DNA of 40,790 nt from a virus, in the IMG/VR virus record IMGVR_UViG_3300050132_000227, positions 1 to 40,790 of that record; one strand, 5' to 3'. Positions 1 through 40,790 of the stretch are shown here, piece by piece (position 1 is the first letter of the stretch; each line of letters begins with the position of its first letter). A program made the translations under genes and the position numbers. The notes beneath the pieces were generated by a model. The model was not told the DNA's origin. It worked only from the letters and a program-made list of their open reading frames with translations, and did not search any database.

Positions 1-127
1 CCCTTTGGCGGCGCTGACGGCCGACATTGACAAGCTCGCCGCGGAAGATGCGGTGGACCCCAATGCTCCCGATCCGCAGGCAGCCCAACCGGTACCGGCA
101 GAGTTTGAAGCGGCGCTGACGATCTCT
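1..127. repeat. Terminal direct repeat, left copy (circular assembly overlap)
   Basis: Bases 1-127 are identical, base for base, to 40664-40790. Both copies fall inside the same reading frame (the putative scaffold gene), and the frame continues correctly from the right copy into position 128. The contig is therefore a circle, or a circularly permuted molecule, written with a 127-base overlap. A length of exactly 127 equals a common de Bruijn k-mer size, so this is most likely an assembly overlap and not a biological terminal repeat. Confidence 0.95.
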
Positions 128-808
128 CCGTTTGTGAGGGACGCAGCGACAGTGCAACAGGCGGTACGCGCTGCCGATGAAGTTTGGAAGGTTGCGACCG
201 GCGAGCTTCCGGCGCGCACTTTGATTGAAGGCATCAAGGATGCAAACCCGGCACAATACCGAGCGATCATCGAGGACTTGATTCCCTATATCGAGGGCGT
301 GACTGGAACGAAGTTCGGCGGCAAGGCCGGAGATCCGGTGGATCCAGTCGCCCAGCTCCGCGCCGAGATTGAGCAGGGCAAGCAGCAGGAGCAACAGCAG
401 CGCGAGCAGGCCGTGTATCAGCAGCAGGTAGGCCAGGCCAGCAAGGTTGCGCTCGGCAAAGTTTCCGAGATGCTCAAGGGGACGTTTGCCGAGGGCAACG
501 AAGCTTACTTCCTGGCACAGTGCGCTTCGCGGGTGAACATGCCCGAGCAACAGATGGTGCGCGAACTCCTGGCAGGCAACACCAAGCCTCTGGAAGCGGC
601 GTTGAAGGCGGTACGCAGGGACGAAGTGACGAGGCTCAAGGCGTACAACGAGAACCTCATCAAATCGCGGCGGGCTCTGGCCGGGAGCGTGCCGGGTACC
701 AAGAACACGCCGGTAACCACAGCGGCGCCGGCCAGCGCAAAGCGTCCTGATGAAAGTGTCACGGCTTACGCAACGCGGCTTTGGAAGGAAGGCACACCGA
801 CTCAGTAG
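2..808 (+). CDS. Putative scaffold/head-assembly protein, C-terminal part (gene starts at 40452)
   Basis: This is the 3' part of a gene that begins at 40452 and crosses the circle junction; the full protein is 339 residues. Codons run in frame from base 2. The protein is acidic and low in complexity at its N-terminus (Asp-Pro-Asn-Ala repeats), then helical, with a Gln/Glu-rich stretch (around 345-430) that should form a coiled coil, and a basic, Ala/Pro-rich C-terminus. Its place directly before the major capsid gene and after the portal, together with its charge and helical composition, fits a phage scaffolding protein that is expelled or cleaved during capsid assembly. No sequence motif proves this; the call rests on synteny and composition. 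Confidence 0.7.
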   Translation, partial: PLAALTADIDKLAAEDAVDPNAPDPQAAQPVPAEFEAALTISPFVRDAATVQQAVRAADEVWKVATGELPARTLIEGIKDANPAQYRAIIEDLIPYIEGVTGTKFGGKAGDPVDPVAQLRAEIEQGKQQEQQQREQAVYQQQVGQASKVALGKVSEMLKGTFAEGNEAYFLAQCASRVNMPEQQMVRELLAGNTKPLEAALKAVRRDEVTRLKAYNENLIKSRRALAGSVPGTKNTPVTTAAPASAKRPDESVTAYATRLWKEGTPTQ

Positions 809-1071
809 AAACGTTTCCGGCACCCCGCGTTAGCCAAAAGAAGGCGAACCCGGGGCCCCTGATCATCTTCATTCAACCAGCTTCAGCACGTTGCATTTCA
901 ATCCGGCCCGCCTGGATTGGGGATGTCTCCGCGTGCCACGGCACAACCGCAATTATCAAGCACCTGCAGGTTGACGCGCGCAGCTTCGCGACGGGTACGG
1001 CCAACAGATGGCCTGCCGGTCGCGGACGCTGGGCACTTCCGGCCGCTGGCGCTTGCAGGAGACATCCTCAC
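809..1071 (+). promoter_or_regulatory. Long structured leader before the major capsid gene
   Basis: No gene is visible in these 263 bases. They begin with a hairpin at 823-855. Two blocks recur in the leader at 2807-2900: TCATTCAACCAGCT (869-882, 13 of 14 matching 2807-2820) and CCGGCCGCTGGCGCTTGC (1039-1056, 17 of 18 matching 2850-2867). Between them lies a short helix, GGCC-AACAGAT-GGCC. The capsid ribosome binding site AGGAG is at 1057-1061. Shared blocks with different spacers suggest related leader RNAs upstream of highly expressed structural genes; the function is inferred. Confidence 0.55.
823..855 (+). terminator. Hairpin between scaffold and capsid genes (weak terminator or processing site)
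   Basis: CCCCGCGTT (823-831) pairs with AACCCGGGG (847-855), with one mismatch. The loop carries CCAAAAGAAGGCG (834-846), the same 13-mer found in the loop of the hairpin just after the capsid gene (2353-2365). There is no clear U-tract, so it is a poor intrinsic terminator. An RNA-processing or pausing element is equally possible. Confidence 0.5.
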
Positions 1072-2322
1072 ATGGCTGATGCAGCGACTATTACCCGTAT
1101 CGGTGGCATCCTGAAGGCAACTTTTGGACCGACCATCGAAGAGCAGCAAAACAAAAAGGCCGACCTTCGCAATCGTCTGGGCAAGGCCGATAACGCTTAC
1201 TTCCGCGCCCCTGGCGATCACTTCGAGTTCCCGGCCCGCATCGGCGGCAACCGCGCGGCGATTGCTCCGACCGCATCCGACGATCCGCTTCCCACCGCTT
1301 CGCGCCAACTGGAAAAGAAGTTCACGGTCAATGACCGCGGATATTCCGGCCAGATCCGCCTGTTCGAAAAGGACATGCAGAATGCGGAGAAGAACTTCCA
1401 GAGCTTCATCTCGCACCAGGAAGACGAAATGACCAACATCGTGAAAGACATGTTGAAGGTCATCAACATCGATCTGGCGGCGGGCGACGGCTCAGGCATT
1501 CTCTCGACCATCAACTCCGGCGCAACCTCGACCTCGCAGACTCTTGCGGTCGGCACCGCCTTCGGGCAGTGGGGCTCGCGCTACATCCAGCAGGGCGATC
1601 TGATCGACATCTACGATTCGACCCTGACCACCAGCCGCTCGGGCGGCACCGGTTACACGGTGAGCTCTGTCACGCTCTCCTCGGGCGGCGGCGCGGCTAC
1701 CATCGTACTCGGCGCATCTTCGACCACCACCACCGGCGACATAGTAGTACGCGGCGGCGGCAGGGTGAACAAGAGCTATACCGGACTGTGGGGAGCGACT
1801 CACAATCAGGGCGTCACCTTCCAGGGACTTTCCACCACAACCTATCCACTGCTGGCAGCCAACCGCATCAACGCCGGCGGCAACGGATTGACCGAGAGCT
1901 ATCTGCGCTCGATGCAGTCCGTGGTCAACGTGGTGAGCGGCGAAGAGATTGACGAGTACTGCGCTTCGCACGCCCAGTTCGACGCCTACGAAGCTCTCGG
2001 CTTTGCCCAGAAGCGCTTCATGGACGTCAAGCTCGAAAAGGGCTACGAAACCCTGACCTTCGGCGGCAAGCCGTTCTTCAAGGACGTGGACGTTGCTCCC
2101 AGCGTCGTCTTCGGCTACAAAAAGGAAGTCATCAAGTTTGGGGAAGTCACCGCGCTGAACTTCAGCGAGATTGACGGCTCGATCTTGAAGTGGGATCCAG
2201 GCTACATGGCCTATCGCGCTTACGTGCGCGAGTTTGGCCAGATGGTCTATACCCATCCCAACCAGCTTGTGGCACTCGACACCCTCAGCTACAACACCTC
2301 CAACCCGGCATACGCGCGGTAA
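1072..2322 (+). CDS. Major capsid protein
   Basis: 416 residues; predicted to form the icosahedral shell (HK97-like fold expected). The start is ATG 1072, with AGGAG at 1057-1061; the frame is open further upstream, but that part reads through the leader and has no ribosome site. The N-terminus (MADAATITRIGGILKATFGP) and a charged region rich in Lys/Asp/Asn resemble capsid proteins of uncultured tailed phages. The middle is Ser/Thr/Gly-rich (about residues 140-230), as in a surface or insertion domain. The gene lies directly after the scaffold candidate and before the tail-completion genes, has its own long leader, and is followed by a terminator, consistent with separate high expression. Assignment is by position and family resemblance; no catalytic motif applies. 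Confidence 0.85.
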   Translation: MADAATITRIGGILKATFGPTIEEQQNKKADLRNRLGKADNAYFRAPGDHFEFPARIGGNRAAIAPTASDDPLPTASRQLEKKFTVNDRGYSGQIRLFEKDMQNAEKNFQSFISHQEDEMTNIVKDMLKVINIDLAAGDGSGILSTINSGATSTSQTLAVGTAFGQWGSRYIQQGDLIDIYDSTLTTSRSGGTGYTVSSVTLSSGGGAATIVLGASSTTTTGDIVVRGGGRVNKSYTGLWGATHNQGVTFQGLSTTTYPLLAANRINAGGNGLTESYLRSMQSVVNVVSGEEIDEYCASHAQFDAYEALGFAQKRFMDVKLEKGYETLTFGGKPFFKDVDVAPSVVFGYKKEVIKFGEVTALNFSEIDGSILKWDPGYMAYRAYVREFGQMVYTHPNQLVALDTLSYNTSNPAYAR

Positions 2323-2342
2323 GCGGAAGCCTCAGTCTGGTA

Positions 2343-2385
2343 CCCACAGTCACCAAAAGAAGGCGACTGTGGGCCACCTGTTTTT
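2343..2385 (+). terminator. Terminator after the major capsid gene
   Basis: CCCACAGTC (2343-2351) pairs perfectly with GACTGTGGG (2365-2373) around a 13-base loop, and TTTTT follows at 2381-2385. The loop contains the same CCAAAAGAAGGCG 13-mer as the hairpin before the capsid gene. The T-tract is separated from the stem by seven bases, so termination may be partial; the next gene's ribosome site (AAGGA) begins immediately after it. Confidence 0.7.
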
Positions 2386-2395
2386 AAGGATTCCC

Positions 2396-2806
2396 ATGAT
2401 TCAGCTTGTTGGCGCGGATGCGCGGACGGTTCCCGAGTGGTTCACGCGGCGGCTCCGGGATATCGACCCGGCGCTGGTCTGCTACTTCAACTCATTCAAG
2501 GGTGCGTTTATGATCGACCGCCATGCCCGCGACGAACACGGCAACCAGACACAAACCAACGTGATGACGATGCCGGCGATCTCCGAGCGCTTCCTGGAGG
2601 AGCTGAAAGGGATGGACGCCTGGACGAAGTTCGGCTCGCTCGAAAATCTACGCCGCGACCACGAGAACAAGAAAGCGGATTTCGATGCGAAGGCGGAGCA
2701 AAGCATAAAAGACGATATGCACCATGCGGCGCTCGATAACCGCAGACAGATGAACGAAGCTTTGACGCTGGTTCAGCGCCACAACCTGCACACACCACCC
2801 CAATAG
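2396..2806 (+). CDS. Hypothetical virion-region protein, 136 aa
   Basis: The start is ATG 2396, with AAGGA five bases upstream; the frame is open further upstream into the capsid gene, but a start there would read antiparallel to the terminator. The N-terminal half looks globular and mixed (VPEWFTRRLRDIDPALVCYF near residues 12-31); the C-terminal half is a long charged helix rich in Lys, Asp and Gln. It lies between the capsid gene and the head-tail genes, so a structural or assembly role is likely. No family is recognised. Confidence 0.75.
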   Translation: MIQLVGADARTVPEWFTRRLRDIDPALVCYFNSFKGAFMIDRHARDEHGNQTQTNVMTMPAISERFLEELKGMDAWTKFGSLENLRRDHENKKADFDAKAEQSIKDDMHHAALDNRRQMNEALTLVQRHNLHTPPQ

Positions 2807-2900
2807 TCACTCAACCAGCTAGGGAGCCGGGTAACGCGCTAATGCGCTGCCGGCCGCTGGCGCCTGCTGGCAGCGCTCACCCGATGGGCGGATGTCCGCG
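2807..2900 (+). promoter_or_regulatory. Structured leader element before the 2916 gene
   Basis: This spacer repeats two blocks of the capsid leader (2807-2820 and 2850-2867) and shares the 15-mer GGGTAACGCGCTAAT (2829-2843) with the leader of the second recombinase at 30199-30213. It can form GCGC-TAAT-GCGC and a larger stem GCGCTGCC (2844-2851) with GGCAGCGC (2869-2876). The shared blocks and several possible helices suggest a structured RNA or DNA element. The function is unknown. Confidence 0.55.
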
Positions 2901-2915
2901 AAAAGGAAAACTGAA

Positions 2916-3500
2916 ATGCCCGTGAAATTCTATAACCCAGGCACCAAGATCGATGACACGCTGCGCTACGACAATCCGACCAGCGATCCGAAGTATCAGA
3001 ACAACATCGCTTATTTTCAACTGCACGCCGATGCGCATTCATTTTTCGACGTTCCTACCGAACAGATTGTGATCACCGACAACGGCGAGCTGGTGGTACC
3101 GGTGCGCTTTGCCGACCGGGTGAGGATGGATTATCGCGATTACGGCTGCATCCGGATCAACCCGCGATTAAAGGCGGAAGATATCAACGAAGACGACAAC
3201 GTCGCCGTCAACGAAAAGGACGCCAAGGAAAAAGGCGATCGCCTCTGGAAAGACTACCTGCTGGCAAAAGCGCGGGAACACATTTTGAACTGCGACCAGG
3301 CGCGCGCCGCGGGCGGCGTGCCAATGCGCGCCAAAGGCGTGTATGCCCATGCGCTGAAGTCGCTGGGAATGCAGGATCCCGCGGACGCCGTAGGCACGGC
3401 CGTGGAGCGCTCGCAGACGGATGCCAACACGGCAGAGCTGCAGCGTCAGATCAAAGAGCTTTCCGATCAGGTTGCAAACCTGGCTAAGAGGAAGAACTAA
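2916..3500 (+). CDS. Hypothetical structural protein with C-terminal coiled coil, 194 aa
   Basis: ATG 2916 is preferred over ATG 2892 because AAAAGG sits at 2901-2906 with proper spacing. Residues 1-90 have the mixed beta pattern of a small globular domain (KFYNPGTKIDDTLRYDNP at the N-terminus). The last 40 residues (TAELQRQIKELSDQVANLAK) form heptads of a coiled coil. The next gene begins directly after its stop codon, so the two are co-translated. Position suggests a head-completion or tail-attachment role. No known family is recognised. Confidence 0.7.
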   Translation: MPVKFYNPGTKIDDTLRYDNPTSDPKYQNNIAYFQLHADAHSFFDVPTEQIVITDNGELVVPVRFADRVRMDYRDYGCIRINPRLKAEDINEDDNVAVNEKDAKEKGDRLWKDYLLAKAREHILNCDQARAAGGVPMRAKGVYAHALKSLGMQDPADAVGTAVERSQTDANTAELQRQIKELSDQVANLAKRKN

Positions 3501-4205
3501 ATGCCAAGCCTTGCGCAGATGTATTCGCTGGTGAACTCGAAGTCGCTTTACAGCCGCAGCGACGTGGATATCTATGCCGCCCTTTCCGAGGGCGGCTTCT
3601 ACGTCTATTCGGCGGTGATCAAGGAGTTTCGTGGGACGTTCCTGAAGGTGGACGAAACCAGCCTGACGCTGGTACCGGGAACGACCGAATACACACTGCC
3701 CACGGACCTGACGAACATCGTGCACCTAGCGGAAAGGCAGTCGAGTTCCGAAAACTGGCACCCGATTGCGCCGGAAGGGCTGGGCGATGCGCTCTGCAAT
3801 ATTCAGCAGGACCTGGGCTTCTTCGATTACGGCCAGAATTATGGCGAGCTCTCACAGTTCCAGTTTTATGGGCCGTACCTCGATTCGACCGACGCGCAGA
3901 ATCCTCAGGCGACGCAGATCCAGAAGATCCGCATCTCTCCGCAGCCGAGCGAAAACCGTTTTGTACAAATTGCCTACACCGCGAAGTGGATCCCGATCAC
4001 CGGTGCGGGTTCGAAGGTGATGCTTCCGGATGAGGGAACTTACGCGATGCAGAACTATGCGATCGCGGAGTGCCTCCGCTCAAACGATGACTCGCTTGGT
4101 CGTGAATACGAAGCCAAGGGCGACAAGGCATTGGCTTCGTTTATCAGTTGGCTCAGGCAGAACCAGAACATGCAGCGGGCAACGATCACGCCCTACTTAG
4201 GTTAG
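3501..4205 (+). CDS. Putative head-tail adaptor (tail tube A-like)
   Basis: 234 residues; ATG directly follows the previous TAA. The N-terminal part (LAQMYSLVNSKSLYSRSDVDIYAAL) and the central beta-rich segment with a repeated Pro/Thr/Tyr pattern (SLTLVPGTTEYTLPTDLTNI) are of the type seen in podovirus adaptor proteins such as T7 gp11 and P22 gp4. A C-terminal helix with Arg/Asp/Lys ends the protein. Genomic order (capsid, adaptor, nozzle-like protein) supports a connector between portal and tail tip. Sequence evidence is indirect, so the call is mainly from synteny. Confidence 0.6.
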   Translation: MPSLAQMYSLVNSKSLYSRSDVDIYAALSEGGFYVYSAVIKEFRGTFLKVDETSLTLVPGTTEYTLPTDLTNIVHLAERQSSSENWHPIAPEGLGDALCNIQQDLGFFDYGQNYGELSQFQFYGPYLDSTDAQNPQATQIQKIRISPQPSENRFVQIAYTAKWIPITGAGSKVMLPDEGTYAMQNYAIAECLRSNDDSLGREYEAKGDKALASFISWLRQNQNMQRATITPYLG

Positions 4206-4220
4206 GAACCCAGGGTAACC

Positions 4221-6164
4221 ATGGCAATTCGAAATCTACAGACATTGGCGATCGCGAACTTCTCTGGCAAAAACACGCAGGGGAACCTCGTCGATTCGCC
4301 GCCTGGCACGCTGAACATGGCGAAGAACGTCATCATTCAGAACGATCAGCAGATTTCCAAGGCTCCGGGATATACCAAGGTCGCGACGCTGGGCACGGGG
4401 CCGATCCGCGCGATATCCGATTTTCAGCGGGGCGTGGACGGACGGCAATTCGTCATCGTGCAGTCGGGCGACAAGCTCTACTACATGAATGCCGATGGCA
4501 GCGGAGCAACCCTGCTTTCGAGCGGCGAAGGCGCGGTTGGATTTCGCTTCGTCCAGAACAACTTTGCAGCCTACGGCTCGGACGGGGTGAACGCCTATCG
4601 CTTCGTGGACACCGGATCGGGCGGACTGACCAGGTACAACTGGGGCATTCAGCCGCCGGCGACGGCTCCCACGATTGCGACCGGCGCCGGAACGCTCACC
4701 CTGACTAACGGACGGCGTTATGTGCGCTGTTATGTCTCGCGCTACACGGATTCCCTGGGCATTCAGCGGCTTTCGATTTCAGCGCCCAGTGAGATGAGCG
4801 CGCACACCGGCCCGCTGGTGAGTCAGGCAATCACCGTTGGCGGCATGACGGCCTCGGCCGATCCCCAGGTGAATTACCAGTGGATCTTCGCGACCAACGA
4901 CTCGCCGATCAACACGACGGCGACGTTTTACTTTCTGGCGGAGATTCTGAACTCGCAAACAACGTGGGGAGATGCGCTCACCGACGATTCACTCGACCTG
5001 ACCAGGCTAGCGCCGTACGACAACAATCCTGCGCCGCCGGCTCCGATTCTGACCACGTTCCAAAACCGCGTTGTGGTGGTAAACGGCGGGTTGATTCAGC
5101 TTTCAGGCTATGCCGAGATCACGCTTGGAATTCCCGAGGAGTCCTGGCCGCTGAGTTTGTTTTTCAATCTGCCGAGCGGGAACCGCGAAGCCACGGCAAT
5201 GATCTCCGCACAGCAGGGCACGGTGCTGCTCGTGTGCTCTCCGGACTACTGGTATTCGTACAAAGGCTATGACGCGACAACCTTCACCGAGCAGGACCGC
5301 ATTGCTTCGCCTGGCGCGGTGGGCAGGGACGCGCTCTGCGATACCCCGATGGGCACCGCGTGGCTTTCTCCCTCAAAGCGGCTTTGGATCTGGAACGGCA
5401 ACGCCTCGCCCAGTGATATAGCTGCCATCGTCGCGAACTCCATGACTGGAACCTATGGCATGGAGGATCTGAACGCGGCGGACCTGAAGACCGCGCAGCT
5501 CCACTGGTACAGCTATGGCAGCGCGCATTACCTGGCATTGTTCTGCAGGACCTCGGACGCGCCCGATGCGAACCTGAATCTTGTACAGATCTGGGCGGTG
5601 TCGGCCAGCACGCAGGCCTCGAGCGGAATGTATGGCGCCGGATCGAGCGTTTACGAGCAAATCAAGGGCATCTTCCAGACCGACAAGATTCCGGCCGTAT
5701 CATTCACGGCCAGTGCATCGGTGATGGTGAACTCCGTTCCCTACATGTTCTGCGGCGACGCGGCCGGGAACATCTATCGCTTTCCCGATGGCTTCCAGGA
5801 TGACGCAATTCCGATGACTCCCGCGGCGGGTACCGGATGGATGGATTGCGGCTCGCAGGCACGCAAACGTTTCTTCTTCGTGGATGTGGTGACTAATCGC
5901 ACAGACGCGCTGACCGGCTTCCGGCTCTATGCCAAGGTTGCCGACACTCCGGACAACAGCCTGGGCACGGTGCTGCTAACCACGCAGGTGCTGCCGAACC
6001 CGGTGGGAACGCAAGGCTTGACGATTCGCGGCAATCTACAGATTCAGGGATGCAATGCCGGCAGGTATATTCAGATTCTCGCCGCCTTCCCCACGGATAA
6101 CCAGGACGCGATGATCCGCTCGATCACGGTGTTCAGTAAACCGCTCTACGTGGGGACGCCGTAA
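4221..6164 (+). CDS. Putative tail nozzle / tail tube B-like protein, 647 aa
   Basis: This long, beta-rich protein would form the tail tip of a short-tailed phage. Near the N-terminus it has the arrangement seen in nozzle proteins: a Gly/Asn-rich segment, then asparagine-valine and a Pro-Gly-Tyr turn (residues 20-55, LNMAKNVIIQNDQQISKAPGY). Repeated blade-like stretches with Tyr/Trp follow, as in the beta-propeller nozzle proteins of T7 gp12 and P22 gp10. ATG 4221 follows a short spacer with CAGGG. Its stop codon overlaps the next gene's start (TAATG), indicating translational coupling. Confidence 0.65.
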   Translation: MAIRNLQTLAIANFSGKNTQGNLVDSPPGTLNMAKNVIIQNDQQISKAPGYTKVATLGTGPIRAISDFQRGVDGRQFVIVQSGDKLYYMNADGSGATLLSSGEGAVGFRFVQNNFAAYGSDGVNAYRFVDTGSGGLTRYNWGIQPPATAPTIATGAGTLTLTNGRRYVRCYVSRYTDSLGIQRLSISAPSEMSAHTGPLVSQAITVGGMTASADPQVNYQWIFATNDSPINTTATFYFLAEILNSQTTWGDALTDDSLDLTRLAPYDNNPAPPAPILTTFQNRVVVVNGGLIQLSGYAEITLGIPEESWPLSLFFNLPSGNREATAMISAQQGTVLLVCSPDYWYSYKGYDATTFTEQDRIASPGAVGRDALCDTPMGTAWLSPSKRLWIWNGNASPSDIAAIVANSMTGTYGMEDLNAADLKTAQLHWYSYGSAHYLALFCRTSDAPDANLNLVQIWAVSASTQASSGMYGAGSSVYEQIKGIFQTDKIPAVSFTASASVMVNSVPYMFCGDAAGNIYRFPDGFQDDAIPMTPAAGTGWMDCGSQARKRFFFVDVVTNRTDALTGFRLYAKVADTPDNSLGTVLLTTQVLPNPVGTQGLTIRGNLQIQGCNAGRYIQILAAFPTDNQDAMIRSITVFSKPLYVGTP

Positions 6165-7813
6165 TGCCAGTCAACAACGTAGCGCTTGGGATTGCCGTCA
6201 GTGAGATTGATCGGCTTCGGGGAACGCCTCCGGTTTCGGCAGGCTCGGTCTCCGGGCTCACGCTTGTGGCCAATCCGACCACCAAGGGCGTGGACGTTAC
6301 ATTCTCATTGATCGATATAGTTGGCATGGATTCGGTGACGCTGGTCCGGAGCAACTGCGGAGATCCGGCGACGGCGGTTGTGCTGCAAAGCTGGACGGCC
6401 GTTGCAGCGAAGTTCACCTGGTCAGATACGGACGCCGCGCTGCAGGCGATGGGCGAGGCGTATTACTGGCTGACCCTGAAGCCGACGAACATCACGGACA
6501 CTTCAGCCACCGTGGGGCCCGAAGTCCTTGTACTGAATCCTTCACTCACTCCGCCGGCCGCCGCGCTTGGCATTTCAGCCTCGCACGGGGTGGCGAAGAA
6601 TGGCGCGGTGATGGTCACAGTGAATGTGGCCGTGGTGCCGACGGGAACCTATTCGGCGAAGATTTACGCGAGCGGGTACCTGGGTGTGGCTGGATTTGTG
6701 GCATTAGCCCAGGGATCGAGCAGCCCATTTCAATTTCGGATGGAGGCGACGGGCGAGACTGTCACGCTGAAGGCCATCGCTATCTCATCCGGTGGCGCTG
6801 AGGCGCTGAGCGGGCCGACGACGACACTTACCCTCAACGGGGCGCTGACGGTGCCTGCAAAGCCCCTGCAAGTTCTGGTAACGCAGATTGCAACGGGCAA
6901 CCAGGTTGTGGGGATTGCCAGCAAGGATGAGGGCCTGACCAGTTACCAGATTTGGCGAGCACTGGCCGGCGCAGGGTTCGGCGCGGCAACCAACGTCTCG
7001 ACCATTTCGGTGGGCGCGGGACTGATGCAGTATCTCGATACAAGCGGTCTGGGTGCCCTTTACGAGTATTACCTGGTTGCAGTGAATTCCGCAGGGAGCA
7101 GCTTGCCATCGGACGCGGCGACGGCGTTTGTGGTGTACAGCTCGTCCCAGATGCCTCCGAACGTACCCACGAATGCGACGAACACAGCGACGGTCGATTC
7201 GATCGACGCCGGATCGAACGCCACCATCCGAATTTACGGAAGCGGCGGAGTGGGAACGGGTTACACGCGAGTGACCGGATACGGATCTCCGTCCAGGCCT
7301 GCGGGAACCATCACCGGGCAGGCTTACTTAACGACGCTCTATGTGATGTACACCGGATCTTCGTATGTCGCGGTGGCTTCGATGGCCTCAGCGTTACCAG
7401 ATGGCTGGGAGTTTGTGGGACTGGTGAAAATCTGCGGAACTGGCGGCTCTGGTGGAACTGGCGGCGGCGGTGGAACGGGCGGCGGCAAGATGGGATGTGT
7501 GGAAGTTGGGACCGAGACCGAGCAGCCGGACGGGACGATAGAAGAAGTACTCCCCTGCGAAGAGTGGGTTGTGATGGACCTTGGATCCGGACCGGTAAAG
7601 ATGCATCCCGACACACTGGTTTCGGTGTTCAAAACAGCTCACGAGCTAACCATGCATGACCACGTTGAGGTAAAGGACGCGCGCTGGAAGAATCCGGTTG
7701 CGTTGGGCTTTGAGACGCGCGCTGGTTTCAAGGTGAAGCGCACCTGTCCTGGCGGAGTGTATCTGGCGGGTCCGGATCGGGTGCGGCTGCACAATTTCAA
7801 ACCGGAGTTATAA
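6164..7813 (+). CDS. Tail protein with fibronectin-III domain and Hint-like C-terminus
   Basis: 549 residues, coupled to the nozzle-like gene by TAATG. Beta-sandwich sequence covers residues 1-220. A clear fibronectin type III-like domain spans about 229-322 (Tyr-Gln-Ile-Trp-Arg, then Tyr-Glu-Tyr-Tyr-Leu-Val-Ala-Val-Asn-Ser). A Gly/Thr-rich linker follows (about 425-442). The last 107 residues look like a minimal Hint (Hedgehog/intein) fold: a Cys-Val-Glu-Val-Gly-Thr block at its start, an ELTMHDHVEV block like the intein B motif, and a near-terminal His-Asn (RLHNFKPEL) as at intein C-ends. There is no catalytic proof; the Hint call is inferred. The role is probably adhesion or tail-tip processing. 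Confidence 0.65.
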   Translation: MPVNNVALGIAVSEIDRLRGTPPVSAGSVSGLTLVANPTTKGVDVTFSLIDIVGMDSVTLVRSNCGDPATAVVLQSWTAVAAKFTWSDTDAALQAMGEAYYWLTLKPTNITDTSATVGPEVLVLNPSLTPPAAALGISASHGVAKNGAVMVTVNVAVVPTGTYSAKIYASGYLGVAGFVALAQGSSSPFQFRMEATGETVTLKAIAISSGGAEALSGPTTTLTLNGALTVPAKPLQVLVTQIATGNQVVGIASKDEGLTSYQIWRALAGAGFGAATNVSTISVGAGLMQYLDTSGLGALYEYYLVAVNSAGSSLPSDAATAFVVYSSSQMPPNVPTNATNTATVDSIDAGSNATIRIYGSGGVGTGYTRVTGYGSPSRPAGTITGQAYLTTLYVMYTGSSYVAVASMASALPDGWEFVGLVKICGTGGSGGTGGGGGTGGGKMGCVEVGTETEQPDGTIEEVLPCEEWVVMDLGSGPVKMHPDTLVSVFKTAHELTMHDHVEVKDARWKNPVALGFETRAGFKVKRTCPGGVYLAGPDRVRLHNFKPEL

Positions 7814-7815
7814 AC

Positions 7816-8082
7816 ATGGCGAAGGAAACCCAGCGCAGCTTCGATACAAATCTGGCAGCGGTGATTGTCTCGATTGAGGATGAGTTCGGAAACCTCAGCC
7901 TGCATACCATTCACCTGTTTAACGTGAGCGTGTGCCCGGCATGCGGATATCGCAATGTGGTGGACGGAACCGGAGACGTGGACGTGAATGCGACCGTGGC
8001 CGCCATCATTACCGATATCGACGCTTCGACGGCGAAAATCAAGGCAAGAATGATCGCCGCCGGCTGGACACTTTCTTGTTAG
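7816..8082 (+). CDS. Small protein with CPACGY motif, 88 aa
   Basis: ATG 7816 is two bases after the stop codon of the preceding gene, and there is no separate strong ribosome site, so it is probably re-initiated. The middle carries Cys-Pro-Ala-Cys-Gly-Tyr (residues 39-44), half of a zinc knuckle, and one further Cys is the last residue. It lies between the fibronectin-type tail protein and the internal virion genes, so it is possibly a tail-assembly accessory protein. No family is recognised. Confidence 0.65.
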   Translation: MAKETQRSFDTNLAAVIVSIEDEFGNLSLHTIHLFNVSVCPACGYRNVVDGTGDVDVNATVAAIITDIDASTAKIKARMIAAGWTLSC

Positions 8083-8087
8083 GAAGA

Positions 8088-8528
8088 TTGGCCCGGATCG
8101 AGGAGCTGAGCTACCTCCAAGACCGGTTGCTCGAGAGCGGATTTACCCAGTCGGACCTGAAGCGGACGCCATGCTTTGTGACCGAGGCGGCGGACGGCGA
8201 GCTTACCGGAATGCTTCCCCTGAGACTACTGACCAGGCCAGTGAAGATCTGGCAGGGCGAGCCTTTGCTGGTTTTCCCGGAGATCGAGCAGCGGATGACG
8301 CGGCGGCGCTCGATGTACCTGCTATGGAAGACGGCGGAGCGGTGGATCGGCTCTCCGTTGAACTTGAGCGGAGTGCGGCGGTACCTGGCAATTACGTACC
8401 AGGAAGACGTCAAGCGGCTCTTCGACCATGGCGGGTTGACCAGGCTGGGCAAGGACGAGGCTGAGGCGTTCCAGCATTTAACGACGGACAAGGATCCAGA
8501 GTTTTTCTTTCGACAGATTTCACTTTGA
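8088..8528 (+). CDS. Hypothetical virion-region protein, 146 aa (start uncertain)
   Basis: The coding frame is convincing from about 8088: charged helices, then ELTGMLPLRLLTRPVKIWQG and a Trp/Arg-rich region. There is no ATG before residue 55. TTG 8088 (AGGA three bases before it) and TTG 8076 (overlapping the previous gene) are the possible starts; I give 8088. Its position just before the ejection-type proteins resembles that of acyltransferase-like or assembly proteins in T7-like phages, but no signature is visible. TGATATCA overlaps its stop codon. Confidence 0.55.
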   Translation: MARIEELSYLQDRLLESGFTQSDLKRTPCFVTEAADGELTGMLPLRLLTRPVKIWQGEPLLVFPEIEQRMTRRRSMYLLWKTAERWIGSPLNLSGVRRYLAITYQEDVKRLFDHGGLTRLGKDEAEAFQHLTTDKDPEFFFRQISL

Positions 8529-8555
8529 TATCAGCAGCAGATGGAAGGGGCAATC

Positions 8556-9209
8556 ATGGGATCGCACGCGCAAGATAGCGCAACACAGCAGGCCGCGTCC
8601 AAGGCTTCGCAACAGCAGGACGCAGTACTCGCCGCAAATGCGGCCCAAAACCAGACGTTTGCCAACCAGACGCGGCAATCCCTCTTCGGCACCTATGACC
8701 CCACCACGGGGAAATATACGGGTGGAACGGAGTCGGCTTACCTAGACCCTTCGATTCTTAACCAGAAGGGACTAAGTGGGACCTACGCGGACACCTACAA
8801 CGAAGCGACGAACAAACTGGCTAACGACACCAACAACGCGGTGGCCACGACCACCCAGGAGATGGCCAACCGCGGCATGGGGAAATCTCCGGCCGGCTTC
8901 GCGGCGGACCAGACCCGCAAGGCGTACCAGATTCAGGCCGGACAGCAAGGTGATCTGTACGGCGCCGGACGCAGCGCGCAGCTCGCCGACAACACGGCAA
9001 ATTACCAGACCGCAAACAATATGTTGAATGCCAACGCCTCACAGACCTCCGCGCTGGCAGTGCAGGGAAATTCGGCGGCCGCTTCGAACTACGCCAACCT
9101 GTACGGCACGGCTAGCCAGCAGGTGCAGAGCGGATGGGCCACGGCCTTGGGCGGAATTGCTGGACTGGCAGGCGCGGGCGCAAGCGCTTACAAAACCTTT
9201 AAGAGCTAG
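8556..9209 (+). CDS. Putative internal virion/DNA-ejection protein, 217 aa
   Basis: ATG 8556 is chosen over ATG 8541 because GGAAGGGG precedes it. The protein is very rich in Ala, Gln, Asn, Thr and Ser (about the first 60 residues), with long helical segments and a C-terminal hydrophobic Gly/Ala stretch (WATALGGIAGLAGAGASA) that could insert in a membrane. These are the usual traits of the small ejection proteins of P22- and T7-like phages, which leave the capsid with the DNA and help form the channel. It precedes two larger proteins of similar composition. The function is inferred from composition and position. Confidence 0.6.
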   Translation: MGSHAQDSATQQAASKASQQQDAVLAANAAQNQTFANQTRQSLFGTYDPTTGKYTGGTESAYLDPSILNQKGLSGTYADTYNEATNKLANDTNNAVATTTQEMANRGMGKSPAGFAADQTRKAYQIQAGQQGDLYGAGRSAQLADNTANYQTANNMLNANASQTSALAVQGNSAAASNYANLYGTASQQVQSGWATALGGIAGLAGAGASAYKTFKS

Positions 9210-9218
9210 GAGAACATC

Positions 9219-10670
9219 ATGGCACTCGATCCGACGCAAGACCCGAATGTTCTTCGGCCTCCGCTGTTCAATCCCGGCAACCCGTTTTCACAGGGACCAG
9301 GACTCGGCTTTCAATTGTGGGCGCAGGATCCGCAGAACGCGACGAAGGTACAGCCTTCGATGACTTCGCCCACGTCGCCTCTGCAGCCGAACGCGCCGAA
9401 CGCCTCGGCAACACCGCCGGTAATCGAGGCGCAACCCTCAGGCAATCCATATGCGTTACCTGACCCCGGCTGGAAGGCTCCGCCTGCAGCCCAAAATCCA
9501 GATACCATGGCCGCGCCTGCAGCGGGAAACCCGGCGCTTCCGAATATCGGAGGCCCGACGCGAATTCCCGCGATGCCCACGCAACAGCAGGACATCGATG
9601 CAAACCCGGGACTCTACCAAAGCAAGATTGCAACCGGCAAGGTCGGGAACATTCTGAACATGATCGCCGCAACTTCGCTGGGGTTGGCGGGAGGAATGAA
9701 AGGCGACCCCAGCCTGGGCGCAAAGTACGCCGCGCAGACCGCAGCGCATGACGAAGGGGTGGCAGGCGCCAACCAGACCGCGTACAACCAGCGCTGGATT
9801 CAGCCGCAGAAAGACGCGGCTGCGCTGGCTGATGTGAAATCGCAGACTGCACAGCGGCAGGCGGCAGCGGATAAAGCGAACGCACAAAGTGAGTCGTACG
9901 CGCCAATCACGCTTACCAAGGAGCAGGCAGAATCGATAGGACACCCCGAACTTGAGGGACAGGCCCTAAATTCAAAGGCGTACACCTTGATGCTCACGGG
10001 AAAGCAGAAGGCGGATTCGGCGGAGAGCATCGCCGGCGGAAAGAACCAGACGGCGGCGCAGATTGCCGCCGATAGAAACGAGCGCATTTTAGCGGGCAAT
10101 GCCGAGGCGAACAAAACCAAAGTTTTGCTGCAGCAAATGAAAGACAGCACCTCACAGGCGAACACCGGGGCGCGGATCGCCGCCAAGGGCGCCGGCGCAA
10201 GCGCGGCGACTGGCGGCAAAGTGCCTTCGGATGTGACGAAACGGGCGGCGCTTGCTGCGAACGTGATGGAAAATGCCGATGCGATCAACGGGATTGTGCA
10301 GCGCAGGCCCGACCTCTTCGGCGCGACTGGCGGCCGCTATACCAGCGTGCAGCAGATGATCGGCTCTAACGACCCCGATATCTCCGCAACTGGTGTCCGG
10401 ATGCACAACATTGCCCTGGCTTCGAACGGCGCCCACGGGCTGCGTTCGGCGGAAGCCGTAGCCCAGACCGAGAATGAACTCTTCAACCATTGGAAGACTG
10501 GTCCACAAGGATTAGCTGGTGGACTCAACGCGCTGCGCGGTTCCGTGCAGACCTTCCTCGATGACGAAAAGAACTTTCAAAACACAGGCAGCAGAACGGG
10601 CGGGAATGCTTTGAAACCTCCTTCAGCGACGGGCGGCGGCGCAAAGCCTGACCCAATGGGGATTCTCTAA
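9219..10670 (+). CDS. Putative internal virion protein, 483 aa
   Basis: ATG 9219 follows the previous stop with AGGAG in the spacer. The first 110 residues are Pro/Asn/Gln-rich and probably disordered. Residues 150-290 are Ala/Gln/Lys-rich helices (coiled coil likely), and the C-terminus is Gly/Pro-rich. It overlaps the next gene by TAATG, so stoichiometric co-translation is likely. Composition and location between the tail genes and the lysis block match ejection or internal core proteins. No enzyme motif is seen. Confidence 0.6.
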   Translation: MALDPTQDPNVLRPPLFNPGNPFSQGPGLGFQLWAQDPQNATKVQPSMTSPTSPLQPNAPNASATPPVIEAQPSGNPYALPDPGWKAPPAAQNPDTMAAPAAGNPALPNIGGPTRIPAMPTQQQDIDANPGLYQSKIATGKVGNILNMIAATSLGLAGGMKGDPSLGAKYAAQTAAHDEGVAGANQTAYNQRWIQPQKDAAALADVKSQTAQRQAAADKANAQSESYAPITLTKEQAESIGHPELEGQALNSKAYTLMLTGKQKADSAESIAGGKNQTAAQIAADRNERILAGNAEANKTKVLLQQMKDSTSQANTGARIAAKGAGASAATGGKVPSDVTKRAALAANVMENADAINGIVQRRPDLFGATGGRYTSVQQMIGSNDPDISATGVRMHNIALASNGAHGLRSAEAVAQTENELFNHWKTGPQGLAGGLNALRGSVQTFLDDEKNFQNTGSRTGGNALKPPSATGGGAKPDPMGIL

Positions 10671-12241
10671 TGGCCGACCAACAGATGAACGCACAGCAGT
10701 TCGCCGCCAAAGTCCGCGCGAAGTTTCCGGGCGCCTATGATGGTGTGAACGACGACGAACTAACGCAGCGAGTGCTCGCGAAATACCCGCAATATGCGCC
10801 GATGGTGCAATCCGCCCCGAGTGGGCCACGTCTCCCGGTACCAGGCGGCCTGCAGGGACCTCCTGCGCCCCCGTCGCCGCTCGCGTGGCTCAATCCAATG
10901 GACATACCCAAGGGTGTCGGCGAGGGACTGCTGAAGACCGGCACGAGTCTTTCGCCAGCGATCAACAAAATCCCCATCATTGGAGAGACGCTCGCCCCTT
11001 CGCAGGGCATCGCTCGCGCCAATGAACTCGCAACGCCGGCAAACGACACGCAAGCCTTTTTCAAGAATGCGGAGCAGGCGGCCGAGTGGCTGTTACCCAC
11101 AGGGATTGAAGCCAAGGCCGGAGCGCTGGCTGCGGCTCACACCCCGCAGATTGCAAAGTTTGCAGTGCCGGCGGCGAAGATGACGGCAGCCGCAATGGAG
11201 AGTGGAGTACGAAATAAGCTGCAAGGGGGAACGTTCACCGGCGGTGCAGCTGGTGGCGCGGCTGGGTCTGTCATTGGGCAATCACTGTTTAAGCCAGCGT
11301 CAACCGGCCTGGCAAACATTGCAATGGCTCCCGGCAAGCGAATGCTCAAATCGCTGCCTGAAGGTGTCAATATCGGCGAGACCGTTTTGAACAACAGCAC
11401 AGGGATCAAACCCTCCACCATCACCAGCCAGTTGAAAGAAAAGCTCGCAGGCGTTGCCAGCCAGCAGAATGACCGGCTCGCCGAAGCGGCGGCAAATGGA
11501 GTAACCGTTCCGTTATATGCGGCTCGTCAGGCTGCAGCCGAGGAGTTGCAAAACGCGGTCACTAAGAATTCGCCGGATTTGATCAAGGATATTGCGAAAG
11601 TCGGGGACCAGTTGAAATATCAATATGGCCCAGATGGAAAGCCGGTGATGGCGGCGGCAACCCCACCGACCACACAAGGCGCGGGATTTGTTCCGGTGCA
11701 GGTGTCCGCCCCAACGAAGATGAACCCGGTCGCATTGCCCGACTATGTGGACCCGGTGCAAGCGCGTTCCTTAAAGCAGGGAATGGATAACATCACTTTC
11801 AACCCGGAGAATCAGACTGACGCTGCGCGCCTGAGAGAGCGCGTACACGGCATCGTTGCGGGAGACATCCATGCCGCGGTACCGGGCACGGAGGAAGCTG
11901 ACGCGGCTATGACGAATCTCATTCCAGCCAGGGACGCGGCGTGGAATACATCTTTTAATCCCGGAGTGACCCAAAGCATTGCAGAGAAACTGGCGCGACC
12001 AACCGGTGCACTCACGGGCGCAGTCGCGGGTTATAACGAAGGCAAGAAAACGGGCGGTACATCCGGAGCAATTCTGGGGGGAATGCTTGGATTGGCGGGC
12101 GGGAACTTCCTTACAAGTCCGGTTGGAGAGATGCTGGCGGCGCGGATACTCGCCTCACCTAACACCATCAACCTGGCAAAAGGCGTTGGTGCGCAATTTG
12201 CGCGGCCTTCCTCGCTGTACACCTCAACCCCGAGTCAGTAG
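10670..12241 (+). CDS. Putative internal virion protein, 523 aa, possibly with replaced C-terminus
   Basis: Residues 8-45 (FAAKVRAKFPGAYDGVNDDE, then VLAKYPQY) contain the repeated Lys-Tyr-Pro/Lys-Phe-Pro-Gly helix motif common at the N-termini of phage internal proteins. Long Ala-rich helices follow. The C-terminus has Gly-rich, membrane-like helices (AVAGYNEGKK, then GAILGGMLGLAGGNFL), then an ARILASPNTINLAKG ending. A separate downstream fragment (12651-13115) has a similar ending, GLYMAGNYGVARLLQSPKVLNYL. This suggests that the present C-terminus replaced an older one. Its stop codon abuts the stop of a convergent - strand gene. Confidence 0.6.
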   Translation: MADQQMNAQQFAAKVRAKFPGAYDGVNDDELTQRVLAKYPQYAPMVQSAPSGPRLPVPGGLQGPPAPPSPLAWLNPMDIPKGVGEGLLKTGTSLSPAINKIPIIGETLAPSQGIARANELATPANDTQAFFKNAEQAAEWLLPTGIEAKAGALAAAHTPQIAKFAVPAAKMTAAAMESGVRNKLQGGTFTGGAAGGAAGSVIGQSLFKPASTGLANIAMAPGKRMLKSLPEGVNIGETVLNNSTGIKPSTITSQLKEKLAGVASQQNDRLAEAAANGVTVPLYAARQAAAEELQNAVTKNSPDLIKDIAKVGDQLKYQYGPDGKPVMAAATPPTTQGAGFVPVQVSAPTKMNPVALPDYVDPVQARSLKQGMDNITFNPENQTDAARLRERVHGIVAGDIHAAVPGTEEADAAMTNLIPARDAAWNTSFNPGVTQSIAEKLARPTGALTGAVAGYNEGKKTGGTSGAILGGMLGLAGGNFLTSPVGEMLAARILASPNTINLAKGVGAQFARPSSLYTSTPSQ

Positions 12242-12448
12242 CTATCGCGGTTGTGAGTGCTCCAACGTACGCACGGCTTCGTCACACTTCAGCGCCTCGC
12301 CGCCCAGCCCATATTCACGATAGGACTGGGCAAGCCTGCGCGTAGCTTCGATGGATGCGCGTCTCTCGCACTCCGGGCACTTGGTGTGGAATATCACGTA
12401 GAGAAGAACCAGACACACTGGCACGAGTAGCCAAATTGGGATGAACAT
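12242..12448 (-). CDS. Small membrane protein with CPEC motif, 68 aa
   Basis: On the - strand, ATG 12448 has AAAAGGA about seven bases upstream, a convincing start. Residues 2-20 are one transmembrane helix (IPIWLLVPVCLVLLYVIFH). Cys-Pro-Glu-Cys and a charged helix of about 45 residues follow. It ends back to back with the internal virion gene (TAG/CTA). A - strand gene inserted between a virion gene and its apparent C-terminal remnant looks like a horizontally acquired accessory gene. The function is unknown; inner-membrane location is predicted. Confidence 0.7.
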   Translation of the reverse strand: MFIPIWLLVPVCLVLLYVIFHTKCPECERRASIEATRRLAQSYREYGLGGEALKCDEAVRTLEHSQPR

Positions 12449-12458
12449 GGATTTCCTT

Positions 12459-12632
12459 TTAGTTTGCTGTGCAACTATAGCGCGGCTGTGCACCGGATGG
12501 AAGATTGCTAAATGAAACCTGCGAATTCCCAAAGGCTGGCACCTGCGTGTATTCGTTGCGGTTGAAGACTGTCACTTCACAGGATGCATTGCTGTTTCCG
12601 TTGTTACGGAGAGACACCGTGAGCGTGGTCAC
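12459..12632 (-). pseudogene. 3' fragment of a beta-rich secreted-type protein
   Basis: The last 57 codons read like a real beta-sandwich protein (TLTVSLRNNGNSNASCEVTV, ending QPRYSCTAN). No signal peptide or credible ribosome site precedes them; GTG 12632 is the best in-frame start. The upstream frame runs antisense through the virion fragment and looks artificial. It lies 10 bases upstream of the 68-residue - strand membrane gene, so the two were probably one small operon whose 5' end was lost when this DNA joined the phage. It could also be a short intact gene. Confidence 0.45.
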
Positions 12633-12650
12633 GCCCCGTTCTACCATGCG

Positions 12651-13115
12651 GTGCGCGGGCCGTATGACCAAGCCGCGTCTAACCTGGTCAGCAATCAAAC
12701 TCCCGGTGTGGCGAGCGACCTACGTAACGCGGTCGAAGCTCAGGGACCTGGCCTATATGGACAAGTGCAACGGCAGGTGCTGCAAAACACTTTACAAGGA
12801 ATGTCGAAGGATGGTGTGGCGGACTTTAAAACACTGGACACTCGCGTTGGAAGGCTAAGCCCGGAATACCTGAAATCGGTCTTTGGTGACAGAGGGGCTC
12901 AGAACCTGCAGGCGATGGGGAAGGTGGGAAGCTTAGCGACGAGAGATCTAAATACCTCCGGGACGGCAAAGATTCTTTTGCCTGCGGGAGAATTGGGCCA
13001 GCTTACCGGCCCCCACGCCCTCGGCGCTGGCTTATATATGGCCGGGAATTATGGGGTCGCACGGTTGCTCCAATCTCCAAAAGTTTTGAACTACCTGACA
13101 GCCCCGAAGAAATGA
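12651..13115 (+). pseudogene. Orphan C-terminal module of an internal virion protein
   Basis: Up to 154 residues, on the + strand. The frame is open from 12516, and GTG 12651 has no ribosome site. The sequence is helical and carries typical features of the C-termini of phage internal proteins: FGDRGAQNLQAMGKVGSLA, the Asn-Thr-Ser-Gly-Thr-Ala-Lys turn, and a Gly/Ala-rich hydrophobic region before LLQSPKVLNYLTAPKK. It probably is the displaced C-terminus of the upstream 523-residue protein, separated by the - strand insert. Translation as a stand-alone protein is possible but not supported by a start site. Confidence 0.6.
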
Positions 13116-13117
13116 AA

Positions 13118-13369
13118 TCATTTGCCGCGAAGTTCCCTTTCCCATATGTCAGTCTCCAGCTCGACAATTCTCTTCTTGGCCTCGATAAGGGGCTTGTCTC
13201 GCCAAATGAGATATGAACCGAGCAAGACGTTAAAAGGGAGGAAAGCAACCAGCACGAGTATAACTTCCTCCCACCATGGGCTATTCGTGCGCAGGAGCGC
13301 CCACAGGCACGGGGCGACAATGAGAGCGCAGATAACACGGGCACGCAAAGTTACGTTGTCGCTGGACAT
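13118..13369 (-). CDS. Small membrane protein with C-terminal helix, 83 aa
   Basis: ATG 13369 lies directly after the stop codon of the upstream - strand gene, with AAGGAA in that gene's end as ribosome site. Two hydrophobic segments (about residues 11-26, VICALIVAPCLWALLR, and 34-55, EVILVLVAFLPFNVLLGSYL) suggest two transmembrane helices. A charged C-terminal helix follows (EAKKRIVELETDIWERELR). The pair with a secreted protein suggests an envelope function, for example superinfection exclusion, but this is a guess. Confidence 0.7.
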   Translation of the reverse strand: MSSDNVTLRARVICALIVAPCLWALLRTNSPWWEEVILVLVAFLPFNVLLGSYLIWRDKPLIEAKKRIVELETDIWERELRGK

Positions 13370-13588
13370 CTACTTCGTTCCTTTTTTCCCGGTGTAGGGG
13401 TTGACGTTGCCTTTGGTGGAGTAGTTGTTGAGCTTCGTCTTATCTTTGTGAGTCTGGTAGTGGGGTTGAACGATCGTCCCTTTTTTTGTGATGTGGGGCC
13501 GGACGTACGTGGTGGAAGTTTTCTTGCCGGCGGCGAATAGCGGCGAGGCCATGGAAAGCAGCAAGAGTGCGAAGGCAAGAAGTTTCAC
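13370..13588 (-). CDS. Secreted small protein with NPYTG motif, 72 aa
   Basis: GTG 13588 has AAAGGGG seven bases upstream. Residues 1-20 are a clear Sec signal peptide (MKLLAFALLLLSMASPLFAA). The mature part is basic, with Tyr/His/Thr and the ending Asn-Tyr-Ser-Thr-Lys-Gly-Asn-Val-Asn-Pro-Tyr-Thr-Gly-Lys. That ending is a familiar motif of short secreted proteins found in bacterial genomes and prophages; their function is not known to me. It is the first gene of a - strand pair against the phage's main direction, as expected of an accessory lysogenic gene. Confidence 0.75.
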   Translation of the reverse strand: MKLLAFALLLLSMASPLFAAGKKTSTTYVRPHITKKGTIVQPHYQTHKDKTKLNNYSTKGNVNPYTGKKGTK

Positions 13589-13712
13589 AGGGTATCCCCT
13601 TTCGGTAAGCTGGTGTGAAGGAGCAATTGACGCAATGATGAGCGAAGCGATGGTTCACGCGGTGAGTGAGGCGTTTGAGGGACTCGGAATTGTTGATATG
13701 CGGGACAAGGCC

Positions 13713-14072
13713 TCACGAGAATTTATCCTCGACATCAAGGAGCGCGAGGACCAAGGAACCGCCGGAGCTATGAATCCAGAAAAGTGACTCGAAGCGCCGT
13801 GCTATGGCCTCTCGTAATTCTGGCGGTGCCTCCCGCTCATCTTCGTATTCGAATTTTGCACCAGCGAGAGGGAAGCATAGCTGGTAAGCATCGCCGACGG
13901 GGAGCCGCTTCATTCGGGTTGCGCTGATTTTTAGCGTCCCATCCACAAACGAGTCAATGAATCCAAGGATGGAAGCCTTGACACCATCCCGCGTATAGAC
14001 AGCCTGAATTGCACGGTTTTCGGAGAGCCAGCCATACAGGAGAGTGATTGCGTCGGAGCGGTTGATTTCCAT
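13713..14072 (-). CDS. Hypothetical accessory protein, 119 aa
   Basis: ATG 14072 is preferred over a TTG/ATG further upstream because AAAAGGG precedes it and the upstream frame reads through apparent promoter DNA. It is a mixed alpha/beta soluble protein: ITLLYGWLSENRAIQAVY, then a run of beta strands around LGFIDSFVDGTLKIS, and an acidic-basic C-terminal helix. It is divergent from the + strand zinc-ribbon gene at 14254, with a palindrome between them, so both may share one regulator. No family is recognised. Confidence 0.65.
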   Translation of the reverse strand: MEINRSDAITLLYGWLSENRAIQAVYTRDGVKASILGFIDSFVDGTLKISATRMKRLPVGDAYQLCFPLAGAKFEYEDEREAPPELREAIARRFESLFWIHSSGGSLVLALLDVEDKFS

Positions 14073-14206
14073 GTACGCACCCTTTTTGCGTGAGTCCCGG
14101 GAGGGCCAGGTGAAAAGGGCACCCGGCCCATGCGCACAACTGATCAGGTCATGCTTCCCGACAGGCAGAGTGTAAGTCTCTGGCAAAGTAGCAGCAAGCA
14201 ATAAAT

Positions 14207-14225
14207 AGTGACAATCTTTGTCACT
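14207..14225. promoter_or_regulatory. 19-bp palindrome, candidate operator
   Basis: AGTGACAA (14207-14214) and TTGTCACT (14218-14225) form a perfect inverted repeat with a 3-base centre. It lies in the gap between the divergent genes at 14072 (-) and 14254 (+), the usual place for a dimeric repressor site. It is too short and lacks the T-tract for a terminator. The binding protein is unknown. Confidence 0.6.
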
Positions 14226-14253
14226 TTAGAGCGGAGAGAAGCAGAGTAGCATT

Positions 14254-14532
14254 ATGGCCATGACGACCAAAACGCAGAAACTCATTGAGCCTTCCGACCT
14301 GACCGCCATCCATTTCCAGTGCAAACATTGCAGCGCCGCGCTGAGCGTCACCCTGCATAAGGGAACGGCACGCATCCCGGACGCCTGCCCCAGTTGCAAC
14401 GCTACCTGGTTCGACCCGGAAGAGCTGACGAAGAGCACGTTGAAAGAATTCATTGAGGCGCACCGCCGCTTATTGAGCGACCTTCCTCGCGCTATCGCTG
14501 TGCGAATTGAGCTGGCGCCGGACGTGGAATAG
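14254..14532 (+). CDS. Zinc-ribbon protein, 92 aa
   Basis: Two CxxC knuckles, Cys-Lys-His-Cys (about 23-26) and Cys-Pro-Ser-Cys (about 47-50), frame a short beta hairpin, a classic zinc ribbon. A helix of about 35 residues (STLKEFIEAHRRLLSDLPRA) follows. ATG 14254 is given; ATG 14260 is an alternative, and neither has a strong ribosome site (GGAGAG lies about 16 bases upstream). It is followed by a terminator, so it is a single-gene transcript divergent from the - strand gene. A nucleic-acid or protein-binding role is likely; exact function unknown. Confidence 0.7.
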   Translation: MAMTTKTQKLIEPSDLTAIHFQCKHCSAALSVTLHKGTARIPDACPSCNATWFDPEELTKSTLKEFIEAHRRLLSDLPRAIAVRIELAPDVE

Positions 14533-14565
14533 ACCTCGGTAGAACGACAGAGCTTCACTTTTTGC

Positions 14566-14588
14566 CGCCATCTTAGGATGGCGTTTTT
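14566..14588 (+). terminator. Rho-independent terminator after the zinc-ribbon gene
   Basis: CGCCATC (14566-14572) and GATGGCG (14577-14583) form a perfect 7-bp stem with a TTAG loop, directly followed by TTTTT (14584-14588). A second small hairpin, GCCCGC (14603-14608) with GCGGGC (14616-14621), follows just before the holin candidate. Confidence 0.85.
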
Positions 14589-14645
14589 ATTGCAGTTTTC
14601 AAGCCCGCTAAACCGGCGGGCATTTCTATCTCAGGACAAAATCCC

Positions 14646-14900
14646 ATGACTCCCCTCTCAACCGTGCTTGTGGCAGCGATGGCCGCTGGCTTACCCGTCA
14701 TCGTGGCCCTGATCGGCGCGACCTGGCATCTCTCCGACAAAATCGGAGGCCTGCGCGTCTCGATCGCCTCACTGAACGAAAAGGAAGCGGCCAATAAATC
14801 CCAGATCGATTCGATCTGGGACCGCTGCTTTCCGCGGCGCTCATGCCGTAGCACCGACCGTTCGCCCCTTGGGGAAGAGTTGGAGATAAGCCGTGGCTGA
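14646..14900 (+). CDS. Small membrane protein, holin candidate, 84 aa
   Basis: ATG 14646 with AGGA upstream. Residues 4-26 are a transmembrane helix (LSTVLVAAMAAGLPVIVALIG), followed by an amphipathic/coiled segment (KIGGLRVSIASLNEKEAANK) as in XhlA-type lysis proteins. The last 25 residues are Arg/Ser/Cys-rich and unlike the rest. The codons there contain a perfect inverted repeat (CCCAGATCG 14801-14809, CGATCTGGG 14813-14821). It is the first gene of the lysis block, directly before the endolysin, the usual holin position. Other small membrane genes downstream compete for that role. Confidence 0.6.
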   Translation: MTPLSTVLVAAMAAGLPVIVALIGATWHLSDKIGGLRVSIASLNEKEAANKSQIDSIWDRCFPRRSCRSTDRSPLGEELEISRG

Positions 14901-14928
14901 GTTTCTGCAACAACGATAAGGAGCACAC

Positions 14929-15387
14929 ATGGCACGGATAAAGACGGACACAAATACTAACGCATTCCTCGACATGATTGCCCATAGCGAAGGCACAGCG
15001 GGTAAAGGCGACGATGGCTACAACGTGATTGTGGGCGGGGCGCTGTTCGAGGGCTATTCCGATCATCCACGCAAGCTAGTGCACTTGAGGCCGAACCTTG
15101 CCAGCACGGCAGCCGGGCGCTATCAGCTCCTCGCCCGATTCTACGACGCCTATAAGAAGCAGCTTGGGCTGCTCGACTTCAGCCCGGAAGCCCAGGACGC
15201 GATCGCAATCCAGCAAATCCGCGAGTCGCGAGCGCTGGCGCTGGTTCAGGCGGGGCAATTTGAAAGAGCGGTAGCCTGCTGCGCTCACATCTGGGCGAGC
15301 CTGCCTGGCGCGGGATATGGGCAGCATGAGAATGCGCTGGCCTCGCTCCAACAGGCTTACGTCGAGGCCGGCGGGGTATTGGCATGA
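14929..15387 (+). CDS. R: Endolysin, lambda R-like lytic transglycosylase
   Basis: 152 residues (lambda R has 158). It cuts the glycosidic bond of peptidoglycan with formation of the 1,6-anhydro sugar. The match to lambda R is extensive: FLDMIAHSEGT with the catalytic Glu at residue 21, GYNVIVGG, YSDHPRKLV, STAAGRYQLL, KKQLGLLDFSPEAQDA, and IWASLPGAGYGQ. There is no signal peptide, so release needs a holin. ATG 14929 has AAGGAG five bases before it. Its TGA overlaps the ATG of the spanin-like gene (ATGA). Confidence 0.95.
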   Translation: MARIKTDTNTNAFLDMIAHSEGTAGKGDDGYNVIVGGALFEGYSDHPRKLVHLRPNLASTAAGRYQLLARFYDAYKKQLGLLDFSPEAQDAIAIQQIRESRALALVQAGQFERAVACCAHIWASLPGAGYGQHENALASLQQAYVEAGGVLA

Positions 15388-16088
15388 TCGCCTTACTCGC
15401 TAACGTCTGGGTGCGCAGAGGGCTCGCCGCACTCGCAATCATCACCATGCTCACCGTGGCGTTCTTCCTCATGCGGGCACATTTTATTTCGGAAGGAAAA
15501 ACGCAGGGAGTCGCCGCGCAGACTCAGCGCGGATCCGACGCGCTCGAGGTAACTCACGTTGCCGATCGGAGCGGTATTGAGCAGCAGATCGCCACGATGA
15601 AGGCGCAACTGGACGGACTCAGCAGCCAGGCGGACACCTACAAGCAGCTCGCACTCAATCTTTCGAAACAGCGCGCGGCGGTACCCGACCAGGTCGCCGG
15701 CATGACTCCGGCCCAGGTGGACGCGCAGATTAACTTGAAGCTCGGCCGACTCGCCGGGGATGCCACTCCATACAGCGCCGCGGACCGGCAAAAGATCGAT
15801 GCGTGCTTCGTAGACCGCGACCTGTGCAACCAGCAGGTGGACGCGAAATCGAAGGAGCTGACGACGAAGGCCGCGCAGCTCGCCACCACGCAGCAGATGT
15901 ATCAGGACCTGGCCGGCTACACCTCAAAGCTCGAGAACACTTACACCGAGCTGCACAACGAGACCACCCAGCCGCGGAGATCCGTGCGCTGCCTGTGGCT
16001 CGCCCATTGTTTTACCCCGCAGATTAAAGCGCCAGATCCGGCAAAACTGTTGCGGCCAACGGCTCAACCTGTTGCGAACAACAAGTAA
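15384..16088 (+). CDS. Inner-membrane spanin-like (Rz-like) protein, 234 aa
   Basis: Overlaps the endolysin by ATGA, the normal place of Rz. One transmembrane helix at residues 13-32 (GLAALAIITMLTVAFFLM) is followed by a long periplasmic coiled coil: IEQQIATMKAQLDGLSSQAD, then further heptads up to about residue 190. The tail contains Cys and Pro residues. At 234 residues it is longer than lambda Rz (about 150). No lipoprotein frame (Rz1) is evident inside or after it, so a unimolecular or unusual spanin system is possible. The role in outer-membrane disruption is inferred from position and topology. Confidence 0.7.
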   Translation: MIALLANVWVRRGLAALAIITMLTVAFFLMRAHFISEGKTQGVAAQTQRGSDALEVTHVADRSGIEQQIATMKAQLDGLSSQADTYKQLALNLSKQRAAVPDQVAGMTPAQVDAQINLKLGRLAGDATPYSAADRQKIDACFVDRDLCNQQVDAKSKELTTKAAQLATTQQMYQDLAGYTSKLENTYTELHNETTQPRRSVRCLWLAHCFTPQIKAPDPAKLLRPTAQPVANNK

Positions 16089-16099
16089 GAGGGATAGCC

Positions 16100-16279
16100 A
16101 TGAAATCATTCATCGAAGCTCTCAACAACGTAGCAACCAACATCTGGGGAATGATCGTGCTTGGGCTCGGCATCGTGGCCCTGGTCGCGTGCATGGCGTT
16201 CAAGCATGAGATTTCCCCGGCAACCATGATCATCGGCGGTGGCCTGGCCATCATGCAGCACAAAACTCAAACCCCGTAA
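16100..16279 (+). CDS. 59-aa two-helix membrane protein, holin/antiholin candidate
   Basis: ATG 16100 with GAGGG eight bases upstream, stop TAA 16277-16279. Two hydrophobic segments, about residues 15-33 (IWGMIVLGLGIVALVACMA) and 41-52 (ATMIIGGGLAIM), are joined by a short charged turn; this is a small class II holin-like topology. It directly follows the Rz-like gene in the lysis block. Lysis function is plausible, but a role as a small membrane scaffold cannot be excluded. Confidence 0.7.
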   Translation: MKSFIEALNNVATNIWGMIVLGLGIVALVACMAFKHEISPATMIIGGGLAIMQHKTQTP

Positions 16280-16300
16280 CAACCCACAAGGAGAAGTGAA

Positions 16301-16498
16301 ATGGATTTTGTTTATGGATTACTCGTTGGATCTGCTGCGACTGCCGTCCTGTGCTGTTTCTACGCAAGCAAAGTGATTGCCAAGGCGAAGGCGGAAGCGG
16401 CCGCAATTCAGAGTTCAGTCGCAGCCTCTCTGGATAAGGCCGCAAAATCGTCCGCTGAAATCGTTTTGATATCAGATCAGCATCAGAACAGCATCTAA
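16301..16498 (+). CDS. Small membrane-anchored protein, 65 aa
   Basis: ATG 16301 has AAGGAG nine bases upstream. The N-terminal helix (residues 4-22, VYGLLVGSAATAVLCCFYA) is hydrophobic; the rest is an Ala/Lys/Ser helix rich in charged residues (KAKAEAAAIQSSVAASLDKA). The pair Cys-Cys near residue 18-19 does not fit a lipobox, so it is not an obvious o-spanin. It is the fourth membrane protein in the lysis block. TGATATCA occurs inside its coding sequence near 16467. Confidence 0.65.
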   Translation: MDFVYGLLVGSAATAVLCCFYASKVIAKAKAEAAAIQSSVAASLDKAAKSSAEIVLISDQHQNSI

Positions 16499-16505
16499 AC
16501 TGGCC

Positions 16506-16667
16506 ATGACCGATGACGAGGCCAACGAGCTACGCGCCGCCCTGCGATTGCTTCTCGATCACGTGGACTATTTACACGGCGCCTGCAGCCTGGTCGAACG
16601 GGTGGGAAATGCGCTGCCCGTCGAAGTGCTCAGGAAAGCCAGGGACACGCTGAAGCGCGCGGCCTAG
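16506..16667 (+). CDS. Small helical protein, 53 aa
   Basis: ATG 16506 to TAG 16667. The sequence is entirely helical and amphipathic (DEANELRAALRLLLDHVDYL, then VEVLRKARDTLKRAA). There is no clear ribosome site. It lies eight bases after the previous stop and ahead of a strong terminator, so it is the last gene of the lysis transcript. The function is unknown. Confidence 0.5.
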   Translation: MTDDEANELRAALRLLLDHVDYLHGACSLVERVGNALPVEVLRKARDTLKRAA

Positions 16668-16702
16668 CTGTGGTACATTTCCAGTGTCAGCTCCATCCCC
16701 AG

Positions 16703-16737
16703 AAGGCCCGGATACCCTCACAGGTTCCGGGCCTTTT
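16703..16737 (+). terminator. Strong rho-independent terminator closing the late operon
   Basis: AAGGCCCGGA (16703-16712) pairs perfectly over 10 bp with TCCGGGCCTT (16726-16735) around a 13-base loop, running into TTTT (16734-16737). It separates the lysis block from the integrase region. Confidence 0.9.
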
Positions 16738-16946
16738 GCTATTTATTCCCATATTTACCGGCCTATGGTACCGTGAGTTCTGGCGGTGTAGTCAACCGCT
16801 GCCGGCCTTCCCATCCAGTTGATCGGCTCGTGCGGCGCTCTCGTCTGTGGCGGATTCGGGCGCCGCACTACTCTTCTCCGAAAACTCTCGATTGACTCCA
16901 AAGGCGAAACTGGCTTCTAATGTGGCCCTGTACTGGATGGGAACCT
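16738..16946 (+). promoter_or_regulatory. Integrase upstream region with inverted repeat and promoter-like sites
   Basis: No gene is seen here. GTGCGGCGC (16830-16838) and GCGCCGCAC (16860-16868) form a perfect 9-bp inverted repeat with a 21-base loop. TTGACT (16892-16897) and TTCTAA (16915-16920), 17 bases apart, resemble a sigma-70 promoter. If used, transcription would start near 16927, just ahead of ATG 16947. The inverted repeat may control integrase expression. Confidence 0.5.
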
Positions 16947-18122
16947 ATGCCGCCTCCGCCGTTATCCAAAGGCCACGCCTCGCCTCACGTAAACTGCCCG
17001 CTTTGTGAATCCACACGCAAGAGAACCATTGAGCCCGCCGCCTTCGGATTGCTTCGTTTCTCCCAGGCCGGCCCCTACTGGCTGAATGAACACCGTCCGC
17101 AAATCGCGGCAAAGACCATCCTCGATTACGAATACTATCTGCGTGCGCTCACTCAATTTCTAGGGGAGCTGCCGCTGAACGAGATCCACATCGGGCACGT
17201 TGAGCAGTATCAGGAGTGGAGGCAGCAGCCCTACGTGGACGCCAACAGCCGGACGCGATCGGCGGGGCCGTCGGCGATCAACCATGAGGTGAATACGCTG
17301 GCGCAGATCCTCGAGCGAGCCGGACTGTGGATCGACATCAAGCGCTGGTACCATCCGCTGAAGGTGCCAAAGGCGCGAATAGGCAAGGCGCTGACCCCGG
17401 AAGAGGAGGAGCGGCTGTTCTACGTCGCCGCCGCCGATCCGCGCTGGGAGGTGGCCTACCTAGCGGAGTTGCTTTCGGCCAACACGTCGGCAGGACCTGG
17501 CGAGATCCGGCACCTGAGAATCTGCGACGTCGATCTGCAGCGTACCGACGGCGAGGGAACCAAGCGGCCTTCGATCAGCGTGGTGGAGGGAATTAAGAAC
17601 GAATTTCGCGCCCGCACCATCGCCCTGAATCCGACGGCGGTGGCCGTGGTGCAACGGCTGATCAAGCGCTATCAGCGGCTACTGAACCGGCAGGGAGTTG
17701 AGCCCGATCGCGACCATTACCTTTTGCCAGGACGGGCGCGCACGGGGCGGAACAATATCGACTTCTTCAAGCCCCAGCTCAAATGGTGGAAGGCGTGGCA
17801 CTCGATCTGTAAGCGCGCCGGCATTGAAGTGCGTCCGTATGACATGCGCCACCACTGCATCACCAAAATGCTCGAGGACCCGACGATCAGCGAGCGCGTG
17901 GTGAAAGAGACAGCCGGCCATGTCTCAAAGCGCATCCTGGACCGCTACTCCCACATTCGCGATCAGGCACAGCGCGAGGCGGTGACGGCCGTTGAAACCG
18001 CGCGCCTCGAGACCGACACTCCGGCGCACCAGCTTGCGCTGAACTTCGACGCCCCGACCCCCCAACCGAAGCCGGCAAATGTGGTTGAATTCGCCGACGT
18101 CAGAAAGGTTAAAAAGGCTTGA
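16947..18122 (+). CDS. int: Tyrosine integrase with non-canonical Arg I position
   Basis: Site-specific recombinase for phage integration and excision, 391 residues from ATG 16947 (ATG 16920 is in frame, but it lies in the predicted -10 region). An N-terminal SAM-like core-binding domain spans about residues 50-150 (Tyr-Glu-Tyr-Tyr-Leu-Arg-Ala-Leu). The catalytic domain keeps Arg301 (DMRHH), Gly-His and the nucleophile Tyr334 (DRYSHI). At the first catalytic arginine, canonically TxxRxxE, it reads T-S-A-G-P-G-E, with Gly183 in place of Arg; GGA could come from AGA or CGA by one base. It lies next to attP and the small gene at 18194. Activity is therefore in doubt. Confidence 0.9.
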   Translation: MPPPPLSKGHASPHVNCPLCESTRKRTIEPAAFGLLRFSQAGPYWLNEHRPQIAAKTILDYEYYLRALTQFLGELPLNEIHIGHVEQYQEWRQQPYVDANSRTRSAGPSAINHEVNTLAQILERAGLWIDIKRWYHPLKVPKARIGKALTPEEEERLFYVAAADPRWEVAYLAELLSANTSAGPGEIRHLRICDVDLQRTDGEGTKRPSISVVEGIKNEFRARTIALNPTAVAVVQRLIKRYQRLLNRQGVEPDRDHYLLPGRARTGRNNIDFFKPQLKWWKAWHSICKRAGIEVRPYDMRHHCITKMLEDPTISERVVKETAGHVSKRILDRYSHIRDQAQREAVTAVETARLETDTPAHQLALNFDAPTPQPKPANVVEFADVRKVKKA

Positions 18123-18157
18123 CGGAAACCCTGTGCAAAACTTTTGAAAATATTCCC

Positions 18158-18186
18158 TTGACAGAGTACACGTCGCTAAGTATGCT
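18158..18186 (+). promoter_or_regulatory. Near-consensus sigma-70 promoter
   Basis: TTGACA (18158-18163), a 17-base spacer and TATGCT (18181-18186). It lies just after the integrase and before a small gene. The expected transcription start, near 18193, coincides with GTG 18194, so the mRNA would be leaderless. This is the clearest promoter in the window. Confidence 0.8.
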
Positions 18187-18193
18187 GACTTCC

Positions 18194-18421
18194 GTGACTG
18201 ATATTAGCAAAGCGGCGCAGACCATGGGAGCAAAGGGTGGACGGGTAGCCGCCGCCAAGATGTCACCCGAGGAACGCTCGGCCAAAATGACGAAAGCTGT
18301 TCGCGCCCGATGGGCAAAACGCGACGCTGAGAAGGCGTCCCAAACCGCAACTACCGGCACCCCAAAATCAAATCCTTCCCGCAAGCAAAAGAGCATTAGC
18401 CGAAACAGCTTGGGAGCGTAG
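18194..18421 (+). CDS. Small basic protein with KGG...SPEER...ARW motif, 75 aa
   Basis: GTG 18194 is chosen as a leaderless start at the predicted transcription start; ATG 18224 is the alternative, and ATG 18182 would sit inside the -10 box. The core reads MGAKGGRVAAAKMSPEERSA, then Ala-Val-Arg-Ala-Arg-Trp. This helical motif is widespread in small bacterial and phage proteins of unclear function, often thought to bind DNA. The C-terminal 30 residues are Lys/Ser/Thr-rich and disordered. Its TAG stop lies inside the tRNA-derived attP sequence. Between integrase and attP it may be a recombination directionality or regulatory factor. Confidence 0.6.
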   Translation: MTDISKAAQTMGAKGGRVAAAKMSPEERSAKMTKAVRARWAKRDAEKASQTATTGTPKSNPSRKQKSISRNSLGA

Positions 18422-18454
18422 CTCAGTTGGATAGAGCATCTGCCTTCTAAGCAG
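18412..18454 (+). other. attP core: 5' half of tRNA-Arg(UCU)
   Basis: The 43 bases 18412-18454 match a tRNA from its first base to the end of the anticodon stem: acceptor strand GGGAGCG, TA, D arm GCTC-AGTTGGATA-GAGC, then TCTGC-CTTCTAA-GCAG with anticodon TCT at 18446-18448 (arginine). The sequence then diverges (T at 18455, where A is expected); no T arm or 3' acceptor strand follows. A broken tRNA segment directly downstream of the integrase is the mark of an attachment site. Here the shared part is the 5' half, so integration would replace the tRNA's upstream half. Confidence 0.9.
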
Positions 18455-18525
18455 TGTCTCCTTTAAACGCGGGAAAGAGCACTAGCCGATTTTGAGATTG
18501 CCGGGTCGATTGGGAGATCGATCCG

Positions 18526-18741
18526 ATGACTGAATCCGCCAGAACCTCCGCCGACGTACGTATTTCCAGCCATTCCCGACTACTTACCGCAAGGCCCCGC
18601 TCCAGCTTCCTGGACCGGCCCGGAGACATCTGCTCCGCCGCTTTCCTTGCCTGGTTCTCGGCCTTCATGGTCACTCACATTTATTTTGCCTGGCCGCACA
18701 TCATGGAAGCCCTGCAGGGCCGCTCCGGAGGTGCGATGTGA
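18526..18741 (+). CDS. Small protein with C-terminal membrane helix, 71 aa
   Basis: ATG 18526 has GGGAG about nine bases upstream. The N-terminal half is Ser/Arg-rich; residues 38-58 (AAFLAWFSAFMVTHIYFAW) are a likely transmembrane helix. It ends Gly-Gly-Ala-Met with its TGA overlapping GTG 18738; the GGAGGTG encoding the Gly-Gly is the next gene's ribosome site. It is the first gene of the long early chain. The function is unknown. Confidence 0.55.
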   Translation: MTESARTSADVRISSHSRLLTARPRSSFLDRPGDICSAAFLAWFSAFMVTHIYFAWPHIMEALQGRSGGAM

Positions 18742-19253
18742 GCTGCTACGCATTCATCCCTCGACACTACGACCTGAAGCAGCTCAACGGGATTCACCGA
18801 TTCACCAAGCAGCTCTTTCCTGAGGAACCCAAACCCGCGCTGAAGTTCCCGAAGCCTGGGCAGAAGATCAGCCTGGTGCCGTCGCTCGAAGCATTGCCTG
18901 CGCCGGCGTTCCCAAAGCCATGGCAGTGGGCGCGGCAGATCGAGGCGCAGATCGAGACGCCCGTAGCCAGGCAGGAGGTGTCCACGGTGGAACCTTATCG
19001 CGGCGAGGCGAAGACCCCAGCAGCAAAGTATTTGAAAGCGCTGTCGGCGCTGGCGCACCAGGAGATTTCCTACGAGGCCAGCCAGGAAGAGTTCGACGCG
19101 GTGTGCGAGCACTTCGGCGACGTGCCCGACCATGAGGCGTTCGCGGCCGGCTATCAGCAGTACGTTGCCGACGGCACGGCTCCGGAGGAGTTGCGCCTGG
19201 CTTACGTGCATTACGGCTGGTGGCTGAATTTGAAAAAGGACGGTGCGCGATGA
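18738..19253 (+). CDS. Hypothetical early protein, 171 aa
   Basis: GTG 18738 with GGAGGTG upstream, overlapping the previous stop. The N-terminus (CYAFIPRHYDLKQLNGIHRF) and a Pro/Lys-rich region to residue 65 precede a helical C-terminal half (EISYEASQEEFDAVCEHFGD, ending YVHYGWWLNLKKDGAR). No family is recognised. It belongs to the chain of ATGA-overlapping early genes and is likely expressed soon after infection. Confidence 0.7.
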   Translation: MSCYAFIPRHYDLKQLNGIHRFTKQLFPEEPKPALKFPKPGQKISLVPSLEALPAPAFPKPWQWARQIEAQIETPVARQEVSTVEPYRGEAKTPAAKYLKALSALAHQEISYEASQEEFDAVCEHFGDVPDHEAFAAGYQQYVADGTAPEELRLAYVHYGWWLNLKKDGAR

Positions 19254-19504
19254 CGGCCGCCACTCCGCAACAAGTCATGGAACTGCAGGGGATCGCGCGG
19301 CACCTAGCGAAGCTCTATCGCGTGAACCTGACCGAGCGCGGCGACACCTTCGTCTTTGCCCGCCGTCTGGAAGTCAACTTCCGCGCCAACGCCTGGCAGG
19401 ATCTGAAGACCGGCGAAGTCGGAAAACTAAAGACGACGCTCGCCGAGCTGCTACGCAAATTCTTCCCGCAGATTGAACAGGCTCAGATCGGTGGTGCGCG
19501 ATGA
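19250..19504 (+). CDS. Hypothetical early protein, 84 aa
   Basis: ATG 19250 overlaps the previous TGA. A compact alpha/beta protein with an N-terminal helix (QQVMELQGIARHLAKLYRVN), a beta hairpin (FVFARRLEVNFR) and a C-terminal helix (LAELLRKFFPQIEQ). It ends Gly-Gly-Ala-Arg from the junction cassette. No family is recognised; the basic surface would fit nucleic-acid binding. Confidence 0.7.
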   Translation: MTAATPQQVMELQGIARHLAKLYRVNLTERGDTFVFARRLEVNFRANAWQDLKTGEVGKLKTTLAELLRKFFPQIEQAQIGGAR

Positions 19505-19866
19505 GTAAACCAAAACCAGTTTGCGAAGAAGCGGCGCGATGGATACGAACCCAGGCTGAGCTTGGCCGCATACCGGGTGGAAAGTCAGTCCTGGCCCCGT
19601 TTACCGGGCAAGATTATGCGGCGTTTAAGACCTTCATGCACGCCATGGAGTTATATACCTACTCCGACCCGGCCGGAAAACAACAGGCGATCATCTGTAT
19701 GCGCCACGCCGTCCTCGCCATGCAGCCGAAGGTGCGATGGATCGCTTGCGAGACCATTCCTCAGCAGACTGATTGGGACGACCGCCAAAAACTATGGCCG
19801 ATCATCACGGGTGAAAGCTATCGGACGCCGGGATCATCTTCGGCGGAAGCTGGCGGTGCCGCATGA
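19501..19866 (+). CDS. Hypothetical early protein, 121 aa
   Basis: ATG 19501, ATGA overlap, with GGTGGTG before it. Mostly helical, with conserved-looking Trp and Cys residues (CEEAARWIRTQAELGRIP, then MRHAVLAMQPKVRWIACETI). It ends Gly-Gly-Ala-Ala, and the codons are the next gene's ribosome site (GGCGGTGCCGC, then ATGA). The function is unknown. Confidence 0.7.
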   Translation: MSKPKPVCEEAARWIRTQAELGRIPGGKSVLAPFTGQDYAAFKTFMHAMELYTYSDPAGKQQAIICMRHAVLAMQPKVRWIACETIPQQTDWDDRQKLWPIITGESYRTPGSSSAEAGGAA

Positions 19867-20039
19867 TCACCGTCACTCATACGCCAAGCGGTCCGAGCCT
19901 CAGCGGCCCTGGGCTCAAGAAGATGTCCAAGGATGAATGGCGCGCCGAGGCTGTCAGGCGCTTCGGCGATAACCCGTTTAATTGGAAGTTTGTTTGTCCG
20001 AGTTGCGGACACGTTCAGAGCGTCAGCGATTTCCTATGA
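19863..20039 (+). CDS. Zinc-ribbon-type early protein, 58 aa
   Basis: ATG 19863 to TGA 20039, below usual gene-finder length limits but fixed at both ends by the ATGA cassettes. The C-terminal part carries Phe-Val-Cys-Pro-Ser-Cys-Gly-His-Val-Gln, a single zinc-knuckle pair. Related phage proteins as I recall them carry more cysteines further on, so this one may be short. The gene before it ends in the standard junction. The stop overlaps ATG 20036, which opens a frame that is soon closed (see the 20036-20313 frameshift). Confidence 0.65.
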   Translation: MITVTHTPSGPSLSGPGLKKMSKDEWRAEAVRRFGDNPFNWKFVCPSCGHVQSVSDFL

Positions 20040-20313
20040 GCAGGTCCGAAAGCTCCAGAACCATATCAACCGCGCGGCGCGGCTGCTACAGACCATCAGC
20101 GATGAGGACCTGGTTACGGTCGCGCGTGCCACGGTGAAGCTCCATGGGCGTTTTGTGAAGCAGGGCATGGCAGCTCTATCGAACCCGTTAAATGCCCGCC
20201 ATAACGCAATTTGCGAAATTGCCCTGCTGGCTTATCCCCATGCGTTCGTTCCGGATGTGTCGAAGGGTGAAGAGGTGCCTGAGGGCAACGCAGAGACTGG
20301 CGGTGTCGCATGA
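20029..20313 (+). CDS. Hypothetical early protein, about 94 aa; start disrupted, probable 1-base frameshift
   Basis: The open frame 20035-20313 is clearly protein-like: Gln-Val-Arg-Lys-Leu-Gln-Asn-His, ISDEDLVTVARATVKLHGRF, and an ending in Gly-Gly-Val-Ala from the usual junction cassette. No ATG, GTG or TTG opens it in a fitting place; ATT 20029 is the nearest possibility. By the rule of the neighbouring genes the start should be ATG 20036, in ATGA overlap, but that is one base out of frame and closes after 33 codons. A single missing base just after this ATG would restore an MKQVRKL-type start. Treat as a frameshifted gene or an assembly error. Confidence 0.5.
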   Translation: MSYEQVRKLQNHINRAARLLQTISDEDLVTVARATVKLHGRFVKQGMAALSNPLNARHNAICEIALLAYPHAFVPDVSKGEEVPEGNAETGGVA

Positions 20314-20471
20314 AATACCTGGCGAAGTTGTCGGATGAAGAAGTACTGGAGATGCGTCGGCAATATTCGCGCGGAGCAATGCGGGGCTTGGCGGCGGCGG
20401 TGCCGATGGTGCTGCTCATCTGGGGAGCACTCACGCTTTTCATCATGTACACCTGCGGCGGTGGAAGATGA
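20310..20471 (+). CDS. Small membrane protein, 53 aa
   Basis: ATG 20310 (ATGA overlap after GGCGGTGTCGC), stop 20471. An N-terminal charged helix (LAKLSDEEVLEMRRQYSRGA) is followed by one transmembrane helix, about residues 28-48 (AAAVPMVLLIWGALTLFIMY). It ends Cys-Gly-Gly-Gly-Arg, from the junction sequence GGCGGTGGAAGATGA. It is too short for many gene finders; both ends fit the chain. The function is unknown, perhaps superinfection control or membrane anchoring. Confidence 0.65.
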   Translation: MKYLAKLSDEEVLEMRRQYSRGAMRGLAAAVPMVLLIWGALTLFIMYTCGGGR

Positions 20472-20638
20472 ATACCGAATGGGTAATCTTCGATAGCCTC
20501 GACCCGTGCTACCGTTGCACGCGCTGTGGCGACACTTATAAGCCGAACCTTCCGTGTCCGCTGACGACGTTTGTGGCGATGGGGAAGGACTTCATAGTGC
20601 TGCACGCCAAGTGCAAGGCGAAGGCAGGTGCCGCATGA
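20468..20638 (+). CDS. Cysteine-rich small protein, 56 aa
   Basis: ATG 20468, ATGA overlap. Cysteines at about 14, 17, 20 and 30 plus His46 and Cys49 (CYRCTRCGD, then HAKCK) are arranged like a zinc-binding fold. It ends Gly-Ala-Ala from GCAGGTGCCGCATGA. Likely a small metal-bound nucleic-acid or protein binder of the early operon. Confidence 0.7.
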   Translation: MNTEWVIFDSLDPCYRCTRCGDTYKPNLPCPLTTFVAMGKDFIVLHAKCKAKAGAA

Positions 20639-20985
20639 GCCGCACAACTATGAGGGTGTTATACACGTCGGCTCCATGGCGCGTTGCTCCGCTCTCCGGG
20701 CCGTTCGGGCGCCGGATCGTCCGCGATTTGGAAGATGGAATGATCTTCGATGTTGCGAAGGTCTACGGCAACACTTCAAACACGGCCACCGAGGCAAACG
20801 CTCGCTTAGTCGCGGCTGCTCCTGAACTTCTCGAAGCGTTAATCGCCGCGGCGGACGCGTTGAGCCTTGGCAAGGAATACCAGGGAAATGTACTGGAGGT
20901 AGTTGCCGCGGCGCGCGATGCCATCACTAAAGCACGGATGCCGGCCATTCCCGCGCGGAAGCGGAAGAGAGCAGGTGCCGCATGA
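20635..20985 (+). CDS. Phage hypothetical protein with ARLVAAAPELLEAL motif, 116 aa
   Basis: ATG 20635, ATGA overlap. The middle has Asn-Ala-Arg-Leu-Val-Ala-Ala-Ala-Pro-Glu-Leu-Leu-Glu-Ala-Leu, a helix common in many phage early proteins of unknown function; a beta-rich N-terminus precedes it (GRRIVRDLEDGMIFDVAKVY). The C-terminus is basic (ARKRKRAGAA). It ends in the shared junction cassette. No activity is known to me. Confidence 0.75.
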   Translation: MSRTTMRVLYTSAPWRVAPLSGPFGRRIVRDLEDGMIFDVAKVYGNTSNTATEANARLVAAAPELLEALIAAADALSLGKEYQGNVLEVVAAARDAITKARMPAIPARKRKRAGAA

Positions 20986-21359
20986 AACCTGCGAAGCCAG
21001 CTTGTCCTGGGTTATTCGACTCTCAGGAGCCTGCCCCGCTGCCAACCATCGGAGAGTCTCGCGAAGAGTTTGAGCGCGATCGCGCGGCGCTCGGACCTGG
21101 GCCGCAACCGACTACCGATATTGCCAAGTTCAACTATGACCGCGTTCCAGGACAGTGCATTAAAGAGCTGAAGTTCTGGACTGGGAACACAGCGGTCAAG
21201 GTTGGTCCGGTGGAGATCGAGTACGCCCCAAAGATGATTTACGTCCGCGTGGATGGGCGGATGGGTTTCACCTTCAGCCGCGATCACGCCCCCGACATGG
21301 ACAAGTTCAGCCAGCACTTCCGGCCCGACAGCGTGGACGAGATCGGCGGTGCCGCATGA
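20982..21359 (+). CDS. Hypothetical early protein, 125 aa
   Basis: ATG 20982 (ATGA overlap). A Pro-rich N-terminus with a possible short sliding-clamp-like motif (CPGLFDSQ), then a helix (ESREEFERDRAAL) and a beta-rich C-terminal half (EIEYAPKMIYVRVDGRMGF). It ends Gly-Gly-Ala-Ala. No family is recognised. Confidence 0.7.
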   Translation: MKPAKPACPGLFDSQEPAPLPTIGESREEFERDRAALGPGPQPTTDIAKFNYDRVPGQCIKELKFWTGNTAVKVGPVEIEYAPKMIYVRVDGRMGFTFSRDHAPDMDKFSQHFRPDSVDEIGGAA

Positions 21360-21868
21360 CGGAAGCCCCTAAGCTTTTGCGCGTTGTGTTTGACTCTTCG
21401 AAACCGGACTGCCTGCTGAGGACCTTTGCCGTTTACGAAGGCGATGGAGAAGACGGCAAGATGCTGGCCAACGGATACACCGGCCCAGGCGGAACGACGG
21501 TGGCGCTCATGGCTCGGCCGAGCGAGTGGCATCAGTTGCCGGATCGCGATGTGCTCGCCGCAATGCGCGGGTTCTTCCGAATGTTTCCCAACTGTGAAAT
21601 CACGGTGCAGGAACCAGAGCCACAGCCCGAGAACAACTCCTGCATCGCGGTGCGCAATGCCTTGGGACGCTGGATCATCGTCAACGCGAAAAACCCATCA
21701 CTGGCGTGGAGCGGAAGTAATTGGGTTGCGCACGAGAGGGGCGTTGGGGTGCGTGTGCAAGTGGCTAACTTCGGCTGCATGAGAGACGCAGTTGTCCGAG
21801 CGCGAGAGAACGGATTCGACGTGGAGATCGAGAGCCTCCCCGAAGAAGAGAAGGGCGGTGCACCATGA
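21356..21868 (+). CDS. Hypothetical early protein, 170 aa
   Basis: ATG 21356, ATGA overlap, with the standard junction GGCGGTGCCGCATGA before it. Two beta-rich halves joined by a Pro/Gln-rich linker (QEPEPQPENN). The second half includes FGCMRDAVVRARENGFDVEI. It ends Gly-Gly-Ala-Pro. No recognised motif; position in the early chain is the only clue. Confidence 0.7.
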   Translation: MTEAPKLLRVVFDSSKPDCLLRTFAVYEGDGEDGKMLANGYTGPGGTTVALMARPSEWHQLPDRDVLAAMRGFFRMFPNCEITVQEPEPQPENNSCIAVRNALGRWIIVNAKNPSLAWSGSNWVAHERGVGVRVQVANFGCMRDAVVRARENGFDVEIESLPEEEKGGAP

Positions 21869-22287
21869 GCACAAAATCTGGTACCTGCTCAGTGTGCGGA
21901 TGCACTGATGACCTAGCCTGCGCCGACGGGTGCTGTTGGGTGAACGACGAACATACCATCTGCTCGCGATGCCACGCGAACACACCCGGTCTCGATGGGA
22001 CGGAATTCAACCGCGACGCTTTTCGCACGACCGTCATGATCGATACCGACTGTGTCACGCTCCTCGCTGTGCACGGATATCTAAGCCTTGCGCTGCGTCA
22101 TCCCGAGGCAGCCACGCGCCCCAGTTCGGAGATGGCAGCAGCCTTTGCGCGGGCGATTCTGCAGGCGTGCATCGATGCGGGGATGTTCACCGAGCGCGGC
22201 AAGTTCCTACTGGCCAACGATGCCAACAGCGCGGCCAGCACACTTCCCGAGAGCCTGCAAGCGCTGAGAAATGGCGGTGGCGCATGA
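21865..22287 (+). CDS. Early protein with N-terminal Cys-rich motif, 140 aa
   Basis: ATG 21865, ATGA overlap. Residues 8-36 carry Cys-Ser-Val-Cys-Gly-Cys, Cys, Cys-Cys and Cys-Ser-Arg-Cys with Trp between, a pattern frequent in small phage proteins and consistent with two zinc or one complex metal site. The rest is helical (SSEMAAAFARAILQACIDAG). It ends Gly-Gly-Gly-Ala from GGCGGTGGCGCATGA. The function is unknown. Confidence 0.75.
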   Translation: MSTKSGTCSVCGCTDDLACADGCCWVNDEHTICSRCHANTPGLDGTEFNRDAFRTTVMIDTDCVTLLAVHGYLSLALRHPEAATRPSSEMAAAFARAILQACIDAGMFTERGKFLLANDANSAASTLPESLQALRNGGGA

Positions 22288-22706
22288 ACAAGCTGGCCGA
22301 TGTCGCGGAGTGGTGCGATGGCGCGACAGAAGAGTATGGCGACGCGTCGGTACCGGTGTGCCAGTTGTTCTTCCGTTGGGCTGAGGCCTCGGAGCGCGCG
22401 ACGGAGTACTTGGCCTGCTGGCTCGGTCCTAAACGCGCGGACGGCCTGAATACCTTACTTCTGTTGCTCCCGAACGAGGTGATTTCGCTGCCGATAAACC
22501 ACGGGGGAATGTTGCTCAGCAAAGAAGGCGTCGAGGCATATGGAGTGCAGAAGATCGCGCCTGGCATCTGGTCGCTGAGTCCATCGCTCAATGTGGAGTA
22601 CACAATTCACGCCTTCGTCGTGCTGCATGGCGTGCCCGATCCGGCGCCGTGGGAGCGGCTCGTCTTGCTGGCCTCGGAATGCATGGGGAAAGGCATGCGG
22701 CTATGA
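22284..22706 (+). CDS. Hypothetical early protein, 140 aa
   Basis: ATG 22284, ATGA overlap. Mixed alpha/beta, with Cys and Trp residues near the N-terminus (ADVAEWCDGATEEYGD) and hydrophobic strands (LNTLLLLLPNEVISLPI; HAFVVLHGV). It does not end in the Gly-Gly cassette; the overlap with the next gene is GGCTATGAAGG. No family is recognised. Confidence 0.65.
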   Translation: MNKLADVAEWCDGATEEYGDASVPVCQLFFRWAEASERATEYLACWLGPKRADGLNTLLLLLPNEVISLPINHGGMLLSKEGVEAYGVQKIAPGIWSLSPSLNVEYTIHAFVVLHGVPDPAPWERLVLLASECMGKGMRL

Positions 22707-23005
22707 AGGGAAACTATTCCTACTGGCGGCGGAAGGCCGCGCCGATCGTAGCGAAGGTGCTTGCGGAGAACAAGGGCAAGACAGAGAAGGAGCTGCGCGC
22801 GGCGCTGAAGGTTGTGTATCCATTCGGCGAGCGCAAGTACCATCCCTACAAAATCTGGTGTGACGAAGTGCGCCGTCAACTCGGCCTGAAGTGGCCCATC
22901 GGACACAGGCTCGCCTGGATGAATTCAAAGGCCCGCTCCGCAAAGGACCAAGCGAAGTTCGAGGAGTGGGAGCGGCTGTATGGCCGGGAGGAGCAGGCAT
23001 CGTGA
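22703..23005 (+). CDS. Phage hypothetical protein (VYPFGERKYHPYKIW type), 100 aa
   Basis: ATG 22703, ATGA overlap. The helical protein contains the sequence VYPFGERKYHPYKIWCDEVR after AENKGKTEKELRAALK. This resembles a recurring family of small phage early proteins whose function is unknown to me. A second helical, basic segment follows (KARSAKDQAKFEEWERLYGR). It overlaps the next gene with GTGA. Confidence 0.75.
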   Translation: MKGNYSYWRRKAAPIVAKVLAENKGKTEKELRAALKVVYPFGERKYHPYKIWCDEVRRQLGLKWPIGHRLAWMNSKARSAKDQAKFEEWERLYGREEQAS

Positions 23006-23343
23006 GCAAGCTATCTGACTGCCCCTTTCCCGGTTGTGGACTCGATGATTTTCACGAGGGCGACCATGTGCCACGGTTGCGACTGATCCAGCGCTATAGC
23101 TGGATCCACTCTCGCTGCGAGGTCATGGCGCTGAACGCGGTTGATTTCAAAGTAAGTGTTTATGACGCGAAGATGCGCTGGTGCCGGAAACCCTCCGTTG
23201 CATATTGGGAAACGGCCAGGGGCAAGGGCGTGGAGCTGTGCGCCGACTGCGAAGAGGAACTGCAGGAGCAGGGAGCAATGCAGGTGGGGCCGTCGGCGTT
23301 CGCGCTGGCGTACTACGGCGCGATTGGGGAGCGTGTGGCATGA
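23002..23343 (+). CDS. Zinc-binding early protein, 113 aa
   Basis: GTG 23002 in a GTGA overlap. Cysteines in CPFPGCG near the N-terminus with His residues (FHEGDHV), then Cys at about 38 and 58, and CADC near residue 80, suggest one or two zinc sites. Otherwise alpha/beta. It is preceded by GGAGCAGGC as ribosome site. The function is unknown. Confidence 0.65.
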   Translation: MSKLSDCPFPGCGLDDFHEGDHVPRLRLIQRYSWIHSRCEVMALNAVDFKVSVYDAKMRWCRKPSVAYWETARGKGVELCADCEEELQEQGAMQVGPSAFALAYYGAIGERVA

Positions 23344-23591
23344 AGCAGGAGAGTGCGTCCATTCAAGACCTGGGCATCAGGCCCGCGCACACATGGGACG
23401 AGATCGGCGAGGCCCTTGGATACCCGGCTGGATTTCGCAACAGACATGGCGCAAAGCTGGCCTTCGAGACGTATTGCCGTGCGATTAAAAAACTGCGCGC
23501 ACGCCCAGCCTCATTGGAGAAGCTTCGCCAAATCGCCATCGAGCTGGACAAAGTTCGAGGGATGCGGTGTGGCGTGGAGCGTGTCGCATGA
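23340..23591 (+). CDS. Small helix-turn-helix-like protein, 83 aa
   Basis: ATG 23340, ATGA overlap. TWDEIGEALGYPAGFRNRHG resembles the Trp-Asp/Glu-Glu-Ile-Gly-Xxx-Ala-Leu-Gly start of a helix-turn-helix, followed by basic helices (YCRAIKKLRARPASLEKLRQ). It could be a small DNA-binding regulator. The fold is inferred from sequence pattern only. Confidence 0.55.
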   Translation: MKQESASIQDLGIRPAHTWDEIGEALGYPAGFRNRHGAKLAFETYCRAIKKLRARPASLEKLRQIAIELDKVRGMRCGVERVA

Positions 23592-24244
23592 TCGACGCTT
23601 ATCCGCTGTGCTGGCCGGATGGATGGAAGCGCACGCCGCGCTCAGAGCAGGAGCGTGGACGTTTCGGCACGACTGGCGACAAGTTCCGCTCGCTCTCGAT
23701 CAACGAAGGCGTGGGCCGTATTCTGAATGAACTTCGGTTGATGGGGGTGAGCCGCGACGACGTAATCATTTCGACCAACGTTCCTACCCGCATGGATGGA
23801 ATGCCGAGGTCGGATCAAGGCGCTCCGCAAGACCCTGGGATCGCTGTCTATTGGCGGGTGATGATCTACTCCCCCGCGCACCGCGTAAAGATCGAGCAAC
23901 GGCGCTGCATCGCCATCGACCGCTATTCCACGGTGGCCGGCAACCTGGGCGCGATCGCGGCGACGCTGGAGGCCATGCGTGCGATCGGGAGGCATGGCGG
24001 CGCGGAGATCCTCGAACGTTCATTCACCGGCTTTCTGGCGTTGCCAGAAAAGGCTTCTGAGCCGTGGCGCGACACGCTGCTGATTCCTAATAACGTGACG
24101 GTCACAATCGACCTGGTCGAGGAGCACTTCCGCTACCTCGCGAGCAAATATCACCCTGACATGCCAGAAGCTGATTCTGAGCGATTCTTACGCATCGTTG
24201 AGGCGCGTGACGCGGCGAAGGCCGAACTCATGGAGCAGCGCTGA
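23588..24244 (+). CDS. J-domain-like phage protein (DnaJ-like C-terminus), 218 aa
   Basis: ATG 23588, ATGA overlap. Its architecture is that of a common phage 'molecular chaperone DnaJ' protein: an N-terminal YPLCWPDGWKRTP start, an alpha/beta domain with RDDVIISTNV, DPGIAVYWRV, and the helix GNLGAIAATLEAMRAIGRHG, then FTGFLALP. A C-terminal J-like helix pair follows, with Tyr-His-Pro-Asp (HPD near residue 189) and a last helix, SERFLRIVEARDAAKAEL. HPD is the motif that stimulates Hsp70 ATPase. It may recruit host DnaK for replication. It ends in a TGATG overlap. Confidence 0.85.
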   Translation: MIDAYPLCWPDGWKRTPRSEQERGRFGTTGDKFRSLSINEGVGRILNELRLMGVSRDDVIISTNVPTRMDGMPRSDQGAPQDPGIAVYWRVMIYSPAHRVKIEQRRCIAIDRYSTVAGNLGAIAATLEAMRAIGRHGGAEILERSFTGFLALPEKASEPWRDTLLIPNNVTVTIDLVEEHFRYLASKYHPDMPEADSERFLRIVEARDAAKAELMEQR

Positions 24245-24627
24245 TGGCCACCGCTAAAACAGTTCTACCGCCCAACTCAACCCTAACCGGTGGCACAGGA
24301 GGACGTAGCGGAGCAGCCAGAGCAGGGGCCTCTCAGGCGGGAGAGGCCCCGGAACCGGTGACGCGGGAGACTTTTCAGAGGCTTCCGAAGGCGGTGCGGG
24401 AGTGGTACCAGAGTTGGATAAATGTGGGCGGAAAGATGCCAACGGAGTTAGCGGCGCGCTGCCTGGTGAATGACTTTTGGTTTTGTAAGTTCAGCCGCGG
24501 CGGAAGCAAGGGCGTGGACGGCTGGAAGGCTGGGACGCAGGGCCGCGTGATATCGCGTAGATATCACGCTGATATCAGAGGGGGGGGGATGAGGATGATT
24601 CTTCGTAGGGGTGGGGCTTGTGAGTAA
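24244..24627 (+). CDS. Hypothetical early protein, 127 aa
   Basis: ATG 24244 in TGATG overlap. The N-terminus (residues 1-45) is disordered and Gly/Ala/Pro-rich. A helical core follows (FQRLPKAVREWYQSWINVGG, then TELAARCLVNDFWF). The C-terminal 40 residues are basic and pass over an inverted repeat, as do the start signals of the next gene. It overlaps the initiator gene by eight bases (TAA inside GTGAGTAA). No family is recognised. Confidence 0.6.
   Translation: MATAKTVLPPNSTLTGGTGGRSGAARAGASQAGEAPEPVTRETFQRLPKAVREWYQSWINVGGKMPTELAARCLVNDFWFCKFSRGGSKGVDGWKAGTQGRVISRRYHADIRGGGMRMILRRGGACE
24545..24578. promoter_or_regulatory. Perfect inverted repeat before the replication initiator
   Basis: GCGTGATATC (24545-24554) and GATATCACGC (24560-24569) form a perfect 10-bp inverted repeat with a 5-base centre, followed directly by the palindromic TGATATCA (24570-24577) and a run of nine G. 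It lies inside the preceding gene, 50 bases before the initiator's start. GATATCACGC recurs near 26461. Candidate operator for the initiator/ParA operon, or a partition site. Confidence 0.55.
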
Positions 24628-25735
24628 AGGGGGATTTGTCCGCGACGAGCGGAAAAACCCGTTTGTAATGATCGCGGTTGAACTGATTGACCGTTTTGGG
24701 CCGCTGATCGGAGCCAACGGAATTGCTGTCTACATCGTTCTGGCTCGCTATGCCAACCGCACGACGCGCCGCACGTATGTGAGCCTGAAGTTGATTGCAA
24801 AGAAGCTGGCTATCAGCCAGGCGACGGTTTCCAGGGCCATAGCTGCACTCATTCAATACCGCCTGGTGCACCGTGAGAGTGGAAAGCTGAAGGGCGCGGA
24901 GACAGAGTATATCCTGCGCGACGTGCCACGGGAGAAGCTCTCGGACAGCGCTCCGTTATTTGATAATCTGCCGGAGGGGTCAATCAATATGACTCACCCC
25001 CCTCAACCCGGAAAAACACCCCTTGTGGCATCTGTGAGTTACATCGACCAGGCCGGGGGGGTAAGTCAATATGACTCACCCCCCTCAGTCAATATGACTT
25101 ACCCGGTGAGTCATATTGACTTACCAGGTGAGTCAAAAACGAGGGGGGGGGTAAGTCAAAATCGACCGCCATATAAGGAAGAACCAGATGAAGTACTAAC
25201 CAGATTAGACAGAGTAGTTCCACCATCATCATCCTTGACGCAAAAAAAAAGCGACGATGATGGTGAGAATCAGGTACTCGGTTCCATCCGAGAAACCGAC
25301 CAAGCCCCCGGTTCCGTCCGGGACGAATACATCCGAAAAGTTCTCGATGCCTATCGAGAGACTCCGGGAACCACTGGCACGGCTCACTCGTCAGATTCAC
25401 GCATAGCGGGTGACCTTTTCGACCGGAAGATAGCACTGCAGGACGCAATAAACGGGATCACGCTGGGAGCTGCGCGCCGCCTTTTTCGCGACGGCGGGGC
25501 TCCTCCAGGAGATGTTCGGTCGCTGGCTTACTTTCGAGCGGTCATTGACGAAGTAGGGGAGACGGAGGTCAGCGATGACTACTACCGGCATCTCCGCAGC
25601 AGCCTGGAAAAGTTTGTCAGGAAAAACGAATTGGCGCGTATAAGAACAGCTTCAGCCTCCGCCACTGAGCGTGAGGAAGAAGAGTCCCGCCTGCGCGCTG
25701 GATGGGGAATGGCAGCCTCAGAGACAGGAGACTAA
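24620..25735 (+). CDS. Replication initiator (winged-helix), contains origin
   Basis: 371 residues from GTG 24620 (GTG 24611 is also possible). Residues 15-90 are a winged helix-turn-helix typical of plasmid and phage initiators (ANGIAVYIVLARYANRTTRR, then SLKLIAKKLAISQATVSRAI). The middle (about 120-190) is low-complexity and coded by iteron DNA. A C-terminal helical region with QDAINGITLGAARRLFRDGG resembles DnaD/O-like helicase-loading segments. Lambda O likewise carries its origin inside the gene. The gene ends five bases before ParA. It probably loads host DnaB; no phage polymerase or helicase is present. Confidence 0.8.
   Translation: MSKGGFVRDERKNPFVMIAVELIDRFGPLIGANGIAVYIVLARYANRTTRRTYVSLKLIAKKLAISQATVSRAIAALIQYRLVHRESGKLKGAETEYILRDVPREKLSDSAPLFDNLPEGSINMTHPPQPGKTPLVASVSYIDQAGGVSQYDSPPSVNMTYPVSHIDLPGESKTRGGVSQNRPPYKEEPDEVLTRLDRVVPPSSSLTQKKSDDDGENQVLGSIRETDQAPGSVRDEYIRKVLDAYRETPGTTGTAHSSDSRIAGDLFDRKIALQDAINGITLGAARRLFRDGGAPPGDVRSLAYFRAVIDEVGETEVSDDYYRHLRSSLEKFVRKNELARIRTASASATEREEEESRLRAGWGMAASETGD
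24984..25165. other. Putative replication origin with iterons
   Basis: Inside the initiator gene. The 22-mer TCAATATGACTCACCCCCCTCA occurs twice exactly (24984-25005, 25066-25087). It is followed by a related copy starting TCAATATGACTTACCC (25089) and then an inverted copy GGTGAGTCATATTGACTTACC (25105-25125). The 25126-25165 stretch adds GGTGAGTCA and GGTAAGTCA half-sites beside a G-run. The consensus GGTRAGTCA-AT-TGACTYACC is itself nearly palindromic, as for a dimeric initiator site. The repeated sites, their variants and their place in the initiator gene strongly suggest an origin. Confidence 0.8.
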
Positions 25736-25740
25736 CGGCA

Positions 25741-26502
25741 ATGATTATCGTATGTGGAGGCATCAAGGGCGGCTCTGGAAAGACCACGGCCGCGGTGAAT
25801 CTGGCGATTATGCGGGCGGGCAAAAAAAGAGACGTTCTGCTGATCGACGCGGACGATCAGGAGACGGCGAGCGGCTTTACCCAGCTGCGCAGCGAGAAGC
25901 ACGCGGCAGGGCTGAAGTGGACGAACCTGGCATTCCAGCCCGAGGGTTGCGCGGTGTACACAAGCATTCAGCTTTCCGGGGCCGCTGTGCGCACCCAGGT
26001 ATTACGGCTGCGCGACAAGTACGACGACATTGTGATCGACACCGGAGGCCGCGATACGACTTCGCAACGCGCTGCGCTGACGGTGGCCGATCTGCTGCTG
26101 GTGCCGTTTGTGCCGCGCTCGTTTGACCTGTGGACGCTGGAGGCGGTGGGCGAACTGGTGGAGGAGATGCGTCCGGCTAATCCCAATTTGCGGGCGGCAA
26201 CGTTTCTGAACCGCGCCGATCCGCGCGGGCCGGATAACGCGGAGGCGGCGGAGATCCTGCGCGAGATCCCCGCGCTGGAATTTTCTGGAGTGAGCCTGGG
26301 AACGCGGAAAGCCTTTGCCAACGCGGCGGCGGAAGGGTTGGCGGTGACAGAGCTGCGTCACGCGGACGAGAAGGCGCTCGAGGAGATTTGGGCGCTATAC
26401 AACTGGGTCTTCCTGATGCGCAAGATTGAGCCGGTACCGGATAGTGGCGGAAATCAGTTTGATATCACGCGTCCGGAGGCAGCCCATGGCAATTGCGCGT
26501 AA
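25741..26502 (+). CDS. parA: ParA-family partition ATPase
   Basis: 253 residues; ATG 25741, with AGGAG at about 25724. Residues 6-16 form a deviant Walker A with a signature lysine (GGIKGGSGKTTAAVNLA), residue 35 starts Leu-Ile-Asp-Ala-Asp-Asp-Gln (Walker A'), and Ile-Val-Ile-Asp-Thr-Gly-Gly (about 97-103) is Walker B-like. Together with the downstream ribbon-helix-helix gene, which overlaps it by 17 bases, it forms a type Ib-like partition pair (cf. ParF-ParG, delta-omega). The role would be stable maintenance of an extrachromosomal prophage. The last 20 residues are unlike the family. Confidence 0.9.
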   Translation: MIIVCGGIKGGSGKTTAAVNLAIMRAGKKRDVLLIDADDQETASGFTQLRSEKHAAGLKWTNLAFQPEGCAVYTSIQLSGAAVRTQVLRLRDKYDDIVIDTGGRDTTSQRAALTVADLLLVPFVPRSFDLWTLEAVGELVEEMRPANPNLRAATFLNRADPRGPDNAEAAEILREIPALEFSGVSLGTRKAFANAAAEGLAVTELRHADEKALEEIWALYNWVFLMRKIEPVPDSGGNQFDITRPEAAHGNCA

Positions 26503-26773
26503 GCCTACAACTCTGGCGCGGGCTCCGGTGAATGTGGAGGCGTTGATTAACCGCGGAGGAAACCCGGCCAGGAGCAATGGCAACGGTCACAGAGACCTGC
26601 CAATTACAAAACGGGGAAGCGTGACAAACCCCGACGTGACACCAGTGATTTTGCGGGTGCCGAACGAGACGCTGGCGGCGATCGATGCCGACGTCACGGC
26701 GAGGCGGGTGAAAACTCCGAGGCATACCTGGCTGCTGGAGGCTATCGCGGAGAAGCTGGAGAGGGGGCGCTGA
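26486..26773 (+). CDS. Ribbon-helix-helix DNA-binding protein, ParA partner
   Basis: 95 residues; ATG 26486 with GGAGG eight bases upstream. A disordered, basic N-terminus of about 45 residues is followed by a typical ribbon-helix-helix: TPVILRVPNETLAAIDADVT, then Thr-Trp-Leu-Leu-Glu-Ala-Ile-Ala-Glu-Lys-Leu. The N-terminal basic tail is what such partners use to stimulate ParA. It overlaps parA and likely binds its own control/centromere DNA, perhaps the TGATATCA sites nearby. The C-terminal AIAEKLERGR recurs in the next gene. Confidence 0.8.
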   Translation: MAIARKPTTLARAPVNVEALINRGGNPARSNGNGHRDLPITKRGSVTNPDVTPVILRVPNETLAAIDADVTARRVKTPRHTWLLEAIAEKLERGR

Positions 26774-27009
26774 TGACGCTTGTTGAATGGACTGCAGAAG
26801 TCTCCGTGGAACTTCAAAAGGCTGGATTTGAGGTCCGCGAATATAAAGGGTTTCCTTTGGTACCGCGTCCTGCTAGCCATGAGGATACCGTGCGACTGAT
26901 CAAGTTTAGAACATTGCTAGCTGCCGATCGGAGTATCTACTTAGAAGGAATGCTTTTCGTTCCGGCTGGCTCACGCGCGATTGCAGAGAAGCTGAAGAGG
27001 GGGTGCTAG
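26773..27009 (+). CDS. Hypothetical protein downstream of the partition pair, 78 aa
   Basis: ATG 26773 in TGATG overlap. A small alpha/beta protein (VEWTAEVSVELQKAGFEVRE, then RLIKFRTLLAADRS). Its last residues, SRAIAEKLKRGC, repeat the ending of the preceding protein (EAIAEKLERGR), at the DNA level too: GAGAAGCTGGAGAGGGGG and GAGAAGCTGAAGAGGGGG. The GAGGGGG probably serves as a ribosome site after each. The function is unknown. Confidence 0.6.
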   Translation: MTLVEWTAEVSVELQKAGFEVREYKGFPLVPRPASHEDTVRLIKFRTLLAADRSIYLEGMLFVPAGSRAIAEKLKRGC

Positions 27010-27046
27010 GCATGTATCGCGAGGAAGCGGAAAGGTAATACTCACC

Positions 27047-27193
27047 GTGAGCCGAGAGGATTACGACCTGGTTCTGATGCTGCTCGGCGCTGGCAGCCTA
27101 GGCAACAGGCTCGTCCCGCTAGCGAAATCCCTGGGGCTGTTAAACCGTCTCAACGAAGGAAATCCAAACTACACGCCATACGAGGTGAAATGA
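27047..27193 (+). CDS. Small protein, 48 aa
   Basis: GTG 27047, TGA 27193 overlapping ATG 27193 of the next gene (TGATG). The sequence SREDYDLVLMLLGAGSLGNR, then LAKSLGLLNRLNE, reads as a real helical protein. The ribosome site is weak (AAAGG 13 bases upstream). A 37-base gap from the previous gene contains only an 8-codon frame. Modest confidence; it is supported by the exact TGATG coupling. Confidence 0.5.
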   Translation: MSREDYDLVLMLLGAGSLGNRLVPLAKSLGLLNRLNEGNPNYTPYEVK

Positions 27194-27540
27194 TGGAAAT
27201 CACGACTGGAAGAATTGTGTTGTACAAGCTCACGGAGCAGGACGCCGCCGAGATCAATCGCAGGCGGACAACCGGCGGATCAATCTCCGAAAGAATCAAA
27301 AACAACGGGATGGAATTGTCGCAGGCGACAAACATCCCCGACACCTGGCCGCTCGGTACGCAGGCCCACATCGGAAATTCAGCGACTGCGGGTGAGCAGT
27401 ACCCGATGGTTGTGACGCGGGTGTGGTCACCGGGGTGTGTTAATGGGCAGGTATTACTCGATGGCAACGATTGCTTTTGGGCAACGAGTGTGTCCGAAGG
27501 AACCGGCGAGCGTAGCTGGAGTTGGCCGCCTCGCGTGTAA
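27193..27540 (+). CDS. Phage hypothetical protein (SWSWPP-ending family), 115 aa
   Basis: ATG 27193 (ATG 27190 just before also possible), with GAGGTG upstream. Its beginning (GRIVLYKLTEQDAAEINRRR) and later YPMVVTRVWSPGCVNGQVLL, Asp-Gly-Asn-Asp, and Trp-Ser-Trp-Pro-Pro ending resemble a common family of small phage proteins of unknown function. It is the last gene of the early chain before the structured RNA. Confidence 0.75.
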   Translation: MEITTGRIVLYKLTEQDAAEINRRRTTGGSISERIKNNGMELSQATNIPDTWPLGTQAHIGNSATAGEQYPMVVTRVWSPGCVNGQVLLDGNDCFWATSVSEGTGERSWSWPPRV

Positions 27541-27748
27541 AATGGCATTACCCCTGTGAAGAGATGCCACCTGAAGAAGGGAGCGGCGGATAGTCCGCCC
27601 GGGCCTCGGTAGCTCGCAAGGTTATCTCGTTTTGCCGGGTGCGATGTTACGGCAACCGGAGCGAGGCGAGCGAAGGCGAAGTGAGGTACAGCGGGCCGCT
27701 CCCGCGATAATCCCCCCTCCCTGGTCCCCAAGCGGGCTGGGGATTTTT
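27541..27748 (+). ncRNA. Candidate structured ncRNA
   Basis: About 208 bases without a gene, ending in a terminator. In order: TGGCAT (27543-27548) pairs with ATGCCA (27564-27569); GGGAGCGGC (27579-27587) pairs with GCCGCTCCC (27695-27703) as the outer helix. Within it, CCTC and GCTC, with a 4-base bulge, pair with the contiguous GAGCGAGG of the 3' side, and TTGCCG pairs with CGGCAA around a 12-base loop. A competing GGCGGA-TAG-TCCGCC hairpin also exists. The nested long-range helices and the terminator fit an independent or processed phage RNA. No known family is recognised. Confidence 0.65.
27725..27748 (+). terminator. Rho-independent terminator of the early region
   Basis: TCCCCA (27725-27730) and TGGGGA (27738-27743), loop AGCGGGC, followed by TTTTT (27744-27748). 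It would end both the early operon and the structured RNA. Confidence 0.85.
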
Positions 27749-27782
27749 CTTGCAACTAGCCACGGCGGGATTAAGATTGTGA

Positions 27783-27806
27783 GTACATTCACATTTGTAG
27801 ATGTAC
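27783..27806. promoter_or_regulatory. Dyad upstream of the Acb2-like gene
   Basis: GTACAT (27783-27788) and ATGTAC (27801-27806) form a perfect inverted repeat with inner ACA/TGT symmetry. It is 21 bases before ATG 27828 and its ribosome site. A possible operator; no T-tract, so not a terminator. Confidence 0.45.
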
Positions 27807-27827
27807 GGAATAAGGGAGGGCAGAGCC

Positions 27828-28196
27828 ATGTGCGACCGAGAAATCAGAGAGAAAGCTCAAGCGCAGCGCGATTGGAACGACCGGCACGGAGCGGGACAGA
27901 GTGGTGGCCCGACTGACCCAGTGCCGGTCAATGAATGCATGACAGGCCACGCTCCGATGGGCCCGAACGAAATACAGGAGATGTATCTGGCTGAGGTATT
28001 GCGGCGGCTGGACTATCATCCTCCGACGACGGTAACGCTTCCGAAGTTCCGGGCTATCAGGGATGCGGCGAAGGCGTTTATCGTGGTGCTGGTGCGCAAC
28101 TGCCCGCCGGGCAGCCGGGACAGCGAGCAGGCGATTGCACAGGTTGAGTGCGCGGTGATGGTAGCCAATAAAGCCATCGCTAACGCACAAATGTGA
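27828..28196 (+). CDS. Acb2-like anti-CBASS protein (cyclic-nucleotide sponge)
   Basis: 122 residues; ATG 27828 with AAGGGAGGG upstream is preferred over ATG 27801. The C-terminal half matches the Acb2/Tad1-type hairpin domain: a His-Pro-Pro turn, then Phe-Arg-Ala-Ile-Arg-Asp-Ala-Ala-Lys-Ala-Phe, Cys-Pro-Pro-Gly-Ser-Arg-Asp, and VECAVMVANKAIAN at the end, as in the Ala-Asn-Xxx-Ala-Ile-Ala tail of the family. Known members form hexamers that bind cyclic di- and trinucleotides and block CBASS defence. The N-terminal 60 residues are extra. The role is inferred from the family. Confidence 0.75.
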   Translation: MCDREIREKAQAQRDWNDRHGAGQSGGPTDPVPVNECMTGHAPMGPNEIQEMYLAEVLRRLDYHPPTTVTLPKFRAIRDAAKAFIVVLVRNCPPGSRDSEQAIAQVECAVMVANKAIANAQM

Positions 28197-28471
28197 TCAC
28201 GCGCCTCGACATGACGCGCGAGGAGTTCGACCGGCGCCGAGACCGGCTGCGATCGCGTTGGGCGCAATTGATTGAGAACCTGAAACTAAGCGCGCCTGGT
28301 GACGTCTTCTCCATCTGCTTGCGAGATGGGGAGAACACCGGCCGGGCGCGCAAACGGGCGAGGCAGTCGATCTACGCGATTGCCAAACACCACGGGATCC
28401 ACATCCGAATCTGTAGCACCCCGCTGGCAATCCTGATTATGAGGGTGGAGGACTTAGAGCCTCGGCCTTAG
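28193..28471 (+). CDS. Hypothetical protein downstream of the Acb2-like gene, 92 aa
   Basis: GTG 28193 overlaps the previous stop (GTGA). A basic N-terminal helix (MTREEFDRRRDRLRSRWAQL) leads into an alpha/beta segment (SICLRDGENTGRARKRARQS) and a beta-rich end (HIRICSTPLAILIMRVEDLE). The coupling to the Acb2-like gene suggests a linked role in counter-defence or early takeover. No family is recognised. Confidence 0.6.
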   Translation: MITRLDMTREEFDRRRDRLRSRWAQLIENLKLSAPGDVFSICLRDGENTGRARKRARQSIYAIAKHHGIHIRICSTPLAILIMRVEDLEPRP

Positions 28472-28680
28472 TTTTTGCCCTGCAACACGCCCAACTTCGA
28501 CACCCTTTAGCCAACCTTTAGCATTGCGTCCGCGATCCAGAGAAGAACACCATTAAAGACGTATTCATTTAAAGCTTCCCCACCACCGTGGGCTGGTGTG
28601 CCAACCAGCCCCAGTCCCACGGCCCACATCGTTTTTTAAGCGTCTGCCCGCGCGCGCCCAGCGGTGCCCTATCAAATCCC
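28472..28680 (+). terminator. Intergenic region with terminator-like hairpin
   Basis: These 209 bases contain no convincing gene. GGGCTGGT (28590-28597) pairs perfectly with ACCAGCCC (28604-28611), flanked by CCGTGG and CCACGG, and T6 lies at 28632-28637, about 20 bases beyond the inner stem. This reads as a weak terminator or structured 5' leader. Nothing else stands out. Confidence 0.5.
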
Positions 28681-29058
28681 ATGAGAATTCCTGTTTTTGT
28701 ACACACGGCAAATCCGGCGGTGGATAAACCCCTGTGCTTCCGCTCGCGCTCGCGCGTGCTGGCCATGCTGACGGCCGGCGTAGTGCGAATGGTGCTGGAC
28801 GGCAAAGCCTGCCAGTACATCTGCGACCGGAAAAGCTACATTGAGCCGGCGAAGGATCGAGGCGCGGAAATCGGCTACGACCGGACGGTGAGTTATGGGC
28901 GGAATCTCGTCTGGGTACCAAGCGGGCTGACCTGGCAAATGAAGATGACCTACGGAAGCATGTCCAGACACTTTGGAGCGACGCGGGGCGGCCTGAATTT
29001 CGCGCCAAACCGGACGACTGGAACGCTCGAGCTGGAGAAACACCAGGCAGGCCAGTGA
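28681..29058 (+). CDS. Hypothetical protein, 125 aa
   Basis: ATG 28681; no good ribosome site. A beta-rich, basic protein (RIPVFVHTANPAVDKPLCFR, then SRVLAMLTAGVVRMVL, and MTYGSMSRHFGATRGGLNF). The leader contains a long hairpin, so translation may be regulated. It overlaps the next gene by GTGA. No family is recognised. Confidence 0.65.
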   Translation: MRIPVFVHTANPAVDKPLCFRSRSRVLAMLTAGVVRMVLDGKACQYICDRKSYIEPAKDRGAEIGYDRTVSYGRNLVWVPSGLTWQMKMTYGSMSRHFGATRGGLNFAPNRTTGTLELEKHQAGQ

Positions 29059-29249
29059 CGGACGGGAAACTCAGCCCGCGGCAAGTTGAGCAGTTGATGC
29101 ACGCGGACGCGGAGCAGATAGTGATGTTGAAGGACTGGGTTGTGTGCTGCTCCGCCTGCGGCGAGATGTGCCCCAGTGCGGCGGCTTGGCGGGAGCATCG
29201 GCCGACGTGTTCGCAGCGGAGCCGGACCCCCGAGGCGAACAGCTACTAG
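29055..29249 (+). CDS. Small zinc-finger-like protein, 64 aa
   Basis: GTG 29055 in GTGA overlap. Cys-Cys-Ser-Ala-Cys-Gly-Glu-Met-Cys followed by His-Arg-Pro-Thr-Cys makes a C2HC-type site after a helix (SPRQVEQLMHADAEQIVMLK). Likely a small nucleic-acid or protein binder. Modest confidence. Confidence 0.6.
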   Translation: MTDGKLSPRQVEQLMHADAEQIVMLKDWVVCCSACGEMCPSAAAWREHRPTCSQRSRTPEANSY

Positions 29250-29299
29250 ACATCGTGCTGATATCAACTCAGTATCATCAAACTCAAATGGAGGGCGGG

Positions 29300-29770
29300 A
29301 TGGCGAAGCAGATGAATTTGCCTGTGCTCACGAAAGCGGAACTGGAAGCGGCGCGGATGGCATGCGCTAATTGCGCGGTCGCGTCGAAGATGATGGCGGC
29401 GGCCGAAAAAGAGAAGTCCGGAGCGCTGGCCCAGATCTTCTTTAAGATGGGCTTCCTCAACATGGACGAGGTGAAATGCCTGGAGCCGGCGGCGTTGGCC
29501 GACGTCATCGAGCGCCGGGTTGGAAAAGCCTTCCAGCTCGAGCCCAAGGCGTTCGCCGAATTTGCGGTGGTAAAAACCTCCCAGGGAAAGTATCCAAAGT
29601 GGAAGGCGGAGCTGCTGAGTATTGCCGGGCCTGCCAAGGTCGCGGAGATCGAGGCGGAGACGGCGACCCAATACAGCTATACGGTGATCGAGGCCGCGGC
29701 ATCGGCGCCAGGCGCGGCGGGAGTATTTGTGCTGGCTCCCGAGCCGGAAGCAAAGGGCAGAAAAAAGTAG
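29300..29770 (+). CDS. Hypothetical protein with long helices, 156 aa
   Basis: ATG 29300 has GGAGG five bases upstream; ATG 29288 is the in-frame alternative. Helical N-terminal part with Met-Ala-Cys-Ala-Asn-Cys-Ala-Val; then Lys-Met-Gly-Phe-Leu-Asn-Met-Asp-Glu-Val-Lys, and a C-terminal Ala/Pro/Glu tail. A TGATATCA palindrome lies upstream at 29259. Followed by a terminator. No family is recognised. Confidence 0.65.
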   Translation: MAKQMNLPVLTKAELEAARMACANCAVASKMMAAAEKEKSGALAQIFFKMGFLNMDEVKCLEPAALADVIERRVGKAFQLEPKAFAEFAVVKTSQGKYPKWKAELLSIAGPAKVAEIEAETATQYSYTVIEAAASAPGAAGVFVLAPEPEAKGRKK

Positions 29771-29814
29771 ATATATCAAATTTGTGATAAAGCAGAATCA
29801 CGTAGCAAGAAGCG

Positions 29815-29841
29815 CGCGCCCTTGGTGGGCGCGATTCTTTT
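29815..29841 (+). terminator. Rho-independent terminator
   Basis: CGCGCCC (29815-29821) pairs with GGGCGCG (29827-29833), loop TTGGT, followed by ATTCTTTT. AGAATC upstream (about 29794) can extend the helix with GATTCT. Confidence 0.8.
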
Positions 29842-29853
29842 GGGTAAAAGTGC

Positions 29854-29964
29854 ATGAGTCAGCAGCCTGAACAGTTCGAAGACGAGTTTGGAGAAGAGAG
29901 TCTGGACCTGGCTGATCGTGCGTTCGAATACGATGCGCCTCGGGAACTGGATGAACAAGAGTAG
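29854..29964 (+). CDS. Very small acidic protein, 36 aa
   Basis: ATG 29854 to TAG 29964, directly after the terminator and two bases before the next ATG. The sequence (SQQPEQFEDEFGEESLDLAD) is strongly acidic. Such short acidic proteins are common in phage early/middle operons as protein mimics or adaptors, but no function can be assigned. Moderately supported by the tight spacing. Confidence 0.45.
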   Translation: MSQQPEQFEDEFGEESLDLADRAFEYDAPRELDEQE

Positions 29965-29966
29965 CC

Positions 29967-30212
29967 ATGGACCCGAGCCCGATTACGTACGACCCGCTTA
30001 CCCGAAGCTTTCACTGCGCCGGCTGCCTGGAGACGATTGAGTTAAGGCGAAAGGACTCCAAGAACCCGGAGACGCTGCTGAGTTTCAAAGAGCAGTTGGC
30101 GTTTGACCGCGCCGAATGCGGGTCCGCTCCTCGCGCCATGACTGCAGCGGCGGGGATCAGCCGGTCCGTTTCGATCTCCTGCACTCGCCCTCAGCCCGGG
30201 GTAACGCGCTAA
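29967..30212 (+). CDS. Small protein with Cys-Ala-Gly-Cys motif, 81 aa, C-terminus running into leader element
   Basis: ATG 29967. The N-terminal 55 residues are protein-like (ITYDPLTRSFHCAGCLETIE with one CxxC pair). The final 25 residues (MTAAAGISRSVSISCTRP) are coded by the recombinase leader sequence, whose TAA provides the stop, and look unlike protein. The ancestral gene may have ended earlier or been frameshifted. The function is unknown. Confidence 0.5.
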   Translation: MDPSPITYDPLTRSFHCAGCLETIELRRKDSKNPETLLSFKEQLAFDRAECGSAPRAMTAAAGISRSVSISCTRPQPGVTR

Positions 30213-30240
30213 TTTCTGGCCGCCCGCTGAGGGCTCACAG
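30188..30240 (+). promoter_or_regulatory. Third copy of the structured leader element
   Basis: The 15-mer GGGTAACGCGCTAAT (30199-30213) is identical to 2829-2843. It is followed by CTGGCCGCCCGCTG and ends with GCTCAC, as does the element before the 2916 gene. GCCCTCAGC (30188-30196) pairs with GCTGAGGGC (30226-30234). It lies before the second recombinase. Confidence 0.5.
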
Positions 30241-30263
30241 GTAACAAAATGCTGTTTCGTTAC
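30241..30263. other. Near-palindrome, candidate recombination or operator site
   Basis: GTAACAAAA (30241-30249) and TTTCGTTAC (30255-30263) form 9-base arms with one mismatch around a 5-base centre. It is 12 bases before the start of the second recombinase. Arm length and spacing resemble core sites of tyrosine recombinases such as dif or loxP; an operator is equally possible. Confidence 0.35.
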
Positions 30264-30274
30264 GCTTTTTGATT

Positions 30275-30817
30275 ATGGAAGCTCTTTCAAAACCTCAATT
30301 GCTCGCACTCCTGGCCGCCGCGAAGGCTTGCCGGGAGCGTGACTGGCTGATGATTCTTTTGGGCTACTGGCATGGGCTGAGAGCGTCTGAAGTATGCGGA
30401 ATCATTGCCTCGGACATCGCTGACGGGCATGTAACAGTTGCGCGGCTCAAGGGCTCGATGAAGACGACACAGCCCCTGGTAACGAGCCCGGAACCGCTGC
30501 TTGAAGAGGCCGCGGCGCTGATTGAATACACGCGCGGAATGCACCCTAATCAAAGGGTGTTTCCGCTCTCTCGCGTTCAGTTCTGGCGCCTGGTGAAGAA
30601 GTACTCAGCGGAGGTCGGCATCCCCAAGCGGCTGGGCCACCCGCATATTTTGAAGCACAGCATTGCCATGCAAAGTATTCAAAAGGCAGGGATTGAGAAC
30701 GTGCGCCAGTATCTTGGCCACAAATCGATGGCGTCCACGGGAGCCTATCTGAAGAAGTCCGACGCGGAAGCCAGCCGCGCGATCAGGGACTCTTTTGCCG
30801 TCTCTGAGCCGGTTTGA
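30275..30817 (+). CDS. Short tyrosine recombinase
   Basis: 180 residues, essentially only the catalytic domain, like FimB/XerC-type or plasmid resolution recombinases. The active-site residues are Arg36 (HGLRASE), His-Ile-Leu-Lys-His with Lys127 where Arg II is usual, LGH around residue 150, and Tyr158. ATG 30275 is used; no good ribosome site. The missing core-binding N-terminus is normal for this small type. It lies between the accessory genes and the terminase, unusual for an integrase, so dimer resolution or inversion is more likely. The Arg-to-Lys change may be ordinary for this subfamily. Confidence 0.8.
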   Translation: MEALSKPQLLALLAAAKACRERDWLMILLGYWHGLRASEVCGIIASDIADGHVTVARLKGSMKTTQPLVTSPEPLLEEAAALIEYTRGMHPNQRVFPLSRVQFWRLVKKYSAEVGIPKRLGHPHILKHSIAMQSIQKAGIENVRQYLGHKSMASTGAYLKKSDAEASRAIRDSFAVSEPV

Positions 30818-30863
30818 AAAAGTATGGTTATCAAAGAGCGTATAGATTCGATGGGAGTTAGCG

Positions 30864-31340
30864 ATGCCTCGGGGTGGTAAACGTGAGGGCGCCGGACGCA
30901 AGGCAGCCCCAAAGAAGGACGATCCGCTCAAGCTGCTATCGGCCCGCAAGAGGATGTATCTGGAAGGACTGGCCAAAGGCAAGACGAAGCGCCAGTCGGC
31001 CCTGGACGCAGGATATGCCGAGAGCGTCGCCAAGAACGCGAAAGCCCACATCGAAACTCCGGATGTGCGGAAAGCGTTCTCCGAACTGATTCAGCAGGTG
31101 ATTCCGGCCGAGAAGATCGTGGCGCGGATCGCCGAAGGCCTCGACGCCATGGAGACGAAGGTCTTCTCGTTTCAGGGCATGGTCTTCGATCAGACCGACA
31201 TGATCGCTTGGAGCGAGCGCCGGGAATATGCCAAGTTGGCAGCGGAATATGGCGAGTACTTCATGCCGGTACCGCAGAAGGTTGAGCATTCCGGCCCGGA
31301 TGGCGGCGCGATCCCGGTGAGCATTGAGGTGGACCTGTGA
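30864..31340 (+). CDS. terS: Small terminase subunit
   Basis: 158 residues; ATG 30864 with GGGAG upstream. N-terminal basic RGGKREGAGRK, then a helix-turn-helix (MYLEGLAKGKTKRQSALDAG, then Asn-Ala-Lys-Ala-His-Ile-Glu-Thr-Pro) is typical of TerS DNA recognition; the C-terminus is acidic and forms the TerL-binding part. It lies directly before TerL. It recognises the packaging start on the concatemer. Confidence 0.8.
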   Translation: MPRGGKREGAGRKAAPKKDDPLKLLSARKRMYLEGLAKGKTKRQSALDAGYAESVAKNAKAHIETPDVRKAFSELIQQVIPAEKIVARIAEGLDAMETKVFSFQGMVFDQTDMIAWSERREYAKLAAEYGEYFMPVPQKVEHSGPDGGAIPVSIEVDL

Positions 31341-31402
31341 GAGTGGTTTTGTGGCTGCTGCGTGTTATCGTTGGGGAAATTCGAAGGGGACAAAGGAGAA
31401 TC

Positions 31403-31699
31403 ATGGCACAGCTTGACGATTTGAATGCGGGGATCTCGAAGATCTCCGATGATATCAGCGCGATATCTGGCGACGTTTCATCCGTGCTTGCCGAGCTGAA
31501 GAAGCTGCAGGGCACAACGCCCCCGCCCTATCAACCGATTGATCTGAGCGGCCCGATCGCTTCGTTGACGGCGCTGGACGCCAAACTGCAGGGAATCGAT
31601 GCAAGTTTGAAGACAGCGGAAGTAGTTGCCGACCCTGCTCCCACTCCCGAGCCAGCACCGGCTGCAGAGCCAACACTGACCGAAACGCCTGCGGTTTAA
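31403..31699 (+). CDS. Coiled-coil protein between the terminase genes, 98 aa
   Basis: ATG 31403 with AAAGGAG is preferred over GTG 31337, which overlaps terS. Heptads in AQLDDLNAGISKISDDISAI, then Leu-Ala-Glu-Leu-Lys-Lys-Leu; the last 30 residues are Pro/Ala/Glu-rich and disordered. It may be a small virion or packaging adaptor; unknown. TGATATCA occurs in its coding sequence at about 31450. Confidence 0.65.
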   Translation: MAQLDDLNAGISKISDDISAISGDVSSVLAELKKLQGTTPPPYQPIDLSGPIASLTALDAKLQGIDASLKTAEVVADPAPTPEPAPAAEPTLTETPAV

Positions 31700-31710
31700 T
31701 TCACCACTTT

Positions 31711-31766
31711 CCAACGGATAAACGATGGGCACTTAAGGACACCCTGAGCGGTGTCCTTTCCGTTGG
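31711..31766 (+). promoter_or_regulatory. Nested hairpins before the large terminase
   Basis: CCAACGG (31711-31717) pairs with CCGTTGG (31760-31766), and inside it AAGGACACC (31735-31743) pairs with GGTGTCCTT (31750-31758), a 9-bp stem with a 6-base loop. There is only a TTT tract, so it is a regulatory leader or weak terminator before TerL. The outer stem ends next to the ribosome site GGGAG. Confidence 0.55.
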
Positions 31767-31778
31767 GAGCGGCGAAGC

Positions 31779-33167
31779 ATGAAGATTTCAGAGTTAATCA
31801 AGCCGACCGAGCGCCAGAGGGAATGTCTGAAGGCGCTGCGCTTGTTCCGGTTTGTGCTGTACGGCGGGGCGATGGGAGGCGGCAAATCCTATCTGCTGCG
31901 CTGGTGGTGCGTACTCCAGTGCGTGTATTACTTCGCCAAGTACGGCATCCGGAATGTTCGGGTCGGGCTTTTCAGCGAAGACTATCCCACGCTGGTTGAC
32001 CGGCAGATTTCGAAGATCAAGTGGGAGTTTCCAAGCTGGCTTGGCAAGATCAGCGAGAGCCGCACGGAAGGATTCAGCTTCAAGCTCTGTGAGCAGTTGG
32101 GCGGAGGAGTGATTGCCTTCCGCAACCTGGACGATCCGAGCAAGTACAACTCGGCCGAGTTTGCAGCGATCGCGGTTGAGGAGTTGACCAAGAACAAGGA
32201 GAGCGTCTTCCATGAGCTTCGTAAACGTATGCGGTGGCCCGGAATTCCGGATGACGACACTCGATTTCTTGGCGCTACTAACCCTGGTGGGCCTGGTCAT
32301 GCGTGGGTAAAAGGCTTTTGGCTGGATAAGGATTTTCCTCCAGAGATGGAGTCGCTCAGAAACCAGTTTTGTTACGTGCAGTCGAAGGCGCAGGATAATC
32401 CTCACCTGAGTCCTGGCTACTATGAGAGCCTGCTGACGCTGCCTTCCGACATGGCAAAAGCCTACGCGGAGGGTGATTGGGATCTGTTCGCAGGGCAGTA
32501 CTTCAAGCAGTGGCGCAAAGACGTTCACGTCATTGATCCGCAGCCAATACCATGGTTTTGGAAGATTGAGCGCTGTGGCGACTGGGGCGAATCGAAGCCC
32601 TGCGCGTATTTGTGGATAGCGACCTCTCCGGAGGGAGAAAAGATCGTCATCGGCGAGGTTTCTGAAGCCGGCCTGAGCGTAAAGCAGCAGGCTTTGGCAA
32701 TTCACGCTTTCGAGCGTGGTAAGAACGTGGAGCGGATCGGCGTGCTGGACGGCGCCTGCTGGGATGCGACGGGCAGGCCGAAGAGTATCGCGGATCAGTT
32801 TGCCGAGTTCAAGGTGTTCTGGGCCCAGGGCGTAAAAGGCCCGGGCTCAAGAGTGGCGGGATGGCAACTGGTCAGACAGTGGCTCGACTTCACTCGCAAC
32901 GAGTTGGGCAAGGTCAACGTAGAACCCCGGCTGAAGGTGTTCAGCACCTGCAAGCAGTTCATCCGGACCTTTCCATCGCTGGTGCATGATAAGAACAAGC
33001 CCGAGGATCTCGACAGCGACGGCGAGGACCACTGCGCGGACGCGCTGAGATATCACTTATATGCGATAACTCATGCGCCAAAGACTCCCGAGGGCGAGCT
33101 CGGTGAGGATGAGGCGGCGTACTTGAGGAACGCGGACAAGAGGTACCAGGAGCAACAGGCGAGATGA
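31779..33167 (+). CDS. terL: Large terminase subunit
   Basis: 462 residues; packages DNA into the procapsid and cuts it. Walker A-like GGAMGGGKS (about 29-37), Walker B AIAVEEL (about 129-135), an ATNPGG coupling loop (near 168-173), then the RNase H-type nuclease with Asp in GDWGE (about 266), Leu-Asp-Gly-Ala-Cys-Trp-Asp (about 324) and Asp-Gly-Glu-Asp-His (about 414). ATG 31779 with GGGAG. Overlaps the next gene by ATGA. Confidence 0.95.
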   Translation: MKISELIKPTERQRECLKALRLFRFVLYGGAMGGGKSYLLRWWCVLQCVYYFAKYGIRNVRVGLFSEDYPTLVDRQISKIKWEFPSWLGKISESRTEGFSFKLCEQLGGGVIAFRNLDDPSKYNSAEFAAIAVEELTKNKESVFHELRKRMRWPGIPDDDTRFLGATNPGGPGHAWVKGFWLDKDFPPEMESLRNQFCYVQSKAQDNPHLSPGYYESLLTLPSDMAKAYAEGDWDLFAGQYFKQWRKDVHVIDPQPIPWFWKIERCGDWGESKPCAYLWIATSPEGEKIVIGEVSEAGLSVKQQALAIHAFERGKNVERIGVLDGACWDATGRPKSIADQFAEFKVFWAQGVKGPGSRVAGWQLVRQWLDFTRNELGKVNVEPRLKVFSTCKQFIRTFPSLVHDKNKPEDLDSDGEDHCADALRYHLYAITHAPKTPEGELGEDEAAYLRNADKRYQEQQAR

Positions 33168-33550
33168 GGTTGTGTTCGAAGTGCCGCGGCGAGGACCGGG
33201 CCGAAGTAGATCCGGAGTCGCTCTGCAAGTGCGGAGCGGTTGCGGCAGGGCATGAGGATCACGATCCACGCTGTCCGCGGCTGATTCACGAGGTGCGCAG
33301 GTACCTGGTGCGAGTGAGCCCGAAAGAGCTGATGCCGGACCAGAGCTTGTCTCCTTATTTCATCAGTCAGGGCTGGACGATGTTCAAGGACGGCGAGCGG
33401 CTCTATCGCTGGATGTATCTGTGCAGAGCGTGCATCCGGGCTCAGGAAGACGTGCTGACGCATCGGCAGGAGTACGAGAAAGCCTGCAAGGCGGCAAAGG
33501 GATTGGAAGACAGAACGTACGCGCAGATGATCGCGCGACAGAGTTTCTAA
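33164..33550 (+). CDS. Cysteine-rich hypothetical protein, 128 aa
   Basis: ATG 33164, ATGA overlap with terL. Cys-Ser-Lys-Cys near the N-terminus, Cys-Lys-Cys, His residues and Cys-Pro, then Cys-Arg-Ala-Cys in the second half (about residue 87) suggest two zinc sites. Helical C-terminus. A virion-region zinc protein of unknown role. Confidence 0.65.
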   Translation: MRLCSKCRGEDRAEVDPESLCKCGAVAAGHEDHDPRCPRLIHEVRRYLVRVSPKELMPDQSLSPYFISQGWTMFKDGERLYRWMYLCRACIRAQEDVLTHRQEYEKACKAAKGLEDRTYAQMIARQSF

Positions 33551-33563
33551 AGGAGTTTCAGCA

Positions 33564-33935
33564 ATGTCGATTATCTGTTTCAGCGCGACGGTGGCAACGG
33601 CGGGAACGCCTCAGAACTTGGCGTCGACTGCTTCGCCGGCACAGCCGACGATCAATATGGGCGGCACAACGTTTGCAGCGGCTTCGGCCACTTTGCGCGG
33701 GGCGCAGATTCAGCTCCAGGCAGCTCCAGGAAACACGGCCGCAAAGAACATCTACGTGGGCAGCAAGGGCATGGTAGTGGGCACGAAGGCAGGTTGCGGC
33801 ATGACCTTGCTCACCGGCACTCAGCCGATATCGCTGGGCCAGTTCGGTGGCCTCGAGGATCTCGCGGACCTGTGGATTGACACCGACGCCGGCACCAACG
33901 GCACGGAAAAGATTCTGGTTACGGTTGTCGCCTGA
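33564..33935 (+). CDS. Putative small structural protein, 123 aa
   Basis: ATG 33564 with AAAGGAG. Ala/Thr/Gly-rich beta protein (SATVATAGTPQNLASTASPA, then TTFAAASATLRGAQIQLQAA, and LADLWIDTDAGTNGTEKILV). Composition and size are those of head-decoration or tail-surface proteins. Its ribosome-site junction (AAAGGAGTTTCAGCA) resembles that of the gene at 40039, another small beta-rich virion gene, so the two may be related in role. Confidence 0.55.
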   Translation: MSIICFSATVATAGTPQNLASTASPAQPTINMGGTTFAAASATLRGAQIQLQAAPGNTAAKNIYVGSKGMVVGTKAGCGMTLLTGTQPISLGQFGGLEDLADLWIDTDAGTNGTEKILVTVVA

Positions 33936-34204
33936 TGGCTCGCACGAAACCAGTTTGCAGAGTGTGCCGCGGCCCCGTTCAATACGGGGCCTTGTTCTGC
34001 TCGCCGCAGTGCGAGGCAAAGCACGACGACGGCCATTGGACGAGCGACAAGGCTTTGCTCGCGAAAGGATTTGTACGCGATGGAGATACCCCCAACCTCT
34101 ACCACCGGGATGGAGTCGCAATCTCGCTGGAAGCTATTCGATCTCTGGGAATGGATCGTGCGCTGGCTCACCACGCTCTTGCGGCGGAAGCCCATGCCAA
34201 GTAA
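33935..34204 (+). CDS. Small zinc-knuckle protein, 89 aa
   Basis: ATG 33935 in TGATG overlap. CRVCRGPVQYGALFCSPQCE carries two CxxC pairs, a zinc ribbon. The rest is alpha/beta (FVRDGDTPNLYHRDGVAISL). It overlaps the next gene by 11 bases. The function is unknown. Confidence 0.6.
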   Translation: MARTKPVCRVCRGPVQYGALFCSPQCEAKHDDGHWTSDKALLAKGFVRDGDTPNLYHRDGVAISLEAIRSLGMDRALAHHALAAEAHAK

Positions 34205-34463
34205 CGACATGCTATTGCAGGCGTATATCGCTCAGAACGAGCGGCTGATGAAGCTGGCAGAGCAGCAGCAGGCGACGCTGGACCGGATTGTCCTGGCTAA
34301 GTTCGACCAGCCGGTGCACGGCCGGGTGACGCAGCAGAGACAGAGCGCTCCGATGTTTCCGCCAATGATGATGGCCGACGCTCTGGGCGCAGAGACCGAC
34401 GAAGAATTCTTTGAGAAGCTGAACACCACAATGCCTCCGCAGGAGAACTATGAAGCTCAGTAA
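34194..34463 (+). CDS. Helical hypothetical protein, 89 aa
   Basis: ATG 34194 with GCGGAAG; the frame is open upstream to 34071, but that part overlaps the zinc-knuckle gene. Helices YIAQNERLMKLAEQQQATLD, then DRIVLAKFDQ, then a Met-rich C-terminus. It overlaps the tailspike start by 14 bases. It may be a tailspike or terminase accessory. Confidence 0.55.
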   Translation: MPSNDMLLQAYIAQNERLMKLAEQQQATLDRIVLAKFDQPVHGRVTQQRQSAPMFPPMMMADALGAETDEEFFEKLNTTMPPQENYEAQ

Positions 34464-37400
34464 GATTTTGCTGGTGATTGCGGCCCTGTGCGGCCTGTCC
34501 TGCGTTCCAACGGCAGAGGCCCAGACGACGATTTACACGGGCACGGTGCGCGACCTCTCAGGGGCGCTGACGGGCACGGTGGGCGCTCCTGTGACGTCGG
34601 GCAATGTGACATTCACGCTGACGCCCTCGGTGGATACGACGATCTCCGGCGTTTCGCGCTTTGTGCCGACGGTGATCACCTGCGGGCTGAACGCCTCAGG
34701 TCAGGTTGTGGCCGGTGACCTGGCGTCGCCATGTACGGTGACGCAGAACACGGCACTGACCCCAAGCGGGACGAGCTACACGGTTTGCATCCAGCCATAC
34801 TTCACTACCCCGGGATCGTGCTTCGTGGATTATGCGACGGTGAGCACGAAGGACATCTCGACCGCCGCTCCTACGCCGGCGCTGAACCCGCTCTATCCAA
34901 ATCTGACCGCTCCTGGGCCCATTGGCGTAGCGCAGCCGAACACGGTGAACGCGACGGCCGTAATGTCACAGAGTGCTCTCACAAAATCCGCCCCGACTGC
35001 GTGCGTCGAATCATTCTTAACCTCGGCGATGGCGGGCGATTACGGGCAGGCCGTGAATGCAGCGGTGCAAGCTGCTCCGCTGCTGGCTGTCAGTAGGGTT
35101 TCTATCTGTGTTCCCGGCGATCATGCGGTGAGCACCCAGATTATCTTCGACAGGCCTATTCACTTCGATATGACCGGATCGCGCCTGATTCCACAGGCAG
35201 CGTTGTCGCATTCGAACATGGCGTTAACCGGAGTGACCCTTACCTCTGGAAGCCAAGCCATGACCGTAACCAACACGTCCGGGCTTGCTGCAGGGTATGC
35301 CATAGGCGGTCCCGGGATTCCTCCGCAGACACAGATCTTCTCCGTCAACTCAGGCACAACGTTGACACTCACCCAGGCGGCGATTGCATCGGTTAGTGCA
35401 AGCACGGCCACGGCGGTGAATGCCCAGCCGGTGATGAAGTGGATTTACAACGCGAATGCCTTCCAACGTGAGTTTGTGAATTATGGCGCCGCGATGAAGG
35501 GCGTGTGGATCGAGGACCCCGGCTTCCGCTCGCTGACCGGTGTACAAGGAATTCAGATTTACGGTTGGGACACCATCCCTATGTACGACACGCGAATTTA
35601 TGACCTCGACGGTTCAGGGCTTGTGCTGGGAGGATGGACGCCTCTTTCACTCGGAAGCGCAGGAGCGACAGTCCGAGAGTCCAATTTTTACAACACTTCC
35701 ATTCGATATTGCGGAGATTTGGCTACGGGGCAGGCATCGCTAGCAGATCAGACGCCCTATCAGGGAGGCGGGCTGGCAGACGAAAACAACCAACTTGGAT
35801 TCCACGGCGGGCAAATTGTTGGCTCGTATGCGACCAGTCTTTATATCGGAACAAACAACACATCGCACTTCAACTCTGTTGCAGGGCCGCGTCTGACTTG
35901 GTTTGATAACAATTTCCAGATTGAGGATTTTCTTTACCGCTGGAACACGACCGGAGGCTACACCGCGAACGGCCCGGTAGTTGGAGCCCTGGCCGATTCG
36001 GTTTACATCCCCGTTGGGGGCGACATTCACTTCACCGATGGAGAAATCGCAATCACCGGCCTTGGTAAATCGCTATTCCACGTTGGAAGCCTGGGCCAGT
36101 TAGATGTTCGAGGAAATCTCATTAGTGCTTTCGGAACCGGATTTGGCGCAACTTTCGTTGTTTCGGTCACAAACGGAACGCCGAACGCAACACTGGTAAG
36201 TGGTACAACCGGATTTCCAATTGACGGAAGTTGGAACGGCCTCGGAGTGCAGATCAACGGCGCAAACTACACGATCAAAACTGCGACTGCGACGGTCCTA
36301 ACGCTGACTGTGAACTATGCCGGTTCGACCAGTGGAAGCGCATCCCTCAGCACAGGAGATGGCGGGAAATATTTAACCGTTGATACGGTTCTCTACACCA
36401 CGAAGTTTGCGGGAAACACTTATGCCGACCCCGACCCGAAAGCCCTTAGCTGGATGGGAATTACGCTCGCACAGGCGTGGCCCGCATTTGCGTTCGGAAC
36501 TATGTTTGCGCAATGGGACGTGGAATATAACGGGACTCGATGGATTGGAGAAAAGCTGATTTTGTCCGCTCCAATCAACGGCACCTACGCCACATTTAAC
36601 ACCGTAAACGGGAACGTAGCTCAAGGCACCGCAGCGGTTGACTATTGCCCTGCTTGTGGAACGTATGGGGCTGGCAGACTGATGGCGCTTGGAAATACGG
36701 TGGGAGGTTACGGAGAGATTGATTTTCTACTCTTTAAAGGCGACGGATCAGGGGCGGTAACTCCGGTTTCAGTAACAAGCACTGGTCTCAATATAAACGG
36801 CTCGCCAATCTCGGCGTCTCACTTGGCAAACGGAACAACCGGCAGCGGATCGGTAGTCCTGGCATCGAGTCCAACGATTTCAGGGAGCCCGACGATTTCA
36901 ACGCCCGGCTCAGCCAGCTACCTACCCGGCGAGAACGAACTAGCACCCAGCCTCACGACCGGCCAGGTGTACCAACACTGCTTCGGAGTAGCGATGAGCA
37001 CGAACAACTGCATGATGCAGCAGTTCAACTACGTCGGTGGGTCGGGAAGCGCGAGCAACAGTATTACATGGGGGCTTTACGGCAACGTAAACCCGTTGAT
37101 TTTCGATGGAAATGGAAAGCTGAGTTCTTTCCAGTACCAATCCCTAGCTACCACAGGCACGGCCCCCTTCCTAGTGAGCAGCACGACGCCGGTCGCGAAT
37201 CTTTCAATTGGAGGGAATGCGGTGAATCTGTCGGGGACCCCAACTTTGCCTAACGGCACGGCGGCCACGACGCAGGCCCAGGGCGACAACTCCACGAAGC
37301 TGGCGACGACAGCGTATGCAGATGCGCACTTGCCGAGAGTTGTAGCGTCGATTGCCGACACGGCGTACTCCAGCACGGCCACCATCGGGGGCGGCGGGAA

Positions 37401-37704
37401 CACGATCTACACGACGCCGAACGATGCAACGACTCACACGTTTAGAGTTTGCGGGACTCAAGCCGTCACGATCGCTGGAACCGCCGGAACATTTCAGATG
37501 TACTTCTACGGAATTCTTGCCGCGTCGAATCGCAATTTTGGAGGTTCGGCTGCTATGTCCGTGACCGCCACGACCGGAGCGCAGAGTGGGTGTGTGGTGA
37601 TGAACGTAGACCCCAATGCAGCAATCGCCTTCACTGACTCGGCCTCCGGAGTGACAGGAACTCCAACGATTCACTATTCATGGTTCATCGAGATGGTCCG
37701 CTAA
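34450..37704 (+). CDS. Tailspike/tail fibre with Sec-type signal peptide, 1084 aa
   Basis: ATG 34450 with GCAGGAG. Residues 1-25 (MKLSKILLVIAALCGLSCVP, then TAEA) are a classic Sec signal peptide, which is unusual for a virion protein. The next 90 residues form a small beta domain; a right-handed beta-helix-like region with Gly/Ser/Thr repeats spans about 210-780, as in tailspike depolymerases (Ile-His-Phe-Asp-Met-Thr-Gly-Ser; TLTSGSQAMTVTNTSG). The C-terminus has the fibre motif DNSTKLATTAYAD and a beta-sandwich. It binds and perhaps degrades host surface polysaccharide. It overlaps the portal by TAATG. Confidence 0.75.
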   Translation: MKLSKILLVIAALCGLSCVPTAEAQTTIYTGTVRDLSGALTGTVGAPVTSGNVTFTLTPSVDTTISGVSRFVPTVITCGLNASGQVVAGDLASPCTVTQNTALTPSGTSYTVCIQPYFTTPGSCFVDYATVSTKDISTAAPTPALNPLYPNLTAPGPIGVAQPNTVNATAVMSQSALTKSAPTACVESFLTSAMAGDYGQAVNAAVQAAPLLAVSRVSICVPGDHAVSTQIIFDRPIHFDMTGSRLIPQAALSHSNMALTGVTLTSGSQAMTVTNTSGLAAGYAIGGPGIPPQTQIFSVNSGTTLTLTQAAIASVSASTATAVNAQPVMKWIYNANAFQREFVNYGAAMKGVWIEDPGFRSLTGVQGIQIYGWDTIPMYDTRIYDLDGSGLVLGGWTPLSLGSAGATVRESNFYNTSIRYCGDLATGQASLADQTPYQGGGLADENNQLGFHGGQIVGSYATSLYIGTNNTSHFNSVAGPRLTWFDNNFQIEDFLYRWNTTGGYTANGPVVGALADSVYIPVGGDIHFTDGEIAITGLGKSLFHVGSLGQLDVRGNLISAFGTGFGATFVVSVTNGTPNATLVSGTTGFPIDGSWNGLGVQINGANYTIKTATATVLTLTVNYAGSTSGSASLSTGDGGKYLTVDTVLYTTKFAGNTYADPDPKALSWMGITLAQAWPAFAFGTMFAQWDVEYNGTRWIGEKLILSAPINGTYATFNTVNGNVAQGTAAVDYCPACGTYGAGRLMALGNTVGGYGEIDFLLFKGDGSGAVTPVSVTSTGLNINGSPISASHLANGTTGSGSVVLASSPTISGSPTISTPGSASYLPGENELAPSLTTGQVYQHCFGVAMSTNNCMMQQFNYVGGSGSASNSITWGLYGNVNPLIFDGNGKLSSFQYQSLATTGTAPFLVSSTTPVANLSIGGNAVNLSGTPTLPNGTAATTQAQGDNSTKLATTAYADAHLPRVVASIADTAYSSTATIGGGGNTIYTTPNDATTHTFRVCGTQAVTIAGTAGTFQMYFYGILAASNRNFGGSAAMSVTATTGAQSGCVVMNVDPNAAIAFTDSASGVTGTPTIHYSWFIEMVR

Positions 37705-40025
37705 TGGCAGCAGAAAACGAAATCACGAAGCAGTCTCCGGCGCAGGGCGCGTTATCTGAGTTTGTGTCCAAGCAATTTGACGCCCTGGCGCGGGATCGCT
37801 GGGCGGAAGAGCGCGAATGGGCCCAGGCGGGATACTTCGATCAATTGAAGCAGTGGCTGGAGGAAGACCCGCAGACGAAGCGGCTGCGTCCGATGAAAGC
37901 CCGCTCGGACCAGAAGTGGCCGATGCCGGTGACCAACCATTTTTCGAAGACGATCTCGACGAATGCCAATTCACTCGGCGCCGGAATCCCGGAGATGCTG
38001 GCGCTTTCCGACAATTACGACGCGCGCAACCGGCGAGCTGCAGAGGCCGCAGGCAACGCGATTGATGCAGCCAACCGCGAGAGCGGCATGGAGATACTGA
38101 ATCCCACGCTGGCCAGGCAAGTTGTGTTGTGGGGAATTTCGGCGACGGAAGACAGCATTGCATTTGATGGAACGGTGGAAGTTCCGGAGATACAGGAGGC
38201 GGCGGCGATACAGGCTCCGCCGGCACAGCCAGGACAAGGCAACCCAAGTTCAAATACCCCGCCCAATCCAAATGCAGGATTGAACGGGGCACCCTCGGGA
38301 GCACAGCAGCCGCCTGCCACGCAAACCACGCTTGACCCGGATTCAGACGTGGGAGACGCTCCCAACGTTTCGGGAACGGTGAAGGTCCCAACGCCGCGGC
38401 TCGATACCAATCTGATATGTCCGTTCCAGTTTTACCTGGAAAGGGATTGCAAGGATCCGAATCTGGCGAAGGTACAGCGCTGGTGGAGATCGGTGCCGCT
38501 GGGCGAGCTCAGGGAGACCTATCCCGACTTTGCCGACGACTTCAAGGCCGACGACGGTCCCGATCAGACGCTGGCAGCATACTACATGAATTCACTGCGC
38601 TCGCTGTCTTACCAGGCGAAGGCCGCGGGCTCGGGCAAGTCCGAGACGTCGACCATCAGGAACTGGTGGGGCGACTGGACTCAGTTATCGAAGGACGTGC
38701 AGGAAAAGATTGCCGAGGAGTGGAAGGACCAGCCTTCGGAGCTGTATGAGAAAGACGGCCTCGACAAGTTGAGCGCGGCGATCCAGTTTGGATTGTTTGC
38801 CGTGCTTTCAGGTAAGAACGTGATTCAGTGGGGCGAGAACCCATGGGAGGGCGCGAAGCCGCTGACGTTCTTCCCCTGGCAAAAAGATGTGCTCAGTCCG
38901 TACAACAAGGGCCTGAGCGTAGAGATCGTTCCGCTGCAGAAACAGTTGAACCGCGTCGATTCGCTGATGGAGCGGGCGCTGATGTCGAACGGCACGGTCA
39001 AGCTGCTGTGGCCCACGACGCAGAGCTCGGTCAGTCCGCCATCGGGAGACCCGGTGGAGGTGACGTATTGGGATCCGCTCGGCGAGGGCAAGGTAAAGCC
39101 CGAGTACTTCAGCGGCCACGCTTACGGCGCGGAGCTGATCCAGAAGCGGACGCAGATCGTCGCCGACTTCAAGGAGTTGGGATTCACCAACTCGGTGGCT
39201 GAAGGCGAGATGCCTGGGGCCGGTACCGCCTTCCGGGCACTCGCATACCTGGGCGCAAAGGCGGAAGAGACGCGCAAGACGCAGCGCTATTTGTGGGAGC
39301 AGGCGCACGAGCTGCGGGCGCGCAAGATACTCAAGATGGCGATCAAGGCGTGGGACGAGCCGCGAAAGATACAGACTGCCGGATTCAATAACAGGTTTGG
39401 GGCGACGGAGATTGACAGATCCGACCTTCAAGGCGGATATCAACTGAACGTGATTCAGGATTCCTCTCGCCCCAAGACGCTCTCAGAGAAGATGGAAGCC
39501 TACCAGATGCTGGCGCAGGGCGGGCTGCTGAATCCGCAGGACTCCTCCAGCCGGGAATATGTACTCGACTCGCTGGGCATGACCGACCTGGACCTCAGCG
39601 ATCACCTGATGTATGCCAAGGCGGAGCGCGACCTGCAGAAGCTGATTGCAGGGATCCAGCCGATGGAGTCGCCGTTTGAGAAGTGGGACATCTCGCTGAA
39701 GATTTTTGCCGATTACACGTTGACCGAAGAGTTTGAAGCTCTGCCGGACCAGCAGCGCAACGGCATCTTGATGTATGCGCAGTATGTAAGCGAAAAGCTC
39801 ACGATTGCCAAGGGCGGAGCGGCTCCGGGCTCGGCGCCGCCGATGCCTCCAGCTCCCGGATTACCACCGCATCCCGACCCGTCGAAGGGCGGAATAGGGG
39901 CGCAGAGCCCATCGCATATCCTCGGGCAGGTACCTGGCTCGCAGGTTTCACCGCAACAAGTTCAGGTCGCCAGTATTCGCGAAGGCGCAAACGTAGTACC
40001 CAACAGCCCATCTCCGATGGCGTAA
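37704..40025 (+). CDS. Portal protein (podovirus type), 773 aa
   Basis: ATG 37704 in TAATG overlap. A large, mixed-composition protein with a helical N-terminus (DALARDRWAEEREWAQAGYF), PVTNHFSKTISTNANSL, and repeated charged helices, in the size range of T7-like portal subunits. An unusual Pro/Gln/Asn-rich disordered insert occupies about residues 168-222 (IQAPPAQPGQGNPSSNTPPN). The C-terminal tail is Pro/Gly-rich. It forms the dodecameric DNA portal; position between TerL/fibre genes and scaffold/capsid supports it. Confidence 0.75.
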   Translation: MAAENEITKQSPAQGALSEFVSKQFDALARDRWAEEREWAQAGYFDQLKQWLEEDPQTKRLRPMKARSDQKWPMPVTNHFSKTISTNANSLGAGIPEMLALSDNYDARNRRAAEAAGNAIDAANRESGMEILNPTLARQVVLWGISATEDSIAFDGTVEVPEIQEAAAIQAPPAQPGQGNPSSNTPPNPNAGLNGAPSGAQQPPATQTTLDPDSDVGDAPNVSGTVKVPTPRLDTNLICPFQFYLERDCKDPNLAKVQRWWRSVPLGELRETYPDFADDFKADDGPDQTLAAYYMNSLRSLSYQAKAAGSGKSETSTIRNWWGDWTQLSKDVQEKIAEEWKDQPSELYEKDGLDKLSAAIQFGLFAVLSGKNVIQWGENPWEGAKPLTFFPWQKDVLSPYNKGLSVEIVPLQKQLNRVDSLMERALMSNGTVKLLWPTTQSSVSPPSGDPVEVTYWDPLGEGKVKPEYFSGHAYGAELIQKRTQIVADFKELGFTNSVAEGEMPGAGTAFRALAYLGAKAEETRKTQRYLWEQAHELRARKILKMAIKAWDEPRKIQTAGFNNRFGATEIDRSDLQGGYQLNVIQDSSRPKTLSEKMEAYQMLAQGGLLNPQDSSSREYVLDSLGMTDLDLSDHLMYAKAERDLQKLIAGIQPMESPFEKWDISLKIFADYTLTEEFEALPDQQRNGILMYAQYVSEKLTIAKGGAAPGSAPPMPPAPGLPPHPDPSKGGIGAQSPSHILGQVPGSQVSPQQVQVASIREGANVVPNSPSPMA

Positions 40026-40038
40026 AAGGAGTTTCATC

Positions 40039-40377
40039 ATGGCAATTGCAGCGGCAGTCTACGACGTGTTTCCGGGGGCTCCCGTAGCGCCGGGCGCGTC
40101 GGAAGAATCAATCTTCGAAATCACTTTCACCGGCGCCACCGACTACCTGACCAACGGCGTCGATGTACGCCCGGCAATTCTCGCCAGCACTAGCTGGAAC
40201 GCGGTTGAGATGTGGGCGTGCGTCGGACTCGGGCCATCGCTCTCCGCCGGCATCTTCGCCTATTCGAACGACCGGGCCAACGGCAAGGTGAAGCTCTATA
40301 CCTCCGCCGCGGCTGAGTGCGCGAACGCGCTGAACATTTCCACCATCAAGCTCTACGTCTTCGCAAAAGGACGCTAA
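40039..40377 (+). CDS. Putative decoration or head-surface protein, 112 aa
   Basis: ATG 40039 with AAAAGGAG. Beta-rich and compact (VYDVFPGAPVAPGASEESIF, then WNAVEMWACVGLGPSLSAGI, then KLYTSAAAECANALNISTIK). It lies between the portal and the scaffold/capsid genes, the usual place of head-decoration proteins. No sequence proof. Confidence 0.5.
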   Translation: MAIAAAVYDVFPGAPVAPGASEESIFEITFTGATDYLTNGVDVRPAILASTSWNAVEMWACVGLGPSLSAGIFAYSNDRANGKVKLYTSAAAECANALNISTIKLYVFAKGR

Positions 40378-40406
40378 CTTTACACCCAACTTTACAGACC
40401 TGAATC

Positions 40407-40434
40407 AAGGCTCCCTCGCGGGGCCTTTGGTTTT
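40407..40434 (+). terminator. Terminator before the scaffold gene
   Basis: AAGGCTCC (40407-40414) pairs with GGGGCCTT (40420-40427), with one G-U pair, loop CTCGC, then TTTGGTTTT. It lies 18 bases before the scaffold ATG. Confidence 0.7.
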
Positions 40435-40451
40435 GCGGCAAAAAGGAAAAC

Positions 40452-40790
40452 ATGAACAAGAACTTCTGGTTTGAGTTCCGAAGCTTCACCCCGCGCGCAA
40501 CCTGTTCGATTGAAGGTGACGGCGGCGGCGGTGATCCGGGCAGCGGCGGCGGTGACCCGGCGGCTGGAGTTGACCCCAACGCAGCAGCGGCCGTGGCTGA
40601 CCCTGCAGCGGCTGTAACCGATCCGAATGCGGCGGCTGCTGAACCAACGATTGACCCCAATGACCCTTTGGCGGCGCTGACGGCCGACATTGACAAGCTC
40701 GCCGCGGAAGATGCGGTGGACCCCAATGCTCCCGATCCGCAGGCAGCCCAACCGGTACCGGCAGAGTTTGAAGCGGCGCTGACGATCTCT
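40452..40790 (+). CDS. Putative scaffold protein, N-terminal part (continues at 2..808)
   Basis: ATG 40452 with AAAAGG upstream begins the 339-residue scaffold candidate, which continues without break over the circle junction to 808. This part codes an acidic, low-complexity tail with repeated Asp-Pro-Asn-Ala-Ala units (DPNAAAAVADPAAAVTDPNA), likely disordered. The Gly-rich start (GDGGGGDPGSGGGDPA) could be a flexible linker. Confidence 0.7.
   Translation, partial: MNKNFWFEFRSFTPRATCSIEGDGGGGDPGSGGGDPAAGVDPNAAAAVADPAAAVTDPNAAAAEPTIDPNDPLAALTADIDKLAAEDAVDPNAPDPQAAQPVPAEFEAALTIS
40664..40790. repeat. Terminal direct repeat, right copy
   Basis: Identical to 1-127. See the left copy; it marks the closing point of the circular sequence. 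Confidence 0.95.

Follow-up and report, generated by a model that had tools for sequence, protein, structure and literature searches.

The gene-free stretch at positions 27541-27748 of this phage genome is most likely an ordinary untranslated 3' trailer that ends in the intrinsic terminator of an operon encoding an O-like replication protein (rep) and a ParA-like protein (parA), a reading to which we assign a probability of about 70% and which is also the simplest and most economical one. Nothing found in our study shows a conserved functional RNA at this location. The window analysed spans all 40,790 bases of one IMG/VR virus record, and all positions given here refer to that record. Comparisons with Pfam and PHROGs identified genes for a major head protein, a portal-like protein, the large subunit of the terminase, and an internal virion protein, together with two integrases, the O-like replication protein, the ParA-like protein, and a gene of the Acb2/Tad1-hairpin family. 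The last gene before the gap, p27190 (27190-27540, forward strand), resembles phrog_19300, whose function is unknown (PHROGs E 1.4e-22). After the gap, on the same strand, lies the Acb2-like gene (27828-28196; Pfam PF24729, E 2.9e-10 for the open reading frame 27801-28196), whose start was set at the ATG at 27828 because a GGAGG is present at 27815-27819. The trailer reading is favoured by this gene order and these gene families, by a hairpin and T run of terminator type that follow the last gene, and by the combination of no coding signal, a whole-region fold at the level of shuffled sequences, a moderately unusual inner rod, and the absence of homologues and Rfam matches in our searches.

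The original prediction described this region as a gene-free gap of about 208 nt after p27190, and its non-coding status is upheld: all six frames have negative coding scores, between -0.22 and -0.52 bits per codon, whereas the flanking genes p27190 and Acb2-like reach +0.21 and +0.22, respectively. It is important to consider that this score is imperfect for short genes, as the nearby short predicted gene p26773 is also slightly negative (-0.02). A coding frame had been named beforehand as a refuting result, and none was found among the six frames of 27541-27748.

At the 3' end of the region, on the forward strand, positions 27718-27748 contain a terminator-like hairpin and the T run that follows it. 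Its stem (27718-27743) has 10 pairs, six of them GC, with a pair probability of about 0.5, and is followed by TTTTTCTT, which gives the GC-rich hairpin and U run of an intrinsic terminator; a second register of 8 pairs exists at 27723-27745. Terminator-like sites are not commoner in this 4-kb stretch than in shuffled sequences (4 vs 4.3), which counts against the trailer reading; the case for a terminator at 27748 is made by its position after a gene together with its stem and its T run. Phage operon 3' trailers with intrinsic terminators consist of a gene end, an untranslated stretch, a GC-containing hairpin, and a T run. All of these are present at 27541-27748, with the difference that here the terminator is preceded by a further 160 nt or so of folded sequence. 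Transcription would pass through this folded sequence and halt at about 27748, and the hairpins would compact the 3' end of the mRNA and may shield it from 3' exonucleases.

Single-sequence predictions, on which all the structures described here are based, place three elements on the forward strand upstream of the terminator. The first is a 5' hairpin at 27543-27569, with 7 bp, a 13-nt loop, pair probabilities of 0.75-1.0, and a z-score of -2.65 when folded alone. It is followed by an imperfect 125-nt rod at 27579-27703 with an outer 6-bp helix and several bulges, and within this rod by a 6-bp hairpin, GGCGGA-TAG-TCCGCC, at 27585-27599 (pair probabilities 0.73-0.97). The 6-bp hairpin, the 5' hairpin, and the terminator-like hairpin of the original prediction are thus all recovered in the predicted fold, whereas its 9-bp long-range helix is recovered in part. 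The perfect 9-bp inverted repeat is present (27579-27587 and 27695-27703), yet the predicted ensemble forms no more than the outer six pairs (probability about 0.97); of the inner three, the 5' bases are taken up by the 6-bp hairpin (0.95-0.97) and the 3' bases by pairs with 27602-27604. Perfect inverted repeats of at least 9 bp are found in 10.7% of shuffled sequences and in 9.7% of the 208-nt windows of this genome.

The fold-stability signal of the rod is modest. The whole 208 nt fold at -87.1 kcal/mol, compared with a mean of -83.3 for the shuffles (z -0.79), and 43 of 200 shuffles are as good. The rod alone (27579-27704) has a minimum energy of -64.1 kcal/mol and a z-score of -3.1, with one of 500 shuffles as good, its ends having been picked after the fact to fit the structure. 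To correct for position, each shuffle was allowed its lowest-energy 126-nt window at 4-nt steps; an energy of -64.1 is then attained in 8 of 300 shuffles of the 208 nt and in 2 of 300 of the 287-nt gap. At the same steps the real sequence gives only -59.1 because they miss the exact ends of the rod. Among the 813 forward 126-nt windows of the genome, scanned with 30 shuffles each on a grid placed so that one window starts at the first base of the rod, the rod ranks seventh by z-score and second by energy. Such stability exceeds what a terminator requires, and this too weighs against the trailer reading.

The search for relatives covered both known RNA families and the sequence itself. As the original prediction had supposed, no known family can be recognised: Rfam release 15 yields none at its gathering thresholds and none convincing at E 10. 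The NsiR1 family (RF02399) aligns weakly with the terminator hairpin plus the last part of the rod (15.2 bits, E 1.8), far under its gathering score of 39, so that the region is not a member. DNA similarity searches in phages and plasmids returned short chance matches only. In IMG/VR, six back-translated patterns taken through an open antisense frame gave no confirmed relative, and the exact pattern GGGAGCGGCGGANNNTCCGCC had three matches, each lacking the remainder of the rod. Relatives were also sought through p27190, Acb2, ParA, TerL, the capsid protein, and the replication protein; only ParA, TerL, and p27190 yielded any, and none of the loci of these relatives carries the RNA. A single-sequence covariance model, which is weak (effective number 0.53) and for which no positive control existed, had no hit at E 0.1 among 396 genomes from the phylum to which an Acidobacteria MAG belongs, and a capsid search for a host in the same phylum also found nothing.

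In other readings the region acts as an RNA in its own right. The rod and terminator might be cleaved free as an orphan phage sRNA, either from the operon transcript or from a transcript starting at a promoter in or before p27190, and act in trans, with RNA or protein of the host or the phage as its target. The compact 125-nt rod with a z-score of about -3, the terminator at its 3' end, and the lack of a coding signal are consistent with this. We consider it unlikely given that no homologue or Rfam match was found in the collections searched, that the promoter scan found no sigma-70-type promoter upstream, that the phage contains no complement of a length visible to a DNA search, and that the z-score of the whole region is -0.8. 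The narrower proposal, a phage-specific sRNA without known relatives that is cut from the replication-partition mRNA and acts in trans during infection, appears a little less likely again. In bacteria and phages, sRNAs derived from 3' UTRs have a structured 3' end and reuse the terminator of the mRNA. The region shares such a structured 3' end with the mRNA's own terminator; unlike in them, a discrete RNA, its processing site, and its target would all be hypothetical here, and no conservation was seen in the collections searched. If it does form a discrete RNA, this would be an orphan without relatives in the collections searched. An antisense role within this phage, as originally suggested, is unsupported: the only other match within the surrounding 3.2 kb is 12 nt long and on the same strand, and a DNA search against the whole 40.8-kb record returns only the self-match at E 0.001. 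The coding, antisense, and mobile-element readings were each rejected or disfavoured on the evidence given here.

The proposal that the region is an attenuator, in which readthrough into the Acb2-like gene about 80 nt further on would depend on whether the terminator or an alternative fold forms, seems improbable to us. When growing chains are folded, a nascent chain ending at 27722-27738 pairs 27706-27722 with 27578-27595, and this alternative helix opens the outer helix of the rod and occupies only the terminator's foot; when the chain reaches 27742, the rod and the terminator take over. The helix does form in the model, but it is not beyond chance because in 222 of 300 trials the 5' arm of the terminator pairs no less with shuffled upstream sequence. 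The helix also extends no further than 27722, so that the 8-pair register at 27723-27745 stays free, the full-length minimum lies 13.6 kcal/mol below the best fold in which the 3' arm of the terminator is open, Rfam contains no known riboswitch or leader that matches, and promoter-like and operator-like sequence sits 3' of the terminator. Less probable still is a DNA element, which could be a site of attachment, packaging, or replication origin, or else a mobile element bounded by 9-bp inverted ends. The perfect 9-bp inverted repeat with its ends at 27579 and 27703 fits such an element; against it, no tRNA was found, the sequence occurs once in the 40.8-kb record, no target-site duplication is visible by eye, the likely origin is elsewhere, at the iterons in the rep gene (24975-25165), and the terL gene is at 31779. 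The packaging RNA once proposed for this region is left without support, as the gene preceding terL, which we read as terS, is 3 kb away.

Under the trailer and terminator reading, an operon-end terminator has little importance beyond marking a transcription boundary and hinting that expression of the Acb2-like counter-defence gene is independent of the replication operon, from which the terminator would insulate it. Just 3' of the terminator, on the forward strand, a promoter-like TTGCAA-N16-TAAGAT (27750-27777; 8 of 12 matches, noted by eye and under the scanner cutoff, hence putative) is followed by a perfect CRP-type palindrome, TGTGA-N6-TCACA (TGTGAGTACATTCACA, 27778-27793), the GGAGG, and the ATG at 27828. 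The palindrome is the sole match in the 40,790 bases, even when one mismatch is allowed, a level at which shuffles give about one match. This promoter-like and operator-like sequence suggests that the Acb2-like gene is controlled separately, probably through a promoter and operator of its own.

Our study also identified other features of this genome. The ParA gene and the small gene downstream of it (25702-26773) form a pair whose members are seen beside each other in many bacterial contigs; the small gene (26426-26773) was matched beside ParA in 20 of 93 loci, at E 3e-4 or better. It may encode the DNA-binding partition partner of ParA, a role that we infer since neither Pfam nor PHROGs names the gene, and on account of this pair the phage may be maintained like a plasmid despite its two integrases. 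The head protein (781-2322) matches phrog_14242 (E 2.4e-46), and neither a tblastn match among 50,697 phage records nor a confirmed IMG/VR relative was found for it. Within the O-like replication gene, 24975-25165 contains iteron-like repeats of the TCAATATGACTCACCC type and a perfect 21-bp inverted repeat, a likely replication origin, and the genome's strongest fold z-scores are reached by windows at these iterons. Strong fold z-scores also occur in the windows 28279-28404 (-5.2) and 2129-2254 (-5.8), which lie at least partly in predicted genes.
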